Below are positions 1 to 64,000 of a DNA stretch of 64,000 nucleotides, piece by piece. The translations under genes and the position numbers were made by a program. Source of the stretch: Leptolinea tardivitalis. GTDB lineage: Bacteria > Chloroflexota > Anaerolineae > Anaerolineales > Anaerolineaceae. The notes beneath the pieces were generated by a model. It was not told the origin of the DNA, ran no database searches, and worked only from the letters and a program-made list of their open reading frames with translations. Each line of letters starts with the position of its first letter. Within the stretch, counting starts at the first letter, position 1. The DNA lies in the NCBI RefSeq assembly GCF_001050275.1, contig NZ_BBYA01000008.1, positions 1 to 64,000 of the forward strand, in the 5' to 3' direction.

Positions 1-2
1 CG

Positions 3-60
3 CATTGCCTCAAATTAAAAGTAACTTTAGGAGAAACGTTGCCTCACAATAGATGTTACC
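3..60. repeat. Left IS terminal repeats, two tandem copies
   Basis: Two related copies, at 3-24 and 37-60, share TTGCCTCA followed about 8-10 nt later by GTAAC or GTTACC. The copy at 37-60 is the near-perfect inverse of 1229-1252. They are probably paired transposase binding sites at the left end. Confidence 0.7.
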
Positions 61-93
61 TTGGGCAGAGAATAGAGAGCTGCCGAGGGAGCT

Positions 94-1233
94 ATGATGA
101 GTCAACAAAGCAAGCGAGAATTAGTAGAAACCATCCGACCCCGCTATCAAAAAGGGAACAAAACAGAAAAAGCAAGAATACTGGATGAATTAGTCGCCAT
201 CACGGGATATCATCGTAAGTATGCGATACGAGTATTGGGTAGGACGGGAAAACCAAGAGCCAAAAAGAAACCGGGGCCACGGAGAATCTATCAAGGCGAG
301 GTGGTCACGGCCCTGGAGTATATCTGGGAAATATGTGGTCAGATTTGTTCGAAGCGTCTAAAGCCATTTTTGCCAGAAATCGTAAAGGTACTTGAACGGA
401 ATAACGAAATCCACATATCGCCAGAGACAAAAAAGTTACTGCTGCAAATGAGCCGGTCCAGCATAGACCGGTGTTTGAGTTCAAGATATGACGTGCGTCC
501 TCATGGGCTAAGCACCACAAAACCAGGTACACTCCTTAAAAAATCAATTCCGGTACGTACCTATACCCCCTGGAATGAGGAAAGACCGGGGTTCATGGAA
601 ATTGACCTTGTAGCTCACTGTGGAGATACAGCCGCAGGTCAATTCGTAAATACATTGACCTGCGTGGATATTTGCACGGGGTGGACCGAGTGCCAGGCAG
701 TCTTCCCGCGTAGCCGACAGACGGTTCTGGAGGCTATTGTGGCCATGCAAGAACGCCTCCCGTTTGATCTATTGGGGCTTGATTCAGATAATGGCAGCGA
801 ATTCATCAATGAGATGTTGTTCCAATACTGCCAATTTGAAAAGATCACTTTTACACGCTCTCGCCCTTATCGCAAGAATGATCAGGCTCATGTCGAACAG
901 AAGAATTGGTCTGTGGTACGTCATCTGGTCGGTTATGACCGCTTTGATACTCTCTCTGGATATAATCTTCTGCAGAGTATTTACTCTGATCTCAGTCTCT
1001 ATTTCAATTTCTTTCAACCAGTGCTTAAGCTTATCTCCAAGGAGTATGTTGATGGTCGAATTATCAAACTCTATGACAAAGCGGCTACTCCCTACCAACG
1101 AGTTCTCGGTTCTGATCTGATCCCCTTCCAGATCAAAGCCAACCTCACCAATTTGTATGTTCAGCTAAATCCAGTTACTCTTCGTAAGTCCATAGATCAG
1201 AAGGTTCACCAATTATGTACTTTATCTCGGTAA
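94..1233 (+). CDS. DDE (rve-core) transposase
   Basis: Transposase of 379 residues expected to cut and join DNA at the ends of its insertion sequence. An N-terminal helix-turn-helix-like region (about residues 10-60, rich in basic residues) is followed by an integrase-core domain. The catalytic triad can be placed at D171 (in MEIDLVAH), D232 (in LDSDNGSEF) and E268 (in AHVEQKN), spacing D-60-D-35-E, typical of the retroviral-integrase superfamily. The start ATG at 94 (or 97, ATGATG) follows the purine-rich GAGGGAG. The TAA stop lies inside the inner right inverted repeat. I cannot assign an IS family with certainty; it resembles stand-alone integrase-core elements rather than two-ORF IS3 types. 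No frameshift is visible. Confidence 0.88.
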   Translation: MMSQQSKRELVETIRPRYQKGNKTEKARILDELVAITGYHRKYAIRVLGRTGKPRAKKKPGPRRIYQGEVVTALEYIWEICGQICSKRLKPFLPEIVKVLERNNEIHISPETKKLLLQMSRSSIDRCLSSRYDVRPHGLSTTKPGTLLKKSIPVRTYTPWNEERPGFMEIDLVAHCGDTAAGQFVNTLTCVDICTGWTECQAVFPRSRQTVLEAIVAMQERLPFDLLGLDSDNGSEFINEMLFQYCQFEKITFTRSRPYRKNDQAHVEQKNWSVVRHLVGYDRFDTLSGYNLLQSIYSDLSLYFNFFQPVLKLISKEYVDGRIIKLYDKAATPYQRVLGSDLIPFQIKANLTNLYVQLNPVTLRKSIDQKVHQLCTLSR

Positions 1234-1287
1234 CATCAATTATGAGGCAACGATTACCCTTTGGTTACATTTTCCCGTGAGGCATTA
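1229..1287. repeat. Right IS terminal repeats, two tandem copies
   Basis: Inverse counterparts of the left repeats at 1229-1252 and 1263-1287. Both read GGTTAC or GGTAAC then (inverted) TGAGGCA. The inner copy overlaps the last codons of the transposase gene. Confidence 0.7.
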
Positions 1288-1411
1288 CGGGTACGTATAA
1301 AGGCAAGAGTAGTTCTGAATGAATAAAATCGGAACGTCAGGTTTCGATAGAATTGTTTTATAACAGGCATTGACATAAAGCAGCCTGCACCTTACGTATG
1401 GAGAACACCGA

Positions 1412-1777
1412 TTGAAAAAGTTCATTGGAATATTTATGGTGATATCCGGTGTATTGATGATTGGAATGTGGCTTTTCTTCCTATTGACCGGAAAAGTTCC
1501 TGAATTAGGCAGCGCTCCCTGGACGACAATGGCGCATATCTCTGCCGAGTTATGTACAGGCAGTTTAATGATTTTAGGAGGATTTCGTATTATTAAGATG
1601 AAACAAAACGCAGAGCGTATTGCTTTATTTGCGCTCGGATTTTATATTTACGCCGTCATTCAGGCTTTCGGGTATTATCTTCAACAGGGACTTTTCTTTT
1701 TTGTTGTCATGTTCACGGTCTTTTTTGTTCTGGGGATTTTATCTGTAAGCATCCTGGTTCGGTCAAACCTGGAATAA
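1412..1777 (+). CDS. Small four-helix membrane protein, unknown function
   Basis: Protein of 121 residues, almost entirely hydrophobic, with about four predicted membrane segments (near residues 4-27, 38-58, 66-86 and 90-115) joined by short loops. The start is TTG at 1412, preceded by GGAG at a suitable distance; no good ATG lies nearby. The resemblance to DoxX-like or other small integral membrane families is too weak to name. It lies just after the insertion sequence and 23 nt before the HD phosphohydrolase gene, so the two may be co-transcribed. Function unknown. Confidence 0.6.
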   Translation: MKKFIGIFMVISGVLMIGMWLFFLLTGKVPELGSAPWTTMAHISAELCTGSLMILGGFRIIKMKQNAERIALFALGFYIYAVIQAFGYYLQQGLFFFVVMFTVFFVLGILSVSILVRSNLE

Positions 1778-1800
1778 TCAGTTCCACTATAATCAAAGGT

Positions 1801-2385
1801 ATGATACTCTCCGAGCGATTTAAAGATGCCCTCTGGCGGGCAACAGACCTTCATGCCAACCAGAGCCGGAAAGGTTCAGGGGTACCCTTTGTTGCCCATT
1901 TATTAGGTGTGGCCAGTCTGGTTCTGGAATATGGTGGAACCGAAGATGAAGCCATTGCAGCTTTGCTTCATGATGCTGTGGAAGATCAAGGCGGTCAACG
2001 TACCCGTGAAATGATTGCCGATAAATACGGTGCGACCATTGCCCAGATTGTTGATGGATGTACAGACAGTGACACCATCCCGAAACCACCCTGGCGGGAA
2101 CGAAAAGAAGCCTATATTGCCCACATCGCCACAGCCTCACCGTCTGTGCTGCTGGTTTCTGCCTGTGATAAATTGTATAATGCTCGATCCATTCTGGCTG
2201 ATTACCGAGTGATGGGTGAAGAAATCTGGGAACGGTTCAAAGGCGGAAAAAAGGACGGCACTCTCTGGTATTACCAGGCTCTCGTGGAGGCCTATAAGAA
2301 AACCGGTCAACACCGTGTATATGATGAACTGGAACGTACGGTCAGGGAAATAGTTGATATGGTTCAATCGAATGATCATGATTGA
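1801..2385 (+). CDS. HD-domain phosphohydrolase, (p)ppGpp-hydrolase-like
   Basis: Protein of 194 residues, essentially one HD domain. The N-terminal region has the RelA/SpoT-type hydrolase pattern: PFVAHLLGVA (metal-binding His), then ALLHDAVEDQGG with the adjacent His-Asp pair, then CDKLYNARS with a downstream Asp. This resembles small stand-alone HD proteins related to the hydrolase half of RelA/SpoT (Mesh1/SAH-like), which remove pyrophosphate from guanosine tetraphosphate or act on other nucleotides. No synthetase or TGS/ACT domain is present, so it is at most a hydrolase. The ATG at 1801 has AAAGG very close upstream, not ideally spaced. surE, a nucleotide phosphatase gene, follows 80 nt later, so a shared nucleotide-metabolism role is possible. 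The exact substrate is not known. Confidence 0.78.
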   Translation: MILSERFKDALWRATDLHANQSRKGSGVPFVAHLLGVASLVLEYGGTEDEAIAALLHDAVEDQGGQRTREMIADKYGATIAQIVDGCTDSDTIPKPPWRERKEAYIAHIATASPSVLLVSACDKLYNARSILADYRVMGEEIWERFKGGKKDGTLWYYQALVEAYKKTGQHRVYDELERTVREIVDMVQSNDHD

Positions 2386-2465
2386 TTCTGATTGAAAACC
2401 GGCATCCCATAACCGGTGCGCCATGAAAAAATACGTGGAAAATTTATTTAGTGGAGGATTTCCTC

Positions 2466-3236
2466 ATGCACATTGTTGTTACCAATGATGATGGTGTATA
2501 CGCTCCGGGTTTACTGGCTCTGGCAAAAGAACTGATGAAATTGGGGACTGTGAGTATTGTGGCGCCAGATCACAACTGGTCTGCTTCGGGACATGTGAAG
2601 ACACTGCACCGGCCGCTGCGTGTAAAAGAAATTGAGTTAGAAAACGGCATACCTGCCCGGGCTTGCGATGGCGCGCCGTCAGATTGTATTGCCCTGGCTG
2701 TGCTGGGGTTGCTGTCGGAAAAGATCGATTTCGTTGTCTCTGGCATTAACCCGAATGCCAACCTCGGTCATGATCTGACATACAGCGGCACGGTGACGGC
2801 GGCTATGGAAGGCGCTATCTGGGGTATTCCGTCTGTGGCTGTTTCGCTCGATGCACCGGAATATCACCGTGGACCCCTGGATTATTCCGCTTCGGCTGCT
2901 GCCGGTCGGATGGTGCTGGAAAAGCTGGCACAGAATCCGGTTGATGAGCATATTTTATTGAATGTCAACGTTCCCTATCTTCCGCTGGATCAAATGAAAG
3001 GTTTTGCCATCACCCGACAGGGACTGCGTATCTATAGGGATGAGCTGGTCAAGAGGGAAGACCCACGAGGTCGGCCGTATTACTGGATCGGTGGTGATGC
3101 CCCGACAGGTGTGAAGGAAGCTGGTACCGATTTCGGTGAGTTGGCTAAAGGATACATTTCTGTCACGCCCATCCAACTGGATTTAACGGCACATAACCTT
3201 ATTCCCCAGATCAATACCTGGAACTGGAGTATTTAA
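2466..3236 (+). CDS. surE: 5'/3'-nucleotidase SurE
   Basis: Survival protein SurE, a metal-dependent phosphatase that removes phosphate from nucleoside monophosphates. The start is ATG at 2466, giving the canonical N-terminus MHIVVTNDDG; GGAGG at 2452-2456 is its ribosome site, and an upstream GTG at 2451 overlaps that site and is rejected. The two adjacent Asp residues of NDDG bind the metal. Other family signatures are the SGINPNANLGHDLTYSGTV region (metal Asn and glycine-rich phosphate loop) and YWIGGD near residue 200. At 256 residues it has the family length. A terminator follows 45 nt downstream. Confidence 0.95.
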   Translation: MHIVVTNDDGVYAPGLLALAKELMKLGTVSIVAPDHNWSASGHVKTLHRPLRVKEIELENGIPARACDGAPSDCIALAVLGLLSEKIDFVVSGINPNANLGHDLTYSGTVTAAMEGAIWGIPSVAVSLDAPEYHRGPLDYSASAAAGRMVLEKLAQNPVDEHILLNVNVPYLPLDQMKGFAITRQGLRIYRDELVKREDPRGRPYYWIGGDAPTGVKEAGTDFGELAKGYISVTPIQLDLTAHNLIPQINTWNWSI

Positions 3237-3281
3237 AGGCAGGCTGAAAATACCATTGACGGGTTCGGACTAGCTGGATGG

Positions 3282-3313
3282 AGGCTGGATTCAATAGGCC
3301 AGCCTTTTCTGTT
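3282..3313 (+). terminator. Intrinsic terminator after surE
   Basis: A perfect 7-bp stem, AGGCTGG (3282-3288) with CCAGCCT (3299-3305), has a 10-nt loop and is followed by TTTCTGTTT. It lies between surE and the convergent membrane-protein gene. Confidence 0.7.
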
Positions 3314-3398
3314 TATGTCTCATCGACCGATGTTCTCGTCTCATCAATTCAATCAATGTAAAGTCTATTGGCCATAAAACGGTGGATTTGTCTGTTTG

Positions 3399-4121
3399 TT
3401 ATGCCGCTTCTTCAATCTCCTTAATTTTTCTTCTGTAGAAAATGCCCAGCAAGATTCCTGAAATTATGGATGCCAGCCAGTTTATGGATAATGTAGCAAC
3501 CTCGAAACGATAATCTCGATCAAGCCCAAATTGAACTGAATAATAGATGAATGCGAATGTATTTAAAATAAACGGCAATAATAAGACCCAATGGAGAACC
3601 TTTTCCAATCGATTTTTCATAGTATAAGCAGGTGATAAGAATAAAAACGCAATACTCATCATGGAATAACCCAGTTCTTCAAGTGCAATGAAAATTCCAT
3701 GACCGTTGTATTGTGTGAGTAATGCAATTCCATCCGTCTGGTCTTTCATAACACTGATTGGAATAACGGAGAATTGAAGAAAATAATCTGCCAGAAGGAT
3801 TGTGGTCGAAATGATGGCAAAAGCAACACTGATGAGCGTGTATATTTTCTTCTCAACAGGTGCATTGAAGTGATTTGCGATCATCAGAATCAAAAACAAA
3901 CATAGTTGGATAACAACCAGATACATCCAGTAGTAATCCCGCGGGAAATAGGTGAGAATATCAGGATAAGGATAATTCATGCAATTGCCGGGGCAATATG
4001 GACCAGAAGGTGGAACAGCGATTAATGCCAGTATAAAAGTAAGTAACGCAAATATCGCCAGCAACCATGCCGAATATATCCCAACCTTTATTGCATTCAT
4101 ACTCTTATAGTTTTTCTCCAT
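3399..4121 (-). CDS. Polytopic membrane protein, unknown
   Basis: Protein of 240 residues with about seven hydrophobic segments, the first starting near residue 14. A loop after the first segment carries a Pro/Cys-rich stretch (PPSGPYCPGNCMNYPYP) that is probably outside the membrane; its two Cys could form a disulfide. The start is placed at ATG 4121 (MEKNYKS), preceded by AGGAGAAG at good spacing; an upstream in-frame start at 4193 has no ribosome site. It resembles unassigned Chloroflexota membrane proteins, and I do not recognise a family. It is divergent from the CBS gene, with an operator-like dyad between them. Confidence 0.65.
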   Translation of the reverse strand: MEKNYKSMNAIKVGIYSAWLLAIFALLTFILALIAVPPSGPYCPGNCMNYPYPDILTYFPRDYYWMYLVVIQLCLFLILMIANHFNAPVEKKIYTLISVAFAIISTTILLADYFLQFSVIPISVMKDQTDGIALLTQYNGHGIFIALEELGYSMMSIAFLFLSPAYTMKNRLEKVLHWVLLLPFILNTFAFIYYSVQFGLDRDYRFEVATLSINWLASIISGILLGIFYRRKIKEIEEAA

Positions 4122-4244
4122 TTTCTTCTCCTGTTGGATTGGCTGCTTTTCGGGAATTTTCCCTTTCAAGCCGCTATGGATGTCATATACCACGCTACGT
4201 TAATGGGACTTTCTTTGAGATTTTTAATGGGCTGTTTTCTTTTT

Positions 4245-4261
4245 TTTACTACGATAGTAAA
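4245..4261. promoter_or_regulatory. Operator-like inverted repeat
   Basis: A perfect dyad, TTTACTA-CGA-TAGTAAA, in the divergent region between the membrane-protein gene and the CBS gene. It lies about 16 nt upstream of the extended -10 box of the CBS gene, where it would overlap the -35 region, and is a plausible repressor site. The regulator is unknown. Confidence 0.45.
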
Positions 4262-4276
4262 GGCTGCAGGTGTTTT

Positions 4277-4285
4277 GCTATACTG
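4277..4285 (+). promoter_or_regulatory. Extended -10 promoter of CBS-domain gene
   Basis: TGC-TATACT fits an extended -10 (TGnTATAAT-like) box 44 nt before the start codon. No good -35 is visible at 17 nt, as expected for extended -10 promoters. Confidence 0.45.
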
Positions 4286-4329
4286 AATACACTAACTATA
4301 TGCAAAGAATCTGGAAAGGAGAAACGGCA

Positions 4330-4746
4330 ATGGAATTCAAAGTACGTGATTGGATGGTCGATCTCATTGTGTACGTTGATCCCGAAAGTTCCGTCAGTGA
4401 TGCGCTTGCGATCATGAGACGCCGTTATATTCACAGCCTGATCGTGCAAAAGACGAAAACCAACCCGGAATATGGAATTTTGACATCCACCGATATCAAT
4501 GACAAGATTATTGCATTGAACCAGAATCCCTCAACGGTACGAGTTCGCGAGATTATGACGTCCCCCATTCTGTCTGTAAAAACTGATTTACCGATTCAGG
4601 AATGTGCCCAGATCATGAAGCAAAAACATATTCATCACCTGCCGGTCATAGATGAGAAAGGGTCTCTGGTCGGTATGATCTCAGCCACAGATTTTCTTGT
4701 AGCGGCAGAGGCTATGGGGCGCGAGCCCGGGCACAGACTCACGTAG
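4330..4746 (+). CDS. Two-CBS-domain protein
   Basis: Protein of 138 residues consisting of one Bateman module, that is, two CBS domains (about residues 8-62 and 74-130). Such modules bind adenine nucleotides or S-adenosylmethionine and act as sensors. Typical patterns are present: SSVSDALAIMRRRYIHSLIV in the first domain and HIHHLPVIDEKGSLVGMIS in the second. There is no catalytic domain, so the protein presumably works through a partner. The start is ATG 4330, with AAAGGAGAAA upstream; an earlier in-frame start at 4270 lies upstream of the likely promoter and is rejected. The downstream gene moaB is convergent. Confidence 0.85.
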   Translation: MEFKVRDWMVDLIVYVDPESSVSDALAIMRRRYIHSLIVQKTKTNPEYGILTSTDINDKIIALNQNPSTVRVREIMTSPILSVKTDLPIQECAQIMKQKHIHHLPVIDEKGSLVGMISATDFLVAAEAMGREPGHRLT

Positions 4747-4767
4747 ACAGGTATATTCTTGCGCGAA

Positions 4768-5301
4768 TCAGCGGGTGATTTCCCAGGCGAGATGTTGCAT
4801 CTCGGGGGCAATCAGCCGTTCCCAGGCCAGTTGGACGGCTGCGGGAGAACCGGGTGTTGAGATAATCGCTTTGCCGCGAAATACCCCGGCTGTTGCACGA
4901 GAAAACATGGCGGCAGCTCCCACCTGTTCAAAGCTGAGCAGACGGAATATCTCACCGAACCCTGGCATCACTTTTTCCAATTTACGCGATATCACATCAT
5001 ATGTGGTATCGCGTTTTGATATGCCGGTTCCTCCATTAAAAAGGATCACCTGGGCATCAGATTGTGCTAATGTATCCAGGATTTTCTCAATTTCCACAGG
5101 TTCATCTGGCACGATATGGTAGGCGGCCAGAACAAATTCAGCATGTTTGATCTGCTGTTTCAAGTATTTGCCGTTCACATCGGTTTCCGGGGTGCGGGTA
5201 TCACTGACTGTTACAATGGCAATCTTTGCAGGCGGCATTTCTTCTGCTTTGTGGTGATGTTCGCTTTTCCCTGATGGAAGTTGTCCTTCGCCAGGATTCA
5301 T
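4768..5301 (-). CDS. moaB: MoaB/MogA-type molybdenum cofactor protein
   Basis: Protein of 177 residues belonging to the MoaB/Mog family, which adenylylates molybdopterin before metal insertion. After a short polar N-terminal extension of about 24 residues (contains a His triplet), the MPT-binding fold begins with [10 protein letters not shown]. Family motifs are the [11 protein letters not shown] loop with the conserved Gly-Gly-Thr-Gly and the [13 protein letters not shown] segment. No other cofactor-biosynthesis gene is in the window and no obvious molybdoenzyme is nearby: the NuoG-like protein at 22-24 kb lacks a Mo ligand. The start ATG at 5301 has AAGGAT upstream. Confidence 0.88.
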
Positions 5302-5483
5302 GACCCTATCCTTTTTAATACGTAGTTTTTTAATCTTCTATAAATGTACCACTTTTATATTGATCCAATATTGAATCTGGTATCCACAGAAAAAACAGTT
5401 TACATTTAATCGCCTGAAACGGCAAAAAGCTTACATCTTTTTAATACGGCGGGGAATAATCCTTGAAACCGTAAGGGTATAAT

Positions 5484-6545
5484 GTGCGTGTGAAAGAAAA
5501 AATGCGAAAAATCCTCACATATTTATTTATTACTGTATGCCTGATGATCCCACCGGTCACAGTCAGCGCAGATTCGGGGAATGTCTACGACATGATCGCC
5601 CAGGTAAATGCCGTCCGTACCGGTAATGGGCTGTCTGCATTGGAAATCGATGGGGCACTCATGGCATCTGCTCAGGCGCATGCCGAGTATATGGCCAGCA
5701 CCGGGTCGTGTTCACACACCGGGGCTGGAGGAACCAATGCCAAGCAGCGTATGGTCAATGCGGGTTATGGCGGAGGTTCCACCGTCTGGGGTACGGAAAA
5801 CATCATGTGTGGTAATTTTTCCGTATCTGAGGTTGTCACCTGGTGGCAGGGCGATGAACTTCACCTTTTACCTTTCAATACTGCCAGTTATCGGTCAATT
5901 GGCGGGGGCATTGCTTCGGCTGCCAATGGGTATCGTTATTTTGTCATTGATGTGGCATACACGTCGGGTGGATCAGGCAACAGTAATACCACCACATATA
6001 ATCCAACTTCGGCAGCGGCCAACCAGAATCAGGCCAGTACGGCATCTGCTGCACAGCGGGTTGTTCCGGTTATAACGGCTACATTAATGCCAGATGGATC
6101 ATTGATACACGAGGTCGCGCAGGGGCAGGCGTATTGGAGCATTGCCATAGCCTACGGAATCAAAGTCAATGACATTATCCAGATGAATGGGTTGTCTTCT
6201 GGATCTGTATTAAGTATCGGTCAAAAATTGCGGATTCATGGACCGTATACCTCTACACCTGTATTATCAGAAACACCCACCCCAGAACCTGATACTGCCA
6301 CACCTACCATTACACAGACTCCCACAATCACACCCACTCCAACGCAAACAAACACTCCCACCCAGCGGCCACTTTTTGAAGGCGCATCCGGGCTGCAAAA
6401 AATTGACCGCCGCAGCCTCGGGATCGGGCTTGTAATGGTGTGTGTGCTTGGCCTCGGATTAATGATAGTCAGTGGAATACGGCGCAAGAAAAAAGAAACA
6501 CCGGAAGATTATGACCCTCTTGATCCACCAATTGATTCTCTCTAG
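5484..6545 (+). CDS. CAP/SCP-domain and LysM surface protein
   Basis: Envelope protein of 353 residues. Order: signal peptide (hydrophobic core about residues 8-27, ending VSA), a CAP/SCP (SCP-like extracellular) domain at about 35-160, a LysM peptidoglycan-binding module at about 205-252, a Thr/Pro-rich TPT linker at about 258-293, a membrane anchor at about 307-327, then RRKKKE and an acidic tail. The CAP domain retains the His of AQAHAEYM and Glu of GTENIM, but the usual second His of the catalytic cleft is not obvious. The start is uncertain: GTG 5484 has AAGGG upstream, but a TATAAT at 5478-5483 would suit ATG 5502, which opens the signal peptide exactly. It overlaps the convergent cysE by 4 nt. 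Confidence 0.85.
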
Positions 6546-7291
6546 ATCATAAAATCTTCCCCATGCCAAAGACCTTTTTCCGGGGCCTGTGGTGTCAGAA
6601 ACAACTCTAGACGGGCATCATCCTTATATAGAGGGAGATGCCCGTTCCCATTTCCGTTCACATGAATGTGTAGATTGGATTCGACTTTTTCGAGACGTTC
6701 CAGAATATAGGTTACAGATGCCCCGATGGTATCAGGCAGTAGATCATGGTGCAGATCCGGTGCGGCTTCGCGTGGTTTGCTGCGCTTCACGATCTGTCCC
6801 GGAACACCCACAACTACCGAATCGGGCGGCACAGATTTGACTACAACCGCATTCGCGCCAATCCGGCTGCCTTCACCAATGGTGATGGCGCCAAGGATTT
6901 TAGCTCCGGCACCCACAACCACACCATCCTGCAGTGTAGGATGGCGCTTGCCTTTTTCCAGGCTGACTCCTCCCAGGGTTACTCCGTGATACAGGGTCAC
7001 ATTTTTCCCGATCTCAGTGGTCTCTCCAATGACGACCCCCATGCCGTGGTCGATGAAGAAGCCTTCACCGATCACGGCTGCAGGGTGAATTTCAATACCG
7101 GTCGAATGTCGGACAAAATGCGAAATCAACCGACCAATCAGCAACATCCGGTGGGTCCAAAACCAGTGGGAAATTCGGTATCCCCACAGGGCATGCAAGC
7201 CCGGATACGCTAGAAGGACTTCCAGAGTGGAGTGCGCCGCCGGATCGCGGTCAAATACGGCTTGAATATCGTTTCGGATGGTTCTGAACAT
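6542..7291 (-). CDS. cysE: Serine O-acetyltransferase
   Basis: Makes O-acetylserine from serine and acetyl-CoA, the first step of cysteine synthesis. Protein of 249 residues. An N-terminal helical SATase region ([19 protein letters not shown]) is followed by the left-handed beta-helix of hexapeptide repeats (about residues 60-170). Catalytic His lies in [12 protein letters not shown] and the CoA-loop His in [10 protein letters not shown]-terminal extension of about 80 residues beyond the usual end includes a Glu/Gly/Asn-rich stretch and has no clear role. The start is ATG 7291 with AAGGAG 5 nt upstream, not the longer frame at 7321. It is 10 nt behind cysK, so the two are one operon. Confidence 0.95.
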
Positions 7292-7301
7292 ATCCGTCTC
7301 C

Positions 7302-8234
7302 TTATTCAACCAGATCGGCATACAACGGAGTGCTCAGGTAACGTTCACCGAATGATGGAATGATGGCGACAATAAGTTTTCCGGCATTCTCATCACGCCG
7401 GGCGACTTGAATGGCTGCCCACAGGGCAGCACCGGATGAAATGCCAACCAGTAATCCTTCCAATCTGGCTGCCGCCCGGGCTGTGGCAAATGCATCCTCT
7501 CCGGTTACCCGGATAATCTCGTCAAAAATTTTTGTATTCAATACCTCTGGAACAAAACCGGCACCAATACCCTGTAAAGGATGGGGTCCTTTTGTCCCGC
7601 CAGAAAGCACCGGAGAGGCATCGGGTTCTACGGCAATGGCTTTGAAGGATGGTTTACGTGCTTTTATCACTTCACCAATGCCGGTAATGGTTCCTCCAGA
7701 ACCGACCCCGGCGACAACAAAGTCAACCTGACCATCTGTATCCCGCCAGATTTCTTCTGCCGTGGTCTTGCGGTGAATTTCTGGATTGGCCGGATTCTTA
7801 AATTGCTGGGGTAAAAAGTACCGAGGATCAGAAGCGGCCAGCTCTTCCGCTTTTTTAATGGCGCCGCCCATGCCTTCCGTTCCAGGAGTCAGGATCAAGT
7901 CTGCTCCGTAGGCTTTCAATAACATACGGCGCTCTTTGCTCATGGTCTCTGGCATCACTAATGTGACTTTATATCCCCTGGCGGCTCCTACCATGGCCAG
8001 GGCAATACCTGTATTCCCACTGGTGGGTTCAATAATAATTGAGTCTTTTTTTAATAAGCCGGCTTTTTCCGCCGCATCGATCATGGCAAAACCAATGCGA
8101 TCTTTCACACTGTGAGCGGGATTAAAAAACTCAAGTTTTGCTGCAATTGTGGCCTTTGAACCTTCGGCCAGGCGATTAATGCGAACAAGGGGAGTATTGC
8201 CTATTAATCCGGTAACATCGGATGCGATATTCAT
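7302..8234 (-). CDS. cysK: Cysteine synthase (O-acetylserine sulfhydrylase)
   Basis: PLP enzyme of 310 residues that makes cysteine from O-acetylserine and sulfide. Visible signatures: the PLP-lysine region [10 protein letters not shown] near residue 42, the substrate loop [13 protein letters not shown] near 70, the [12 protein letters not shown] phosphate-binding loop near 177, and [10 protein letters not shown] near 265. Length is standard. The ribosome site AGAGG precedes ATG 8234. First gene of cysK-cysE. It is read from a strong promoter about 210 nt upstream, and its leader can fold so that AGAGG is paired (see the leader feature), so control at the RNA level is likely. Confidence 0.96.
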
Positions 8235-8445
8235 GTAAACCTCTGCTAAATCTGAAAATAATACAACGAAAGATATATCTGCTGCGTATATGTAATATGC
8301 GGAGATACAACAGAGGCCTGGTTATTTAGTTGGTCGAATTATCAAATAAGAAATAATAACCGGGGCGGCTGAATTATCTCCGCCCGGTACACAAGCAAAT
8401 AAGTGGTCTTTGAATGAATAGGATCATTAGAATTCTCAATTTCTT
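8235..8445 (-). ncRNA. Structured cysK leader, candidate regulatory RNA
   Basis: About 210 nt of untranslated leader between a consensus promoter and cysK. In RNA order it has (a) a GC-rich hairpin at 8388-8359 followed by a U-rich stretch, resembling a terminator; (b) a segment at 8317-8299 that can pair in two ways: its 3' part (8307-8299) is perfectly complementary over 9 nt to GCGGAGATA at 8383-8375, inside that hairpin, while its 5' part CCTCTG (8316-8311) is complementary to the ribosome site CAGAGG (8245-8240), extendable with wobble pairs. I found no T-box (GGNACCGCG) or SAM-riboswitch core. The mutually exclusive pairings are read from the sequence; ligand and mechanism are unknown. 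Confidence 0.5.
8342..8388 (-). terminator. Terminator-like hairpin in cysK leader
   Basis: Stem ACCGGGCGG with CCGCCCCGGT (one bulged C) and an 11-nt loop, followed on the minus strand by TATTATTTCTT. It is a possible attenuator, since it lies downstream of the promoter and upstream of cysK. Confidence 0.5.
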
Positions 8446-8451
8446 TGGCTA

Positions 8452-8479
8452 ATTATACAATAGAGGCCAATTCTGTCAA
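8452..8479 (-). promoter_or_regulatory. Consensus promoter of cysK-cysE
   Basis: Perfect -35 TTGACA (8479-8474) and perfect -10 TATAAT (8457-8452) separated by 16 nt on the minus strand. It is the best sigma-70-type promoter I could find in the window. Transcription would start near 8445. Confidence 0.8.
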
Positions 8480-8484
8480 CAATA

Positions 8485-8512
8485 TTGACACAGGTTGTAC
8501 AACGGATGCAAT
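8485..8512 (+). promoter_or_regulatory. Divergent promoter of toastrack operon
   Basis: Perfect -35 TTGACA (8485-8490), 16-nt spacer and a weak -10 TGCAAT (8507-8512), about 36 nt before the start codon. Its -35 is back to back with that of the cysK promoter, so that TGTCAA-CAATA-TTGACA (8474-8490) is a dyad. Confidence 0.5.
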
Positions 8513-8547
8513 GAAAATCAGTTGTAATCAGTCCAAGGAGGACAGGT

Positions 8548-9348
8548 ATGCGAAAAGGTGGCTTATTATGGGGGTTGCTTTTACTCATGGGGGGTATCTT
8601 ATTTCTGCTCGATAATCTGGGTTTTCTGCCGATCAGCGCGTTATCCTTGTTTTTCCCGGGCGTATTAATCCTGATTGGACTCTGGTTTCTGTTAGGACCG
8701 TTAATGTTTCGGCAGGTTGTTGAAACGCGTACACTTAGTCTGCCTGCCAATGGTTCAACGGCAGCACAGATCAAGTTCCGGCATGGCGCCGGAAAGATTT
8801 CCATTGGTTCATTATCTGCCGGTAATAACCTGCTGGAAGGTACATTTGCCGGCGGCGTTGAGGAAAAAATTGATGGTTCCGGTTCTGAGACAAACATACG
8901 ATTAAGTGTGCCTGAAATGGAATGGTGGGGATTCCCTTCCATGGCTTCATCTAATGGGTTTAGCTGGGATGTGATGTTAAACAAACAGATCGCTTATGCT
9001 CTGGATATCAAAACAGGGGCCAGTAAAACCAGCCTTGATTTGCATGACCTCATCATCACAGATCTGAACATGGATTTCGGCGGAAATGGGACAGAGGTTT
9101 TCCTCCCAGAACAGGCCGGGAAGACAACCTGTCATTTCAATTTTGGATCTGCCACTCTGGAACTCCATGTGCCCTCCAATGTAGCAGCAAGGATCAAGAT
9201 TGACGGTGCCATGTTGGAGACATCTGGCATTGATGAACAACGGTTCCCCAAAACAGGCGGCATTTTTTGCAGCCCAGATTATTCGACGGCCGCCAATACA
9301 ATTGATATAACTGTAGAAGCTGGTGTTGGGAAAGTTATCGTTCACTGA
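8548..9348 (+). CDS. LiaI/LiaF-like membrane protein with toastrack domain
   Basis: Protein of 266 residues. Two hydrophobic segments at the N-terminus (about 5-25 and 30-50) form a LiaI/LiaF-type membrane hairpin with the typical GGILFLLDNLGFLP pattern. The rest is beta-rich with repeating short hydrophobic strands (LDIKTGASKTSLDLHDL, FNFGSATLELHVP, VEAGVGKVIVH), resembling the toastrack domain found with LiaF and PspC proteins of envelope-stress systems. AAGGAGG precedes ATG 8548. It opens a run of five same-strand genes. Likely role: membrane-associated sensing or repair of envelope damage. The exact function is unknown. Confidence 0.75.
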   Translation: MRKGGLLWGLLLLMGGILFLLDNLGFLPISALSLFFPGVLILIGLWFLLGPLMFRQVVETRTLSLPANGSTAAQIKFRHGAGKISIGSLSAGNNLLEGTFAGGVEEKIDGSGSETNIRLSVPEMEWWGFPSMASSNGFSWDVMLNKQIAYALDIKTGASKTSLDLHDLIITDLNMDFGGNGTEVFLPEQAGKTTCHFNFGSATLELHVPSNVAARIKIDGAMLETSGIDEQRFPKTGGIFCSPDYSTAANTIDITVEAGVGKVIVH

Positions 9349-9355
9349 GGCAGAT

Positions 9356-9979
9356 ATGAATCGCAAATTTCTAATTGGTCTTTTTTTTCTGGCAATTGGT
9401 ATTGGAACGCTGTTTTCCAATCTGGGGTATTTTTCAATCAATGAACTCATCTGGCCGGCTTTGATGGCCGGAGGCGGATTGATCTTCCTGTATTATTTTG
9501 TGACTTCCCGCGGAAACTGGTGGGCGGCCATTCCCGGTTGTGTATTGCTTTCCGTTGGAATTACTGCTGCTCTTCCCTGGGTGGCACCTGGCTTGGATGC
9601 CCGGTTGGGAGGACCTGTAGTGCTGGCGGGCATATCCCTGGGATTCTGGCTGGTGTTTTTGCGGATTCCATCCAACTGGTGGGCCATCATCCCTGCAGGA
9701 GTAATGCTCACACTGGCATCAATGACCCTGTTGAATTCCGCCAATGGCCTCGAAACAGCCGGTGTGTTCTTTATCGGTCTTGGTCTGACGTTTGCCCTGG
9801 TGGCATTACTACCGGGCGGCGCATTACGCATGGCCTGGCCGTGGATACCGGCTGGAATCTTGCTGGTTATGGGTTTCCTTTTTATTTCATCCGCGTCCCG
9901 GTTGGCTACGCTGGTATTACCAGCAGCCATGATCATTGCCGGCGTGGTTTTAACTTTACGTGCAATTCGTCATCATTGA
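9356..9979 (+). CDS. LiaI-like polytopic membrane protein
   Basis: Protein of 207 residues with about seven membrane segments and little else. It starts MNRKFLIGLFFLAIGIGTLFSNLGYF, repeating the 'GxLFLLxNLG' pattern of the upstream protein, then contains two near-repeats (SRGNWWAAIPGCVLLSVGI and IPSNWWAIIPAGVMLTLAS), pointing to an internal duplication. The start is ATG 9356 with GAGG at 9347-9350; the longer frame from 9323 overlaps the upstream gene and is rejected. It lies 7 nt after the toastrack gene and 13 nt before pspC, so is co-transcribed. Function unknown; probably a membrane partner in the same Lia/Psp-type system. Confidence 0.7.
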   Translation: MNRKFLIGLFFLAIGIGTLFSNLGYFSINELIWPALMAGGGLIFLYYFVTSRGNWWAAIPGCVLLSVGITAALPWVAPGLDARLGGPVVLAGISLGFWLVFLRIPSNWWAIIPAGVMLTLASMTLLNSANGLETAGVFFIGLGLTFALVALLPGGALRMAWPWIPAGILLVMGFLFISSASRLATLVLPAAMIIAGVVLTLRAIRHH

Positions 9980-9992
9980 TAGGAGAAAGACA

Positions 9993-10433
9993 ATGCAAAG
10001 TCGTTTGGTTCGACCTGAAAATGGAAGAGTATTGGCCGGAGTATGCGCCGGTTTGGCTCAGTGGATCGGTTTGGATGTCACTCTAGTCCGGATTATTTTC
10101 CTCTTTCTGGGAATCTGGACAGGAATGGGCGTGTTGATTTACCTGGTGTTGTGGGTAGTCATGCCATCTTCCATGGAAACACCCGGCATTCAGACAGATT
10201 GGTCTATGCGAGCCGGTCAGATGAGGGATGATTTCATCCAGGCTACCAGCAAACCGAACATGGATGCCCTCAAAATTTTCGGAGGCGTATTGGTGGCACT
10301 GGGTTTGTTTTACCTGGTTAAAGAAATCCGCCCTGAATGGTTTTACTGGGCAAACCGGGGCGTCATCTGGGCACTGGTGTTGATAATCATTGGCGCAATA
10401 TTCGTAATCCGCGCCTTACGTGGAGAAAAATAA
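9993..10433 (+). CDS. pspC: PspC-domain membrane protein
   Basis: Protein of 146 residues. The N-terminal 60 residues are a PspC domain: RLVRPENGRVLAGVCAGLAQ, then LDVTLVRIIFLFLGIW and LIYLVLWVVMP, matching the family's soluble start and membrane helix. A second pair of hydrophobic segments (about 85-105 and 115-135) completes the protein. PspC proteins act in phage-shock-type envelope stress responses, usually as membrane switches. AGGAG precedes ATG 9993. The stop overlaps the next start (TAATG), so the two are translationally coupled. No pspA or pspB gene is in the window. Confidence 0.88.
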   Translation: MQSRLVRPENGRVLAGVCAGLAQWIGLDVTLVRIIFLFLGIWTGMGVLIYLVLWVVMPSSMETPGIQTDWSMRAGQMRDDFIQATSKPNMDALKIFGGVLVALGLFYLVKEIRPEWFYWANRGVIWALVLIIIGAIFVIRALRGEK

Positions 10434-11518
10434 TGGACGAGAATTCATCCAACGAAAGAAATTACCGAAAACGAAGAGGGATTTTCTTCCCGTTGCTTTT
10501 GCTCACTTCTGGTGTGCTTCTACTTTTATCCAACTTTGGTTACTTACCCGGTGGATTCTGGGGATTTGTTGAATTGTACTGGCCTGTTCTTTTAATGGCA
10601 GCCGGTCTCGACGGTCTGATTCGCGGGAATGGAATCACCGCCTCGGTTTTGATCATTGGTTTTGGCGGGGTGCTTTTGGCCGGAAATCTGGGGTATATAG
10701 AAATCTCGGCCTGGGAATTATTGACCAAAGCCTGGCCGTTGATATTAATCGGGATGGGATTGGACATCATCGTAGGACATCGAACGGTTGCCCGATCGTT
10801 AATTGGATTATTTATCGCATTTTTGCTGATTGCCGGCCTTGTCTGGGTGGCAGATTTTTCACTCCCGGGTTCTGTAAAGACTCAGGAATTCAATCAGAAT
10901 TACCGGCAGGAATCCAGCCTTATTCTCAACCTTGATCGAACGGCAGGAAGCATTAAAGTTAAATCAGGCAGCAAAAGTGACTCACTGGTAAAAGCCCGAT
11001 TGAATTTACTAAAGAACGAGACTGTTGAGCCGGTCATCCAGCAAAATGCGGATTCAACCGAAATAGATCTGGAAGATAACAAGACCCTATTCCCGGGAAC
11101 CTCGCGGCCGGTGCAAAACTTGGCATGGGAAATTGCCGTCAATCCAAAGCCGCTATTGATCTTGAAATCCAAAATCGCGATGGGTGAGAATAACCTCGAT
11201 TTACGAGATTTGAACGTCAAAGAGCTGGTTTGTGAGACTGCTGCCGGGCGTTCAGTGATTTATGTGTCAGAAACCAGGGATTCTCGTTATCGTATCTCCG
11301 GCGCCACCGGTCAGATCAGTATCCATGTTCCAGCAGGAGCTCCGGTAAAGATTACGGCAGAAAAAGCCATTGGTGCGCTAACTGTTCCCTCGAAATATGT
11401 TCGTGAAAATGGATTTTATAAATCTCCCGCCTATAAGTCAGGTGCACCGGCCATTGAAATCTCCGTCGAATTGCCTATTGGGGCGATACAGGTTGTTGAA
11501 TACTCCACCACGCTATAG
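10433..11518 (+). CDS. LiaF-like membrane protein with toastrack domain
   Basis: Protein of 361 residues. After a polar, basic N-terminus (ENSSNERNYRKRRG) come four to five membrane helices (about 18-150) with the LiaI/LiaF signature LLLTSGVLLLLSNFGYLPGG, repeated once (FGGVLLAGNLGYIEIS). From about residue 165 a beta-rich toastrack-like domain follows, with short strands such as LILNLDRTAGSIKVKSG and ISIHVPAGAPVKI. It is the second such protein in the operon and is coupled to pspC by a 1-nt TAATG overlap. The start is ATG 10433, not the frame extending back into pspC. Likely envelope-stress role; exact function unknown. Confidence 0.75.
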   Translation: MDENSSNERNYRKRRGIFFPLLLLTSGVLLLLSNFGYLPGGFWGFVELYWPVLLMAAGLDGLIRGNGITASVLIIGFGGVLLAGNLGYIEISAWELLTKAWPLILIGMGLDIIVGHRTVARSLIGLFIAFLLIAGLVWVADFSLPGSVKTQEFNQNYRQESSLILNLDRTAGSIKVKSGSKSDSLVKARLNLLKNETVEPVIQQNADSTEIDLEDNKTLFPGTSRPVQNLAWEIAVNPKPLLILKSKIAMGENNLDLRDLNVKELVCETAAGRSVIYVSETRDSRYRISGATGQISIHVPAGAPVKITAEKAIGALTVPSKYVRENGFYKSPAYKSGAPAIEISVELPIGAIQVVEYSTTL

Positions 11519-11586
11519 GTAAAATGGAACAAATCAGGCAGGGAAAACGTCATACTGACTGGAATACTTATCCCTATGGAGGAAAA

Positions 11587-12390
11587 ATGAAAAAAGTTTT
11601 ATTAATTGTTATGAGCACGATATTGTTATTTACCCTTCTGGCTGCCTGTTCTCCTGCAGCCATTCCCACCGTTCCTGTTACGCTGGCCTCCACTACTTCT
11701 CAGCCTGAAGCTACGGCGGTTGAAAAAAAGGCAGCCAGTGGTGATGACTCTTCCCCCATACGCACCATGAGTGTGACCGGATCCGGTCAGGTTTTTCTTG
11801 TACCTGATGTGGCTTATATCTATATTGGCGTCCATAGCCAGTCTGAAAATGTGACGACTGCCTTGAATCAAAATAATGAACAGGCGAAGGCCGTTTCAGA
11901 TGCCCTGAAAAAGCTCGAAGTGGAAGAAAAAGATATCCAGACAACCAGCTTTAATATCTATCCACAGCAGCAATATGAGCAAATGACGGGAAAAGTCACC
12001 GGGACAATTTACATGGTTGATAATACCGTCTATGTGACGGTGCGTGACCTGAAGAAGTTGGGAGAGATACTGGATGCTGTCGTCCGGTCTGGAGCCAACA
12101 GTATCAATGGTATTACTTTTGATGTGGTGGATAAAGAAACTGCCTTAAGCAAAGCCCGTGAACTTGCGATTGACAATGCCCGTAAACAGGCGGAAGAACT
12201 GGCAAAGGCATCAGATGTCACCCTGGGCGATGTACAGTATATTTCAACATCCCAGGTATCGACCCCAATGGCAAAGGAAATGTATGCTGTTGGCGGCGGG
12301 GGAAGCGGAATGGCGTCAGCCCAGACACCGGTTTCCGCCGGTCAACTGGTACTTTCTGTAGATGTGTCGATAACGTATCAAATCAAGTAA
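11587..12390 (+). CDS. SIMPL-domain (DUF541) lipoprotein
   Basis: Protein of 267 residues. A lipoprotein signal (MKKVLLIVMSTILLFTLLAAC, lipobox LAAC with Cys21) is followed by a Ser/Thr/Pro linker and a SIMPL (DUF541) domain from about residue 57 to the end. Family marks are VTGSGQVFLVPDVAYI, a central NNEQAKAVSDALKKL helix and a C-terminal VSITYQI strand. SIMPL proteins are periplasmic or surface proteins whose biochemical role is unsettled. The start is ATG 11587 with GGAGG upstream; an earlier frame at 11524 lacks a signal peptide. Last gene of the Lia/Psp-like operon, 68 nt after the LiaF-like gene, followed by a strong terminator. Confidence 0.85.
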   Translation: MKKVLLIVMSTILLFTLLAACSPAAIPTVPVTLASTTSQPEATAVEKKAASGDDSSPIRTMSVTGSGQVFLVPDVAYIYIGVHSQSENVTTALNQNNEQAKAVSDALKKLEVEEKDIQTTSFNIYPQQQYEQMTGKVTGTIYMVDNTVYVTVRDLKKLGEILDAVVRSGANSINGITFDVVDKETALSKARELAIDNARKQAEELAKASDVTLGDVQYISTSQVSTPMAKEMYAVGGGGSGMASAQTPVSAGQLVLSVDVSITYQIK

Positions 12391-12404
12391 AGACAGGAAT
12401 CTGG

Positions 12405-12448
12405 GACAAAACAGAGCCGGCGATTTTTCGCCGGCTTTTGTTGTTTTA
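12405..12448. terminator. Bidirectional terminator, SIMPL gene / cdsA
   Basis: A perfect 9-bp stem AGCCGGCGA / TCGCCGGCT (12415-12423 and 12427-12435), flanked by symmetric A- and T-rich runs (ACAAAAC and TTTTGTTGTTTT). It is placed between convergent genes and should stop transcription both ways. Confidence 0.85.
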
Positions 12449-13252
12449 TTTCCAGAATTGGGTCAGATAATACCCGATCGGGACCGCCCAGAGCCATGAA
12501 TCAATTCGATCAAAGATTCCTCCGTGACCAGGGATCAGATTCGATGAATCTTTAATGTTGAAATACCGCTTGAACATACTCTCGCCCAGGTCACCAAGAA
12601 TACAAACCAGGCTTAAGATGACTCCTAATACCAACCCTTTTATGGGCGTTATCTCCGGGGCACGCAACTGCCACATCATAGCAATCAACGGGCAGCAGAT
12701 GGCCGCCGTGACCAGGCCGCCGATATACCCTTCCCAGCTCTTGTTCGGGCTGGCACGCCGGGATATTTTATGAAATCCCAGATGCCTTCCTATCGCATAG
12801 GCACCGCCGTCGGCAATCCAAATGGAAGGCAATACCAGAAGCAGCCACCATTCGCCGTGTGGAATATTCCGAATTGAGATGAAATAGGCACCCAGCCAGC
12901 CCAGATAGAGAGCCCCACCCAGACTGATTCCAAAATCCAGGGCGGATGTCTGACTGCCGGCTTCATACTCGAATAAGTGGATGGCCAGGGTGATAAAGAG
13001 AACGACAACCAGCCAGATATCCACAAATTCAAATTTATAGAAATACCGCAAAACGGCCAGACTGGCTGGGCCGGCAACCAGGATAAAAGCGGAAGGCCGG
13101 TATCCACCGCGGGTGAACATTCGCCAGTATTCCCAACCGGCCAATGCGAGCATCAGGATGACGGCGATGGTGAACAACCACCCGCCAGCAACGACCAATG
13201 CCACTGCAGCAGGAATGAGGGGAATGAGGACGAGCAGCCGTTCTTTTAGCAT
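12446..13252 (-). CDS. cdsA: Phosphatidate cytidylyltransferase
   Basis: Integral membrane enzyme making CDP-diacylglycerol from phosphatidic acid and CTP for phospholipid synthesis. At 268 residues it has about eight membrane segments. The family signature near the C-terminus is present: SPNKSWEGYIGG, then LGDLGESMFKRYFNIKDSSNLIPGHGGIFDRIDSW, which carries the conserved Lys and Asp residues. The start is ATG 13252, 16 nt after the uppS stop; no clear ribosome site is seen, so translation may be coupled to uppS. The longer frame to 13429 overlaps uppS and is rejected. Third gene of frr-uppS-cdsA. Confidence 0.94.
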   Translation of the reverse strand: MLKERLLVLIPLIPAAVALVVAGGWLFTIAVILMLALAGWEYWRMFTRGGYRPSAFILVAGPASLAVLRYFYKFEFVDIWLVVVLFITLAIHLFEYEAGSQTSALDFGISLGGALYLGWLGAYFISIRNIPHGEWWLLLVLPSIWIADGGAYAIGRHLGFHKISRRASPNKSWEGYIGGLVTAAICCPLIAMMWQLRAPEITPIKGLVLGVILSLVCILGDLGESMFKRYFNIKDSSNLIPGHGGIFDRIDSWLWAVPIGYYLTQFWK

Positions 13253-13268
13253 CGGAGAGGGAAAAAGT

Positions 13269-13997
13269 TCAGGTGGATGACACTTTGCCGAAACGTCTGT
13301 CACGGCTGCTATAGGCGTATACAGCTTTACGGAGTTCCTCTTTATCAAAATCAGGCCAGTATGTGGGTGTGGAATACCACTCGGAATAGGCGCCCTGCCA
13401 GAGCAGGAAATTGCTGATACGCATTTCACCGCTTGTTCTGATGATCAGATCAGGATCAGGAACTCCTTTGGTGAAAAGATAGGTATTGAAGAGTTCGGGC
13501 GAAACCTGATCTGGCTTCACGCCATCTTCCATCATCTTCTTGATGGCACAAATAATTTCATCCCGGCCGCCATAGTTAAAAGCAATATTCAAGATCAGAC
13601 GGTCATTGTTACGGGTGAGCTCAACAGCATTCAATACTTTTTCTTGCAAATCCGGTTCAAGACCATCAAGATGCCCGATATGCCGTAATTGAACACCTTC
13701 TTTGTTCAATTCATCCAGTTCTTTTTCAATTACCTCTTTAATGATATTCATTAAACCGGTAACTTCATCTGCCGGACGCCCCCAGTTCTCTGTGGAAAAG
13801 GCGTATATCGTTAAATATTTAATACCAAATTCCACAAAGCTGCGGATTACCCGCCGCAGGTTTTCCGTTCCAGCTTTGTGACCGGCAAGGCGGGGCAAGC
13901 CACGAGATTTTGCCCAACGTCCGTTGCCATCCATGATGATGGCAACATGATTGGGCATATGTTCAGGCAATCCGGTAAGTGTTGTATCGTCAGCCAT
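13269..13997 (-). CDS. uppS: Isoprenyl transferase (undecaprenyl diphosphate synthase)
   Basis: Cis-prenyltransferase that builds the lipid carrier for cell-wall precursors. Protein of 242 residues with all family motifs: HVAIIMDGNGRWAKSRGLPR (catalytic Asp in MDGNG, phosphate-binding Arg), GHKAGTENLRRVI, YLTIYAFSTENWGRP, LNIAFNYGGRDEI, and PDLIIRTSGEMRISNFLLWQ. Middle gene of the frr-uppS-cdsA cluster found in many bacteria. The ATG at 13997 lies 12 nt after the frr stop; the only GGAGG is within the frr end, 17 nt from the ATG, a long spacing that again suggests coupling. Confidence 0.96.
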   Translation of the reverse strand: MADDTTLTGLPEHMPNHVAIIMDGNGRWAKSRGLPRLAGHKAGTENLRRVIRSFVEFGIKYLTIYAFSTENWGRPADEVTGLMNIIKEVIEKELDELNKEGVQLRHIGHLDGLEPDLQEKVLNAVELTRNNDRLILNIAFNYGGRDEIICAIKKMMEDGVKPDQVSPELFNTYLFTKGVPDPDLIIRTSGEMRISNFLLWQGAYSEWYSTPTYWPDFDKEELRKAVYAYSSRDRRFGKVSST

Positions 13998-14009
13998 AGG
14001 CGGGGAGGA

Positions 14010-14567
14010 TTACACCTCCATGATCTCCTTTTCTTTCTTTATCCCGACCGCATCAATCGATTCGATGATTTTTTCCGTCAGTTTCTGAAGTTCCTCTTCA
14101 CCATGTTTCAGGTCATCTTCAGAAATCAATTTTTCTTTTTCAAATTCTTTCAAATCTTTCATGACATCCCGCCGAATATTGCGAGCGGAAACACGGGCTT
14201 CTTCCAGTCGAGTGTGAACCATTTTGACCAATTCTTTACGTCGTTGCTCGGTTAACACCGGCAGATTCAGACGAATCACTTTCCCATCATTATTGGGCGT
14301 TAATCCGAGTTCACTGGCCAGAATGGCTTTTTCAATGGTTTTCAGAGTAGATGGATCAAATGGACGGATCATCAACACTCGAGGTTCAGGAACGCTGATC
14401 GACGCCAGCTGCATAAGCGGAGTCGGAGCGCCGTAATAATCCACCGCGAGATGTTCTACCAGGGCTGGTGAAGCGCGTCCTGTGCGAATGGCAGACAGGT
14501 CTTCTTCCAGAGCCTGAATGGTGCTTTTCATCCGTTGATCAGTTTCAGTAATCGTCTCCTTGATCAT
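14010..14567 (-). CDS. frr: Ribosome recycling factor
   Basis: Releases ribosomes from mRNA after termination together with EF-G. At 185 residues it has exactly the family length. Signatures: LSAIRTGRASPALVEHLAVDYYG near the N-terminus (RTGRAS), LMQLASISVPEPR, MIRPFDPSTLKTIEKAI, and the C-terminal coiled coil RLEEARVSARNIRRD. AGGAGG is 5 nt before ATG 14567. A possible -10 (TATAAT, 14635-14630 on the minus strand) lies about 60 nt upstream. pyrH and tsf, common neighbours, are absent; the upstream gene is divergent. Confidence 0.97.
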   Translation of the reverse strand: MIKETITETDQRMKSTIQALEEDLSAIRTGRASPALVEHLAVDYYGAPTPLMQLASISVPEPRVLMIRPFDPSTLKTIEKAILASELGLTPNNDGKVIRLNLPVLTEQRRKELVKMVHTRLEEARVSARNIRRDVMKDLKEFEKEKLISEDDLKHGEEELQKLTEKIIESIDAVGIKKEKEIMEV

Positions 14568-14629
14568 CTTGCCTCCTGTTATTTTTTCAAAGTGGGGGAT
14601 GATGTTTTCTGTTTGCTGAATAGGGAATA

Positions 14630-14635
14630 ATTATA
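14630..14635 (-). promoter_or_regulatory. Possible -10 box for frr-uppS-cdsA
   Basis: Perfect TATAAT on the minus strand, about 63 nt before the frr start, directly preceded by TG. No convincing -35 is seen. Confidence 0.35.
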
Positions 14636-14719
14636 CAGCATACCCGGAAATCAATTTTGGCTCATTCCTTGCATCTATTACGACAACGCAACATTGAAGT
14701 CAGGCTTCTGGAGGAACAC

Positions 14720-14965
14720 ATGAGCACCGGTATGCTCTGGTACGACAGCAATCCAAAAAGCGACCTTCTTTCGCAAATAGCGCAGGCGGCTGCTTATTAT
14801 CAATACAAATACGGGCAATATCCCGAACTATGCTATGTTCACCCTGATACGCTGGGCGGTGCACAGATCAAGACACATGATATTGTTGTATTGCCTGATC
14901 AGCAAGTTCAACCCGGCCATCTGTGGCTGGGTGTACGCGATGGCATGGTGCCGCTGGCCGCTTAG
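14720..14965 (+). CDS. Small conserved-looking protein, unknown
   Basis: Soluble protein of 81 residues with no membrane segment: MSTGMLWYDSNPKSDLLSQI, an alpha-helical YYQYKYGQYPELCYVHP stretch and a C-terminal region with many Val and Pro. The start is placed at ATG 14720 because GGAGG lies 6 nt upstream; an earlier TTG at 14657 lacks one. The stop overlaps the stop of the convergent ParB-fold gene by 4 nt. I do not recognise the family. Its single position between divergent frr and a convergent gene gives no functional hint. Confidence 0.6.
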   Translation: MSTGMLWYDSNPKSDLLSQIAQAAAYYQYKYGQYPELCYVHPDTLGGAQIKTHDIVVLPDQQVQPGHLWLGVRDGMVPLAA

Positions 14966-15897
14966 TCCTTTTTTCGTTTGGATAAGAACAAAATCTGTGA
15001 AATCCTGTGGATGAACCGTTTCACAGGATTTTCTGCAAATGTATTGAAAAAATCCCTGGCAGCATCTTCCAGAGAAATGTCAGAATTCTGGTCTTTCATC
15101 AGGAACCAGCGGTGCTCCATAATCCATAAATACAGGTCGGCTTCTGTTCTGTCCGGGAACCCGTTGAGTATTTGTTGACCACGGATAATATTGATCATGG
15201 GAAGGTAAATATTGTCATACCAGGATGTGGTGGCTTCTTCAAATGAAACACAGGCATGCCGTTCTTCACCGAGAAACCAGCCGTGGGTTTGGATGTGTTC
15301 CAGAAGTTTGGAATACATCTCAGGAATGCTTAATTCCACATTTGAATCCGGGCGCAGTTCTTTAATCCGAGTCTTCTTGAAAAATCTAATTTTCTCCCGC
15401 TGGCCGATCAGATCGAGCAAATCTGTATCCGGGGTAATAGGAATAGGGGTATTGATTTCAATGACCACGGCGTCGATAAACGCCTGACCGCGCTCCCGGG
15501 CAACCGAAACTCGATGGTTTCCATCTTTGACAAAATAAACCTCACCGAGTTTATAGACTTCTATCGCTGGAAGGTCAATATCCATCAGGTGGGCACGGTC
15601 AATACTCTCCCACCGGCCGCGGGTGGCTTTTCCTCTAGGAAGAAAAGCCCTGTCAAAATCTTGAAACCGGCCTACACTGCCGACGATGGCATCTATTGGC
15701 ACCTGCCGCATTCCAACGTAATGCTGACCTGAGACAGGCAGCAACCGTAAAACCTGATCATAAGGCAGTAACTGGTTGGATTGGTGCGTGAGGGCGGCAA
15801 GCATTTGCCGAAAATTACTTTTCCGGTGGGCTGAATCGAAGTCTGCCTGGGCTTGTTGTACAAAATTGGATGGCATGTGTTGGCGTGAATCTGTCAT
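14962..15897 (-). CDS. ParB/sulfiredoxin-fold protein
   Basis: Protein of 311 residues. The central region has the ParB/Srx-like pattern: VYKLGEVYFVKDGNHRVSVARERG (DGNHR motif), preceded by a VPIDAIVGSVGR strand. The N-terminal 60 residues are helical and polar. The C-terminal half (about 170-300) is helix-rich with many Trp, Phe and charged residues (GWFLGEERHACVSFEEA) and ends in a basic tail. ParB-fold proteins include CTP-binding DNA partition proteins and nucleotide- or phosphate-handling enzymes; there is no partition context here (no parA). The start overlaps the upstream phosphoesterase stop by 4 nt (ATGA). Function not known. Confidence 0.72.
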   Translation of the reverse strand: MTDSRQHMPSNFVQQAQADFDSAHRKSNFRQMLAALTHQSNQLLPYDQVLRLLPVSGQHYVGMRQVPIDAIVGSVGRFQDFDRAFLPRGKATRGRWESIDRAHLMDIDLPAIEVYKLGEVYFVKDGNHRVSVARERGQAFIDAVVIEINTPIPITPDTDLLDLIGQREKIRFFKKTRIKELRPDSNVELSIPEMYSKLLEHIQTHGWFLGEERHACVSFEEATTSWYDNIYLPMINIIRGQQILNGFPDRTEADLYLWIMEHRWFLMKDQNSDISLEDAARDFFNTFAENPVKRFIHRISQILFLSKRKKD

Positions 15898-16550
15898 CCG
15901 TTACTCCGTTTGTTAAACAAATTTGAGGGAAGTTCGGTAATCTGATACCCGTATGTGTTTATTATTTTTGTTTTGCCGAAGAACGTTAATTTTATGGCAT
16001 CCTGCCTGTACAGATGAACATGCCCATGAAGATGATAAGCAGGCTGAAAGACCCGGTCAAACCAGTGAAAAGCTTTGATGCCCCTGTGAGGTAGATCTTC
16101 TGCGTCATGTATACCCCATGGAGGGGCATGGGTCACAAAATAATCCAGATACCGGCCGTAATGCAATCGATTCCAGAAGAGGCCGGGAACCAAACGAAAG
16201 ACATTGAGCCACATTTGCCGCTGGGAATACTGATATGGACCCCTGTTATAACGCAGGCATCCTTCCAATCCAGCCAAAAGCGCCCCATTATGAGTCGTTA
16301 ATGTCCTTCTGTGTATATTTTTCCCGCCGAGAGGAAAACGCCTTTCCCATTCAGATCCGTATTCAACTACAGGAGCATGGTTACCCCGAACGAAGAACAA
16401 GGGTTTGTTCAACATACTGATCATATATTCGAGATAGTAATACGGAAGATCACCGCAACTGATAATAATATCGACATCACCAAACCGTTCCACAATTTGA
16501 GGACTGTAAATTAAACTCAATTCGATGTCGCTGACGGATAGGACCTTCAC
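15894..16550 (-). CDS. Calcineurin-like metallophosphoesterase
   Basis: Protein of 218 residues with most of the metallophosphoesterase motifs: VLSVSDIELS (Asp, but the usual Asp-X-His reads Asp-X-Glu), ISCGDLPYYYLEYM, VRGNHAP, HAPPWGIHD and YHLHGHVH. It should hydrolyse a phosphomonoester or diester with two metal ions; the substrate cannot be told. Loss of the first His ligand (Glu instead) may change metal preference. The start is GTG 16550, overlapping the acpS stop (GTGA), and the 3' end overlaps the ParB-fold gene by 4 nt, giving a tight acpS-phosphoesterase-ParB-fold unit. Confidence 0.82.
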   Translation of the reverse strand: MKVLSVSDIELSLIYSPQIVERFGDVDIIISCGDLPYYYLEYMISMLNKPLFFVRGNHAPVVEYGSEWERRFPLGGKNIHRRTLTTHNGALLAGLEGCLRYNRGPYQYSQRQMWLNVFRLVPGLFWNRLHYGRYLDYFVTHAPPWGIHDAEDLPHRGIKAFHWFDRVFQPAYHLHGHVHLYRQDAIKLTFFGKTKIINTYGYQITELPSNLFNKRSNG

Positions 16551-16933
16551 TCTGTATCCATTCCCACGGCGGTCACGGCGGCTGCGGCGGTTTGTCTTGT
16601 GTGTGTGATACTGACAGCCCAGGTGGTGAGGCCGAGCATGTCAGCCAGATGGGCGGCATTCCCATGCAGGACAACGCGGGGAGCTCCTTTACTATCTGCA
16701 ACTGTCTCGATATCTTGCCAGCTTATTTCACCAATTCCGCAACCCAAAGCTTTAGAGACAGCTTCTTTCACACAAAAAATACCTGCCAGAGAAGCAAACG
16801 ACCCGTCCGCGCTTTCCAATTCGGCTGGAAGGTAGACACGGCGCATAAATCGATCACGAATCTTGGGATCGATTTCCTCCAACCGCGAAATATCCAACAT
16901 GTCTATTCCGGTTCGCAAAATCAACCGGGGCAT
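16547..16933 (-). CDS. acpS: Holo-[acyl-carrier-protein] synthase
   Basis: Transfers the phosphopantetheine arm from CoA to acyl carrier protein. At 128 residues it has the family length. Signatures: GIDMLDISRLEE near residue 9 (Mg-binding Asp), AGIFCVKEAVSKALG (Glu and Lys of the FCVKEAVSKAL motif) and VSITHTRQTAAAAV at the C-terminus. GGAG is 7 nt upstream of ATG 16933, which is 3 nt from the end of the M16 gene. acpS next to peptidase genes has no obvious logic and may reflect simple operon packing. Confidence 0.94.
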   Translation of the reverse strand: MPRLILRTGIDMLDISRLEEIDPKIRDRFMRRVYLPAELESADGSFASLAGIFCVKEAVSKALGCGIGEISWQDIETVADSKGAPRVVLHGNAAHLADMLGLTTWAVSITHTRQTAAAAVTAVGMDTE

Positions 16934-16936
16934 GGT

Positions 16937-18229
16937 TCATTTCTCCGGTCCGGCACTAATAACCGCCACTTTATCCGGGTGGATATACTGCCGGGCAGTT
17001 TCAAGAATCAATTCTGGTGTAACCGAATTGACAATATCTGCATAACGGCGGTAGTAATCCAATCCAAGCTGAAATCGTTCAATATTCAAAAGTGCACCGG
17101 CTACACCGCCATTGGATTCCAATGACAGAGGAAGACGACCTGTGAAATTTGCCTGGCTATCAGCCAGTTCTTCCGCCGTCACCAGTTCGCTGGTGAAACG
17201 TTTTAACTCCTGGATGACCAGGTCAACAGTTCGTTTGAGGTTGGCCGGGTTAACGCCGGCAGATACTTCCCACGATCCGGCTTCGATCCAGGAATTCAAA
17301 CTGGCACTGGCATGGTAAGCCAGGCCGGATTTTTCACGAACAACATCTCCAATGCGTCCCATCATTCCAAATTGTCCGAGGATGCTATTACCCAGGGAAG
17401 CTGCCATATATTCTGGTACATTCCGTTTGGGGCCGAGAGTACCGATGATGATATCTGTCTGGCTTTTTCCCGGAATGGTGATGTGACGGGTCACTTTCTT
17501 GGTCAATGGCATCACAGTTGGGAATAATTTCAATGGAAGTGTATTCTCTACACTCCAGGAATCAAACACCCGGCACACCATATCAAAGCAGGCTTTCGGA
17601 TCAATGGCTCCCACTACCACCAGCACCATACCGACCGGATGATACGCAGTTTTTTGGAAGGTACGGATATCTTCTGGGGTGATTTGAGAGATTGTTTCAA
17701 CATAGCCATCTTCAGGCAGTCCATAGGGATGGTTGGCAAACAGGGTTTCATCAAAGGTCAGAGAAGCCATTTCTTCCGTGTCCTGAGACCGAATGGCCAA
17801 TCCAGTTAAAAGCTGGGTACGCAGGCGTTCAATCTGGTCATCGGGGAAAACCGGTGTGCGCAGGGAATCAGAGAGAATTTCCAGTAGAAGCGGCAAATCT
17901 TCTGACAGGCAGCGTCCGCCAAAGCTGGTATGGTGCACACTGGAGCTGAACCCCAGACTGGCACCCACACTTTCGAGGGCATCGTACGTCTGTTGAAAAT
18001 CGCGTCGTGTAGAACCGCGCATCAATGACATGGATGTGAAATGTGCCAGCCCCAGTTTTTCCCGGGGATCATACATGCTGCCGCATTGAATGTACCCGTT
18101 TATAACAACCGACTGACTGTTGAAATTTGGCCTGGTAAGCAACACCAAACCATTACGAAGTTCGAATCTTGATATATCGTCAGGTCCGGGCAGGCTATTG
18201 AGATGAGATGTGATGTTTGGCGGGGTCAT
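16937..18229 (-). CDS. M16 peptidase-like protein lacking the zinc motif
   Basis: Protein of 430 residues with the two-lobed M16 (pitrilysin/processing-peptidase) fold, but the zinc site is missing: where HXXEH is expected it reads LGLAHFTSMSLMRGS, with the Glu and second His replaced. This is the usual state of the non-catalytic partner in M16B heterodimers. The R/Y pair of the C-terminal lobe may be retained (VVREKSGLAYHASASLNSW). It is coupled by a 4-nt overlap to the catalytic M16 gene upstream. Together they probably form a heterodimeric peptidase degrading peptides, possibly in the cytoplasm because neither has a signal peptide. Confidence 0.88.
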   Translation of the reverse strand: MTPPNITSHLNSLPGPDDISRFELRNGLVLLTRPNFNSQSVVINGYIQCGSMYDPREKLGLAHFTSMSLMRGSTRRDFQQTYDALESVGASLGFSSSVHHTSFGGRCLSEDLPLLLEILSDSLRTPVFPDDQIERLRTQLLTGLAIRSQDTEEMASLTFDETLFANHPYGLPEDGYVETISQITPEDIRTFQKTAYHPVGMVLVVVGAIDPKACFDMVCRVFDSWSVENTLPLKLFPTVMPLTKKVTRHITIPGKSQTDIIIGTLGPKRNVPEYMAASLGNSILGQFGMMGRIGDVVREKSGLAYHASASLNSWIEAGSWEVSAGVNPANLKRTVDLVIQELKRFTSELVTAEELADSQANFTGRLPLSLESNGGVAGALLNIERFQLGLDYYRRYADIVNSVTPELILETARQYIHPDKVAVISAGPEK

Positions 18230-19521
18230 AATTGATCTCCCGGTTTGTCTTCTGCGTGGTAAAAACCGACCACCCGGTTAATTGGTTTCAGGTATTTTCG
18301 GGCACAATTCTGCAAGGCTTCAGGGGTGACCTGCTCAAGCCGGGTAACGTATTTCTCAAACCAGGCGTAATTCGCGAACATTTCGGAATAACCCAGCCAG
18401 AAAGCCTGGTTGGTGATGTTTTCACTGCCATAGGCAAACAGTGCCCGCGCCTGTTTTACCGCCCTGGCGATCTCTGCTTCCGAGACTTTTTCAGCCAGAA
18501 GGCGGTCGATTTCGTCATCAATCACTGATAAGGCTTTTTCAAACGGACGATCATTGCGTAAAGTCAGCATGATCTCATATAAGAACGGATCGATCGTAGC
18601 CTGCAAGCCGCCGGATATGGCAACAGCCAGTTCTTTATCAATCACAGCCTGGTACAGACGGGATGTTTTGTTGGATATTCCGCCGCCGCCGAACATATTT
18701 AACCCCGATGGGCCAGTCAACAGACTATCCAGCACTGTAAAAGTAAAGAAATCAGGATCTGCAGCGCCCGGTGCACGGTAGGCCAATTGCACATATTCTG
18801 TTTCTCCGGGACCGGAGACATCTACATGTTTTTCATGTGTTGCTGGAGGTTCAGGCGTAATATTCTTGGGTTGTGTGTCTCTCGCCGGGATGGAGCCATA
18901 GATTTCCTGGATGAGAGCAAACATTTCACGGGTATCAAAATCACCAGCCATGGCAAGAACGGCATTACCTGGGCTGTAGTTCGCCTGATAATGCGCATAG
19001 AGGTCGTCTCGTTGGATGGTATTCAGATCAGCCATATTACCAATGATCTCTGTGTGGTACGGATGGGTCTCAAACGCAGCGGCCTGGACAGCTTCGCTGA
19101 GCCGGAAAATGGGTTCGTTTTCGCTGCCTTCACGTTCTGAAATGATGACCGTGCGCTCTGATTCAACCTCTTCTGGATCATACAGGCTGTTAACCATCCG
19201 ATCCGCTTCGAGTTTCAACGCCAGTTCAATTTTGCTGGCAGGCAGGGTCTCGAAAAAAGTGGTCCAATCGAGATAGGTAAAGGCGTTCCAGTATCCACCA
19301 TCGCGTGAAATGGCTTTATCGAGAATACTGGCCGGGAACATGGGGGTTCCCTTGAACTGCATATGCTCCACCCAGTGGCTGATACCGGTCAATCCGGGGG
19401 TTTCGTTACGGGAACCAACCCGATACCATACCCAGTGGCTGATAATGGGTGCGGTATGAATTTCTTTTAACCGCACCTGTAATCCGTTGGACAATGTAGA
19501 TTCGAAGATGGAATTGTTCAT
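18226..19521 (-). CDS. M16 zinc peptidase, catalytic subunit
   Basis: Protein of 431 residues. Intact inverted zincin motif GISHWVEHMQFKGT (HXXEH, near residue 46) with the downstream Glu in ESERTVIISEREGSENEP. The C-terminal lobe is the usual inactive half. No signal peptide. The partner gene starts inside its stop (ATGA). The start ATG 19521 has no ribosome site; a TATATT box lies about 15 nt upstream on the minus strand, so the transcript may be almost leaderless. Gene order M16 (active)-M16 (inactive)-acpS. Confidence 0.92.
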   Translation of the reverse strand: MNNSIFESTLSNGLQVRLKEIHTAPIISHWVWYRVGSRNETPGLTGISHWVEHMQFKGTPMFPASILDKAISRDGGYWNAFTYLDWTTFFETLPASKIELALKLEADRMVNSLYDPEEVESERTVIISEREGSENEPIFRLSEAVQAAAFETHPYHTEIIGNMADLNTIQRDDLYAHYQANYSPGNAVLAMAGDFDTREMFALIQEIYGSIPARDTQPKNITPEPPATHEKHVDVSGPGETEYVQLAYRAPGAADPDFFTFTVLDSLLTGPSGLNMFGGGGISNKTSRLYQAVIDKELAVAISGGLQATIDPFLYEIMLTLRNDRPFEKALSVIDDEIDRLLAEKVSEAEIARAVKQARALFAYGSENITNQAFWLGYSEMFANYAWFEKYVTRLEQVTPEALQNCARKYLKPINRVVGFYHAEDKPGDQL

Positions 19522-19697
19522 AAGGTGTTGTTTAATATAGCATAGTCACCGCTAAAATGGTATCTGGCGCAGAAGGCGTTGTGGATGACCGGCAAACACA
19601 ACCATGCGGACATCATTCATTTTACAATGAACCCGAAAAAACGATTTTTTACCATCAAGCGGGTGTTTCAATTGAATGGAATGAACGAATAAGTAGA

Positions 19698-21122
19698 CTA
19701 TTCTTCTTCCAGAGTCTGTAAATAGCGGTGAATAGCGCGTGCTGCCTTTCGGCCTGCACCCATAGCCAGGATGACTGTGGCAGCACCGGTGACTACATCA
19801 CCACCGGCCCAAACCCGCGCTTTGGATGTCTTCCCCGTGGCTTCTTCGGCTTCTATGTTGCCTTTTCGCCCGATCGCCAAACCCGGTGTCGTGGACGGGA
19901 TCAATGGATTGGGACTGTTTCCGATGGCGTAAATGATGGCATCGACAGGCATCACAAATTCAGAACCCGGAATGGCTACTGGAGACCGTCGTCCGGAAGC
20001 ATCTGGTTCGCCGAGTTCCATTTTCTGGCACGATAGACCGGTTACCCAGGAATTCTCATTTCCGAGACAGGCGAGCGGAAGTGTCAGGAAGTCAAAGATC
20101 ACGCCTTCCTCCTCCGCATTTTCCACTTCTTCCAGACGGGCAGGCAGCTCCTGGCGTGAACGTCGATACACGATATGCGCTTCCGCTCCCAGCCGCAGGG
20201 CTGTCCGGGCACAATCCATGGCTACATTTCCGCCTCCGATGACCGCAACACGATGGTGTTGTTTGATGGGAGTCTGGACGGAGGGGAAAGTGTATCCTTT
20301 CATCAGGTTCATACGAGTGAGGTATTCGTTGGCGGAATAAACTCCGTTCAAGTTATTGCCGGGAATTTCCATAAACCAGGGCAATCCGGCTCCGCTGCCC
20401 ACAAAGATGGCATCATACTCTTCCAGCAGGCTGTCAACTGTACGTGTTTTGCCAACCACATAGCTGGTGACCATTTCTACACCCAGCGAGGTCAGATAAT
20501 CTACTTCGCGGCGGACGATTCTTTTCGGCAGCCGAAATTCGGGTATGCCATAGACCAGCACTCCGCCTACTTTATGAAGAGCTTCATACACAGTCACCTG
20601 GTGGCCAAGTTGAATCAGGTCTCCGGCTACAGTCAAACCAGCCGGTCCGCCGCCAATCACAGCCACCTTTCGGCCGGTCGGTCGGGGCTTTTTTATCGAA
20701 CCTGTATTTATTCCCTGACTGGCTTCCCAGTCGGCCAGGAAGCGTTCAAGACGGCCAATGGCAATCTGACCGCCGCGTTTGGCAAAAACGCAGCCGCCTT
20801 CGCATTGTTCCTCCTGCGGACATACACGGCCGGTCACGGCTGGAAGACAATTTTTCTGGCGGATAATGCGAATACCTTCTGCAAAATCACCGGCTTTTAT
20901 GCAGCGAATAAAATCGGGGATATTGACTTCAACAGGACAGTTGCCCACACAGCCGGGTTTCTTGCAATCCAGACAGCGGCTGGCTTCGGCCATGGCTTCT
21001 TCTGGTGTGTAGCCGAAGGCCACCTCATCAAAATTCTGACGGCGTACTTCGGGCTTCTGTTTGGACATTTCAACCCGCTGAAGATTCATCTTTTTCGGTG
21101 CCGGGGAGGTAGAGTTTTCCAC
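19698..21122 (-). CDS. nfnB: NfnB-type / glutamate-synthase small-subunit-like FAD/NADPH protein
   Basis: Protein of 474 residues. N-terminal bis-[4Fe-4S] region with CLDCKKPGCVGNCPVEV and CPQEEQCEGGC, then a FAD-binding fold (VAVIGGGPAGLTVAGDL) and an NAD(P)-binding fold (VAVIGGGNVAMDCARTAL), ending with the FAD-contact GDVVTGAATVILAMGAG. This is the shared architecture of the glutamate synthase small subunit and NfnB, the large subunit of NADH-dependent ferredoxin:NADP+ oxidoreductase. Because nfnA precedes it by 3 nt and no glutamate synthase large subunit is present, NfnB is the better call. In Nfn the distal [4Fe-4S] clusters pass low-potential electrons to ferredoxin and the FAD bifurcates. 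Last gene of the nuoEFG-nfnAB operon. Confidence 0.9.
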   Translation of the reverse strand: MENSTSPAPKKMNLQRVEMSKQKPEVRRQNFDEVAFGYTPEEAMAEASRCLDCKKPGCVGNCPVEVNIPDFIRCIKAGDFAEGIRIIRQKNCLPAVTGRVCPQEEQCEGGCVFAKRGGQIAIGRLERFLADWEASQGINTGSIKKPRPTGRKVAVIGGGPAGLTVAGDLIQLGHQVTVYEALHKVGGVLVYGIPEFRLPKRIVRREVDYLTSLGVEMVTSYVVGKTRTVDSLLEEYDAIFVGSGAGLPWFMEIPGNNLNGVYSANEYLTRMNLMKGYTFPSVQTPIKQHHRVAVIGGGNVAMDCARTALRLGAEAHIVYRRSRQELPARLEEVENAEEEGVIFDFLTLPLACLGNENSWVTGLSCQKMELGEPDASGRRSPVAIPGSEFVMPVDAIIYAIGNSPNPLIPSTTPGLAIGRKGNIEAEEATGKTSKARVWAGGDVVTGAATVILAMGAGRKAARAIHRYLQTLEEE

Positions 21123-21125
21123 AGG

Positions 21126-21959
21126 TTATCTCTCCTTTTCCGGTGCGCTCGTGCGAAGCGTTACCGTTTCTTCGCGCAGATAAGCCTGTCGACGGCTGGA
21201 CAATTCATCCCAGTTTACTTCATGGCCGTCAAAATGCGGTCCGTCAACACAGGCAAATTTGTTGCTGCCATTGACGGTCACACGGCATACACCGCACATA
21301 CCGGTACCATCGATCATCAAGGTATTCAGACTGACGATCGTCTTGATCCCCAGGGGGCGGGTTTCTTCACAGCCGCGCATCATCACATAATTGCAACCGT
21401 TAATAATTACCCGGTCAACTCCGCCTTTTATGGATGGGATGATGGAACCCAGGTTGTTTATATGCCCGCGACGTCCAAGCGAACCATCACGGGTGATAAA
21501 GATCATTTCATCTGACGTTTTTCGTAGTTTTTCCTGCCAGTAGAAAAGGAAGGAGCTGCGGGCTTCCACCACACAGATAACCCGATTGTTCATTTCTTTT
21601 AATGCCCGGGCGATCGGGTAGATGCTGGCTATGCCATAACATCCACCGACGCAAATGACAGTACCAAAGTTGCCCAGCTCCATTGGATTGCCCAGAGGAC
21701 CGGCTGCCGTGGGAATAGAGTCACCGGCTTTAAGGAGGGCAAGTTTGCCGGTTGTGGCACCAACCTGCATGAATACGACGGTGATGTCACCCTTCTCGGC
21801 ATCCCAATCAGAGATGGTCAATGGGATGCGCTCGCCGTCTTCTTCGGCCTGCAGGATGACAAACTGACCGGGTTTTGCAGATCTGGCGACATCCGGAGCC
21901 TGCAGCCGCAGGTTGTGGATATTGGGGGCCACCATGGTGCGTTCCAGAACGGGGATCAT
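21126..21959 (-). CDS. nfnA: NfnA-type ferredoxin:NADP reductase subunit
   Basis: Protein of 277 residues. FAD domain (RIPLTISDWDAEKGDITVV), NAD domain starting VGGCYGIASIYPIARAL and a C-terminal [2Fe-2S] motif: LMIDGTGMCGVCRVTV ... FACVDGPHFDG, that is Asp-x4-Cys-x2-Cys-x11-Cys. The Asp ligand is a known peculiarity of NfnA. It is closely related to sulfide dehydrogenase and dihydroorotate dehydrogenase electron-transfer subunits; the adjacent nfnB makes Nfn the best reading. The start overlaps the nuoG stop by 4 nt (ATGA), linking it translationally to the NuoEFG-like trimer. Confidence 0.9.
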   Translation of the reverse strand: MIPVLERTMVAPNIHNLRLQAPDVARSAKPGQFVILQAEEDGERIPLTISDWDAEKGDITVVFMQVGATTGKLALLKAGDSIPTAAGPLGNPMELGNFGTVICVGGCYGIASIYPIARALKEMNNRVICVVEARSSFLFYWQEKLRKTSDEMIFITRDGSLGRRGHINNLGSIIPSIKGGVDRVIINGCNYVMMRGCEETRPLGIKTIVSLNTLMIDGTGMCGVCRVTVNGSNKFACVDGPHFDGHEVNWDELSSRRQAYLREETVTLRTSAPEKER

Positions 21960-24037
21960 TGTCCACCTGCCTTTGCACGAAGAGTATCAAGCAGGGCACG
22001 CAAACCAGCCACTTTTGAAGAAAGCGGTTTCCCCATAAAAATGGGATCATTTTTAGAACCCTGGCCGGTGAACACCAGACAAGGGCTTTTTGCTTCCATC
22101 CACCTGTTATTCTTGCTGTTGGCAGACATTTCCTGACGGATATCCTCAATAGTGTTGAAGTCAAACCCCGATGCGCCCATTCCTTTAGCAATGGCGGTGA
22201 TAATTTGCCAGTCAGGTAACGCCATGCCGGGTGGTTCCACAGCTTTGTGAATAGGTCTATGCCGCAGCTCGGCATTGGTAAAGGTGCCTTCGCGTTCTGT
22301 GAACACAGCTGATGGCAGGCCGATATTTATCCCATCTTTTTCGGATGCAAATGCATTCTGATAAATCGTAAAGCCGGCATCCATTCCAGGTGTATCTCCG
22401 ATGCAGTACAGAACATCCGGCTGTGTTAGCGTCTCTGTTTCTGAAATAAAGGCGGCTGACTGTATAGCACCGAAAAGATTGCCCTGCAGCGGCAGGCATA
22501 TCACACCAGCTTTTGTTTTTTGAGCCAGGTTGGATATAAGGTCAACAAGCCGGGGATTTTCCATGCCATCAGCCCCGACGATGATCATGGGGTGTTGACT
22601 GTTACTTAAGGCCTCAACTACCTGATGAATTGGACCGATCCCTTTTTCTTTTTTATTGAGTGTTTCCAATAAGTCAGACGTCACACCCTCAAAACCTTCT
22701 TCTGAGGCATTCACAAATACATCCACAAATTGCTCAAGCGAACGATGAGATGTATTAATCGAAATCAGGAAGGTGCCATTTTTCTTGAGCATCTTAAATT
22801 CGTATTCCAACCAGGACAGCGAATAGCGGGTATCCAGTCCTACTCCAATGACACAATCTGCCTGACGCAGGCTTTCAAAAGTGCCAGCCTGGTTTATCAG
22901 GTGCCTCAGGCTGGATATGTACTTCACCTCATCCGGCATATTACTGGAGACATGCAACACCTCACGGGCAAATTTACCCGCCACATACAGGTCTTCGTCT
23001 GGCAGACTGGTGGAAACCTGTACTACAACCCTGTCTGATGCACAGGCGGACAGCCTGCCTGCCGCCTGTGCTATTATCTCCTCCCAGGAGGATTCAAATC
23101 TATGGTTGTCAATCCACTGCCAGGGTTTTTGCATCCGGGTAACATGGTTAACAACCTCTGAAACACCGAAACGTCCGTGAACACATAAATTACCGGCATT
23201 TATCGCAGGGTCTTCACCGGGCAAGCTGCCGATGACCATACCCTTGCGTACCTGCAATCGGATGGAACATCCGGCTGCGCAATACGGGCAGGTTGTCTCA
23301 ATTTCATTGTCAGCCACGCCTTCCCACTTGCGGGCTTTTTCTGTGAGTGTTCCGGTAGGACAACGGTCAACGCAGGCACCGCAGAAACTGCATCCGGCAT
23401 CCACATGATTTCTGCCGAAGGCTGTTCCGACGCCGGCATGAGGTCCGCGTTCCACAAAGGTCAGGGTGCTGAGAAAATGTAATTTGTCACATACCTGTAC
23501 GCACCGTCCGCAAAGAACACACAGGTTGTAATCACGATCATAGAATGGATCAAATTTTTCCACCGGATAGGATCGGTATTTCACCGGCAGATGAATATCT
23601 TCTACGCCCAACCGTTTGGCCAGAACCTGCAATTCACATTGCTGATTCTTGGGGCAAGAGCTGCAACCTGTCGTAACGCCGCCTTTGCGAATGGTGATCA
23701 TGCATTCGGTGCAATTTCCATTTTCCGGGCAAACCAGGCAGCTTAACGGATGTTCGCTCAATAACAGGTTGAATGTCTCCAACCGCAATGATTGCAGTGC
23801 CGGTGTTTCTGTGCGAATGACCATCCCCTCTTCTACTGGAGTGGTGCAGGCGGTGGGAAAACCGCGCATGCCGTCAACTTCGACCACACACATACGGCAG
23901 CCGCCGAAAGGAGGAAGGTCTTTATATGCGCACAGGGTGGGAATATCCACACCGTTTTCCTGGGCTGCTTTTAAAATGGTTTGTCCATGTTTGGCCAGGC
24001 AGGGAGTTCCGTTGAGGGTGATGTGTAAAGGGGTCAT
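21956..24037 (-). CDS. NuoG/formate-dehydrogenase-alpha-like Fe-S protein without Mo ligand
   Basis: Protein of 693 residues. Order of clusters: [2Fe-2S] (C36, C47, C50, C64), His-Cys [4Fe-4S] (H96, C100, C103, C109), an extra CSSCPKNQQC, two ferredoxin-type [4Fe-4S] (C173/176/179/183 and C216/219/222/226) and the [4Fe-4S] of the molybdopterin family (C250, C253, C257, C285). The molybdopterin-like region continues to the end (AVFTEREGTFTNAELRHRP near 620), but the MopDN-binding C-terminal domain is missing. In formate dehydrogenases the Mo ligand (Cys/Sec) should lie around residues 375-385; no Cys occurs from 333 to 394. No H-cluster motifs exist either. Probably an electron-conducting scaffold, like NuoG. 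Coupled by 4-nt overlaps to nuoF-like and nfnA. Confidence 0.85.
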   Translation of the reverse strand: MTPLHITLNGTPCLAKHGQTILKAAQENGVDIPTLCAYKDLPPFGGCRMCVVEVDGMRGFPTACTTPVEEGMVIRTETPALQSLRLETFNLLLSEHPLSCLVCPENGNCTECMITIRKGGVTTGCSSCPKNQQCELQVLAKRLGVEDIHLPVKYRSYPVEKFDPFYDRDYNLCVLCGRCVQVCDKLHFLSTLTFVERGPHAGVGTAFGRNHVDAGCSFCGACVDRCPTGTLTEKARKWEGVADNEIETTCPYCAAGCSIRLQVRKGMVIGSLPGEDPAINAGNLCVHGRFGVSEVVNHVTRMQKPWQWIDNHRFESSWEEIIAQAAGRLSACASDRVVVQVSTSLPDEDLYVAGKFAREVLHVSSNMPDEVKYISSLRHLINQAGTFESLRQADCVIGVGLDTRYSLSWLEYEFKMLKKNGTFLISINTSHRSLEQFVDVFVNASEEGFEGVTSDLLETLNKKEKGIGPIHQVVEALSNSQHPMIIVGADGMENPRLVDLISNLAQKTKAGVICLPLQGNLFGAIQSAAFISETETLTQPDVLYCIGDTPGMDAGFTIYQNAFASEKDGINIGLPSAVFTEREGTFTNAELRHRPIHKAVEPPGMALPDWQIITAIAKGMGASGFDFNTIEDIRQEMSANSKNNRWMEAKSPCLVFTGQGSKNDPIFMGKPLSSKVAGLRALLDTLRAKAGGQ

Positions 24038-25899
24038 TGGATCGGTTTCCCTTCAATGGCATCAAAGCGGCAGGTTTCATAGCAAGCCCGGCAGCGGATA
24101 CACTTTGAGCTGTCTATCGAGTGTGGTTCGTGTAATTTCCCTTCGATGGCATCCACAGGGCAAACCCGCACACAGGCTCTGCAACCGGTGCAGGCATCCT
24201 GTGAAATTTCATACTGGTAAAGATCTCTACACACTCCAGCCGGGCAATACCCTTGCTGGATATGTTGTTCATATTCATCCCGGAAGGAGCGCAGAGATGT
24301 TACCACAGGGTTTGGCGCTGACTGTCCAAGTCCACATAGTGATCCCTGTGAGATTGTTTTTGCCAGGTGTTCCAATGTATCCAGATCGTCTTGCTGTCCT
24401 TCACCTTTGGTGATTCGTTCCAGAATTTCGACGAGATGACGGGTACCGATTCGGCAGGGGACGCACTTCCCGCAGGATTCTTTCTGAATGAATTCCAGGA
24501 AATAATGGGCCAAATCAACCACACAGGTGTCACGGTCCATCACGATCAGTCCGCCGGATCCCATAATTGAACCGGCTTTTTTCAGGTTCTCGTAGTCAAC
24601 CGGCAAATCAAGGTATTCTGCCGATAGACATCCGCCCGATGGTCCGCCGGTCTGCACGGCCTTGAATGGTTTTTCTGTTCCACCGCCAATATCAAAGATG
24701 ATCTGACGAAGGGTCATACCAAGAGGGATTTCAATCAAACCTGTTCGGCGCACTTTTCCAACCAGGGAAAAAGTCTTTGTTCCGGTGCTGTTGGGTGTGC
24801 CATATTGGTGATACCAGTCTGCTCCCTGCCGGAGAATATGCGGAAGAGTGCTGATGGTTTCAACATTGTTGTTGACAGTGGGTTTGCCGTAGAGACCGCT
24901 GATGGCCGGGAAGGGTGGACGAGAGCGCGGCATTCCACGCCTGCCTTCGATGGAGGCAAACAGGGCAGTCTCTTCGCCGCAGACAAAGGCTCCGGCGCCT
25001 TCTTTGATCTTGATTTCAAAATTGAAGTTGGAACCAAGAATATGACTGCCCAGAAGTCCACTTTCACGCATCTGCTCAAGTGCCGTTCGCAGACGGGAAA
25101 TAGCCAGCGGGTATTCAGCCCGAGTATATATGACACCGTGAGAGGCACCGATAGCATAACCTGCGATCAGCAACCCTTCCAGAAGGGAATGAGGATCGCC
25201 TTCAATGAGGGATCGATTCATAAACGCACCCGGATCGCCTTCATCTGCATTGCAGACCAGGTATTTGTCTTCTCCGGGGGCGGCACGGCATAATTCCCAT
25301 TTCCTGGCTGTGGGGAAGCCGCTTCCACCGCGTCCGCGCAGGCCAGAGAGACGGACTTGCTCGATCACTTCTTCCGGCCGCATGTTCAGTGCATTTTGCA
25401 AACCCTGATATCCATCATGCGCCAGGTAATGATCAAGGTCTTCAGGATCTATCAGTCCACAATTTCGGAGAATAATGCGGACCTGTGGTTTTAACATTGG
25501 CTGGTCAAAGAAAGAGGGCAGTCCGCCCGTCTGACGGTTCTCAACAGGCTCCAGGACGCCTACAGCATCTTCAAGGGGCGGCGTTCCTGATTTTAATGCA
25601 TCCACTACGAGTTTTTTGGCTTTTGCCGGGGTCATATGGGCATAACTTACTCGCGCCCAGCCAGGCATGGCAACATCCATGATCGGCTCCAGATAACAGG
25701 GACCAATACACCCGACATTTATCAGATGCGCAGACAGAAAATTCTCGTCCAGCGCTTCTTCTACAGCTTTTCGCACCTCAGCAGCTCCGGCTGCCTGACC
25801 ACAGGATGCCATCCCGAAATAGATGACCGGCTGTGAATTATTAATAAGGTGATCCCAATTTTCAATGGCCGATTTCCGACGGAACGCTAAATCAGGCAT
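24034..25899 (-). CDS. NuoF/HydB-like NADH-binding flavoprotein
   Basis: Protein of 621 residues. N-terminal thioredoxin-like [2Fe-2S] domain (about 20-95, MASCGQAAGA and VGCIGPCYLEP), the FMN/NADH domain (GRGGSGFPTARKWELCR; GAGAFVCGEETALFASIEGRRG; the NuoF [4Fe-4S] motif ESCGKCVPCRIG with a later Cys in SLCGLGQ), then an appended bis-[4Fe-4S] ferredoxin domain (CTGCRACVRVCPVDAI and CIRCRACYETCRFDAI). This long form is typical of HydB in electron-bifurcating hydrogenases and of NAD-dependent formate dehydrogenases, not of respiratory complex I (about 450 residues). It should take electrons from or give them to NAD. The next gene starts inside its stop. Confidence 0.93.
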   Translation of the reverse strand: MPDLAFRRKSAIENWDHLINNSQPVIYFGMASCGQAAGAAEVRKAVEEALDENFLSAHLINVGCIGPCYLEPIMDVAMPGWARVSYAHMTPAKAKKLVVDALKSGTPPLEDAVGVLEPVENRQTGGLPSFFDQPMLKPQVRIILRNCGLIDPEDLDHYLAHDGYQGLQNALNMRPEEVIEQVRLSGLRGRGGSGFPTARKWELCRAAPGEDKYLVCNADEGDPGAFMNRSLIEGDPHSLLEGLLIAGYAIGASHGVIYTRAEYPLAISRLRTALEQMRESGLLGSHILGSNFNFEIKIKEGAGAFVCGEETALFASIEGRRGMPRSRPPFPAISGLYGKPTVNNNVETISTLPHILRQGADWYHQYGTPNSTGTKTFSLVGKVRRTGLIEIPLGMTLRQIIFDIGGGTEKPFKAVQTGGPSGGCLSAEYLDLPVDYENLKKAGSIMGSGGLIVMDRDTCVVDLAHYFLEFIQKESCGKCVPCRIGTRHLVEILERITKGEGQQDDLDTLEHLAKTISQGSLCGLGQSAPNPVVTSLRSFRDEYEQHIQQGYCPAGVCRDLYQYEISQDACTGCRACVRVCPVDAIEGKLHEPHSIDSSKCIRCRACYETCRFDAIEGKPIQ

Positions 25900-26344
25900 A
25901 GCTCTCCAAGATGTGTTTCAACCGGGTTGCCGTTACCCGTCCAAAGATCTGGTCATCAATCTGCATTACCGGTGCTAGTGCACAACATCCCAGACAGGCG
26001 ACCCGCTGCAGATCGAATAGACCGTCTGAGGTGGTTTCACCCGGTTTGATATGTAATTCCCGTTCAATGGCTTCCATCAATTTTTGGCCGCTGCGAACGT
26101 GGCAGGCAGTGCCCAGACAAATTTTTATGGAATGCCTGCCGGGAGCATTGAATCGGAATTGTGTATAGAATGAAGCCACACCATACACTTCATTTTCCGA
26201 AATATGCAGCTTGCGAGCTACTTCTGATACATTTTCAGGAGACAAATACCCAGCCCGTTCCTGAATACTTTGTAGAAGGGGGATCAAATCGCCCTGCGTA
26301 TATTGAATCGGATTACCATTTGCGGGGAATTTATCAAGAGTCAT
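25892..26344 (-). CDS. NuoE/HydC-like [2Fe-2S] subunit
   Basis: Protein of 150 residues, thioredoxin-like [2Fe-2S] subunit. Ligands C76 and C81 (CLGTACHV) and C117 and C121 (CLGCCALAPV) match the family's C-x4-C ... C-x3-C pattern. The N-terminal helical bundle (YLSPENVSEVARKLHISENEVYGVASFYTQF) is the standard one. It pairs with the NuoF-like protein, overlapping it by 8 nt. First gene of the five-gene operon nuoE-nuoF-nuoG-nfnA-nfnB. The ATG at 26344 has no clear ribosome site and no consensus promoter was found in the 165 nt upstream. Confidence 0.93.
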   Translation of the reverse strand: MTLDKFPANGNPIQYTQGDLIPLLQSIQERAGYLSPENVSEVARKLHISENEVYGVASFYTQFRFNAPGRHSIKICLGTACHVRSGQKLMEAIERELHIKPGETTSDGLFDLQRVACLGCCALAPVMQIDDQIFGRVTATRLKHILESYA

Positions 26345-26509
26345 ATGTTTGTTCGCTGTATGGAGCCAGTTTGAGTTCGATCCATTCTAGTCCATTCATC
26401 AAATTTTTTGTAGGTGAAATTCCGTTTTTCCCCCGGAGCGTTAAGTTATTTTAGTGAATCGATTTTTCTTGACTAAAATTTCTGATCTAAGAAAGCTAGC
26501 TGGTTTGAT

Positions 26510-27067
26510 TTATTGATATTCTGAATCCCCATTGTCCTTTTCTGATTTCTTTATCTTTTGTGAATAACCCGGAAAAATCCGGTGAAAAGGGAGCATGAGG
26601 ATTATTCCCACCCCTATAACAAATTCTCCAATCTGCACTCCAGTAGATTGCAGGGGGCCGAAAAATGGTTTGGGCAGCCTGTGGCTTCCAAGCCCAAATA
26701 CATCCGCCAGGCCGGTGAATATAATGATGACAAAACCGGTTGCCATCAAACGAGTACCGATCTGTGAGATGATGCTGGTCGGTTTACCTTTCCACAGGGC
26801 TTTCATCGCGACATATGCACCCAGACTCATGATGCCAATACCCAATATGAACATGCCAATTTGTACAAATCCAATGACGGGACTACGATCCAATCCATAG
26901 ACAGATGGACGGGCACCCAGCAAAAAAATGGCGAAGCCAAGAAACGACAAAATTAATCCGTTGCGTATCTGACGTCGGAAATGCTGAAGTGGTTGGCTTG
27001 GAACAGCCTCTGAGGCAGATTCTAAATTATTTTGGGGAGGGGTTTGTTCTTCGTTTGATAGGGTCAT
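26510..27067 (-). CDS. Four-helix membrane protein, unknown
   Basis: Protein of 185 residues. A polar N-terminus (about 1-32) is followed by four hydrophobic segments (about 35-52, 65-85, 105-125 and 145-162) and a Lys/Glu-rich tail. It overlaps the upstream M19 dipeptidase gene by 4 nt (ATGA), so the two are translated together. I recognise no family. A role as membrane partner for the dipeptidase is possible but unsupported. Confidence 0.6.
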   Translation of the reverse strand: MTLSNEEQTPPQNNLESASEAVPSQPLQHFRRQIRNGLILSFLGFAIFLLGARPSVYGLDRSPVIGFVQIGMFILGIGIMSLGAYVAMKALWKGKPTSIISQIGTRLMATGFVIIIFTGLADVFGLGSHRLPKPFFGPLQSTGVQIGEFVIGVGIILMLPFHRIFPGYSQKIKKSEKDNGDSEYQ

Positions 27068-28158
27068 GTCTCGGGTAGCGCCTGGTTAAGAATTCGTTCC
27101 CAGTTTCCGTGAAATATTGCTTCGACCTGTTCTGAAGTATACCCTCGATTTTGCAGGATGGGAGCCAGTTTTTGAATATCGCCAATGGAATTGACTTCAT
27201 CGGGAACACACGGCCATCCGAATCCGCCGTCAAAATCAGTACCAATGGCTACATGGTCACAGTTTCCGGCGAGCTGGCAGATGGCATCTACATGATCAGC
27301 GAGATCATTAAGGCTGACATGACGGTCTGGATGACTGTAGTCCCAATCAATACGGAGGAAGCGCGCATACGGCATCACGCCGATAACACCGCCTCGGGCA
27401 ATCAATCGGCGGACATTATCCTGTGAAAGATGACGCTGATTCGGAGGATTTTTCAATAACCACCGGCAATTAGCGTGACTGGCAATAACCGTACCTTCAT
27501 ATTCTTCCAGTGAGGTCGTCACAGATGAATCATTCATATGCGCTACATCTAGTATGTAGCCAATTTCTCCCAGCGCATGCAGTAACTGACGGCCTTCTGA
27601 ATCAAAGGCTTTCCCCTCCAATGTGCCGCCGCAGAAGCGGGTTCCCGCCCAAACAGGTCCAAGAATACGGGCACCCAAGTCCCACCATTCTTCTAATTCT
27701 TGCATGGAGCCCAGCCCCTCAGAACCTTCGATCAGGTTCAAGATTCCCATGGGGGCAGGCAAGGAGTTGACAGAGGCTTTTTGTCTCTCGGTCAAAAGTG
27801 CGGCAAGGTCAGATTTGGATAATATTCGGCGGAATTTATCTGCGTATTTTTCGGCCATCATTTGATAATAATCAAATGACTGACGGATTAAACTGTTATA
27901 TTCCCGGTGGGTATCAAAAACAGCTTTATCCCAACTTCCATCCGAGTATTTCTTTGGAGCCAGGAAGAGAGTTCCAAAAACCAGGGCAACCTGACCCCGG
28001 GTATATTCTGACCAACCGAATAATGTTTTACCGCCCCGATATTTTTCAATATCACCGGTTTCTGCGGCACGAATCTCGTCCATTGAGCGGGAGTAATCTG
28101 TTTTAAAGCACAACCAGTTCCAGGCAAGGTCTTCGTGTGAATCGATAAGGTAGGGCAT
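27064..28158 (-). CDS. M19 membrane dipeptidase (renal dipeptidase family)
   Basis: Zinc dipeptidase of 364 residues. The N-terminal SHEDLAWN supplies the first His/Asp pair. Later family features are LIEGSEGLG (bridging Glu), IASHANCRWL with Arg near residue 230, and IGTDFDGGFGWP. No signal peptide, so it is likely cytoplasmic. Family members cleave dipeptides, some with D-amino acids. GAGG precedes the ATG at 28158. A terminator lies between this gene and the upstream S1 gene, so it needs its own promoter or read-through. Confidence 0.88.
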   Translation of the reverse strand: MPYLIDSHEDLAWNWLCFKTDYSRSMDEIRAAETGDIEKYRGGKTLFGWSEYTRGQVALVFGTLFLAPKKYSDGSWDKAVFDTHREYNSLIRQSFDYYQMMAEKYADKFRRILSKSDLAALLTERQKASVNSLPAPMGILNLIEGSEGLGSMQELEEWWDLGARILGPVWAGTRFCGGTLEGKAFDSEGRQLLHALGEIGYILDVAHMNDSSVTTSLEEYEGTVIASHANCRWLLKNPPNQRHLSQDNVRRLIARGGVIGVMPYARFLRIDWDYSHPDRHVSLNDLADHVDAICQLAGNCDHVAIGTDFDGGFGWPCVPDEVNSIGDIQKLAPILQNRGYTSEQVEAIFHGNWERILNQALPET

Positions 28159-28170
28159 GAATTGACCTCG

Positions 28171-28205
28171 AAAAAAGAGCGCACCAGCCGGTGCGCTCTT
28201 TTTTT
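28171..28205 (-). terminator. Strong intrinsic terminator after S1 gene
   Basis: A 15-bp stem, AAAAAAGAGCGCACC with GGTGCGCTCTTTTTT, closes a 4-nt loop. It is U-rich on both strands and serves the minus-strand S1 gene ending at 28214. Confidence 0.92.
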
Positions 28206-28213
28206 ATGCGATT

Positions 28214-29440
28214 TCAGGCAGCCGGTGTCTCGTCCTGTTCGTCAGAGGGTGTATCACCCTCATCCAAAGCCTGCCAATCCATTTCTGCGTAGGCCATTGA
28301 GTCGACCCGGCGAAGGCTCAAACCAATGCGATGATTGGCTGGATCGATTTTGATAACCCGCAGAGTAACGGTATCGCCTTCGTGAAGGACTTCTTTCGGG
28401 TGCTCAATCCGTTTCTCGCTTAATTCAGAGATATGGATCAGACCTTCAATATCACCTTCGAGCTGGGCAAAGGCACCGAATTTGGTCAACCGGGTAATCT
28501 TACCCTGAACAAGCTGACCAACTGTGAACGCAGCCGCCTGGCTTGACCAGGGATCATCCTGCAGCTGGCGAATGGACAGGCCGATGCGTTTTTTATCGCG
28601 GTCGATTGAAATAACTTTGACTTTAATTTCCTGTCCAACTTTGAGGACTTCACTGGGATGCTGGATGCGGTCCCAGGAGATTTCGGAAAGATGAACCAGT
28701 CCATCGGCACCGTTGATGTTAACGAAGGCGCCAAACTCGGCCAGACTGGTCACATGGCCGGAGCGAATTTCACCTTCTTTGAGTTCATCGATAACCCGTT
28801 CTTTGAGGGTTTCGCGGGTTTCCGTGCTCGCAGCGCGTTCTGAGAGAATGAGGCGGCGGCGTTCGCGGTCTACTTCGATGACGCAAACGTCCACTTCCAT
28901 GCCAACCATCTTGCTCCACTTCTGTTCAGGAGTGTCGCCAGAGATATTGGCACGGCGGGAGAGGGCAATCTGAGAAGCAGGGACAAAACCGCGCAATGTT
29001 CCCAGCGGAACGATGAGACCACCTTTGTTGAAACCGATAATTTTGCTGTGGAAGGAGCCTTTAGACGCCAACATTTCTTCTGCCTGCTGCCAGCCGACTT
29101 CTTCGCGGGCGCGGACATAAGATAGTACCAGCGTTCCATTCTGGTCTTCCGGATTGACTACGTATACCGGAATTTCCTGACCGACTGACAGGGTGGCAAG
29201 TTCTGTGGAGGGGATGGCTTCGAATTCTTTACCGCTGATCACACCTTCGGATTTGGTGCCGACGCTGACCAGTATTTGCCCCTGGCTGATACTGGCAATA
29301 GTTCCGTTGCGAATCTCACCCTGCGACGGAAAATCGATGCCAAGACCTTCCTTTTCCAACAGGGATGCCATGTTGTTGCTATCGTTCATGTTATTTTCGG
29401 GTTGTTCTCCCTGATTCTGAAAGGAAGCGTTTTGTTCCAT
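28214..29440 (-). CDS. rpsA: Ribosomal protein S1-like, four S1 domains
   Basis: RNA-binding protein of 408 residues with four S1 (OB-fold) repeats: about 38-105 (divergent, RNGTIASISQGQILVSVG), 120-190 (SKIIGFNKGGLIVPLGTLRGFVPASQI), 207-275 (GHVTSLAEFGAFVNINGADGLVHLSEISW) and 292-362 (GKITRLTKFGAFAQLEGDIEGLIHISEL). An acidic C-terminal tail (DEGDTPSDEQDET) follows. It lets ribosomes bind structured mRNA; four-domain forms occur outside Proteobacteria. The start is ATG 29440 (MEQNASF) with GGAG upstream at long spacing; a second candidate is M17 at 29392. The longer frame to 29518 is rejected. Monocistronic, with a terminator behind. Confidence 0.9.
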   Translation of the reverse strand: MEQNASFQNQGEQPENNMNDSNNMASLLEKEGLGIDFPSQGEIRNGTIASISQGQILVSVGTKSEGVISGKEFEAIPSTELATLSVGQEIPVYVVNPEDQNGTLVLSYVRAREEVGWQQAEEMLASKGSFHSKIIGFNKGGLIVPLGTLRGFVPASQIALSRRANISGDTPEQKWSKMVGMEVDVCVIEVDRERRRLILSERAASTETRETLKERVIDELKEGEIRSGHVTSLAEFGAFVNINGADGLVHLSEISWDRIQHPSEVLKVGQEIKVKVISIDRDKKRIGLSIRQLQDDPWSSQAAAFTVGQLVQGKITRLTKFGAFAQLEGDIEGLIHISELSEKRIEHPKEVLHEGDTVTLRVIKIDPANHRIGLSLRRVDSMAYAEMDWQALDEGDTPSDEQDETPAA

Positions 29441-29574
29441 AGGAAATCTAACTCCGGACAAGAGGATTGCAAACATTATAAAGGTGAATCCACGGATTGG
29501 CAATACTGATGACGTCAAGGGAGGAGAAAAGTGAAATTTCGTATGGGATTCACCCCGAAATCTTTTATTAAGTA

Positions 29575-29607
29575 AAACCCATGGGTCTCAAAAGACTCAT
29601 GGGTTTT
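29575..29607 (-). terminator. Terminator after secA
   Basis: Stem AAAACCCATG/CATGGGTTTT extended by a partly paired GGTCT/AGACT, with a short loop. It is followed on the minus strand by TTTTACTT and on the plus strand by TTTTTCTT, so may work in both directions. Confidence 0.8.
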
Positions 29608-29678
29608 TCTTAATAGGTTACTGTATCAATTGTTTGGGTTAGTTCTGTTCCAAAAACATGTTTTCAACCCGGCTTAGC

Positions 29679-32600
29679 TTAGTGACGCCGGCGTTTCTTT
29701 TTCTGTTCGGCGGCAGCCTGTTCATCGGCCTGGGGAACAATACTGGTCCCCTGTTCAGCCGCGGGGGAATTTTCACCGGTTGTCGTAGCTGTTCGGCGCG
29801 GTTGGTACATGAACATTCGGCTGATCACACCCATGCGGATATCACCCAGTAACTGGGTGAACATTTCAGAGGCTTTGCTCTTGTATTGCACCAGTGGATC
29901 ACGCTGAGCGTATGCCTCGAGGCCAATGGACACACGCAGGGCTTCTACTTTGGTCAGATATTCCACCCAGAGGTCGGAAATAACACTGAGCAAAATGTGG
30001 CGGTAAATTTCAGTCTGAACCTTTGAACCGATCACTTCACAGACGGCAGCTTTTAATTCACTGTCCTGTTCGGCCAGGGGAAGGATTGAAACAGTTTTAT
30101 AACGGTCTTCACCAAATAGTTCAGTAAATTTGGCCTGAACAGCCGGGTCTACCTGTGAAAGGGTGATGTTGTTATGCTGCAGCCTGTCCCATTCAGCCCG
30201 GCCCATGGCTGTACGCAGAGCGTCTATGGCACCTTCGAGATGTTCCAGAACTGTGGTTGTCATCTGATCAGCAGGGAGTGAACCGAGCAGTTGGGAAGCA
30301 AAATAGATATAGTTCAAACGGTTGGTTGACTGGCGCACCTGCCGATGGGTCTTTTTATCAAATGCCATACGGCTGCCCTGCGCTATCGAAATTAACGCAT
30401 TGACCAGGAACGCATCACTTAATTCCGCGCCACCGGTGCGGTCGAGCAAAGCTTCGACATCTCTTGGAATCTGGGCTCCATTACCAAACAGGCGTTCTTT
30501 GCGTTGTGCCAATAGTTCGGCAGTTTTACCGTAGACCTGATCGGCGATATCTTTCCACGAGGATTCCTGGGTGGCTGTGAGCCGCATATCAGCAGCTTCC
30601 GGCAGGCGCCGCCGCAGACCGCCCACAACGCGGGTAGCCGTGATGGCCAGCAAGGTGGATGCCACCTGTTGTTTCAAGGCATCTTTCACATCGTCATCTG
30701 CCTGAGGAAGCCGGCGAAGCTGATCTGTTTGCAGACGCAGGGGTACACGCGCCAGTCCAATTAACTCGTCCAGCAATTCCTGTGGACGGCGAACCGGCAT
30801 GCCTTCTTCTACATCACTGATACCTTCAAAATAGGTGTCGATGGTTTCATAGCGTTCTTCTATTTGTCTTTCCAGCGATTCACCGGTAGTATCGAGCAAC
30901 GTGTTGAGACTGCGCAGCAGATGATCATCTTCGGCAGCCAGTGAACGTTCAGCTAAATTGACCAATACGTTTTTCAGGCTATCTAGAGAGATTTCACCTT
31001 TGGGGAGCTGCTTTCGGATCTCATTAACCAACAGACGGAAACTGAAGGATGGATAGCTGATATCATCGTAGCTGAGCGGAGGTTGGATTTCTTCCAGATA
31101 AGCCAGAAGACGCCACGGTCCTTCCTCATCTTTCAAACCAGCCGGGATGCGCACCTGCAATTCGGTATGCAGCATTTCCATCACGTCTTCACTCAAATCT
31201 TCCTTGGTGAAGACACGGTCGCGTTGAGAATAAATTCGCTTGCGCTGAGTGTTCAACACATCATCATATTCGAGTAGATGCTTGCGAACATCAAAGTTAG
31301 CGCCTTCTACGCGTTCCTGTGATTGCTCGACCATACGGCCGACCATACCGCTTTCGATAGGCAGACTCTCATCAATATTTAAACGTTTGAGCAGGTTCTC
31401 CACATTGGGACCGCCAAACAGGCGCATCAATTCATCATTCAAAGACAGGTAAAACCGTGATGAACCTGGATCGCCCTGCCGGGCGGCACGGCCGCGCAGC
31501 TGATTGTCAATGCGGCGGGCCTCATGCCGTTCAGAACCGACTACGTGCAGACCACCGATTGCCCGAACGCGTTCCATGTCATCCATATATTGATTGAATG
31601 ATTTAACGGCTTCTTCGTAAATTCCATACTCTTCTACCGGGATTTTCATCAATTCCTGCCGGCGTTCCTCATTGTTCATACCGTAGGGATCAAGTCCGGT
31701 TTTTGCCAGCACATGGTTGACATCAGCCAGGATATCTTCGGGCAGCTCTCCACCCAGTTTGATATCTACACCGCGGCCGGCCATGTTGGTGGCAATTGTT
31801 ACAGCCCCAAAGGCTCCTGCTCTGGCGATGATCTGCGATTCTTCATCATGTTTTCGGGCGTTCAATACCGAAAGGGGAATACCAGCCTGAATTACACCAA
31901 TCAACCGGGGTTTGAGGTTTTCATCCAACCGGAAATACTCGACCAGTCTGTCTAGATTTTCCGGGTCTTCCAGATTGATGGACATATCCATCGTTCGGGC
32001 GAACTGGCGCATCTCAGGTGTTTTCAGTTGGTCAATTGGAACATTCAGGAATTCCAGCTCAGGTATGGCACGCTCTTCATCCTGCCGGTTATTCTTTTCG
32101 AGCCAGACACGTCGAATTAATACAGCCTGAAGGAGTGTGCGTACCGGTTCGGCACGTAAACGGTCTCCCAGACGTTCACTATGTTCCACAGACGTGGTGC
32201 CAACCAGAATTGGCTGCCCCTTGATATGCCGTTCAATGATCTCCAATGAAATGGCTCGTAATTTGGCTTCTTCGGTGCGATAAACTACATCAGGGTAATC
32301 TTTACGACGCCAGTACACCGGTTTTTTATCCGGGTCATTGCGATAAGCAAAATACGAAACCTTATATCCATCTTCATCTTTGGAATTGATCTCTTCAAGA
32401 GGCGAATCGTTCTTTGTCGCCTGGTATTCCAGGTTGGTGGGAATCGGAAGGACATCAAGTTTGTAGATTTTGTAGAACTCTTCTGATTCTGTTTCGGCTG
32501 TACCGGTCATACCGGCCAACTTTTCATACATGCGGAAGTAATTCTGCAGGGTGATGGTGGCGTAGGTAACGTTTTCAGCCTCGACTTTGACGCCTTCCTT

Positions 32601-33716
32601 GGCTTCTACAGCCTGATGAAGACCGTCTGACCAGCGGCGGCCGGGCATCAATCGCCCGGTGAATTCATCAACAATTACCACTTTCCCAGCCTGCACAAGA
32701 TAATCCTTGTTGCGGCGGAAAAGATATTGTGCCCGCAGCGCCTGTTCCAGGTAACCCAGTTTCTGAGCCTGTTCCGGTGTAATATCTTCCGGTCTGTCTG
32801 GGTCGCGGAGGGTTTCACCGAGGATTTCTTCCACATGGGTTTCACCAATCTCTGTGAGAGAAACGGTGCGATCTTTTTCATTAATATCGTAATCTTCCGG
32901 TTGGAGCTGCCTCACGACCTGTGCCATACGGATATACCACTCCGCCTGGTCAGCCGCCGGACCACTGATGATCAACGGAGTCCTGGCTTCATCAATGAGG
33001 ATATTATCTACCTCGTCTACAATGGCAAAATAATGGCCGCGCTGGACACGTTCTTCCAGTGACATGGTCAGATTGTCGCGCAGATAATCAAAACCGAATT
33101 CGCTGTTTGTTCCATAAGTGATATCGGCTTTATATGCGTCAGCGCGGGTGACCATTTGCAGCTGGTGCTGATCTTCATGTGGCGAAGTCTTAGTCAGGTC
33201 AACCAGGAAGGCATTTTTTCCATTTTCGGTACGAGCTGCCATCTGCAATACGCCGACGGTCAATCCCAGAGCCTGGTAGACAGGTGCCATCCAGCGGGCA
33301 TCACGGCGGGCCAGATAATCATTGACAGTTACCAGATGAACACCACGGCCTGTGAGGGCATTCAGATACAATGGCAGGGTGGCGACCAGCGTTTTCCCTT
33401 CGCCGGTGCGCATTTCAGCGATATTTCCCTTGTGAAGGGTTATTCCGCCAATCATCTGGACGTCATAATGGCGCAACCCGATGGTTCGTTTTCCGGCTTC
33501 GCGGACGGCCGCAAAGGCTTCCGGCAGCAGGTCATCAAGTGTACTGCCGTTAGCCAGCCGCTGACGGAACTCATCTGTTTTGGCACGCAGGGCATCATTG
33601 CTGAGTTTCTCGTACTCATCCTCGAGCAGAGAAATCTGCTCGAGGATGGGGGCTATTTTTTGTATTTCGCGCTTGTGAGGGTCTCCCCCCAGAACTTTTA
33701 CGATATTTTGAAACAT
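29679..33716 (-). CDS. secA: SecA preprotein translocase ATPase, very long form
   Basis: Motor of the Sec secretion pathway. At 1345 residues it is far longer than the usual 830-950. Standard parts: Walker A MRTGEGKT near 102-109, [19 protein letters not shown] (Walker B), preprotein cross-linking domain, NBD2 with [14 protein letters not shown], and the scaffold end [32 protein letters not shown] near 1250. Extra sequence lies in NBD2 (about 90 residues before [15 protein letters not shown]) and between [17 protein letters not shown] (near 815) and the C-terminal scaffold helix: about 400 residues where about 120 are normal. The C-terminal zinc motif is replaced by a Gln/Ala/Lys/Arg tail ending RRRH. 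It follows lpdA by 3 nt. Confidence 0.93.
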
Positions 33717-33719
33717 TCT

Positions 33720-35117
33720 TTATATTTGAATGGGTTGGCCGTTCACTCCGTGGGCGGCCTCCATTAAAACCTCGCTCAATGTGGGATGGGCATGCACTGT
33801 CTGGGCAATCTCTTCCGCCGTTAATTCCATGCGCTGGGCAAGGGTTAATTCTGGCAGTAATTCAGAGACTTCCGGCCCGATCAGATGCGCGCCGAGAATT
33901 TCACCGTATTTGGCATCGGTGATAATTTTTACAAAACCGACGGATTCTCCAAGCCCCAGGCATTTTCCGTTAGCAATGAAGGGGAATTTCCCAACTTTGA
34001 TATCCAGACCTTTTTCTTTTGCCTGAGCTTCGGTGTAACCGAAAGAAGCCACCTGTGGATGGCAATAGGTGGCACGCGGCATCATGGCGTAATCCAGCTT
34101 GACGGTTTCATGTTTGGCAATCGATTCAGCTGCGATCATTCCCTGGGCAGATGCCACATGGGCCAGAAGGACTTTGCCGGTCACATCACCGATTGCATAA
34201 ATACCAGGAACGTTGGTGGCCATATGGTCGTCAATTACGATGTGTCCTCGTTCGCTCAATTTGACTCCCACCGTCTCAAGACCGAGATTGGCGGTATTGG
34301 GTTTAAATCCGATGGCCACCAGCGCCTGTTCGGCTTCGAGAACTTTTTCGCCGTCAGAACTGGAGACTTTGACTTTAACACCGGCAGCTGTGGTTTCAAC
34401 GGAAAGTACCCGGTGACCGGCCAGAACATTGATGCCGCTCTTCTTGAAGGCTTTTTCCAACTCGGTGCTGATTTCCACATCTTCCAGCGGTGCAATGTGC
34501 GGCAGCATTTCAACAATGGTCACCTGGCTACCATAGGAATTCCAAACGGTAGAAAACTCCAGCCCGATGGCGCCGCCGCCGATTACAATGACGGAAGCGG
34601 GGAGGTTTTCCTGCAGGATGGCTTCTTTATAGGAAACAACTTTCTTTCCATCCATAGCCACGCCCGGAATGGGGGTAGAGTAGGAACCTGTGGCAATGAT
34701 GATATTTTTGGCTGCAATATCCTGAACTTTTCCATCTGAGCCGGTTACCTGGACGGTGTTCTTGTTTTTCAAAACAGCCGTTCCCATGATGACGTCGATG
34801 TTATTCTTCTTCATCAGAAAACCGACACCTTTGGTCAGGCGGTCAGATGTCTGGCGTGAGCGTTTCACGGCGGCACTGTAATCCAGTTTCAGGTTGTCAA
34901 AGGAAATACCGAAATCTTTGGCGCGGACACGTAAAGTATGGGCCAGTTCAGCATTTTTCAACAAAGCTTTGGAGGGGATGCAGCCTACATTGAGGCAGAC
35001 TCCACCGAGCCACTGCTTGTCAATAATCGCGGTCTTAAGACCAAGCTGGGAAGCGCGAATTGCGCTGACATAACCGCCGGGACCGGCGCCAATTACCACG
35101 AGATCATATTCAGTCAT
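33720..35117 (-). CDS. lpdA: Dihydrolipoyl dehydrogenase
   Basis: FAD/NAD disulfide oxidoreductase (E3) of 465 residues that reoxidises lipoyl groups in 2-oxoacid dehydrogenase or glycine cleavage complexes. FAD fold VVIGAGPGGYVSAIRASQLG, redox disulfide GGVCLNVGCIPSK (C41, C46), NAD fold VIVIGGGAIGLEFSTVW, and the C-terminal catalytic HAHPTLSEVLMEAA (His-Glu pair). No lipoyl partner gene is nearby. The start is ATG 35117 (MTEYDLVVIG) with GAGG upstream; the extension to 35141 is rejected. First gene of lpdA-secA. A -10 box and a Rex-like operator lie upstream, hinting at NADH-responsive control. Confidence 0.95.
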   Translation of the reverse strand: MTEYDLVVIGAGPGGYVSAIRASQLGLKTAIIDKQWLGGVCLNVGCIPSKALLKNAELAHTLRVRAKDFGISFDNLKLDYSAAVKRSRQTSDRLTKGVGFLMKKNNIDVIMGTAVLKNKNTVQVTGSDGKVQDIAAKNIIIATGSYSTPIPGVAMDGKKVVSYKEAILQENLPASVIVIGGGAIGLEFSTVWNSYGSQVTIVEMLPHIAPLEDVEISTELEKAFKKSGINVLAGHRVLSVETTAAGVKVKVSSSDGEKVLEAEQALVAIGFKPNTANLGLETVGVKLSERGHIVIDDHMATNVPGIYAIGDVTGKVLLAHVASAQGMIAAESIAKHETVKLDYAMMPRATYCHPQVASFGYTEAQAKEKGLDIKVGKFPFIANGKCLGLGESVGFVKIITDAKYGEILGAHLIGPEVSELLPELTLAQRMELTAEEIAQTVHAHPTLSEVLMEAAHGVNGQPIQI

Positions 35118-35206
35118 CAGAGTCCTCTTTTCTAAAAACAATATTATGGGCGAAAACCCGATATTCTGGTTAGTAATACATCAACCATTAAGACATACCT
35201 GAGTGG

Positions 35207-35212
35207 ATTATA
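35207..35212 (-). promoter_or_regulatory. -10 box upstream of lpdA-secA
   Basis: Perfect TATAAT on the minus strand, about 90 nt before the lpdA start. The -35 region is weak. The Rex-like site lies just upstream. Confidence 0.4.
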
Positions 35213-35237
35213 CCCATTAATCTGAACAGAATGACGG

Positions 35238-35255
35238 TTGTGAACAGATTCACGG
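35238..35255. promoter_or_regulatory. Rex-like operator
   Basis: TTGTGAA-CAGA-TTCACGG matches the known Rex redox-repressor consensus TTGTGAA-n4-TTCACAA at 12 of 14 positions, with an intact left half. It sits near the -35 position relative to the lpdA -10 box. Confidence 0.45.
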
Positions 35256-35373
35256 GCTGTTTTGTATAAGAATTTTGCATGAAAAGCTAATGGATGTCCG
35301 GATCACCTGATATTTTAGCGGATATGATATTATCCAGTCGGGGAAAAACCGAATTCGTGAAAGAAAGCGGGAT

Positions 35374-36337
35374 ATGAAAATTCTGGTCGTTGGGGCAGAT
35401 GCACTGGGAAGTCAACTTACCCATACACTTTATCGCGCTGGAAACGATGTCACATTACTGGCCCGGGGGAAACGGTTAGCCGAGTTGCAGGCAAATGGAT
35501 TGGTTATCTGTCATTACGTACAAATGAAAACCACGATAGATCCGATAAATTTAACTGATCATTTTGGGCCAGAGGACGCCTATGATCTGGTTTTTGTTGT
35601 CATGCAGTGCCAGCAGCTTGATGAATTTTTACCTGTCTTGTGTGCCAATACGGGGACGACGAATTTTGTTCTTGTGGGTAATAATGGTACGGCAGATAAA
35701 ACTGATGTTTATATCCGAGAACACAGCCGGGTGGAAAGGCATGTGGTTTTTGGTTTTCAGGGCAGCGGCGGGCGGCGCGAAAATGGGCGGGTGAAAAGTG
35801 TGCACATCGGTTTCTCTACTGATAGTGGTTCCATGACGTTGGGTGGTTTAAATGGCGATTCGACTTTATACCCGCTTTTGGAAAAAGTCTTTAAACATAC
35901 CCACTATCGCCTGTCTTTATGTGCAGATATGGATACCTGGTTGAAATGCCATGCCGCATTCATTCTGCCGATTGTTTTTGCCTGTTACTATTCCAATGAC
36001 GATTTACGAAAAGTAAGTCGTAAACTTGGCCATGCTGAATAAAATGCTGGATGCTGTTGAAGAAGCCTATCGCATCGTGAAGGCGGCCGGCTATCCGATC
36101 ATGCCGCCAGAAGATGAAGATTCCCTTCGGAGAAATCGATCAAAGGTGTATTGGATGTTAAAAATCGCCGCCGCCACGCCTGTTGGGTAACTGGTTGCCA
36201 GCGACCATGCCATGTCTGCCCCGTATGAAATGCGGCGGATGTATGAAGATTTCTGCCTTCTTAAGAAAAAGGCAGGCATACAAACACCCGCGTGGGATGA
36301 ACTGGAAACCTATATGGAAAAATACCGGCCGATTTGA
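35374..36337 (+). pseudogene. Ketopantoate-reductase-like gene, broken
   Basis: The first reading frame (35374-36042) gives 222 residues: an N-terminal NADP-binding fold (KILVVGADALGSQLTHTL) of the ketopantoate reductase family and part of the C-terminal domain, ending abruptly after VSRKLGHAE. The next frame (+1) continues the family without a gap: from about 36032 it reads NKMLDAVEEAYRIVKAAGYP, then an in-frame TAA at 36188-36190, then SAPYEMRRMYEDFCLLKKK to the TGA at 36335. So one frameshift near 36010-36030 and one nonsense codon separate three pieces of what was one gene of about 320 codons. Sequencing error could explain one lesion but hardly both. Probably a decaying gene. Confidence 0.75.
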
Positions 36338-36353
36338 TTCATCAAGCGGCCGA

Positions 36354-37982
36354 TCAGATCAACCGTTCACCCTCAGCTTCGGCTGAATCTTCACGGTAGT
36401 GGCATCCACGGCTGTGACGGTTGTGCAGGGCAGCCTGGGCGATGATCAGGGCGACTTCTACCGCATTACGCAGGCCGATCAGACCGTCACTCAGTTTAGT
36501 GGTGCGGTAGAATGTTTCGATTTCGTTCCACAGGTGGCGAAGCTCGCGTATAGCCCGGGACAGGCGTTCTTCATTGCGTGCCAATCCGACGTAATGCCAC
36601 ATGATATTTTGAATGGTTTGCATATCACCCTGAATGAGGGCAGAATCGGCATCTTCGAACAGGCCGCTTTCGTCCCATTGTGGGACTTCCTCACGGGCGG
36701 TGTGCAGGTCTTCGGAGCATTCTTTTAGTTTTCGTGTGATATCGCGGGCTGACCGGTCGCCCCAGACCAATCCTTCCAGCAGGGAAGTAGATGCCAGGCG
36801 GTTGGCACCGTGCAGGCCGGTACAACTGATCTCACCAACGGCATACAGATTTTCAATATTGGTGCGTCCCCACTCATCCACCAGTACACCGCCGCAGAAA
36901 TAATGGGCAGCCGGTACCACCGGGATGGGTTCCCGGGTGATATCGATCCCGGCTTTCAAACAGGTGGCATAAATATTGGGAAAACGCTCACGGATGGCGT
37001 CAGCTTCCATGTGCGTGGCAATATCCAGCAGCACATACGAATAACCGTGGGTTTCCATCTGGTGATGGATTGCCCGGGCAACAACATCACGGGGAGCCAG
37101 GTCTTTCCATTGAGGGGAATAATCCGCCATGAAAGCCCTTCCGTCGGGAGTCAGGAGGATTCCGCCTTCACCACGCACAGCTTCGCTGATCAGAAAGCCA
37201 TCTGCACCCGGAGCCACCAGCGTGGTGGGATGGAACTGCACGTATTCGGCATTAACAATGCGTGCACCGGCGCGGTGTGCCATGGCCAGACCGTCGCCGC
37301 GGGCACCGAAGGGATTGGATGTATTGCGGTAAATCCGTCCAATACCGCCTGTGGCCAGGATGGTCATATCGGCCAGATAGCGATGCACCGTGCGGGCTTT
37401 GCGGTCAAAGGCAAAGGCGCCGTGGCAGACGAGGGGACCATATGTCAGCAGCGGGTCGCGGGAATGGTGTGGAAAAGTGATTAGATCTACAGCGGTCATA
37501 TTGGGAAGGATAGTGATATTTGGACAGCGTTTCATTGTGGCGATCAAACCTTCCACAATAGCGCGGCCTGTTCCATCACCTACATGCAAAACACGCCGCC
37601 GCGAATGAGCGGCTTCCCGTCCGTATTCCGGTTCGCCGTCTGGTTCGCTGTCAAACTTCACACCGGCTTTGTTGACCAGAATTTCCTGTAATAAGGCTGG
37701 GCCTTCTTCTGCCAGAATCCGGGCAGCTTTGGGAGAACTGGCTCCTGCTCCGGCAGCCAGTATGTCATTAACCAATAGGTCGGCATTATCATCATGACCA
37801 CGCCCGATGATACCGCCCTGGGCATATTGCGAATTGGATTCATGCGGATCTGGATCGCGAGTGATCACCAGAATTTTACAATCAGGGTTTTCCGCCAGAC
37901 GCAGGGCGGCTGTAGCACCGGCAATGCCGCAGCCAATGATTAATACGTTGGTTGTATCGAGGTGAGCTTTAGTCTTATCCAA
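36354..37982 (-). CDS. nadB: L-aspartate oxidase
   Basis: FAD enzyme of 542 residues that oxidises aspartate to iminoaspartate, the first step of NAD synthesis from aspartate; it can use fumarate in anaerobes. FAD fold VLIIGCGIAGATAALRLAE, then SNSQYAQGGI, the active-site region HPTTLVAPGADGFLISEAVRGEGGIL and PRDVVARAIHHQM, and the C-terminal GLHGANRLASTSLLEGLVWG. It lies third in nadC-nadA-nadB, overlapping nadA by 8 nt. The C-terminus carries HSRGCHYREDS, a usual end motif of the succinate-dehydrogenase flavoprotein family. Confidence 0.96.
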   Translation of the reverse strand: MDKTKAHLDTTNVLIIGCGIAGATAALRLAENPDCKILVITRDPDPHESNSQYAQGGIIGRGHDDNADLLVNDILAAGAGASSPKAARILAEEGPALLQEILVNKAGVKFDSEPDGEPEYGREAAHSRRRVLHVGDGTGRAIVEGLIATMKRCPNITILPNMTAVDLITFPHHSRDPLLTYGPLVCHGAFAFDRKARTVHRYLADMTILATGGIGRIYRNTSNPFGARGDGLAMAHRAGARIVNAEYVQFHPTTLVAPGADGFLISEAVRGEGGILLTPDGRAFMADYSPQWKDLAPRDVVARAIHHQMETHGYSYVLLDIATHMEADAIRERFPNIYATCLKAGIDITREPIPVVPAAHYFCGGVLVDEWGRTNIENLYAVGEISCTGLHGANRLASTSLLEGLVWGDRSARDITRKLKECSEDLHTAREEVPQWDESGLFEDADSALIQGDMQTIQNIMWHYVGLARNEERLSRAIRELRHLWNEIETFYRTTKLSDGLIGLRNAVEVALIIAQAALHNRHSRGCHYREDSAEAEGERLI

Positions 37983-39006
37983 TGGCGATCATCCGTTCCA
38001 CCGCGCGAACAGCTTTAACGCGGATTTCTTCAGGTACCTCAATTTTGATCTTGTTTTGTTTTAGTGATTTAAGCGTGTTTTCCATGGTGATCTGGTTCAT
38101 ATGCGGACAGCGAACCATACAAAGCCGCAGCATGTTCTTTTCAGGATTAGCCGCAGCGATATTGTCTCCCATGGAACATTCTGTAAGCAAAAGATAATGC
38201 GGGGCGTGGGTATTTTCAACATACCGGATCATAGCCATGGTGCTGCCAGAAAAATCAGAGGCGGCGGTCACTTCAGGGCTGCATTCGGGATGCGCCAGGA
38301 TCAGCACGTCAGGATACTGTTCACGGATGGTGCGAATATCTTCCACCGTATATTTCTCATGCACCTCACAGCGGCCTTTCCAGCCGATCATCTGGTAATC
38401 AAGCTGTGAATCTGGTACGGTTGGTTTTGTCAGCGAGGGGAAAATGATATGTTTGCCGGTTTCACGGGCTACATTGCTGGCCAGGAATTCATCCGGCAGG
38501 AAGATGATCGTCTGGGCGCCTAGAGATTCAACAACCGCCACGGCATTCCCGGATGTGCAGCAAATATCCGATTCAGCTTTGACATCGGCATAGGTATTCA
38601 CATATGTGACTACCGGTACACCGGGGAAACGAGCTTTCAAGTCACGCACATCTTTGGCGGTGATGCTGGCGGCCAGAGAGCAGCCGGCATCCGATGGCAG
38701 CAGCACGGTTTTGGTCGGATTGAGGATCTTGGCTGTTTCAGCCATGAACTTCACGCCGCAGAACACGATCACATCTTTGTCGGTGGCGGCGGCTTTACGA
38801 CTGAGTTCCAGAGAATCTCCAATGAAATCAGAGATGGCGTGGTACAGGATCGGTTCCATGTAATTGTGACCCAGGATCACCGCATTACGTTCCGTCTTCA
38901 AACGGTTGATCTCAACGGCCAGTTCCGCCTTATAGCGGATCTCACCATCGGGAACCATATTTCCGACCAGGTTTTTCAAATGTTCATACATTTGCTGAGA
39001 ATTCAT
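37975..39006 (-). CDS. nadA: Quinolinate synthase
   Basis: Iron-sulfur enzyme of 343 residues that condenses iminoaspartate with dihydroxyacetone phosphate to quinolinate. The three Cys of the oxygen-sensitive [4Fe-4S] cluster should be in VIFCGVKFMAETA, in DICCTSGNAVAVVESL and in MVRCPHMNQI. Other conserved parts are ILGHNYMEPI near the start and AHPECSPEV. Middle gene of the nad operon; AAGGT precedes ATG 39006, 2 nt behind nadC. Confidence 0.96.
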   Translation of the reverse strand: MNSQQMYEHLKNLVGNMVPDGEIRYKAELAVEINRLKTERNAVILGHNYMEPILYHAISDFIGDSLELSRKAAATDKDVIVFCGVKFMAETAKILNPTKTVLLPSDAGCSLAASITAKDVRDLKARFPGVPVVTYVNTYADVKAESDICCTSGNAVAVVESLGAQTIIFLPDEFLASNVARETGKHIIFPSLTKPTVPDSQLDYQMIGWKGRCEVHEKYTVEDIRTIREQYPDVLILAHPECSPEVTAASDFSGSTMAMIRYVENTHAPHYLLLTECSMGDNIAAANPEKNMLRLCMVRCPHMNQITMENTLKSLKQNKIKIEVPEEIRVKAVRAVERMIAIG

Positions 39007-39008
39007 TC

Positions 39009-39857
39009 TTATTTACCTTCATATTTGAAACTTACATCGAACACAATAACCGAATGGGTGAGGGCACCCACCGAGATAAAGTCTACCCCTGTTTCCGCCA
39101 CAGAACGGATCGTATTCAGTGTGATATTGCCAGAGGCTTCCAACCGGGCTCGTCCATTCACCATTTTGACGGCTTCTCGCATCATATCATTGGACATGTT
39201 GTCGAGCATGATCCAATCAACACCCAGATTCAACGCTTCAGATACATCTGCCAGTGTGCGGGTTTCCACCTCAATTTCCAATCCTTTGGCTGAAGCACGC
39301 GCCAGTTCCACCGCTTTTGTAATGGAACCGGCAAAGTCAATATGGTTGTCTTTGATCAGCACCATATCATACAGAGCGTGACGGTGGTTGCGCCCGCCGC
39401 CGCGTTTAACCGCCAGCTTATCCAGATCACGCAGCCCGGGTACCGTCTTGCGTGTATCAAGCACCACCGCTTTTGTCCCAGCGACAGCCTGCATATATTG
39501 CCCGGTCATGGTAGCGATGCCTGACATACGCCCCAGAAAGTTGAGGGCGGTGCGTTCACCGGTCAGCAGGGCGCGGGCGGGACCGGTTACACTGGCCAGA
39601 AGAGTCTTGTTGGATACATGCTCTCCCTCTTCCACATGGGCAGTGAAGCTGACACGATGGTCTACCATGTCATAGACTGCCTGCGCCACATCCAGCCCGG
39701 CCACGATGCCATCCTGCTTGGCCACAATGCGGCCTTTCATTACGGCATCTTCGGGAACAATGGCATTGGTGGTCACGTCACCGGGACCGATGTCTTCCAC
39801 CAGCGCACGGCGAATGCAATCCAGGATTTCAGGTGTGATGGCAGATGAAGAAGTCAT
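39009..39857 (-). CDS. nadC: Nicotinate-nucleotide pyrophosphorylase (carboxylating)
   Basis: Converts quinolinate and PRPP to nicotinate mononucleotide. 282 residues. Signatures: DIGPGDVTTNAIV at the N-terminus, ERTALNFLGRMSGIATMT near 105, the VLDTRKTVPGLRDLDKLAVKRGGGRNHR substrate-binding region (Arg, Lys and His) and LEASGNITLNTIRSVAETGVDFISVGALTHS at the C-terminus. First gene of nadC-nadA-nadB; a TATACT box (39894-39889, minus strand) lies 32 nt upstream. Confidence 0.96.
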   Translation of the reverse strand: MTSSSAITPEILDCIRRALVEDIGPGDVTTNAIVPEDAVMKGRIVAKQDGIVAGLDVAQAVYDMVDHRVSFTAHVEEGEHVSNKTLLASVTGPARALLTGERTALNFLGRMSGIATMTGQYMQAVAGTKAVVLDTRKTVPGLRDLDKLAVKRGGGRNHRHALYDMVLIKDNHIDFAGSITKAVELARASAKGLEIEVETRTLADVSEALNLGVDWIMLDNMSNDMMREAVKMVNGRARLEASGNITLNTIRSVAETGVDFISVGALTHSVIVFDVSFKYEGK

Positions 39858-39924
39858 GGGCAGTTTCCATTTGGTCAGGATTATTCAGAGTATACAATGA
39901 AGCTCAGCGGATTTGCATTCTTTT

Positions 39925-41643
39925 TTACCTTACCTCGAACCCATCGCCAAAACTCTTTCCCCTCATGTACACATTTGGGACGACTTGCGGCACACAGGGG
40001 AAAGGTTTGTAGCCGCACTGCTGGTACTGGGTGGCACAGGCTACGCCAAAATTGGAAAAGCCGCACGGCTCTGTCGGCAGGTTGACATAGTCTGCCGGCA
40101 GAATCCAACGGACGGGTAAGGTTTTTGGATCGTAGGATGTCGCCAGCACAACGACCGTATATCCAATGATCAAGACGGCCAATCCTGATGGGATAAATCG
40201 TGTCATCGGTTTTAGGATGGACCGGAAAAGACCCAATCCGCAGAGGACCACGAGTACAAGACCGGCCATCAGCACGCCATTGCCAAAGCGGTAGCGGGGA
40301 ACGCTGAAAAACCAGAAGAGAATCCCGGTATAGGTCACCAGCCACAGGGGCAGGGAAAGAGTGAATGGATGAAACCAATCTTTGAATGACTTTCGGAAGA
40401 ATATCCATGCGGTGAGTGCGGCCAGACCAAATCCAAAAGGCGCGGCTGCCAGCACAAGAAGAATGATCTGGCGGTTTTTGCTCAAGTCATCAAACCACAT
40501 CGGCGCCCATTGAGTCACAGGCATGGCAAGCACAAGCTCTTTGTCCATGCGTGGGAAGCGTGCCCAACTGACAATCCATTCGGCTTCATCTTTGACACCC
40601 TGTATCGGCATCTTCCAGGGGACATTGAAAATATCCAGCATGGTCTGCGGGTAGACCAGGTAGCCGGAGATGATCACGTTACGGGTCAGCCAGGGCAAAC
40701 AGAACAGAAGAACGAAGATTATCGTACTCCAGATGGTCCGTCGTCCTACGTTTGTACGCAGACCGGGCACAAGCACCCATAAAGTTACGAGAAGCAACGG
40801 AAAAGCCGATAGTTTGATGGAAACCAGCATAACCGGCAGACTGACCAGCAGGACATGCCGCCAATCTGGAGAGCCGGAAGGCTTTTCGAGAGTATCCAGC
40901 CAAACGCAGAGGATCACCCAGGTAAAAAGGGTAACTGGCAGATCGGTGCCGGTGGACGATATCTCTGAGGCCAGCACATAGAAAGTCAGCGGCAGGAATG
41001 CCAGCCGCATCCAATGTGACAGGCGCAAGTCAGCTTTGATTAATCCCTGCAACCCACCTCCAAAATAAACCAGGCAAAGGCCGGTCAAGACGGCGCCCAT
41101 CAGGTGGAAGGAGCGCAAGTCAAGGAAGGCAAAGCTGAATCCCGCTTGTAGCGGGAACCAGTTGGAGTTATACGCCAGGCGGGAATGCAGGTTCCCCAAC
41201 CCGGGTACAACCGGGAATGTTTCAATCCAGCGAATTGCCTGGGCATGGTACAAACCGGTATCCGAATTACCGGGTTTGAGGGTAGATAGAACCAGCGTTG
41301 TTATAAGACTAATACAGATGGTCAGCCAGGTTAAAACATGCTGTTTTTGAAAACTTTGCCGCCAGGCGGCCACCCAATCTGGATGGATCCTGATCAATCT
41401 GATGGCCAGGCCAACAGCTCCGATCAACATGAGGAATGCGGCGATCTCACCTATAGGGAGAAAAATGGAGATTAATGAGGTGATCCAGATCAGCGGAATA
41501 AACCCGGCAAAACCTGCCTGCCATAATGTGGGTGGTTCAGCCGGTTGAATTTTCAGAACCTTCCGCGCGAATGACAGGAAACCGGCACCATAAATAACCA
41601 ACATCACAATCGAATAAAGGCTGATGAGAATTGTTGCTAGCAT
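39925..41643 (-). CDS. Large polytopic membrane protein, GT-C-like
   Basis: Protein of 572 residues with roughly 13 membrane segments. A conserved-looking loop after the fourth segment reads LKPGNSDTGLYHAQAIRWIE, with an acidic residue that would suit the catalytic loop of GT-C glycosyltransferases. Other loops contain YNSNWFPLQAGF and SSTGTDLPV. No Dol-P-mannosyltransferase motif can be claimed. The C-terminal 70 residues are polar, with Cys and Pro (CGFSNFGVACATQYQQCGYKPFPC), and probably lie outside. It overlaps folP by 7 nt, so is co-transcribed with the folate genes. Substrate unknown. Confidence 0.65.
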   Translation of the reverse strand: MLATILISLYSIVMLVIYGAGFLSFARKVLKIQPAEPPTLWQAGFAGFIPLIWITSLISIFLPIGEIAAFLMLIGAVGLAIRLIRIHPDWVAAWRQSFQKQHVLTWLTICISLITTLVLSTLKPGNSDTGLYHAQAIRWIETFPVVPGLGNLHSRLAYNSNWFPLQAGFSFAFLDLRSFHLMGAVLTGLCLVYFGGGLQGLIKADLRLSHWMRLAFLPLTFYVLASEISSTGTDLPVTLFTWVILCVWLDTLEKPSGSPDWRHVLLVSLPVMLVSIKLSAFPLLLVTLWVLVPGLRTNVGRRTIWSTIIFVLLFCLPWLTRNVIISGYLVYPQTMLDIFNVPWKMPIQGVKDEAEWIVSWARFPRMDKELVLAMPVTQWAPMWFDDLSKNRQIILLVLAAAPFGFGLAALTAWIFFRKSFKDWFHPFTLSLPLWLVTYTGILFWFFSVPRYRFGNGVLMAGLVLVVLCGLGLFRSILKPMTRFIPSGLAVLIIGYTVVVLATSYDPKTLPVRWILPADYVNLPTEPCGFSNFGVACATQYQQCGYKPFPCVPQVVPNVYMRGKSFGDGFEVR

Positions 41644-42491
41644 GTGTACCTGCCCCTGACAATGGCATCTGTCATACGGGCCACACGAACCATGGCAGCC
41701 ACGTCATGCACTCGAATGATATCTGCCCCGCGGGTGATGCCAACAGCCACAGCCGCCGCAGTTCCTTCCAACCGATCTTCCGGTGGAAGGTCGAGAGTGT
41801 AGCCGATGAATGATTTTCTGGATGGTCCTAAAAGAACCGGATAACCCAGTGATTTAATCTCGTCCAGCCGGTTGAGGAGTTCCAGATTCTGATTGACGGT
41901 TTTCCCGAAACCAATTCCCGGATCGAGAATGATGTTTTTATCCTGGATTCCAGCCTTGTGGGCATGGGAAACACATTCAAGCAGATCGTGTTTGATATCC
42001 TCCAACAGGTCGGTATATTCCACATCAACATACCGGCCAAGCACTGCTTTACCTGCTTTACTGCGGTTATGCATCAGAATCACAGGTACATTCGCTTTTG
42101 CGCATACGGCTGCCATATCAGAATCTGCCCGCAGCCCCCATACATCGTTGATCCAGTCAGCTCCAGTATCAAGAGCAGATTGAGCGGTAGCCGCCCGGTA
42201 GGTATCCACTGAGATCAGGCAGGGCAGGTTAGCGCGAGCCAAAGTCTCAATGACGGGCAGGATGCGGTCCATTTCCTGCTGCGCACTGACAGGCTCCGCA
42301 CCCGGACGGGTGCTTTCACCGCCGATATCCAATATATCTGCCCCGGCCTGTATGAATTCTTCTGCATGTTGAAGAGCACCCAGAACTGGATCATTTGAAT
42401 TGGCCAGTCCATCACCAGAGAAACTGTCTGGCGTTACGTTAATGATACCCATAATGTAGGTGCGTTGACCGTAGACAAGTTCTGGTTTCAT
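41637..42491 (-). CDS. folP: Dihydropteroate synthase
   Basis: Joins 6-hydroxymethyl-dihydropterin diphosphate with p-aminobenzoate in folate synthesis. 284 residues; TIM-barrel motifs in order: IMGIINVTPDSFSGDG, DILDIGGESTRPGAEPV, ISVDTYRAATAQSAL, INDVWGLRADS, ILDPGIGFGKTVNQNLELLN, GPSRKSFIGYTL and RVHDVAAMVRVARM (Arg-His pair). Follows folK by 7 nt. Confidence 0.96.
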   Translation of the reverse strand: MKPELVYGQRTYIMGIINVTPDSFSGDGLANSNDPVLGALQHAEEFIQAGADILDIGGESTRPGAEPVSAQQEMDRILPVIETLARANLPCLISVDTYRAATAQSALDTGADWINDVWGLRADSDMAAVCAKANVPVILMHNRSKAGKAVLGRYVDVEYTDLLEDIKHDLLECVSHAHKAGIQDKNIILDPGIGFGKTVNQNLELLNRLDEIKSLGYPVLLGPSRKSFIGYTLDLPPEDRLEGTAAAVAVGITRGADIIRVHDVAAMVRVARMTDAIVRGRYTC

Positions 42492-42498
42492 AAGTGTC

Positions 42499-42984
42499 CT
42501 AAGATTCTACCGGTTTCACACCGTGGGATTTATGTCGGCCAAGCAGCTGAGAGACAGTATGCTGCATCCCGGGAATGACCATATCCGGTTCAAGATCAGC
42601 CAGCGGGGCAAGGACGAACGCCCGTTCGCTGATGTGCGGGTGGGGAATTATAAGTTCGGCTGATTTAAACATCAGATTGGAATAGAGCAGAATATCAATA
42701 TCAATCAATCGCGGTCCATAACGCACCGATGGTTTCCGTCCCAGCCTTGTTTCCACCTCTTTTAAATGATGCAGTAAATCCAAAGGTGTGAGAGTGGTTG
42801 TGCCTTCCCAGACCTGATTCAAAAAATCCGGTTGATCCTGCAATCCCCACGGGGCAGTCTCATAGACGCGGGAAGTTTTCTCGATGATGACAAATTCGGA
42901 AACGGCTGTCTGGGCGTTTGAAAGGTTGGCCGAGCGGTCGCCCAGATTTGTCCCCACGCCGAGAAATACACGAGCTTCTTTCAT
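42499..42984 (-). CDS. folK: Hydroxymethyl-dihydropterin pyrophosphokinase
   Basis: HPPK of 161 residues, transferring diphosphate from ATP to the pterin. Motifs: VFLGVGTNLGDRSANL near the N-terminus, SRVYETAPWGLQDQPDFLNQVW, RYGPRLIDIDILLYSN (magnesium-binding Asp pair) and IIPHPHISERAFVLAPLADL. Directly upstream of folP; overlaps the upstream hypothetical gene by 4 nt. Confidence 0.96.
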   Translation of the reverse strand: MKEARVFLGVGTNLGDRSANLSNAQTAVSEFVIIEKTSRVYETAPWGLQDQPDFLNQVWEGTTTLTPLDLLHHLKEVETRLGRKPSVRYGPRLIDIDILLYSNLMFKSAELIIPHPHISERAFVLAPLADLEPDMVIPGMQHTVSQLLGRHKSHGVKPVES

Positions 42985-43682
42985 AAGGGCAGCACCAGCA
43001 GCGAAGCTCCGGGTTCTTCCGACATAATATTTATCCAGACACCGGGGTCCGTTCGTGTTGAATTCATGGCGGTTACCAGATTAATCAGGCTGGTAAAAAT
43101 GGAAGAACCGAATACCAGGCGGTCAGGAGACCAGTCAGCGATTTCCGGTTTTTCACGGGAATAAATTCCCATCCATGGCCGGGATGGCTTTTGAGGAACG
43201 GGAGGTCCCTCTGGATTTTGCTCTTCCGTTGATTCTTCTTCTGGCATGGAAGCCAGAAGTTTATGGGCACAGACAACCGGATCGGTCATCGAAATGGGCG
43301 AAGAGAAGCGCACGGCCAGATGTGCATGGGGGGATAAATTCAACCGGCCAACCCCGGTTGGACTGGCCAACAGTATGGCTGTCGAAGTGACGGAGGAACA
43401 CTCTGCCAGAATACAAGTGGAAATTTCGCCGAGTTCCAGCGCACGACAGACGGAAAATAAAGTGGATGTCTCGAGGTAAGGTATCAGAGGCCAACATAGT
43501 ATTGGCCCATAGGAAGTTTTGGAAATCCGTTGAAAAAGCGCCGAGGCAGCATCTGTAAAGTGATGGATTTCATTTACACTGCCAGCCCTGATCCCTGCAG
43601 ATTCACACAATTTCTGTAACAACGTTTCCAAAGGAGTTCCGGCAGGCATCTGCAAGCCTGTTACAAAATATGCGTCGCTCAT
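42981..43682 (-). CDS. Hypothetical protein, weakly thiolase-fold-like
   Basis: Protein of 233 residues. The pattern of a Cys in a helix start (ILAECSSVTSTAILLASPTGVG) and a C-terminal FGSSIFTSLINLVTAMNSTR helix followed by a beta strand with small residues (EPGASLLVLPL) vaguely resembles half of a thiolase or ketosynthase. This is only a suggestion: the active-site His and Cys cannot be identified, and a Pro/Glu-rich linker (ESTEEQNPEGPPVPQKPS) interrupts the middle. It lies between hom and folK, overlapping both by 4 nt. Function unknown. Confidence 0.55.
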   Translation of the reverse strand: MSDAYFVTGLQMPAGTPLETLLQKLCESAGIRAGSVNEIHHFTDAASALFQRISKTSYGPILCWPLIPYLETSTLFSVCRALELGEISTCILAECSSVTSTAILLASPTGVGRLNLSPHAHLAVRFSSPISMTDPVVCAHKLLASMPEEESTEEQNPEGPPVPQKPSRPWMGIYSREKPEIADWSPDRLVFGSSIFTSLINLVTAMNSTRTDPGVWINIMSEEPGASLLVLPL

Positions 43683-44710
43683 GAACCACGCACCGCATTG
43701 ATGAGATCAGCCAATAATCCGTAGGCGGTAGTATCCGGACTGGGATCGCCTTCCAGAATGCCCAATCCGGGTAAGACATCAGTTTCGAATTGAACGAATG
43801 AACTGGTGCCGTTGATAGAAAACATCGGAGAGGTGGGGCGTACACGTTGGGGTTTAACACTTGCTTCAATGCTGTCTCCGCATCGGCGAGCGGAGCAGAC
43901 CAATTTCCAACGCTCTCCAGCGGCGCGGGCTTCCTGAATCATTTGCGGGGTGATATTACGAATGCCTTCCCGTTCCACCTGGTCGGGTTTTAATGGGATG
44001 CCCATAACCACTGTAGACAGGGCCGCCACTTTGACAGCGGCATCCCAGCCATCTATATCTCCCGATGGATCAGTTTCAGTAATACCTATGGACTGTGCAT
44101 AGTTCACAGCTTCGTCAAACGTCTTCTCTTCTTCCATCAGTCCTAACAACAGATTGGTGCACGAATTTAAGATGCCAGTAAAGCCTCTCAATTCAATGGC
44201 TGGCAATGGGGCACGGAAGAGGGAAAAAATGGGGGCACCGTCCATAACGGCGGATTCAAACATAAAGCGTTTCCCCTGCCGGGCGGCAAGATCGGTCAGT
44301 TCCTTGTAAGCATGTACCACTGGTCCCTTATTGGCAGTAATTACATGCATCCCGAATTCAAGCCCGGTACGTAGATGGTCAACGGCAGGTTGTCCGGTCT
44401 GATAATTCACGGGGCTGTTCTCGAACATCACGTCAGCGCCGCTCAACCGAATAAAGTCATAGGTATCGCGAATTTCCGGACCGTTATGAAAACGGGTGAT
44501 TGATCCACCGTTTTTCAATGTTTCGATCACTTCGTCCACTGGCAACCCCATCAGGTTTAATGCCATTCCATGCCGTCCTGTGGAGATACCCACAATCCGA
44601 TACGTAAAATCATACTGTTCTTCTAAAAGCTGTTTCTTACGATCGAGTAACTGCGCGAGTGCTTTACCTACATTGCCAAATCCGACAAAGATAATGGAGA
44701 GCGTGCTCAT
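43679..44710 (-). CDS. hom: Homoserine dehydrogenase
   Basis: NAD(P)-dependent enzyme of 343 residues reducing aspartate semialdehyde to homoserine (threonine and methionine pathway). N-terminal nucleotide fold IIFVGFGNVGKALAQLL. Catalytic region: ITANKGPVVHAYKELTDLA, FESAVMDGAPIFSL, GFTGILNSCTNLLLGLMEE, and ETDPSGDIDGWDAAVKVAALS (Glu, Asp and Lys). It ends with an allosteric-free C-terminus: no ACT domain, so probably not threonine-inhibited in the usual way. AAGGA precedes ATG 44710. No other threonine gene is near. Confidence 0.93.
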   Translation of the reverse strand: MSTLSIIFVGFGNVGKALAQLLDRKKQLLEEQYDFTYRIVGISTGRHGMALNLMGLPVDEVIETLKNGGSITRFHNGPEIRDTYDFIRLSGADVMFENSPVNYQTGQPAVDHLRTGLEFGMHVITANKGPVVHAYKELTDLAARQGKRFMFESAVMDGAPIFSLFRAPLPAIELRGFTGILNSCTNLLLGLMEEEKTFDEAVNYAQSIGITETDPSGDIDGWDAAVKVAALSTVVMGIPLKPDQVEREGIRNITPQMIQEARAAGERWKLVCSARRCGDSIEASVKPQRVRPTSPMFSINGTSSFVQFETDVLPGLGILEGDPSPDTTAYGLLADLINAVRGS

Positions 44711-44740
44711 GTGTTTAATCCTTGGATGGTATAGTTCGAA

Positions 44741-45475
44741 TTATACAGGCGGCCACGGAAATTGACGGCGGGTGTTATCTGATTCGGGAAATGTTTTTAC
44801 TGAAAGGATATGGGAAGCCCGGGCGGCCAGTGCTTTAATCTCGCGTACCCGCAGGAATTGACGCAATTCGTCAAATAATTCGTTTCCTGTATATAGCTTC
44901 GGAAGGATCTTCTCCAGGTCTGAAAGCAGATTGGATGGTATGAGCTGACCGGAAAAGTCCCAGATCACCGTTCGGAGTTTGTCTTCCACATGAAAACAAA
45001 CTCCGTGATCTATGCCATAAATATGACGGTCTTTCGACCAGATGATGTGGCTCCCCTTGCGATCGGCGTTATTGATCAGCCAGTCAAATAAAGCCAGCGG
45101 GCGCAGCATATCCTTCTCTTCGGGCGTCAGGTTGAAATAGTGATGCTGCGGATCATGGTCAATGAACTGCTGAACTGAACCGGCACCAAAAGGAAGTCCT
45201 TTCTTTCGGAATACAGTTGGTGGAACCAGATGCCAGCCAATGGCTTCACTTAGACGATAGGCTGCCACTTCACGTTTAGACAGGCTTCCTTCAGGGAAAT
45301 CCCAGAGAGGGGCTTCACCGCGAACCGGTTTATAGACAGCCTGCATTTCACCTGTTGATGATTGCAAAGATAAGAAAAAAGTATAGTTCGATCCATTGAC
45401 AAATTGCCCTGCTAATGTGCAGGGAGCTGTCATCAAATGATCAAGAACGGATTCTGTTGAAATTGCGTCAGGCAT
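44741..45475 (-). CDS. SCO1664-family PI3/PI4-kinase-like protein
   Basis: Protein of 244 residues with a small kinase-like fold: FDWLINNADRKGSHIIWSKDRHIYGIDHGVCF carries the catalytic loop Asp and Asn and the metal Asp, as in the SCO1664 family found mainly in Actinobacteria. N-terminal AVYKPVRGEAPLWDFPEGSL gives the Lys of the ATP site. The start is ATG 45475, one codon after a TTG at 45478. In Actinobacteria this family clusters with DUF3090 and a histidine-phosphatase-type protein; here DUF3090 is adjacent (12 nt apart in the same order) but the third partner is missing. Function unknown; presumably kinase or ligase activity on a small molecule. Confidence 0.8.
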   Translation of the reverse strand: MPDAISTESVLDHLMTAPCTLAGQFVNGSNYTFFLSLQSSTGEMQAVYKPVRGEAPLWDFPEGSLSKREVAAYRLSEAIGWHLVPPTVFRKKGLPFGAGSVQQFIDHDPQHHYFNLTPEEKDMLRPLALFDWLINNADRKGSHIIWSKDRHIYGIDHGVCFHVEDKLRTVIWDFSGQLIPSNLLSDLEKILPKLYTGNELFDELRQFLRVREIKALAARASHILSVKTFPESDNTRRQFPWPPV

Positions 45476-45489
45476 CAAACCATCAACGG

Positions 45490-46017
45490 TTAATGTTTAT
45501 GCCCGTTCTTCTTAGGACAGAAATGACCTTCGGGATCCATGGGTTCACCACACTGCGGGCAGAGCGGGCGTCCACGACCGGTTACTTCTAATCCCCAGGC
45601 GCATAACGCCATGATCTGGCTGCGTGTGCACCACATACGAATCACACTGGCATCTTCCTGGTCGAGTTCAGTCCCCAGAATTTCGCGGGCGACCAGAATG
45701 ATGATGTCCCGGTCTGGTGCGTAAGCTAACCCCAATTCGCCCACCCGGAACAAAGGATCTACCGGCGGGTTGATATGCATTTTGGTTTCATCGTATTCTG
45801 CTGTGGCATCGGGCAGGTCAGGATATTTACTGGCAACTTCTTCAAGGTATTGTTCCAGTCCGATAGCCAGTGATTGGATCTGTACCTTTTCCACCAGAAG
45901 TGTATAGGCTTTGTTTTTTTGCCAGGCTTGCAGGTAGAAGGTGCGCTGACCGGGCTGCCCGATCGCATCAGTTGTAATATGTGTGACAGGATCCAAATCC
46001 AAGTCTATTCGGGGCAT
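45490..46017 (-). CDS. DUF3090-family protein
   Basis: Protein of 175 residues matching DUF3090: an N-terminal VTHITTDAIGQPGQRTFYLQAW, a central VREL-like region (FRVGELGLAYAPDRDIIILVAREI) and a C-terminal zinc-knuckle pair CPQCGEPMDPEGHFCPKKNGH (Cys-x2-Cys ... Cys-x5-His). Members occur in Actinobacteria next to the SCO1664 family; the same pairing here is notable for Chloroflexota. Function unknown. AAGGAT precedes ATG 46017. Confidence 0.85.
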   Translation of the reverse strand: MPRIDLDLDPVTHITTDAIGQPGQRTFYLQAWQKNKAYTLLVEKVQIQSLAIGLEQYLEEVASKYPDLPDATAEYDETKMHINPPVDPLFRVGELGLAYAPDRDIIILVAREILGTELDQEDASVIRMWCTRSQIMALCAWGLEVTGRGRPLCPQCGEPMDPEGHFCPKKNGHKH

Positions 46018-46084
46018 AGGTCCATCCTTTCCTAGATACGAGTATACCAGAGCACCGAATAGAGAATTTATTCCTGTATAGCGA

Positions 46085-46909
46085 TTAGCCTTTATTTGAC
46101 GTCAGATGATCGGATGAATCCCACCGGGCTTTTTCGACAGTGGCAAAATATTTTATAGATGCGGGAACCATGTTCTGCATTCTCTTAAGGTCCCCCGTTG
46201 TATAAAGCTGAATGGTTCTCGGCTTGTGAGGTAAACGGGCAGATGCAGGAAGCACTCGGGCAGCCTGACGCGCAACGGCGGGTGCAGGGTCGATCACCCG
46301 CACCTGCGGACCGCAGATCTTTTCTATCATAGGGATGACAAAGGGGAAGTGCGTGCAACCGAGAACAACCGTATCAATACCCTTCTCGAGCATGGGTACC
46401 AGAGCCTTTTCAAGAATCCGGCGAGTTTCTGGCCCGTCCAAATGGCCTGCTTCAATTTCTTCCACCAATCCCGGGCAGGTATCTTCAAGCACAGTCACTC
46501 CATTGGCGAAACGTTCCACCACGGAGGCATACAAAGCCCCCTGGAATGTAGCGGGTGTGGCAATAACACCAACCACCCCAGATTGGGTTTGTTCTGCTGC
46601 CGGTTTTACAGCCGGTTCCATACCGACAAACGGGATATTCGGGTAGGCTTTTCGTAATTCATGCAGTGCTGCCGCAGAGGCTGTATTGCAGGCTACGATG
46701 ATCTCGGAGCAATCCTGTTCCAACAGCCATCGGGTGATTTCAAACGAGAATTTTTGAACTTCTTCTAACGGACGTGGGCCGTATGGAACGTGTACCTGAT
46801 CACCAAGAAAAATAAGAGAATGGCCGGGCAGTTCCTGGACTACAGCCCGAAGAACGGAAAGTCCCCCAACACCTGAATCAAAGATACCAATTCGTGAAAG
46901 ATTGGTCAA
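46085..46909 (-). CDS. murI: Glutamate racemase
   Basis: Supplies D-glutamate for peptidoglycan. 274 residues. Motifs: IGIFDSGVGGLSVLRAV, YGPRPLEEV, IVACNTASAAALHELR with the first catalytic Cys, GVVGVIATPATFQG and VVLGCTHFPFVIPMIEK with the second catalytic Cys. The start codon is TTG at 46909, with GAGGA in the upstream gene's last codons. It is 3 nt after the amidotransferase gene. Confidence 0.96.
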   Translation of the reverse strand: MTNLSRIGIFDSGVGGLSVLRAVVQELPGHSLIFLGDQVHVPYGPRPLEEVQKFSFEITRWLLEQDCSEIIVACNTASAAALHELRKAYPNIPFVGMEPAVKPAAEQTQSGVVGVIATPATFQGALYASVVERFANGVTVLEDTCPGLVEEIEAGHLDGPETRRILEKALVPMLEKGIDTVVLGCTHFPFVIPMIEKICGPQVRVIDPAPAVARQAARVLPASARLPHKPRTIQLYTTGDLKRMQNMVPASIKYFATVEKARWDSSDHLTSNKG

Positions 46910-46912
46910 GAA

Positions 46913-47638
46913 TTAATCCTCAGGATTGGCCGCCCTTACAAAGGCAGAAAAAATTGCCTGATCAGAAGGTGATTCAGGCAGGCATTCCGGATGCCATTGA
47001 ACACCCAGGAAAAATGGATGGAACATAAGCTCCACTCCTTCAATTAACCCATCCGGTGCGATGGCTGAAAGTGTGAGATCGGGTGCCAGATCTTTAATTC
47101 CCTGATGATGCATACTGTTGACTTTCATCTGACTTTGCCGGGTGATAGCCGTCAGGTGAGTGCTGATTTTTATCATTACGGAATGAGCCAGGTAATTGCG
47201 CGGCTTTTCCGGGTAACAGGGGTGTTTTAAAGCACCGGGAAGTTGATCGGTAATATCCGTGTAAAGGGTTCCGCCCAGAGCCACATTGATTACCTGCGTT
47301 CCGCGGCAGATCCCCAGAAGAGGATATTTATTTTTGGCGCAGTATTTTGCCAGGGCAATCTCGACTGCATCGCGGGCAGGGTCAATGCCATAGACTTTGG
47401 GATGTGGCAAACCGCCGAAGACTTCGGGGTCAATATCACCGCCGCCGGAAAGAAGAACGCCTTTCATGGATGAGAGTACATCCGAAAGTTTATCCACCGG
47501 GGTATCCATGGGAAAAGCCACCGGCTCGCCACCGGCCCGCCGGATAGATGTGAAATAGGCTTCCTTTAAGTTAAGTTCACGGGTGCGGTCTTTATTTTCA
47601 TCTGCGCTGATGGTTACGCCAATTATTGGTTTATCCAC
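46913..47638 (-). CDS. Class I glutamine amidotransferase, gamma-Glu-GABA hydrolase (PuuD) type
   Basis: Protein of 241 residues in the peptidase C26 group. Nucleophile Cys in LLGICRGTQVINVALGG, catalytic His in FFLGVQWHPEC followed by ESP. It probably hydrolyses gamma-glutamyl amides, as PuuD does; the substrate is unproved. The start is GTG 47638 with GGAGAGGG upstream; the longer frame to 47704 crosses the rplS terminator. It is followed by murI. Confidence 0.87.
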   Translation of the reverse strand: MDKPIIGVTISADENKDRTRELNLKEAYFTSIRRAGGEPVAFPMDTPVDKLSDVLSSMKGVLLSGGGDIDPEVFGGLPHPKVYGIDPARDAVEIALAKYCAKNKYPLLGICRGTQVINVALGGTLYTDITDQLPGALKHPCYPEKPRNYLAHSVMIKISTHLTAITRQSQMKVNSMHHQGIKDLAPDLTLSAIAPDGLIEGVELMFHPFFLGVQWHPECLPESPSDQAIFSAFVRAANPED

Positions 47639-47668
47639 TGATCCCTCTCCGGTCCTAATTAGCAAAAT

Positions 47669-47695
47669 GGGTGCAACCTCGGCGTAGGCTGCACC
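47669..47695 (-). terminator. Hairpin after rplS
   Basis: GGGTGCA / TGCACCC arms with partial pairing continuing inward. On the minus strand only ATTTTGC follows, so it is a weak terminator or processing hairpin. Confidence 0.45.
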
Positions 47696-47722
47696 CGGAT
47701 ACATTCACAGGGCGAATATGTT

Positions 47723-48070
47723 CTAGGAAAACTTCTGTTTCAAACGGGCGGATTTACCTGTGCGGCCGCGGAGGAAGAACAGGCGGGCGCGGCGAACAAT
47801 ATTATGGCGTTCGACGACTACTTTATCGATACGCGGTGAACGGAGGAGGAAAGAGCGTTCCACTCCAACACCATTGGAGGCCATACGGCGAACTGTGAAG
47901 GAAGAATTGGTTCCGTTATTCTTTACATAAAGTACGGTACCTTTAAATTCCTGAATACGTTCGCGGTTGCCTTCTTTAATTTTTACATGAACTGAGACGG
48001 TATCTCCGGCTCGCAGTTCGGGGATATTTGGATTAACAGGGGCCTCAACGGCTTTCAACAGGTCGCTCAT
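47723..48070 (-). CDS. rplS: Ribosomal protein L19
   Basis: Large-subunit protein of 115 residues at the interface of the subunits. Motifs: FRAGDTV-like [49 protein letters not shown] and [20 protein letters not shown]. The start is ATG 48070 with AAGGAA upstream; the longer frame to 48121 is rejected. The usual neighbours trmD, rimM and rpsP are absent. An extended -10 promoter is about 75 nt upstream. Confidence 0.97.
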
Positions 48071-48141
48071 TGTTATTATTCCTTCCGAGAAAATACCAAA
48101 TCCACGTCGCCGGACGTTCAATTCAAACGGCGCGACCGCAG

Positions 48142-48150
48142 ATTATAACA
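48142..48150 (-). promoter_or_regulatory. Extended -10 promoter of rplS
   Basis: TGT-TATAAT on the minus strand (-10 at 48147-48142), a match to the extended -10 form. No clear -35. Confidence 0.5.
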
Positions 48151-48235
48151 CGAATTTACAAAGAATTATGGAAAGAACTACGGCAAAAACAGGTACCTTG
48201 TTGCGAGTAGTCATCATTTCAGCTCTTCGATCCCC

Positions 48236-48277
48236 AAAAATGACACCGGGGAAATCTTTTCAGCGTCCCCGGTGTCA
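48236..48277 (-). terminator. Terminator after the 822-residue protein gene
   Basis: A perfect 12-bp stem TGACACCGGGGA / TCCCCGGTGTCA (48241-48252 and 48266-48277), loop 13 nt, followed on the minus strand by TTTTT. It ends the sigma factor operon. Confidence 0.85.
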
Positions 48278-48321
48278 AATTATACACCTGCAATGTTGCG
48301 ATCGATTTATGAAAAAACAGT

Positions 48322-50790
48322 TTACTTCAGGTACTTGTCTTCCACAGCCTGCACAAACAGACTGACCTTGCGTCCATCTTCCAGACTACCCGAAAATTCC
48401 CATAAAGGCTGTAGTATCCGTGCCGGATGATCTTCCGGAAGGAGGTTTGAAGCAAATTGCATTGAGAGATAAGACAACCTGACGTTGGTGATCTTTACCT
48501 GACCGCTGATCATCTCGGAAATCTCCTGTGACGGCATGATCTCAGCCATCTGGGTGGATTCGAGGTCAGTGCCCTCTGATGACTGCCCATTTCTGATAAA
48601 CGTTTCGCGGATCAACGTTTTACCGTTCCATGTCTCTTTTTGAAGTACACCTTCTACTGAGGAGATCTCATTGGGATCATACATTGGTTCATCAAAGGCT
48701 GCAGGTGGGTAATGGAGCGAATTCTTCAATATGTATTGATGACCATCCAGTGTTGTCAGCATCAGTGCTTTTTGACCGTTGAAGTCATCTGTCGTGATTT
48801 TTCCAATCCACACAGATACCTTCTCGTCTGGATATACCTTTTCCCACCGGTCAACAACAATGATGGGTTGTTTCCCTTCCATCTGGTAGGTTCCCCAAAC
48901 CTTCAGGATCATACGTAAATTGTTTTCCAACCCGGTTAATTTGTCTCCGCGCAGATCTGCTGACCAGGAAACATCTCCTTTGTCATCGGTCATTACCAGT
49001 GTAAATTGAGGGATACTGGTTCCATCTGGTTTAATCAGTTTGTAGCCGTTCAATTCACCGGATACTCCTTCAACCTTATCCCCCTGTTTATAAGGGGTTA
49101 CCTGCCCGGGGGCCTCCGCAATAGGATCGCCGGGTTGCAGGTTGTCAAATCCGCCGGTGGTCACATTCCCGTGGTGGTTCATGTATTTTTGGCACATATT
49201 GCCCTCGCCGCCGCCACCGCCGCCTCCTCCACCGCCACCGCCGCCTGCACTGGCGTCAGAATAACTGAAGCCTGAAGAGAAAGATGAGCACAGTGCCGGT
49301 CCGGCGTAGATGGTATTCCACTGCAAACGGCCATCTGGCAAGATAAATCCGGAGATGGATGCCGGTTCGTTTTCTGGAAGCCCATCGGGAGGTTCAGCCA
49401 ATCGTAATGAACGTCCATCTGGTGTTGATAGCGTATATCCAGCCGATGTTCTGGAAAGTAGGCCGATGAATCCCAGGTTCTCAGGAGCAACAGTTGCGGG
49501 TTCCATTACTTCCACATTCAATGATGAAGCCGTTGTCATTTTGCCCAGGATATGCATGGTTTGCTGGTTATCTTCTGTGATATCGGGCAGGTTGCCTTCC
49601 AGAACCAGATTATCCAACATCACTATAGCCGTGCTGCCATCAACCGGGTGTGTTTTCTGTGGAATCCCATAAATTTCAACGCTGTCACCGGCTTTGTATT
49701 GACGTGACCAGACCATATCGGGGGTGGCCGGGGTTAATTGAGAGACCTGATAACCGAATCGTCCGCCGATTTTACCGTTGATTAACGCCTGCCAGGCATC
49801 GCTGGCTGTTCGCAGGGTGTAATTCCCTGCCGGCTCCAAGGACATTCTCTCTCCGCGTACCGAGAGGATGCTTCCATCACCCGAAACAGTCACGATAAAT
49901 TCCGGGTTGGTTGGATCAGTGGATAGCAAAGGAGCACCCTGGTCGAGTTTGCGGTTGATCAGAACTTCATCGGTTTTGAGTATCCCCGGGGAGACAGTAT
50001 ATTCAAAATCAAGCAATTTTTTCTCCTTAAGAAATGCGATGGCTTTCTCCGACATTTGTTCAAATGGCAGGGGTGGCCTGTGTTCATTGGCCGCCATAAA
50101 CACGTCGGGGATGTAGGTGAATGATCGGTTACTACCATACACAGACAATTCGGATTTGCCATCTTTAACCAGGAAAGAGGAGAAATCTGTCTGACCAGAT
50201 AACCGGGCATAGATATGTCCGGCCATTCCAAATTGATTGGCCAGTTTTCGAACACTATCCACATCGAGATCAGTTTTTACCGTGTTCTTATAAACCATGG
50301 CAGAAATGGGTTGGTTGGGTAAAGATGCCTGCAGGGTCCACCGCGCATTGGGAAATTGTTCACTCAAATTTGCACTGGCCTGTACGCTTGAAGGACCTAA
50401 CAATGGCAGGATCGGCAGACTTGTTGGCATTGGACCAGGCGATGCTATGTCGGGAGAACGAGCCCCATCTATTGGTGTGACTGAGGGATTGGGTTGGATG
50501 ACAGGTCGGAAAATGGGGAAACCGAAGAGGATCAAAACAATTACGGCGGCTGAACCAGCCAGGGCAAACCAAAGGCTACGGTGTCGTACCAGACGGCGGT
50601 TATCTCCGGGATGGATTTTCTGCAAACGCTTTGAAAGATCGTTTACAAAATATGGGTCGGGCGGATTGGAATTTGATAATTTCATCAGTTCTTCGACCAA
50701 TTTGACATCTGATTCTGTTGCATCGGCTCCCAGATCATTCCGTAATTCATCGGGGAGAATGTTGGGGCTTTTTCCAAATGGAGTGTTCAT
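48322..50790 (-). CDS. Large membrane-anchored protein next to ECF sigma factor
   Basis: Protein of 822 residues. A cytoplasmic N-terminus of about 70 residues with PDELRNDLGADATESDVKLV, then one membrane helix at 72-95 and a long extracytoplasmic part. This is the layout of an anti-sigma factor, but there is no HXXXCXXC zinc motif. The outer part has repeated beta-rich segments, one with a run of 13 glycines (about 516-528), then a CXX-like region with NMCQKYMNHHG. It overlaps the sigma gene by 4 nt, so is likely to regulate it. The exact role is inferred from the context. Confidence 0.7.
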   Translation of the reverse strand: MNTPFGKSPNILPDELRNDLGADATESDVKLVEELMKLSNSNPPDPYFVNDLSKRLQKIHPGDNRRLVRHRSLWFALAGSAAVIVLILFGFPIFRPVIQPNPSVTPIDGARSPDIASPGPMPTSLPILPLLGPSSVQASANLSEQFPNARWTLQASLPNQPISAMVYKNTVKTDLDVDSVRKLANQFGMAGHIYARLSGQTDFSSFLVKDGKSELSVYGSNRSFTYIPDVFMAANEHRPPLPFEQMSEKAIAFLKEKKLLDFEYTVSPGILKTDEVLINRKLDQGAPLLSTDPTNPEFIVTVSGDGSILSVRGERMSLEPAGNYTLRTASDAWQALINGKIGGRFGYQVSQLTPATPDMVWSRQYKAGDSVEIYGIPQKTHPVDGSTAIVMLDNLVLEGNLPDITEDNQQTMHILGKMTTASSLNVEVMEPATVAPENLGFIGLLSRTSAGYTLSTPDGRSLRLAEPPDGLPENEPASISGFILPDGRLQWNTIYAGPALCSSFSSGFSYSDASAGGGGGGGGGGGGGEGNMCQKYMNHHGNVTTGGFDNLQPGDPIAEAPGQVTPYKQGDKVEGVSGELNGYKLIKPDGTSIPQFTLVMTDDKGDVSWSADLRGDKLTGLENNLRMILKVWGTYQMEGKQPIIVVDRWEKVYPDEKVSVWIGKITTDDFNGQKALMLTTLDGHQYILKNSLHYPPAAFDEPMYDPNEISSVEGVLQKETWNGKTLIRETFIRNGQSSEGTDLESTQMAEIMPSQEISEMISGQVKITNVRLSYLSMQFASNLLPEDHPARILQPLWEFSGSLEDGRKVSLFVQAVEDKYLK
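49206..49247 (-). repeat. GGN codon run encoding poly-Gly
   Basis: Low-complexity stretch of GCC/ACC/TCC trinucleotides on the plus strand (GGN on the minus strand). It could expand or contract by slippage and is the only such tract seen in the window. Confidence 0.8.
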
Positions 50791-51428
50791 TTTTCCTCCA
50801 TATTGACTGCGGGGATCAATTGTTCGCGCAGGTCCTTTATGGCCCGATAGACAAGGTTGCGCACAGCGCCTTCACTTTTCGAGAGGATCTGCCCGGTTTC
50901 TGCTGCGCTAAGCTGGCCGAAAACCCGCAGGCTGAGAGCTTCCACCCGGTCGTGGTCCAGGTGTAATAATGCCTGGCTCACCTGTTGAAGAGTTAACTTA
51001 TGATCGATGGTTTCCTCTAAATTGTTTGTTGCCGCGCAATCTTGAATGACCGGATTATTTTCGGTGCGGCGGTAATGGTCTATCAACTTTCGGCGGGCAA
51101 TACTGAACAACCAGGGAGAAAAATTGCCCTGGTTCCGAAACCCGGAAAGACATTCCAATGCCGAAAGGAATGTTTGTGAGGTCAGGTCTTCTGCTTCCTC
51201 CCGGCTGTTTGTCCGGACGAGATGGTACGCATAAACACGATTAACATACTTCCGGTACAGATCATCAAACGCCTTCGGATCCTGTACGGCGCGAAGTATC
51301 AGACGTTTTTCTTCTTCTGCCTCATCCATGAGAATTGGATTTTGACCTGAAAAAGCTTTGAAAAATCCCTCCATGAGGGCAAGTATGGATACACATCTTT
51401 CAGGCAATGCAATGATTGAATTTGTCAT
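50787..51428 (-). CDS. ECF-type RNA polymerase sigma factor
   Basis: Protein of 213 residues. Sigma-2 region (about 55-120): AFDDLYRKYVNRVYAYHLV, EEAEDLTSQTFLSALECL; sigma-4 region (about 155-205): LDHDRVEALSLRVFGQLSAAETGQILSKSEGAVRNLVYRAIKDLREQL. No sigma-3 domain, so group 4. The start ATG at 51428 follows AAGGGA; M34 (MDEAEEEKR) is an alternative. The gene overlaps the large membrane protein gene, probably its anti-sigma partner. Its target promoter cannot be read from the window. Confidence 0.92.
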   Translation of the reverse strand: MTNSIIALPERCVSILALMEGFFKAFSGQNPILMDEAEEEKRLILRAVQDPKAFDDLYRKYVNRVYAYHLVRTNSREEAEDLTSQTFLSALECLSGFRNQGNFSPWLFSIARRKLIDHYRRTENNPVIQDCAATNNLEETIDHKLTLQQVSQALLHLDHDRVEALSLRVFGQLSAAETGQILSKSEGAVRNLVYRAIKDLREQLIPAVNMEEK

Positions 51429-51549
51429 AACTTTTCCCTTGAACTATGAAAATGAACATGCATGCTGTCTGTAGTTAAAGACGTGCATCGTTTCATTTTG
51501 TCACACTCCCCCGATGGACCCGAATCAATGAGCTCCGGGAAAGGGGCTG

Positions 51550-53409
51550 TCAGTCCAGAGATGCGCGCAGCGAATTAATTACATCAGAATTGATACCCGG
51601 CACTGCCGCCAGTTGTTCGTCACTGGCAGCCAGGATATTCTCAATAGAACCAAATTGTTTTAATAGCGCTTTCCGCCGGGCTGGACCGATTCCCTTAACT
51701 TTATCCAACCGTGAAGCCAGACCTTCTTTTGTCCGGCGGGCGCGATGTGCTGTGATGGCGAACCGATGGGCTTCATCGCGGACTCTTTGGACTAGATACA
51801 GTCCCTGCGAATGCCGTGGAAGAACCAGCGGATCGGATTGATAGGGAAAGAAGATTTCTTCTTCCTGTTTAGCCAGGCCGGCCAATGAGACCATTCCTGT
51901 CAAACCAAGATCTTCTATCACTTTGACGGCACGGCTGAGCTGCCCTTTGCCGCCATCCACAATCAGCAGATCAGGCAGGCGTGAGAATGATTCATCCGGC
52001 TTTTTCCCTACCTCGGTTTGTTCTTGAGCAGATAACCATCGTTTGAACCGGCGGGTCAGTGCTTCTTCCATGCTGGCAAAATCATCAGGCCCCTCAACCG
52101 TCTGAATATTGAACCGACGATACATTTTCTTGTTGGGAACTCCCTGTTCAAAAACTACCATGCTGGCCACTGAATTGGTTCCCTGTGTGTTTGAAATATC
52201 AAAACATTCAATCCGGTTGGGTGGTTCTTCCATCTTAAAAGCCTGTCGCAGTTCATTCAAGGCTTCTGTCTGTCGGTTGGTGTCAGACTGCCATTGATTC
52301 CGCAGGGCAGACAGGGTTTCAACGGCATTGTTTGCAGCCATCTGTACCAGGTCAAAACCCTCACCTTTTGCCGGTACATCGATGCGTACTTTTTCGCCAC
52401 CCCGGCGAGTGTTCAGCCACTCTTCTATTATGCGGTGTTCTTCAATTTCCTGAGGCAATAGAACTCTGGATGGAACTGTGGCTGCATCTGTATAAAATTG
52501 TTTCAAGAATTGCGAAACGACTTCTGCGTCCTTGGCTTCTTCCGTTCCTTCCAGAATGAAGTATTCTCTACCGATCAATTTGCCGCTGCGAATAAAGAAG
52601 ATTTGAACACAGGCTTCTCCATCTGCCCTGGCCATGGCAATGACATCACTATCCACCTGATCAGAGGAAATGACTTTCTGCTTTTCGACAACCTTATCGA
52701 TTGCGTGTATCTGATCCCGGATGGAAGCTGCTTTTTCGAACATCAAATCATCGGCTGCGGTGTTCATCTCTTTTTTCAAACGGCTGACAATCGGATCTGT
52801 ACGCCCGTGCAGGAAACTGCACAGGTCATCGATCATTTGTCGGTAAGATTTTTCGTCGATGGCTCCAATACAGGGTGCCGTGCAAAGTTTGATGTCATGG
52901 TACAGACAGGCGCGCAGATCCTTGCCTGTGATCTCACGGTCACAGGTAAGATAGGGGAAGATGCGGCGCAATACATCCAATGTTTGATGCACTGCCCACA
53001 CGCTGGTATAAGGTCCAAAATAGCGGGAACCATCTTGTACCATCTGGCGGGTGATGGTTACTTTGGGAAAAGGATCAGCCCAATGAACCTTGATATATGG
53101 ATACCGTTTGTCATCTTTCAGACGGATGTTGTATTGCGGCCGGTATCGCTTGATTAGATTCATCTCGAGGATCAGGGCTTCCAACTCTGATCCGACAACA
53201 ATCCATTCAATATTGTTAATATGTTTAACTAACTGGCGGGTCTTGAAATCCAGCCTGTTCTCATTTTGAAAATAACTGCGAACCCGGTTTCGCAGATTTA
53301 TGGCTTTACCTACATAAATAACCGTGCCTTCTACATTCTTATAAATATAGCAGCCGGGTTTTAATGGCAGGTTGTCCAGTATCCCCTGGAGATTGGCCGG
53401 GATATCCAT
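51550..53409 (-). CDS. uvrC: Excinuclease ABC subunit C
   Basis: Makes the dual incision in nucleotide excision repair. 619 residues. GIY-YIG nuclease domain at the N-terminus (GCYIYKNVEGTVIYVGKAINLRNRV), UVR motif near 200 (MNTAADDLMFEKAASIRDQI), the RNase H-like nuclease domain (ECFDISNTQGTNSVASMVVF and IVDGGKGQLSRAVKV) and a C-terminal helix-hairpin-helix pair (VKGIGPARRKALLKQFGSIENI, AAVPGI). 3 nt after the zinc-ribbon gene; part of selD-zinc ribbon-uvrC. Confidence 0.97.
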   Translation of the reverse strand: MDIPANLQGILDNLPLKPGCYIYKNVEGTVIYVGKAINLRNRVRSYFQNENRLDFKTRQLVKHINNIEWIVVGSELEALILEMNLIKRYRPQYNIRLKDDKRYPYIKVHWADPFPKVTITRQMVQDGSRYFGPYTSVWAVHQTLDVLRRIFPYLTCDREITGKDLRACLYHDIKLCTAPCIGAIDEKSYRQMIDDLCSFLHGRTDPIVSRLKKEMNTAADDLMFEKAASIRDQIHAIDKVVEKQKVISSDQVDSDVIAMARADGEACVQIFFIRSGKLIGREYFILEGTEEAKDAEVVSQFLKQFYTDAATVPSRVLLPQEIEEHRIIEEWLNTRRGGEKVRIDVPAKGEGFDLVQMAANNAVETLSALRNQWQSDTNRQTEALNELRQAFKMEEPPNRIECFDISNTQGTNSVASMVVFEQGVPNKKMYRRFNIQTVEGPDDFASMEEALTRRFKRWLSAQEQTEVGKKPDESFSRLPDLLIVDGGKGQLSRAVKVIEDLGLTGMVSLAGLAKQEEEIFFPYQSDPLVLPRHSQGLYLVQRVRDEAHRFAITAHRARRTKEGLASRLDKVKGIGPARRKALLKQFGSIENILAASDEQLAAVPGINSDVINSLRASLD

Positions 53410-53412
53410 AGC

Positions 53413-54033
53413 TTAATTCTTCAGTTCGGGACCGTCCCATTCATGTTCGCAGCGGGAACAAATGAATGATTCTACGATTTTCTTACCGTTTTCCTGTGAG
53501 CGAGCCAGCCAGGGACGAAGACCGAGGTAAACAAAGTATCCACCAATACCGCAGGCCGCCAGGTAACTTATGGAATAGTTCAGAGTAAAGAACCTGAACA
53601 GGGTATAACCCATAACGGCCAGACCAAAAACAATCATCACAGTTCCACTGGTAGTGCCCTGACGTTCCTGGTTCATTGATTTTGTTCGTTCTTGAGTCAC
53701 AGGGTCAATCACCATGACCGTGCGTCTTACAAGATTGGAATTGCATTTGGGGCAGGCGCCTTTAGCCGCGGCCTTTTTCTTTTTATTGCCCTTGATTGAT
53801 GCATCGGAAGAAATATCAAATCCCTCTTTTTCAATGACGCCCGGTTTGATTGAGGCTGCTGTCAGGGCGCCCAATCCGCCGAAAAAGCCGAGGCCGAAGA
53901 CTATGGAAATGATGGCAATTTTTGACCATCCCTGTCTGCCTCGGCGGATGGCAAATGTGCTCGCCCACAGGGGGAAAACCAGGCTGGTGATAAAGAATAA
54001 TCCATAGATTATGGCATCGCGATATTTTTCCAT
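53413..54033 (-). CDS. Membrane protein with two zinc ribbons
   Basis: Protein of 206 residues. Two membrane segments at the N-terminus (about 8-28 and 38-60), a Lys-rich stretch, a CPKC zinc half (GACPKCNSNLVRRT), two more helices (about 128-145 and 152-170), and a second half CSRC (ICSRCEHEWDG) at the C-terminus. The two Cys pairs are split by the middle helices; each may bind zinc by itself or in a dimer. Unknown function. Downstream of selD by 21 nt, upstream of uvrC by 3 nt. Confidence 0.65.
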   Translation of the reverse strand: MEKYRDAIIYGLFFITSLVFPLWASTFAIRRGRQGWSKIAIISIVFGLGFFGGLGALTAASIKPGVIEKEGFDISSDASIKGNKKKKAAAKGACPKCNSNLVRRTVMVIDPVTQERTKSMNQERQGTTSGTVMIVFGLAVMGYTLFRFFTLNYSISYLAACGIGGYFVYLGLRPWLARSQENGKKIVESFICSRCEHEWDGPELKN

Positions 54034-54054
54034 ACATTCACCAAAGGAGAAATT

Positions 54055-55122
54055 TTAATCTACAAGAATACCGCTTCCAGTATCCACACGGCCGATTTCC
54101 CAAACGGGTTGATCGTATGCCGCCGCTTTCTGGATAAATTCTGACGCTTTGTTTTCAGGAACACAAAGGAGCAGTCCACCGCTGGTCTGCGGGTCGAAAA
54201 GGAGCATTTGACGGGGTTCATCTATTTTTGGTGAGAAGGTCACATTTTCACCATACCCCAGCCGGTTATTGGCTGCTCCACCCGGGAATGTACCCATTAA
54301 AGCATATTTCATTACCCCATTAAGCAGAGGTATTTTATTCATATCGAAATGCATTTGCACCTTGCTGGCTTTGCTCATCTCAAATGCGTGTCCTATGAGA
54401 CTGTACCCTGTGATATCTGTTGCACCGGTCAGATTCATATCTCGAGCCAATTGAGAGGCTGTTTTGTTTAACTGTTTCATCCAATATACGGCTTCAGCCA
54501 CATCCTGTTCCTCTGCCTTTTCCTGTTTCAAAGCCGTGGTTGTAACACCAAAACCAAGCGGTTTGGTGATGAACAGACGGTCGCCGGGTCTGGCACCGCT
54601 TTTAGTGTAACTGCGGTTGTGGGGGACGAATCCCAGAACGGCCAGACCAAATTTCGGTTCCTTATCTTGAACGGTATGGCCGCCGGCAATTACTGTTCCG
54701 GCTTCGCGGGCTTTTTCTGCCCCACCGCGGATGATTTCAGTTGAAATTTCCAGCGGCAGGTCAGGTGGAAGAGCGGCAATATTCAATGCGAGGAAGGGCT
54801 CTCCACCCATGGCATACACATCTGACAGGCTGTTGGCAGCCGCAATCGCACCGTAATCATACGGGTCATCCACCACCGGTGTAAAAAAGTCGGTGGTGAA
54901 TACCAGATCACGGGTTTCATCCAGCTTCCAAACGGCGGCATCATCCGGGGTGTCCAACCCGACCAGCAGGTTAGGGAAGGACAATCCGCCGAATGTGTCT
55001 TTCAAAGGACGCAGAACCTGCGCCAACGCTTGCGCGTTTAATTTGGATGCTCAACCAGCGCAACTGGAGAGTGAGGTAAGCCGGATTTGCTTGCCAGATG
55101 TGGAACGAATGGCATTATCCAT
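54055..55122 (-). CDS. selD: Selenide, water dikinase SelD, with predicted selenocysteine
   Basis: Makes selenophosphate from selenide and ATP. The frame downstream of a TGA (55053-55051) gives the SelD core (FTTDFFTPVVDDPYDYGAIAAAN, IAGGHTVQDKEPKFG, FDPQTSGGLL). Reading through the TGA as selenocysteine restores the normal N-terminus from ATG 55122: IRLTSLSSCAGUASKL, with Sec24 in the place of the catalytic Cys17 of E. coli SelD and Lys27 in the place of Lys20. 355 residues then, matching the family length; a start after the TGA (TTG 55026) would lose the active site. A SECIS-like hairpin follows. A functional selA, selB and selC must exist elsewhere. Divergent from a PIG-L gene. Confidence 0.9.
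55020..55053 (-). promoter_or_regulatory. Sec codon TGA and candidate SECIS hairpin in selD
   Basis: UGA at 55053-55051. Sixteen nt beyond it starts GCGC-AAGCGTTG-GCGC, a small stem-loop (55035-55020). Bacterial SECIS elements sit at this distance from the UGA. Loop details are not decisive. Confidence 0.6.
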
Positions 55123-55140
55123 GCAACAAATTGTAACATG
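55120..55140. promoter_or_regulatory. Near-palindrome between divergent selD and PIG-L starts
   Basis: Symmetric blocks CATG, ACAA, TTGT and CATG (arms CATG-nn-ACAA-n-TTGT-nn-CATG) centred on 55130. Its left edge includes the selD start and its right edge the PIG-L ATG. It may be a shared operator. Confidence 0.4.
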
Positions 55141-55917
55141 ATGAATATGCCTCTGCCTGCCGACCGGGTGACCCGGTGGATATTTCTGTCTCCGCATCTT
55201 GATGATGCGGTCTTTTCGTGTGGTGGATTGATCTCTTACCTTTCTGATAATGGTGTGTCGGTTGAAATCTGGACGGTGTTCTCTGATCAGATGGAGGATG
55301 CCCGTCAACTGACAGATTATGCCCGTACACTCCATAACCGTTGGGGAACCGGTGATCATCCGTATGTTCTGCGCAAACAGGAGGATGCCAACGCGTGTCG
55401 CACAGTAGGTGCCCGCCAGCATCATCTCGGTTACCTGGATTGCATATATCGCTTCATACCCGGTTCGAGAGAGCCGGTTGTACTATCTGATGCTGAATTG
55501 CAGGGAACAGTAAAACCTCAAGAACAGCCTTTCATTGAGAAAATCGCGAGAGATTTAAAAACACGGATTACCGAGCCAACTGTATGGGTGTGTCCGTTAA
55601 GTCTGGGCAGCCATGTGGATCATCAGATCACACGTAAAGCTGCCGAGATGACTGGCAAGCTGATGCTTTATTACGCCGACCTGCCGTATGCTTTACCCAT
55701 GCCTCGCCAATCTATTTCAGGCATGATCCAGCTATCAATTGACGTTCCTGAGAAAAACATTCAAGACTGGGGACGGGCCAATCTGCAATACAGTTCACAG
55801 ATATCTTCTTTCTGGAAGAGTCCGGCTGACATGGCTGACCAATACTCCGCTTTTTTGCAGCTTTATAAAGGAATGCCTTTATGGCTGCCAAATCCGGGTG
55901 GGGAAGGTGGAAAGTAG
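55138..55917 (+). CDS. PIG-L/LmbE-family deacetylase
   Basis: Protein of 259 residues. Zinc motif FLSPHLDDAVFSCGG (HXDD) near residue 17 and a later His in LGSHVDHQITRKA. Members deacetylate GlcNAc-containing substrates, for example in GPI, mycothiol or bacillithiol synthesis; the substrate here cannot be told. Starts at ATG 55138, 55141 or 55147 (MPLPADRV); none has a convincing ribosome site. Only 15 nt separate it from the divergent selD start, so promoters must overlap coding sequence. Confidence 0.8.
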   Translation: MMNMPLPADRVTRWIFLSPHLDDAVFSCGGLISYLSDNGVSVEIWTVFSDQMEDARQLTDYARTLHNRWGTGDHPYVLRKQEDANACRTVGARQHHLGYLDCIYRFIPGSREPVVLSDAELQGTVKPQEQPFIEKIARDLKTRITEPTVWVCPLSLGSHVDHQITRKAAEMTGKLMLYYADLPYALPMPRQSISGMIQLSIDVPEKNIQDWGRANLQYSSQISSFWKSPADMADQYSAFLQLYKGMPLWLPNPGGEGGK

Positions 55918-55938
55918 TCTATGCTATACTTTTTAAGT

Positions 55939-56175
55939 ATGAATCGTCGCCGACCAGCCAGCACGGAATCGAACATCAACCTGTCTTCTCGTGAAATACA
56001 TGAAAAATTTTCGGTGATCCTCGATGAATTATCGCCTTTCGGGGTGTTTATCTCTCAGTTTATTTACATGGCGGGGTGGTTTTTCCCGGGGAATCAACTT
56101 CCGAAATCGTGGCAGCGAACGGCTGAATATCTGGAAAAAGCCGGCGAAGCAGAGGGTACCCATGACCTCTATTGA
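55939..56175 (+). CDS. Small protein, unknown
   Basis: Protein of 78 residues (start ATG 55939, MNRRRPAST). Amphipathic, with one hydrophobic stretch (about 36-50, FGVFISQFIYMAGWFFPG) and a Lys/Glu-rich C-terminus. A TATACT box lies about 12 nt upstream of the ATG, so the transcript may be nearly leaderless. The C-terminus overlaps the next gene by 14 nt. No family recognised. First gene of the membrane/ASKHA operon. Confidence 0.5.
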   Translation: MNRRRPASTESNINLSSREIHEKFSVILDELSPFGVFISQFIYMAGWFFPGNQLPKSWQRTAEYLEKAGEAEGTHDLY

Positions 56176-56917
56176 AGGCCTGATCGGGTTGGTCGTCATC
56201 GGTCTGGCAATTGCTTTCATGATTGTCTTTTCTGTACAAGACCGAAAAAGCAAAATTCCCTTGCGGCGGATTCCAGCTATGGAGCATCTTTCCCGGATGG
56301 TTGGGTTAGCTGTGGAAGAAGGCCGCCGTATCCATATCAGTTTTGGCCGCGGGAACTTCCTGGACTCTCATGCAGCCAGTACACTTACCAATACCGCCTT
56401 GTTAAAAGAAGTGTTGAAACAGTCTGCCGGAAGCGATCGACCACCGGCGATCACCAGCGGAGATGGGACTACTACACTGCTGGCAATTGATGTACTGTAC
56501 TCTACCCGCCGAGCCGGTATTATCGGTGACCGGGTCGATTCACGTCGCGGGCGTCTGTCTGGAGTCACACCGCTGTCGTATGCGGCCGGGATGCTGCCTT
56601 CGTTACACCAGGAACAGACCTCAATGATGGTGACAGGTGGTATGTTGGGCGCTGAACTGAACCTTATCTTGGATACCGCCGACGACGAATCGATTCATAT
56701 ATTGACAGCTTCTGATTCGCCTGTAGGGCAGGCAGTGGCTTTCTCAAGTCCGGGCGATGTGTTGCTGGGTGAAGAGATATTTGCCTTACCTGCCTATATG
56801 AATGCCGGCAGCATGTATCCGGCGAGCCTGTTGGCGGAAGATTCCCTGCGCTGGCTGTTGATTGTCTTTATAATTCTAGGTGCCATTTTACGCAGCATAG
56901 GATTGACCATTCTATGA
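56162..56917 (+). CDS. Membrane protein, DUF6754-like
   Basis: Protein of 251 residues. N-terminal membrane helix (about 5-25, IGLVVIGLAIAFMIVF), then a soluble domain with IPAMEHLSRMVGLAVEEGRRIHISFGRGNF, SGDGTTTLLAIDVL and SAYMNAG-like segments, and a C-terminal hydrophobic helix (about 228-248). It fits my memory of the DUF6754 family of Chloroflexota; no enzyme motif is visible. The start is ATG 56162 inside the upstream gene; it overlaps the next gene by 4 nt. Confidence 0.65.
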   Translation: MTSIEGLIGLVVIGLAIAFMIVFSVQDRKSKIPLRRIPAMEHLSRMVGLAVEEGRRIHISFGRGNFLDSHAASTLTNTALLKEVLKQSAGSDRPPAITSGDGTTTLLAIDVLYSTRRAGIIGDRVDSRRGRLSGVTPLSYAAGMLPSLHQEQTSMMVTGGMLGAELNLILDTADDESIHILTASDSPVGQAVAFSSPGDVLLGEEIFALPAYMNAGSMYPASLLAEDSLRWLLIVFIILGAILRSIGLTIL

Positions 56918-57540
56918 AAGCCCCTTTGAGCACTCTCATTGCCATCATCTGTTGCGCGGTTGTTTTGCTGGCGTATTTTCTACCTTTTGAGCCGGTTCAA
57001 AACATCAGCCAGCTTATCATTAATTGGGCCGTCTCGTTATCTGGCATCGCCATGTTGGTGGCGATTGTCTCATTGCTTTCATCCCACTGGCAGAAGATCC
57101 GCCAGAAACGATCATCAGACCGTTACAGCATTCTTGTGATATTCGGTTTTGGCCTTACATTCCTGATCGGGCTGGTTTTTGGTGGACCAGGGAGCCTGGA
57201 TTATCAGAACGTGGTTACCCATATGCTGCTGCCAATTGAAGCCGGCCTCCTGGGTGCATTGACCATTGGGCTAACGGTGGCTGCATTCCGGTTATACCGG
57301 GCCAACCGAGGTTGGATGACGATTGTGTTTGGAATTTCCACTCTGTTGTTTGTCCTGTTGAATTCTGGAATTTTCACCACAGGTACCGGATTGGATATCC
57401 CCCTGATTAAGAATGCTCTTGGTGTATTGCAGCGTTTACCTGATGCGGGCGGACGGGGTATCCTGCTGGGACTTGCCCTTGGAACAATCACAGCCGGTCT
57501 GCGGATTCTTCTGGGAATAGACCGTCCGTATAACAGTTAA
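56914..57540 (+). CDS. Polytopic membrane protein, unknown
   Basis: Protein of 208 residues with about six to seven hydrophobic segments (LIAIICCAVVLLAYF, SLSGIAMLVAIVSLL, SILVIFGFGLTFLIGLVF, and others). Short charged loops only. No catalytic motif. Coupled by 4 nt to the DUF6754-like gene and 4 nt before the zinc-ribbon gene. Confidence 0.6.
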   Translation: MKAPLSTLIAIICCAVVLLAYFLPFEPVQNISQLIINWAVSLSGIAMLVAIVSLLSSHWQKIRQKRSSDRYSILVIFGFGLTFLIGLVFGGPGSLDYQNVVTHMLLPIEAGLLGALTIGLTVAAFRLYRANRGWMTIVFGISTLLFVLLNSGIFTTGTGLDIPLIKNALGVLQRLPDAGGRGILLGLALGTITAGLRILLGIDRPYNS

Positions 57541-57544
57541 AACA

Positions 57545-59578
57545 ATGAACGATATCACCTGCCCAAATTGTGGAAGAAAGAACCTACCGGAAGCTGAATT
57601 CTGTGTGGAATGTCTGATGCCATTTAAGAATCGGACTGGTTCTACCTCCAAAAATGCAGATTCTCCTTCTCAGGAAACGCCCGACTGGCTTAAGAAAATC
57701 CGTGAAAAAAGCCATCTTGAAAAACCGGCTACACCGCCACTTGGTGCGTTTGGAGAAGCGGAAAATCGTCAATTTGGGGAGACGGAAAAGCCCGATGAAA
57801 TTCCTCAGTGGTTAAAGGAACTGCAGAAAACTGAATCGCCAGTACCGGATGAACCTGAAAAATCGGAGGTCGATTGGATCACCCGACTGCACGAAATATT
57901 ACCGGAAACTCCCAGGAGCGACAGCCCATCAACCACGTTGTATTCTGATGAAGAATTGGCGGCTATGGCAGCGGCTGCCAGAAAACTTGACGAGTTTAAT
58001 CGAGTAATTGAAGAGCAGGCTTCCACGCAACCGCTTGGTGTTCCCCCGGAACCGGCACCCACGGACTTCCATTTGGAGTCTTCGTCTCCTGCTGCGCCGG
58101 AATCACCCGTTGAACTGGAAGGATCAATATCTTCTTTTAAACCAGAACAGAATCAACCGGACTCTGCTAATCCTGAAGACATTACCAGGGATTCACACAT
58201 TGAAAAAGAACCGGTGCATATAGAATTAAAACCCACCGGCAATACCGAAGAATCCGTCCCCTGGATGCAAACACCGGTAATGGCTGAACCGGAACCTGTT
58301 TCCATTGACACTACTCCATCTGAACCGGTTGAACCGCAGCCGAACTCATTTGATATTTCTTCAGATAAATCGGAAACGCAATCCCTGGAATCCGGAATAC
58401 CTGCCGAAGAAAATTTACCTACTGAAAAGAAGAAATCCTTCTTTTCATCCTTGTTCCGAAAAGATGAAACAGATTCATCTGAAGATGCTGAAGACGAACC
58501 GGAAGACGAATCAGGTCAAAATGATGAAGCTGCCGCCAGAACTGAAGAAAAACCGGAACCATTAATACCTGAGAGCGTATTGCAGCCACAATACAACCGA
58601 TCTGTGGAATATTCTGGCCGTCTGGACATCAGTGAATCCCAGAAAGCCAGTATCCACTTATTAAAAAGCATGCTGATGGGCGAAATTCAACCTCCGGCTC
58701 CTACCGCTACACAATCGAAAATTAGCGGGAGGATGTTGCGATTATGTATCGGTATTCTTCTGTTGATCGTCATGCTCTTCCCACTGGCGACAGGATTTAT
58801 GTTGACAGACCAGCAGGCATTATTCTCTCCGGGGGTGGTATCCATGCGGACTGCTGTTAATGCGCTGCCAGAGAATTCACCTTTTCTGGTGATTACTGAT
58901 TTTGAGCCGGCTTTTGCCGGTGAATTGAAAGCGGCAGCCATCGGGGTCATTGATAACCTGATGATGAAGAACCTTAATCTGTCAGTGGTTTCAACAGTTC
59001 CTACCGGGCCTGCACTGGCCAGAGATTTAATTACATCTGTTCGGCAGGCGGCCTTTGCTTATCCGCCTGAGAAAATTTCCTATCTGGGTTATCTACCGGG
59101 TGGGACAACCGGCATGAAGGATTTCATTCATAATCCGCGTCAGGCCCTGCCTTTGCTGGATACCGGCCGGTATGCCTGGACTTACCCGGCCACTCAAGAT
59201 GTATTTTCAATAAACGATTATGCCGGTGTGTTGATAATCACAGAGAACACCGAAACCGGCCGTGCCTGGATCGAACAACTGCATGGGAATATGGCAGACA
59301 AACCGCTTTTGATGGTGGTGTCTGCGCAAAGTGCCCCATTAATGCGCCCCTACCTTGATTCTAAACAATTGAACGGTTTGATCGGCGGCCGGGTGGAAGG
59401 TGCCATGTATGACCGTATCATGGAAGCACCGGCCAGATCTCCGGTGATTACGGCTTCTTATCAGGCTGGCATGTTGGTGGTGGCTGTTCTTATCATTCTT
59501 GGCGGCATTTTTGGTTTGTTCCATGGTCTTTTCAGCAGCCGCTCTTCTTCCTCAAAGGAGAATTGGTATGTCAGCTGA
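57545..59578 (+). CDS. Zinc-ribbon protein with acidic linker and membrane anchors
   Basis: Protein of 677 residues. N-terminal zinc ribbon CPNCGRKNLPEAEFCVECLMPF (residues 6-27), then a long acidic, Pro/Ser/Glu-rich disordered region to about 390 (DEPEDESGQNDEAAARTEEKPEP), a membrane helix near 398-420, an extracytoplasmic domain (about 430-630) and a second helix near 638-660. The extracytoplasmic domain has no recognised enzyme motif. The layout suggests a cytoplasmic zinc-ribbon tail linked across the membrane to an outer domain. It is co-transcribed with the ASKHA gene two positions downstream. Function unknown. Confidence 0.65.
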   Translation: MNDITCPNCGRKNLPEAEFCVECLMPFKNRTGSTSKNADSPSQETPDWLKKIREKSHLEKPATPPLGAFGEAENRQFGETEKPDEIPQWLKELQKTESPVPDEPEKSEVDWITRLHEILPETPRSDSPSTTLYSDEELAAMAAAARKLDEFNRVIEEQASTQPLGVPPEPAPTDFHLESSSPAAPESPVELEGSISSFKPEQNQPDSANPEDITRDSHIEKEPVHIELKPTGNTEESVPWMQTPVMAEPEPVSIDTTPSEPVEPQPNSFDISSDKSETQSLESGIPAEENLPTEKKKSFFSSLFRKDETDSSEDAEDEPEDESGQNDEAAARTEEKPEPLIPESVLQPQYNRSVEYSGRLDISESQKASIHLLKSMLMGEIQPPAPTATQSKISGRMLRLCIGILLLIVMLFPLATGFMLTDQQALFSPGVVSMRTAVNALPENSPFLVITDFEPAFAGELKAAAIGVIDNLMMKNLNLSVVSTVPTGPALARDLITSVRQAAFAYPPEKISYLGYLPGGTTGMKDFIHNPRQALPLLDTGRYAWTYPATQDVFSINDYAGVLIITENTETGRAWIEQLHGNMADKPLLMVVSAQSAPLMRPYLDSKQLNGLIGGRVEGAMYDRIMEAPARSPVITASYQAGMLVVAVLIILGGIFGLFHGLFSSRSSSSKENWYVS

Positions 59579-60242
59579 TACGATCTGGACGATTACCGCT
59601 TTTGCTTTGACAGCCGGAGTAATTGTCTCATATCTGATTGGTGAGAAATATCCACCATTTAAAATCATCGCCAATCTGTTTATCGGCGCGGCAGCTGGTT
59701 ATGCAGCAACCGTTGCCATTTTCCAGGTGATCTATCCGCGTCTCATTGTCCCGTTCATTTTCCCCTCACTGGGTTTTTCGCAGATTACAGCCATTATTCC
59801 CCTGGTGCTGGCTTTTCTGCTGCTTTTCAAAGCCGTCCCTCGTTTATCAAAAGTAGGCAATGTGGCAACAGGTGTGATTGTTGGCGCAGCAGCCGGTGTA
59901 ATTATTGGAGGAGCGCTGCTGGGAACGATATTGACCCAAGCAAAAGCGGCCATCACTCTGTTTGATCCAGACCTGGGCTTGCAGTCAGGCCGGCTGGTAG
60001 ATGCCCTTTTCATGCTGCTTGGCACCATTTCTACGCTGGTCTATTTCCAATTTGGTGGAATTCGACGGCCGGGAAAAGCAGTTGAACGTCCAAAGGCAAC
60101 AAGGTTTCTTGCCGGTTTGGGAAAATTTTTTATCGCCATTACACTGGGTGCCTTATTTGCCGGGGTGATCTCCTCCACGATGGCTGTATTGGCGGAACGG
60201 TTGGGTTTCATCGTTCAAACCATACAAACCTGGATCCGGTAA
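59568..60242 (+). CDS. Polytopic membrane protein, unknown
   Basis: Protein of 224 residues with about six membrane segments. The start is ATG 59568, overlapping the previous gene by 11 nt, with AAAGGAG upstream; the longer frame from 59499 is rejected. Short loops rich in Gly and Ala, including two GAAAGV segments. No family recognised. Follows the zinc-ribbon gene and precedes the ASKHA gene by 3 nt. Confidence 0.6.
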   Translation: MSADTIWTITAFALTAGVIVSYLIGEKYPPFKIIANLFIGAAAGYAATVAIFQVIYPRLIVPFIFPSLGFSQITAIIPLVLAFLLLFKAVPRLSKVGNVATGVIVGAAAGVIIGGALLGTILTQAKAAITLFDPDLGLQSGRLVDALFMLLGTISTLVYFQFGGIRRPGKAVERPKATRFLAGLGKFFIAITLGALFAGVISSTMAVLAERLGFIVQTIQTWIR

Positions 60243-60245
60243 TCC

Positions 60246-61973
60246 ATGGAAATAAGTCCCTCTGAGATTGAATCTGTTCTCTCTGTAGATGTCGGGTCAG
60301 TGAACACCCGGGCTGTGTTGTTTGACCTTGTGGGTTCATCCTATCGCATGCTGGCGGCCAGCATGGTGCCCAGTACACATCTGGCACCTATACGGGATGT
60401 TCAGGAAGGGGTAATCTCAGCCATTCATCATCTGGAAGAGATTACCGGCCGGATTCTTCTGGATGCCAACCATAAATTGATCCTGCCCACTTCGCTCGAG
60501 GGGACGGGCGTTGACCATATTCTGGCAAGCAGTTCTGCCGGCCTTGATATCCGGATTGTCACCGTTGGTCTGTTGAATGAATATTCTCTGGCTAATATCG
60601 ACAGGTTGACCGGTGGTACCTATGCACGCATTGTTGACAGGTTCTCTCTTAACGATCCCCGCAAACCTGAAGACCGGTTGAATGCGTTCATTCAGTCTGA
60701 ACCTGACCTGGTGATTATCGGGGGAGGAACCAACCATGGGGCAGGACGGGCTGTTTTACGCATGGTTGAGCAGGTACATCTAGCAGTACGAGCCAGCCAG
60801 TCCACCAGGCGGCCGGAAATTCTGTATGCAGGAAATGAAACACTAAAAGAAAAAGTGGATGAAACTCTGGGTAAACTGACAACAGTGGTTACTGCTCCCA
60901 ATGTTTTTCCGTTTTCTTCGTCTTCTGATATGGGACCTGTGGAAGAAATTTTGACTCAGGTTTTGAATTCCATTCGAGCTGGAAGATATAAAGGATTTTC
61001 TGAACTCGAAAAAATGACCGGTCAGCCCATCATCTCTACTGCCGGTGCAGAAAGCCGGATCATTCGGTTCCAGAGCCTGCAACAGAGTTCGGAGAAAACC
61101 GTTCTGGGCATAAATATCGGATCATCTGCTTCCCATTTCATTACCGCCAACCGGGGGGATGTGCATACATCAGTCTATGGCGGTCTGGGAGTGGGGGAGG
61201 CAATGGCTGAAACAGTAGACCGGCTCGGGCTGGATGCCATTACTCGCTGGCTGCCGATGGATATTAAAGGCAATTCTGCCAGAGACTACATCTGGCAAAA
61301 GTCATTGTTTCCTTCCACAATTCCAATGGATGGTGAGACATTGGAAATTGAACAGGCCGTAGCCCGGGCGATTCTGGCGGAAATGAGGCGAGACTATCTT
61401 GGTCTGCCTTCGGCCTGTCCGGATAATTTTGAACCGGTGCTGGTCAGTGGCGCGGTCATTGCCCAGGCCCCCACATTTCAACAATCCTTATTAATGGTGC
61501 TGGATGGATTGCAACCTACCGGTGTAACGACCATATTTTGCGACCGTTATGGGCTGCTTTCGGCGCTTGGATCGGCAGCCGTTACGAATCCGACGTTAGT
61601 GGTTCAGGTGTTGGAAAGTGGTATTTTGACAAATCTGGGGACGATCATTTCACCGATGATCAAGGCAGCCCAGGGAGAAACTGTATTGCATGTACGTCTG
61701 TCTGAAGATAATGGCGTGAATCATGAGTATGACATCAGGAAAGGTGACATTGTTCGGTTGCCGCTGGAATTGAACAAAACAGCCAGACTTTCCATCAAGC
61801 CTCTTAAACGAATGGACAATTTTACCGGTTCGCGAAACCTGAAAGTGGTGGGCGGAGAACTTGGTCTGATTATCGACATGCGTGGACGGCCGATCAATCT
61901 ATCATCTGATCCAACAGTCAGATTGGAAAACAGCATCCGTTGGACCCGGTCCTTACAGGAGGTTCTCTCATGA
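60246..61973 (+). CDS. ASKHA-family ATPase, glutamate-mutase-L (MutL)-like
   Basis: Protein of 575 residues with the sugar kinase/Hsp70/actin fold. Phosphate-1 motif VLSVDVGSVNTRAVLFDLV at the start, a second similar motif KTVLGINIGSSASHFITANRG near residue 285, and the adenosine motif EPVLVSGAVIAQAP near 400. It matches the glutamate mutase MutL group, which in clostridia accompanies the B12-dependent mutase as a reactivase or chaperone. No mutase subunit is present here; instead it sits in a membrane operon, so a different role is likely. It overlaps the next gene by 4 nt. Confidence 0.8.
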   Translation: MEISPSEIESVLSVDVGSVNTRAVLFDLVGSSYRMLAASMVPSTHLAPIRDVQEGVISAIHHLEEITGRILLDANHKLILPTSLEGTGVDHILASSSAGLDIRIVTVGLLNEYSLANIDRLTGGTYARIVDRFSLNDPRKPEDRLNAFIQSEPDLVIIGGGTNHGAGRAVLRMVEQVHLAVRASQSTRRPEILYAGNETLKEKVDETLGKLTTVVTAPNVFPFSSSSDMGPVEEILTQVLNSIRAGRYKGFSELEKMTGQPIISTAGAESRIIRFQSLQQSSEKTVLGINIGSSASHFITANRGDVHTSVYGGLGVGEAMAETVDRLGLDAITRWLPMDIKGNSARDYIWQKSLFPSTIPMDGETLEIEQAVARAILAEMRRDYLGLPSACPDNFEPVLVSGAVIAQAPTFQQSLLMVLDGLQPTGVTTIFCDRYGLLSALGSAAVTNPTLVVQVLESGILTNLGTIISPMIKAAQGETVLHVRLSEDNGVNHEYDIRKGDIVRLPLELNKTARLSIKPLKRMDNFTGSRNLKVVGGELGLIIDMRGRPINLSSDPTVRLENSIRWTRSLQEVLS

Positions 61974-63022
61974 TGTATGCTCCGGTTGTACATTACCTGA
62001 AACAGACAAATATTCGCCGATTACGGTTGTTGCCAGTACCAGGCCGTTTACTCGTTTCTCCCGGACAAAAAGTATCACCCATGGATTCTGTGGCGGAAGC
62101 TCCCAACCCGAGTGGACATTTTTTCCTCGACATACGAAAAGCGTTAAAAGTTGATACGGCAACAGCGGATGAGTTAATCCAACGAAAAAAAGGGGAACGC
62201 CTGGCCAAAGGGGATATCCTTGCGGAAACTGGCGGCGCTTTCTCACGGGTTGTAAGAGCGCCTGTGGATTGCCAGGTGACAGAAATAAATGCCGGAGTCA
62301 TGATCATGGAGACTCAAGGCGAACCTGTCAGAATACCGGCAGGCCTGCCGGGCTTTATTCACAGCCTGGAAGGGGATAAAGGTGTTACCATTGAATCAGG
62401 TGGTGCCCTGGTACAGGGCGTTTGGGGCAACAACCGGACTGATAGTGGATTACTTGTTGTACTCTGCGATTCGCCCGACCAGGAGTTGACGGTGAAACAA
62501 CTGGAAGCCAGTGCCCGTGGATCGGTTGCCGTAGCCGGTTATTGTTTATCCGGCGAGGTCATCCGACGGGCGGCTGAAATGGAGTTGCACGGACTGATTC
62601 TCTCTGCCATCAACCCGGATCTGATCCATCAAGTCAACAATCTTACTTTCCCGGTTATTCTCATTGAAGGATTTGGAAGAATACCCATGAACATGGCAGC
62701 GTATTCCATCTTTCATGAGAATGAACGCCATGATGCTGCCTTACATGCCCGACCGTGGGACCATATGACAGGTGAACGCCCCGAAGTGTTGATCCCATCA
62801 CCAAATCAGGCGTTGCCGCCGCCAGAAGTGGATGAATTCAGTCCGGGACAGATTGTGCATATAAAAATGCCCCCATATTCCGGAGAAGTTGGCACGATTC
62901 TTGCAATGACTCAAGGATTGACGAACCTATCAAACGGGCTGCGCGTGCCGGCTGCGGTGTTGCGCAAACAAAATGGCGAACAAATCACCGTACCGCTGGC
63001 AAATCTGGAGCTGATCATCTGA
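61970..63022 (+). CDS. Beta-rich protein with lipoyl/KOW-like segments, unknown
   Basis: Protein of 350 residues, coupled to the ASKHA gene (ATGA overlap, AGGAGG upstream). Segments resembling a biotinyl/lipoyl-like hammerhead occur: GRLLVSPGQKVSPMDSVAEA, AKGDILAETGGAFSRVVRAPVDCQVTEI. The C-terminus has a KOW-like GQIVHIKMPPYSGEVGTILAM. The biotin/lipoyl Lys motif itself is absent. No signal peptide or membrane helix. Function unknown; likely partner of the ASKHA ATPase. Confidence 0.65.
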   Translation: MMYAPVVHYLKQTNIRRLRLLPVPGRLLVSPGQKVSPMDSVAEAPNPSGHFFLDIRKALKVDTATADELIQRKKGERLAKGDILAETGGAFSRVVRAPVDCQVTEINAGVMIMETQGEPVRIPAGLPGFIHSLEGDKGVTIESGGALVQGVWGNNRTDSGLLVVLCDSPDQELTVKQLEASARGSVAVAGYCLSGEVIRRAAEMELHGLILSAINPDLIHQVNNLTFPVILIEGFGRIPMNMAAYSIFHENERHDAALHARPWDHMTGERPEVLIPSPNQALPPPEVDEFSPGQIVHIKMPPYSGEVGTILAMTQGLTNLSNGLRVPAAVLRKQNGEQITVPLANLELII

Positions 63023-63054
63023 GGTTGCCCATCCGGATATCAGGAGAAGAAAAA

Positions 63055-63687
63055 ATGTCATACCCTGAAAATCAAAATCAATACGAAGAATTCGATGAAT
63101 ATGAAAGCGATGATCTCTCCGGAGAGAAGGCGGCTAAACCCAGCAACCGTACTTTTTTCATTTCCTTTGGCCTGATTGCGGTGATTTTTGCCCTCACCCT
63201 GGCTGCTCTGGCTTTTGTGGTATTTTACGTACTCCCTCAATCCCGTGAAAAAAGGGAAGCACAGAATATTCAGATCTATGCAGCCAATACGGCGACTGCA
63301 TTAGCGGCTACCCAGCTTTCTGAAAGCCTGGCGATGGCTGCGGCTGCTACCGAAGAACCAACAGCCACGATCGCTCCCACCTTCACACAGCTGGCCCCCG
63401 AAGCAACAGCCACGCCTGAACTTGTGGAAGTGGTTGTAGGAACTCCAGAAGTGGTGACGGCGGAAGCCGTTGGCGGGGGAATGGACAGCCGCACGGCGAC
63501 ACTGGCTGCCTTGCAAACTCAGGCTGTGAGTGCCCGCCTGACGGCTGTTGCAGAAGGCCGGGTTACTACGGCATTACCTCAGACAGGAATTATGGATGGC
63601 GTCGGCCTGCCAGGATTGGCCGGATTGACGGCCGCTCTGGGTGTTGTGATCATCGCAGCACGTAAGTTACGCTCATCCAATAAATAA
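63055..63687 (+). CDS. Membrane protein with LPQTG-like C-terminal sorting signal
   Basis: Protein of 210 residues. Polar, acidic N-terminus, a membrane segment at about 35-62, an Ala/Thr/Glu-rich stretch, then LPQTG (residues 174-178) followed by a hydrophobic segment (GLPGLAGLTAALGVVIIAA) and a basic tail ARKLRSSNK. The C-terminus has the layout of a sortase signal, but the protein also has an N-terminal membrane helix instead of a classical signal peptide. No sortase gene is in the window. The start is ATG 63055 (AGGAGA upstream). Last gene of the operon. Confidence 0.7.
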   Translation: MSYPENQNQYEEFDEYESDDLSGEKAAKPSNRTFFISFGLIAVIFALTLAALAFVVFYVLPQSREKREAQNIQIYAANTATALAATQLSESLAMAAAATEEPTATIAPTFTQLAPEATATPELVEVVVGTPEVVTAEAVGGGMDSRTATLAALQTQAVSARLTAVAEGRVTTALPQTGIMDGVGLPGLAGLTAALGVVIIAARKLRSSNK

Positions 63688-63697
63688 AGAGGAAAAT

Positions 63698-63734
63698 AAA
63701 AGCCCTGACTTCTAAAAGAGTCAGGGCTTTTTTT
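63698..63734. terminator. Bidirectional terminator between operon end and phosphomutase gene
   Basis: A 13-bp stem AAAAGCCCTGACT / AGTCAGGGCTTTT with an 8-nt loop, followed by T-rich runs on both strands. It separates the convergent LPQTG gene and the phosphohexomutase gene. Confidence 0.92.
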
Positions 63735-63748
63735 GATTCAAAATTCGA

Positions 63749-64000
63749 TCAACAAATGCTTGCGGCAATTTGCTCGCCAAAGCCGAGCAGGGCTTTGACC
63801 ATATCCTGTGAACGGCCTTCGGCATATACCCGAAGTACGGGTTCTGTCCCAGAAGGGCGGATCAGCAGCCAGGAATCATCGGCCATGATGTATTTGACGC
63901 CATCCAGAGAGGCTACTTCTTTCACCGTTTCCCCGCCAATCTTGGCCGGGGCATCATTAATTAACTGGGTGGTCATCTGGGCTTTGGCGACTGGACGTTT
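63749..64000 (-). CDS. Phosphohexomutase (phosphomanno-/phosphoglucosamine mutase), C-terminal part
   Basis: Only the last 83 codons are in the window; the gene continues past position 64000. The C-terminal motif RPSGTEPVLRVYAEG is the phosphate-binding loop of the alpha-D-phosphohexomutase superfamily. Which sugar it uses (glucosamine, mannose or glucose) cannot be told. Confidence 0.85.
   Translation of the reverse strand, partial: KRPVAKAQMTTQLINDAPAKIGGETVKEVASLDGVKYIMADDSWLLIRPSGTEPVLRVYAEGRSQDMVKALLGFGEQIAASIC

Follow-up and report, generated by a model that had tools for sequence, protein, structure and literature searches.

Within the window, the 64,000-nucleotide stretch of Leptolinea tardivitalis DNA analysed here, a MutL-like protein of the ASKHA family is encoded among a group of membrane proteins, which raises the question of what such a combination could be doing. 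The initial annotation described seven same-strand genes with overlaps or gaps of a few nucleotides, followed 32 nt later by a gene for an LPQTG protein, and proposed that they serve an ATP-driven membrane process that nobody has described. An open reading frame (ORF) check of the window recovered all eight frames (8/8) on the + strand with this spacing, g8 starting 32 nt past the end of g7 (Table 1). From the sequence we likewise infer a membrane process that would be ATP-driven and new; in the literature searched, neither DUF6754 nor PF20539 nor PF13941 led to a description of the system, and PMC5167688 has passages on glutamate mutase and the mismatch-repair MutL.

Gene layout

Table 1. Features of the locus, in positions of the window.
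Feature	Position	Strand	Basis
g1, small protein, 78 aa	55939..56175	+	ORF; position and weak similarity to family
g2, DUF6754 protein: TM, Rossmann-like domain (predicted cytoplasmic), TM	56162..56917	+	PF20539, AlphaFold2, positive-inside rule
g3, polytopic, 6 predicted TM, N-in	56914..57540	+	hydropathy, homologue topology
g4: zinc ribbon, long acidic Pro-rich linker, TM, extracytoplasmic Rossmann-like domain (predicted), TM	57545..59578	+	Pfam, AlphaFold2, topology
g5, polytopic, 6 predicted TM, N-out in window	59568..60242	+	hydropathy, 53-row alignment A6
g6, MutL/GlmL-like ASKHA protein with extra C-terminal domain of ~120 aa, motif DxRGRP	60246..61973	+	PF13941, A1 alignment
g7: barrel-sandwich (NqrA/RnfC/lipoyl-like) domain, alpha/beta middle, C-terminal KOW domain	61970..63022	+	profile matches
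g8: two-TM, Ala/Thr-rich middle, LPQTG, hydrophobic stretch, basic tail	63055..63687	+	NCBIfam, hydropathy
Intrinsic-terminator-like hairpin closing the operon	63698..63731	+	14 pairs, 6 GC pairs, T-run

The transmembrane (TM) counts for the window proteins are those given by hydropathy (g2 2, g3 6, g4 2, g5 6, g8 2). Position 55939 is a better start for g1 than 55951, and the stretch used for g1 in the Pfam, NCBIfam, PADLOC and locus searches was 55951-56172, without the first four residues. Because gene order is conserved in relatives, the arrangement is very probably not due to chance. A PIG-L gene that ends at 55917, 21 nt upstream of g1, was considered as an operon member and rejected, with no relative in loci L002-L071. 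An anti-phage defence role is unsupported by a PADLOC search, in which the eight window proteins and two relatives gave no convincing defence-system match (one match of 14.7 bits).

The predicted proteins

The naming of g2 as DUF6754-like and of g6 as MutL-like in the initial annotation was borne out by Pfam, with 57.5 bits to PF20539 and 172.3 bits to PF13941 (cut-off 27 each); the DUF6754 protein of locus L132 reaches 395.4 bits. The AlphaFold2 model of g2 has a pLDDT of 94.6 and a pTM of 0.88, and that of g4 (58697-59575) a pLDDT of 90.5 and a pTM of 0.85. In homologues taken from non-Chloroflexota loci only, with some loci present twice and relatedness uncorrected, the positive-inside rule places the N-terminus of g2 outside in 63 of 76 proteins (5 N-in, 8 tied) and that of g4 inside in 55 of 68 (10 N-out, 3 tied). 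Both are thus predicted to be TM-Rossmann-TM proteins of opposite orientations. In homologue sets of the same kind, g3 has six TM segments in 23/70 and five in 33/70, with the N-terminus inside in 57/70, while the number and topology of TM segments in g5 are uncertain because a simple hydropathy scan of 67 homologues spreads over 1-7 segments (most often 3, with 6 in only one) and orientation is split (31 N-in, 33 N-out, 3 tied). Conserved Arg residues are seen in g3 (52-row alignment A5), for which a sequence search found no PDB relative; across the four membrane subunits, the search against solved structures gave nothing useful (best E 0.47). An inverted duplication of a [Rossmann-2TM + polytopic] unit, suggested by the predicted topology and by common structural neighbours such as 1kjn, is only an idea, since profile comparisons show homology neither between g3 and g5 (probability 6.7%) nor between g2 and g4 (1.3%).

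The zinc ribbon of g4 scores 22.9 bits against Zn_Ribbon_1, below the Pfam cut-off of 25. Only the last part of g4 (58697-59578) is common to relatives outside Chloroflexota, where its equivalents measure 269-281 aa in the 12 loci that hold g4. The match of g8 to LPXTG_anchor, 16.3 bits, is just over the NCBIfam cut-off of 15.9. An ORF with an LPxTG-like tail near the end of g7 is found in 18 of 43 Chloroflexota loci (20 pattern matches, two of them spurious), and the g8 profile has no match in the non-Chloroflexota loci mapped. The LPQTG gene and the zinc-ribbon and linker part of g4 are present in the window as first described, but neither was seen outside Chloroflexota in the loci examined, and g8 is probably an accessory protein, seen in Chloroflexota only.

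Residues of the ASKHA signature are conserved in most g6 proteins, which suggests ATP use, and distant members carry the signatures DxGSTTTK, VDIGGATTD and GSGG. The phosphate-2 Asp is found in 133 of 149 aligned sequences, a set that holds some loci twice and is uncorrected for relatedness. The window copy has Asn in its place, and may for this reason hydrolyse ATP poorly. Against the NCBIfam models GlmL, Or-4 and glmL_fam (NF040745, NF040744, TIGR01319) the window g6 scores 68.6, 39.9 and 47.2 bits, missing all three cut-offs (475, 600 and the subfamily value of 204), and the distant members L132, L151 and L166 reach at most 235.9 of 475, 214.9 of 600 and 165.4 of 204. A GlmL-type MutL protein can be aligned to the g6 alignment only up to column 468 of 608.

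Of the lipoyl/KOW-like description of g7, the KOW part has support at the level of profiles, since those of Spt5/NusG/L24 KOW domains match the protein (best 4.1e-6). The barrel-sandwich domain resembles those of NqrA and RnfC, but its RnfC_N score of 16.1 bits is below the Pfam cut-off of 25.6, and g7 differs from both proteins in its C-terminal KOW domain. The profile match to NqrA has an E-value of 0.045, and the g7 of L132 is likewise under both cut-offs (RnfC_N 25.4 of 25.6 bits, NQRA_N 19.3 of 25). The top row of the g7 profile list is a short lysozyme match, probably due to chance.

The small first gene is present as described, and in relatives its place is occupied by a real family of small proteins, of approximately 105-125 aa, which immediately precedes g2 in Chloroflexota and Armatimonadota, and g6 in several further phyla. 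An iterated profile of this family gathered 110 ORFs, of which 71/72 in Chloroflexota are directly before g2; elsewhere 21 precede g6, 8 precede g2 (Armatimonadota-type genomes) and 9 neither. The window g1 is the sole match of this profile in the window, but the match is weak and not significant (E 0.05-0.16), and its probable membership is therefore argued mainly from position.

Relatives, copy numbers and neighbouring genes

The genes are kept together in relatives; the initial annotation had named the opposite finding as one that would refute it. A MutL-like gene lies 2.6-8.2 kb downstream of the DUF6754 gene on the same strand in 45 of 59 DUF6754-bearing genomes assigned by contig record titles to the class (Anaerolineae), counting one DUF6754 place per genome and excluding the window's own genome; in the rest MutL is on another contig (13) or absent over cut-off (1). 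Six-frame profile mapping, used for synteny because the longest-ORF gene caller yields spurious ORFs in GC-rich DNA, showed that the order g2-g3-g4-g5-g6-g7 is kept within the class. The class loci comprised 40 chosen from profile matches (33 with g2 inside the locus), and 20 further Chloroflexota loci were chosen by DUF6754 matches.

The initial picture of the operon was accurate in its parts but too narrow in range, as relatives also occur in Planctomycetota, Bacillota, Armatimonadota, WOR-3, Latescibacterota and archaea. Among 80 matching loci, 40 had no Chloroflexota label and 37 of these were used (L141, L148 and L159 were left out). DUF6754 is found in 36 of the 37 non-Chloroflexota genomes that hold g6. 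Both blocks, [g6-g7] and [g2-g3-g4-g5], occur in either order in 12/37 of these loci; g2-g5 are not near g6 in 25/37, where many contigs are short, and g7 is not beside g6 in 11/37, many of them Armatimonadetes. It is quite possible, as part of the transporter explanation weighed as a whole below, that a widespread two-module membrane system is represented here by a divergent form from Chloroflexota.

Copy numbers of the two blocks differ in several genomes. In five related archaeal genomes the ratio of DUF6754 to g6 is 7:1, 7:1, 6:1, 5:1 and 4:1 (the g6 of the last being split over two contigs), and four of the seven DUF6754 genes of one of them, G365, lie on a single 1.08 Mb contig. The ratio is 6:1 in G317, and the Bacillota bin G319 has 27 DUF6754 genes against 4 full-length g6. 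It would seem that one or a few ATPase modules are common to many membrane modules in multi-copy genomes. Only the archaea and G317 show such sharing cleanly, because full-length g6 exceeds g2 in three genomes (3 to 1 in G329 and G333, 3 to 2 in G336) and the g6 to DUF6754 ratios of other Bacillota are near one (3 to 3 in G323, 4 to 7 in G346, 3 to 4 in G359 and G364). Within the class, a single DUF6754 match is the rule, with two exceptions among 60 genomes.

Hydrolase genes lie beside some of these modules. In G319, where 23 of the 27 DUF6754 places were used, an amidohydrolase directly follows g5 in 5/23 modules against an expected 0.31-0.45 (P 1.2e-5 to 7.5e-5, based on at least 51 intervals, with 75 also tried, and 3,800 genes assumed). 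Chosen hydrolase families fill 6/11 same-strand +1 slots in that genome versus 6/93 other slots. For both comparisons the families were picked after the neighbours had been seen, and in the second some of those neighbours served as queries; the association is weaker elsewhere, with same-strand +1 counts of 1/5 in other Bacillota and 0/9 in archaea. Neighbours named by Pfam include Amidohydro_1/3, M24, M19, M55, creatininase, a beta-lactamase-type hydrolase and FTCD, and in archaea amidohydrolase, M24, M28, TldD/PmbA and S-Me-THD-like proteins. Others scanned were MatE, flavin reductase, SelA-like, aminotransferase and acyl-CoA dehydrogenase proteins, while one protein matched no family. All 30 scanned neighbours were selected by eye and so give no frequency, and the identities of other neighbours were read by eye from sequence starts. 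In the Chloroflexota loci, no catabolic gene stood out as a conserved neighbour.

Candidate functions of the two modules

The explanation we favour, plausible though held with clear reserve, is a modular ATP-driven system for the uptake of small organic, peptide-like or N-acyl amino acid substrates. Module 1 (g2-g3-g4-g5) would form a membrane complex in which the polytopic g3 and g5 make up the pathway, with the Rossmann-like domain of g2 inside the cell and that of g4 outside. Module 2 (g6-g7, with the small g1) would supply an ASKHA-type ATP-binding protein and an adaptor with barrel-sandwich and KOW domains. The substrate would be met outside by g4, and g6/g7 would bind g2 on its cytoplasmic side and power the cycle by coupling it to ATP hydrolysis. 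In its fullest form, which we put forward only tentatively and regard as doubtful, this would be a new class of primary active transporter in bacteria and archaea, with an ASKHA (actin/Hsp70-type) ATPase in place of an ABC motor, in which two polytopic proteins lie between two oppositely oriented TM-Rossmann-TM proteins and one cytosolic ATPase-adaptor pair energises many interchangeable four-subunit modules, each specific for a different peptide-like or N-acyl amino acid substrate.

Known transporters offer partial parallels. Group II ECF transporters combine one shared ATPase module with several dedicated membrane parts, much as the ATPase module here appears to be shared, cleanly in archaea and G317. 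Unlike in those systems, Pfam detects neither an ABC ATPase nor an EcfT or S-component family among the eight window proteins, what is replicated is a set of four proteins, and the ratio is not clean in Bacillota. ABC importers combine a polytopic protein pair with an extracytoplasmic domain and a nucleotide-binding protein in the cytosol, all of which are predicted here; the putative ATPase is of ASKHA rather than ABC type (a search up to E 1 matched ABC_tran to none of the eight proteins), and the predicted extracytoplasmic domain, Rossmann-like in fold, is tethered to the membrane at both ends. Substrate-binding-protein folds are absent among the structural matches listed for g4, the best of which are general Rossmann or RCK-type domains, and g4 may still have such a fold.

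A possible but rather unlikely alternative is an ATP-dependent machine for assembly or remodelling of the cell envelope, in which g6 would act like a chaperone to insert, exchange or recycle lipids, cofactors or membrane proteins in the g2-g5 complex. A chaperone-like ASKHA ATPase activity is the role proposed for GlmL and other reactivases, and g6 is clearly related to reactivase-type MutL/GlmL proteins (three distant members score 143-236 bits with GlmL-type models). The LPxTG-like protein and the long-linker zinc-ribbon protein added in Chloroflexota fit an envelope role. Also in favour are the nearly constant single copy of DUF6754 in the class and the several genomes in which g6 equals or outnumbers g2. 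A housekeeping function of this kind makes it hard to explain genomes with 4-7, and up to 27, divergent membrane modules, some of them beside catabolic genes.

It is improbable that the proteins form a sensory or gating complex. In such a complex, ligands bound by the Rossmann domains, internal in g2 and external in g4, would control a route for ions or solutes through g3/g5, and g6 would regulate it in a nucleotide-dependent manner. Gating by RCK domains is found in K+ channels, and like RCK/KTN proteins g2 has a Rossmann-like domain linked to a membrane protein, with an invariant Gly where its first strand ends. The best VIA-align Z for g2 is to RCK domains of KtrA (Z 10.4, rmsd 2.9, 116 residues), and g4 matches the RCK of MthK (Z 8.7, rmsd 3.3, 125 residues), but general Rossmann enzymes score about as high, Foldseek gave no match at E <1e-3 for either model, neither protein has a sequence match to a solved RCK, and the domain of g2 and g4 sits between two TM segments of the same chain. 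A GlmL-like system for reactivating a cobalamin enzyme, attached to the membrane, is very improbable and largely refuted: g6 belongs to PF13941, but it misses every GlmL-type cut-off, no B12 enzyme is among the 30 scanned neighbours, and glutamate mutase (PF06368), the partner of GlmL, which the initial annotation had already noted as not present, is over cut-off in 0/44 genomes including the window's own (two sub-threshold matches). Further differences of g6 from GlmL are its extra C-terminal domain and its place with a membrane module.

If the system is a transporter, it would add a mechanism to the few known kinds of ATP-driven membrane transport. It would do so in lineages (Chloroflexota, Planctomycetota, archaea) that are frequent in sediments, anammox sludge and hot springs and about whose nutrient uptake little is known. 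As a remodelling machine, it would still be a membrane system conserved in bacteria and archaea that has an ATPase-like protein of its own, undescribed in the literature searched. The multi-copy genomes make the function testable, as a hydrolase beside a module copy proposes the substrate of that module.

The operon and its proteins

The initial annotation described a tightly packed same-strand gene row with an LPQTG gene 32 nt on, and this is borne out, with eight genes that overlap or lie a few nucleotides apart up to the LPQTG gene (g8). The PIG-L type gene just upstream may be co-transcribed with the operon in this genome; a search of loci L002-L071 gave no relative of it. The downstream neighbour is a phosphoglucomutase-type gene in the opposite orientation.

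Features of the operon region (positions in the window)
Feature	Position	Strand	Remark
PIG-L type de-N-acetylase gene	55087-55917		ends 21 nt upstream of g1
Operon, eight genes (g1-g8)	55939-63687	+	last gene (g8) after 32 nt
g1, small protein	55939-56175	+	
g6, MutL-like protein	60246-61973	+	
Terminator-like hairpin	63698-63731	+	closes operon

Pfam cut-offs are passed by only two of the operon's proteins, g2 (DUF6754, PF20539; 57.5 bits) and g6 (MutL, PF13941; 172.3 bits), the latter confirming the proposed MutL-like ASKHA identity; g6 is the single match to the MutL family in its own genome. Two further domains stay under their Pfam cut-offs, a zinc ribbon in g4 (22.9 vs 25 bits) and a barrel-sandwich domain in g7 (16.1 vs 25.6 bits), and LPXTG_anchor on g8 (16.3 vs 15.9 bits) is the sole NCBIfam cut-off passed. 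g7 combines a barrel-sandwich and a KOW domain, in keeping with its earlier reading as lipoyl/KOW-like. The ASKHA signatures of g6 are retained, with the phosphate-2 Asp present in 133 of 149 sequences. In the window's g6 this residue is Asn (INIGSSASH vs VDIGGATTD in many distant relatives), which, judged from sequence, may mean that ATP hydrolysis is weak or lost.

AlphaFold2 models of g2 (pLDDT 94.6, pTM 0.88) and the g4 core (pLDDT 90.5, pTM 0.85) are alike, with a six-stranded alpha/beta domain between two transmembrane (TM) segments. Foldseek against the PDB gave no match under E 1e-3 for either model, and the VIA-align values for g2 (KtrA RCK, Z 10.4, rmsd 2.9, 116 aligned; 1kjn, Z 9.9) and g4 (1kjn, Z 9.3; MthK RCK, Z 8.7) may reflect merely a common arrangement. 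By the positive-inside rule, g2 is N-out in 63/76 sequences and g4 N-in in 55/68, so the domain is predicted to lie inside in g2 and outside in g4; a signal-peptide-like N-terminal stretch with a seeming extracellular domain, read by eye in the g2 of L132, agrees with an inside DUF6754 domain. The same rule makes g3 N-in in 57/70 and splits g5 (31 N-in, 33 N-out, 3 tied; the window's is N-out). Hydropathy gives the window's g3 and g5 six TM segments each; five or six are found in 56/70 g3 homologues, and g5 homologues mostly have three to five, with six in 1/67.

Conservation in Chloroflexota and relation to GlmL

In the class Anaerolineae, PF13941 is over cut-off in 72/120 genomes and PF20539 in 59/120. 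That the genes are kept together in relatives, an expectation fixed beforehand, holds: when DUF6754 was counted at E 0.001, leaving out the window's own genome, MutL lay downstream on the same strand in 45/59 class genomes, at 2,648-8,166 nt (median 3,854). MutL was on a different contig in 13/59, and none was over cut-off in 1/59. Profile mapping of 40 chosen class loci found g2 in 33, g3 in 33, g4 in 38, g5 in 34, g6 in 40 and g7 in 39, and wherever the genes were present their order, g2 to g7, was constant. L062-L064 and L066 carry a reduced set: in these fetched loci a short g4-like gene stands with g6 and g7, and g2, g3 and g5 are absent. In the phylum sample DUF6754 occurs in 46/201 genomes; among 20 such loci g7 stands beside the operon in nine, does not in nine (including L072-L075), and two are cut by contig ends.

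The system is not GlmL. Glutamate mutase (PF06368), the one B12 enzyme covered, was over cut-off in 0/44 genomes, with two sub-threshold matches, so the absence of a glutamate mutase partner, also posited beforehand, extends to relatives. Unlike GlmL, g6 has an extra C-terminal domain, and the window's g6 and three distant members miss all GlmL-type cut-offs. A GlmL-like MutL gene elsewhere (L002:1432-3974, 557 bits), followed by an octopine/nopaline dehydrogenase-type gene, has a context unlike both those of glutamate mutase and those of the membrane system. A second, long type of protein is also found in the class: L006 (1453-4545, minus strand), along with other frames that are 901-1273 aa in length. 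In L006 a MutL domain (PF13941, 310 bits) makes up the C-terminal half, and the N-terminal ~500 residues have no Pfam match at E 0.001.

Spread beyond the phylum

Searching a collection of species genomes with the g6 alignment gave at least 594 pattern matches, of which at least 565 are relatives; we kept the best 80, which include Armatimonadetes, Bacillota, WOR-3, TA06, Brocadiaceae, Scalindua, Poribacteria and Latescibacterota, as well as archaea, e.g. Candidatus Culexarchaeum nevadense. Our non-Chloroflexota set comprises 37 of the 40 loci among these 80 that are not titled as Chloroflexota. DUF6754 is present in 36/37 of its genomes and in 0/14 control genomes. Both blocks are in view in 12/37 loci, either g6-g7 then g2-g3-g4-g5 (L132, L140, L144, L149, L155, L158, L165, L171) or with the g2-g3-g4-g5 block first (L138, L143, L151, L156), some with two g6-g7 pairs. 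The other 25/37 show g6 alone or with g7, partly because contigs are short; no g7 is visible in 11/37. In the Symbiobacterium-like genomes of L151, L143, L156 and L288 two g6-g7 pairs are consecutive, and the first g7 is longer (~440-471 aa), seemingly with an additional barrel-sandwich domain, read by eye.

Distant members are canonical (DUF6754 scores 395 bits in L132), which makes the window's version a divergent branch. Where both blocks are in view (the 12 loci above), g4 measures 269-281 aa and consists of TM-domain-TM alone, lacking the zinc ribbon and the ~370-residue linker. The g8 profile had 0 matches in the non-Chloroflexota loci mapped; LPxTG-like tails lie close to the end of g7 in 18/43 Chloroflexota loci (20 pattern matches, two spurious). 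A small-protein family of ~105-125 aa accompanies the system (110 ORFs by iterated profile), directly before g2 for 71/72 ORFs in Chloroflexota; elsewhere 21 precede g6, 8 precede g2 and 9 are next to neither. The window's g1 fits by position, with weak profile similarity (E 0.05-0.16). The 8 that precede g2 outside Chloroflexota come from eight genomes, mostly Armatimonadetes (L191, L193, L196-L201), in which the small g1-like gene is placed in Chloroflexota style, with g6 elsewhere.

Multiplied membrane modules and a candidate importer

In the non-Chloroflexota set DUF6754 reaches 27 copies in G319 (a Bacillota bin), 7 in G340 (Culexarchaeum) and 6 in G317 (TA06), with 1-3 in the remaining 33 positive genomes. 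Around G319 it occurs in 10/26 genomes (7 copies in G346, 4 each in G359 and G364), and around G340 in 5/26 (7, 7, 6, 5 and 4 copies). The fetched copies are mostly within g2-g3-g4-g5 sets; several are irregular or cut by contig ends, e.g. L229, L231 and L285. Four modules lie on a single 1.08 Mb contig of G365, which rules out a binning artefact for its paralogues. G340, G317, G365, G366 and G369 have one g6 each, as does G370, where it is split over two contigs, and for the Culexarchaeum-related archaea and for G317 this is read most simply as one ATPase module shared among membrane modules. Bacillota give a mixed picture of g6 against g2: G319 has four full-length g6 (two strong) plus partial pieces, G346 four full-length, and G359 and G364 three each. 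A simple sharing rule is countered by G329 and G333 (three full-length g6 vs one g2), G336 (three vs two) and G323 (three of each).

Amidohydrolase genes directly follow g5 in G319 (L207, L214, L215, L217, L286; gaps 3-73 nt), that is, after 5/23 fetched modules vs 0.31-0.45 expected, the hydrolase families having been picked after data inspection and the scanned neighbour proteins by eye. Also nearby are M19 (L215), creatininase (L214), beta-lactamase-type (L218), M24 (L280), M55 (L288) and FTCD (L208) proteins. After g6-g7 pairs stand an amidohydrolase (L151) and, across ~400 nt, an M55 D-aminopeptidase (L166). Archaeal modules adjoin an amidohydrolase and M28 peptidase (L295), an amidohydrolase, TldD/PmbA and DUF885 protein (L308), M24 (L307) and an S-Me-THD-like protein (L290), mostly on the opposite strand. 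Weighing against a hydrolase link, other neighbours are unrelated, among them MatE (L211), flavin reductase (L228) and acyl-CoA dehydrogenase (L227), with more read by eye, and same-strand downstream slots hold hydrolases in 6/11 cases in G319, 1/5 in other Bacillota and 0/9 in archaea.

What the data show is that the genes keep together and that the membrane part is multiplied; beyond this we infer, with a probability somewhat short of even, a modular ATP-driven importer. In it g4 would present an outer receptor domain, g3 and g5 would form the pathway, g2 would offer an inner docking domain, and g6, g7 and g1 would act as motor and adaptor, shared where modules are numerous. ECF and ABC transporters are the nearest kinds by logic; here, among the eight window proteins searched with Pfam, there is no ABC ATPase. 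The literature searched held no mention of DUF6754, PF20539 or PF13941 and no description of the system, and on both grounds we rate it as new in kind, with a putative function. Genomes of Anaerolineae nearly always have one copy of the system, which may there serve one general substrate, and its additional parts in this class (linker, zinc ribbon and LPxTG protein) hint at further anchoring.
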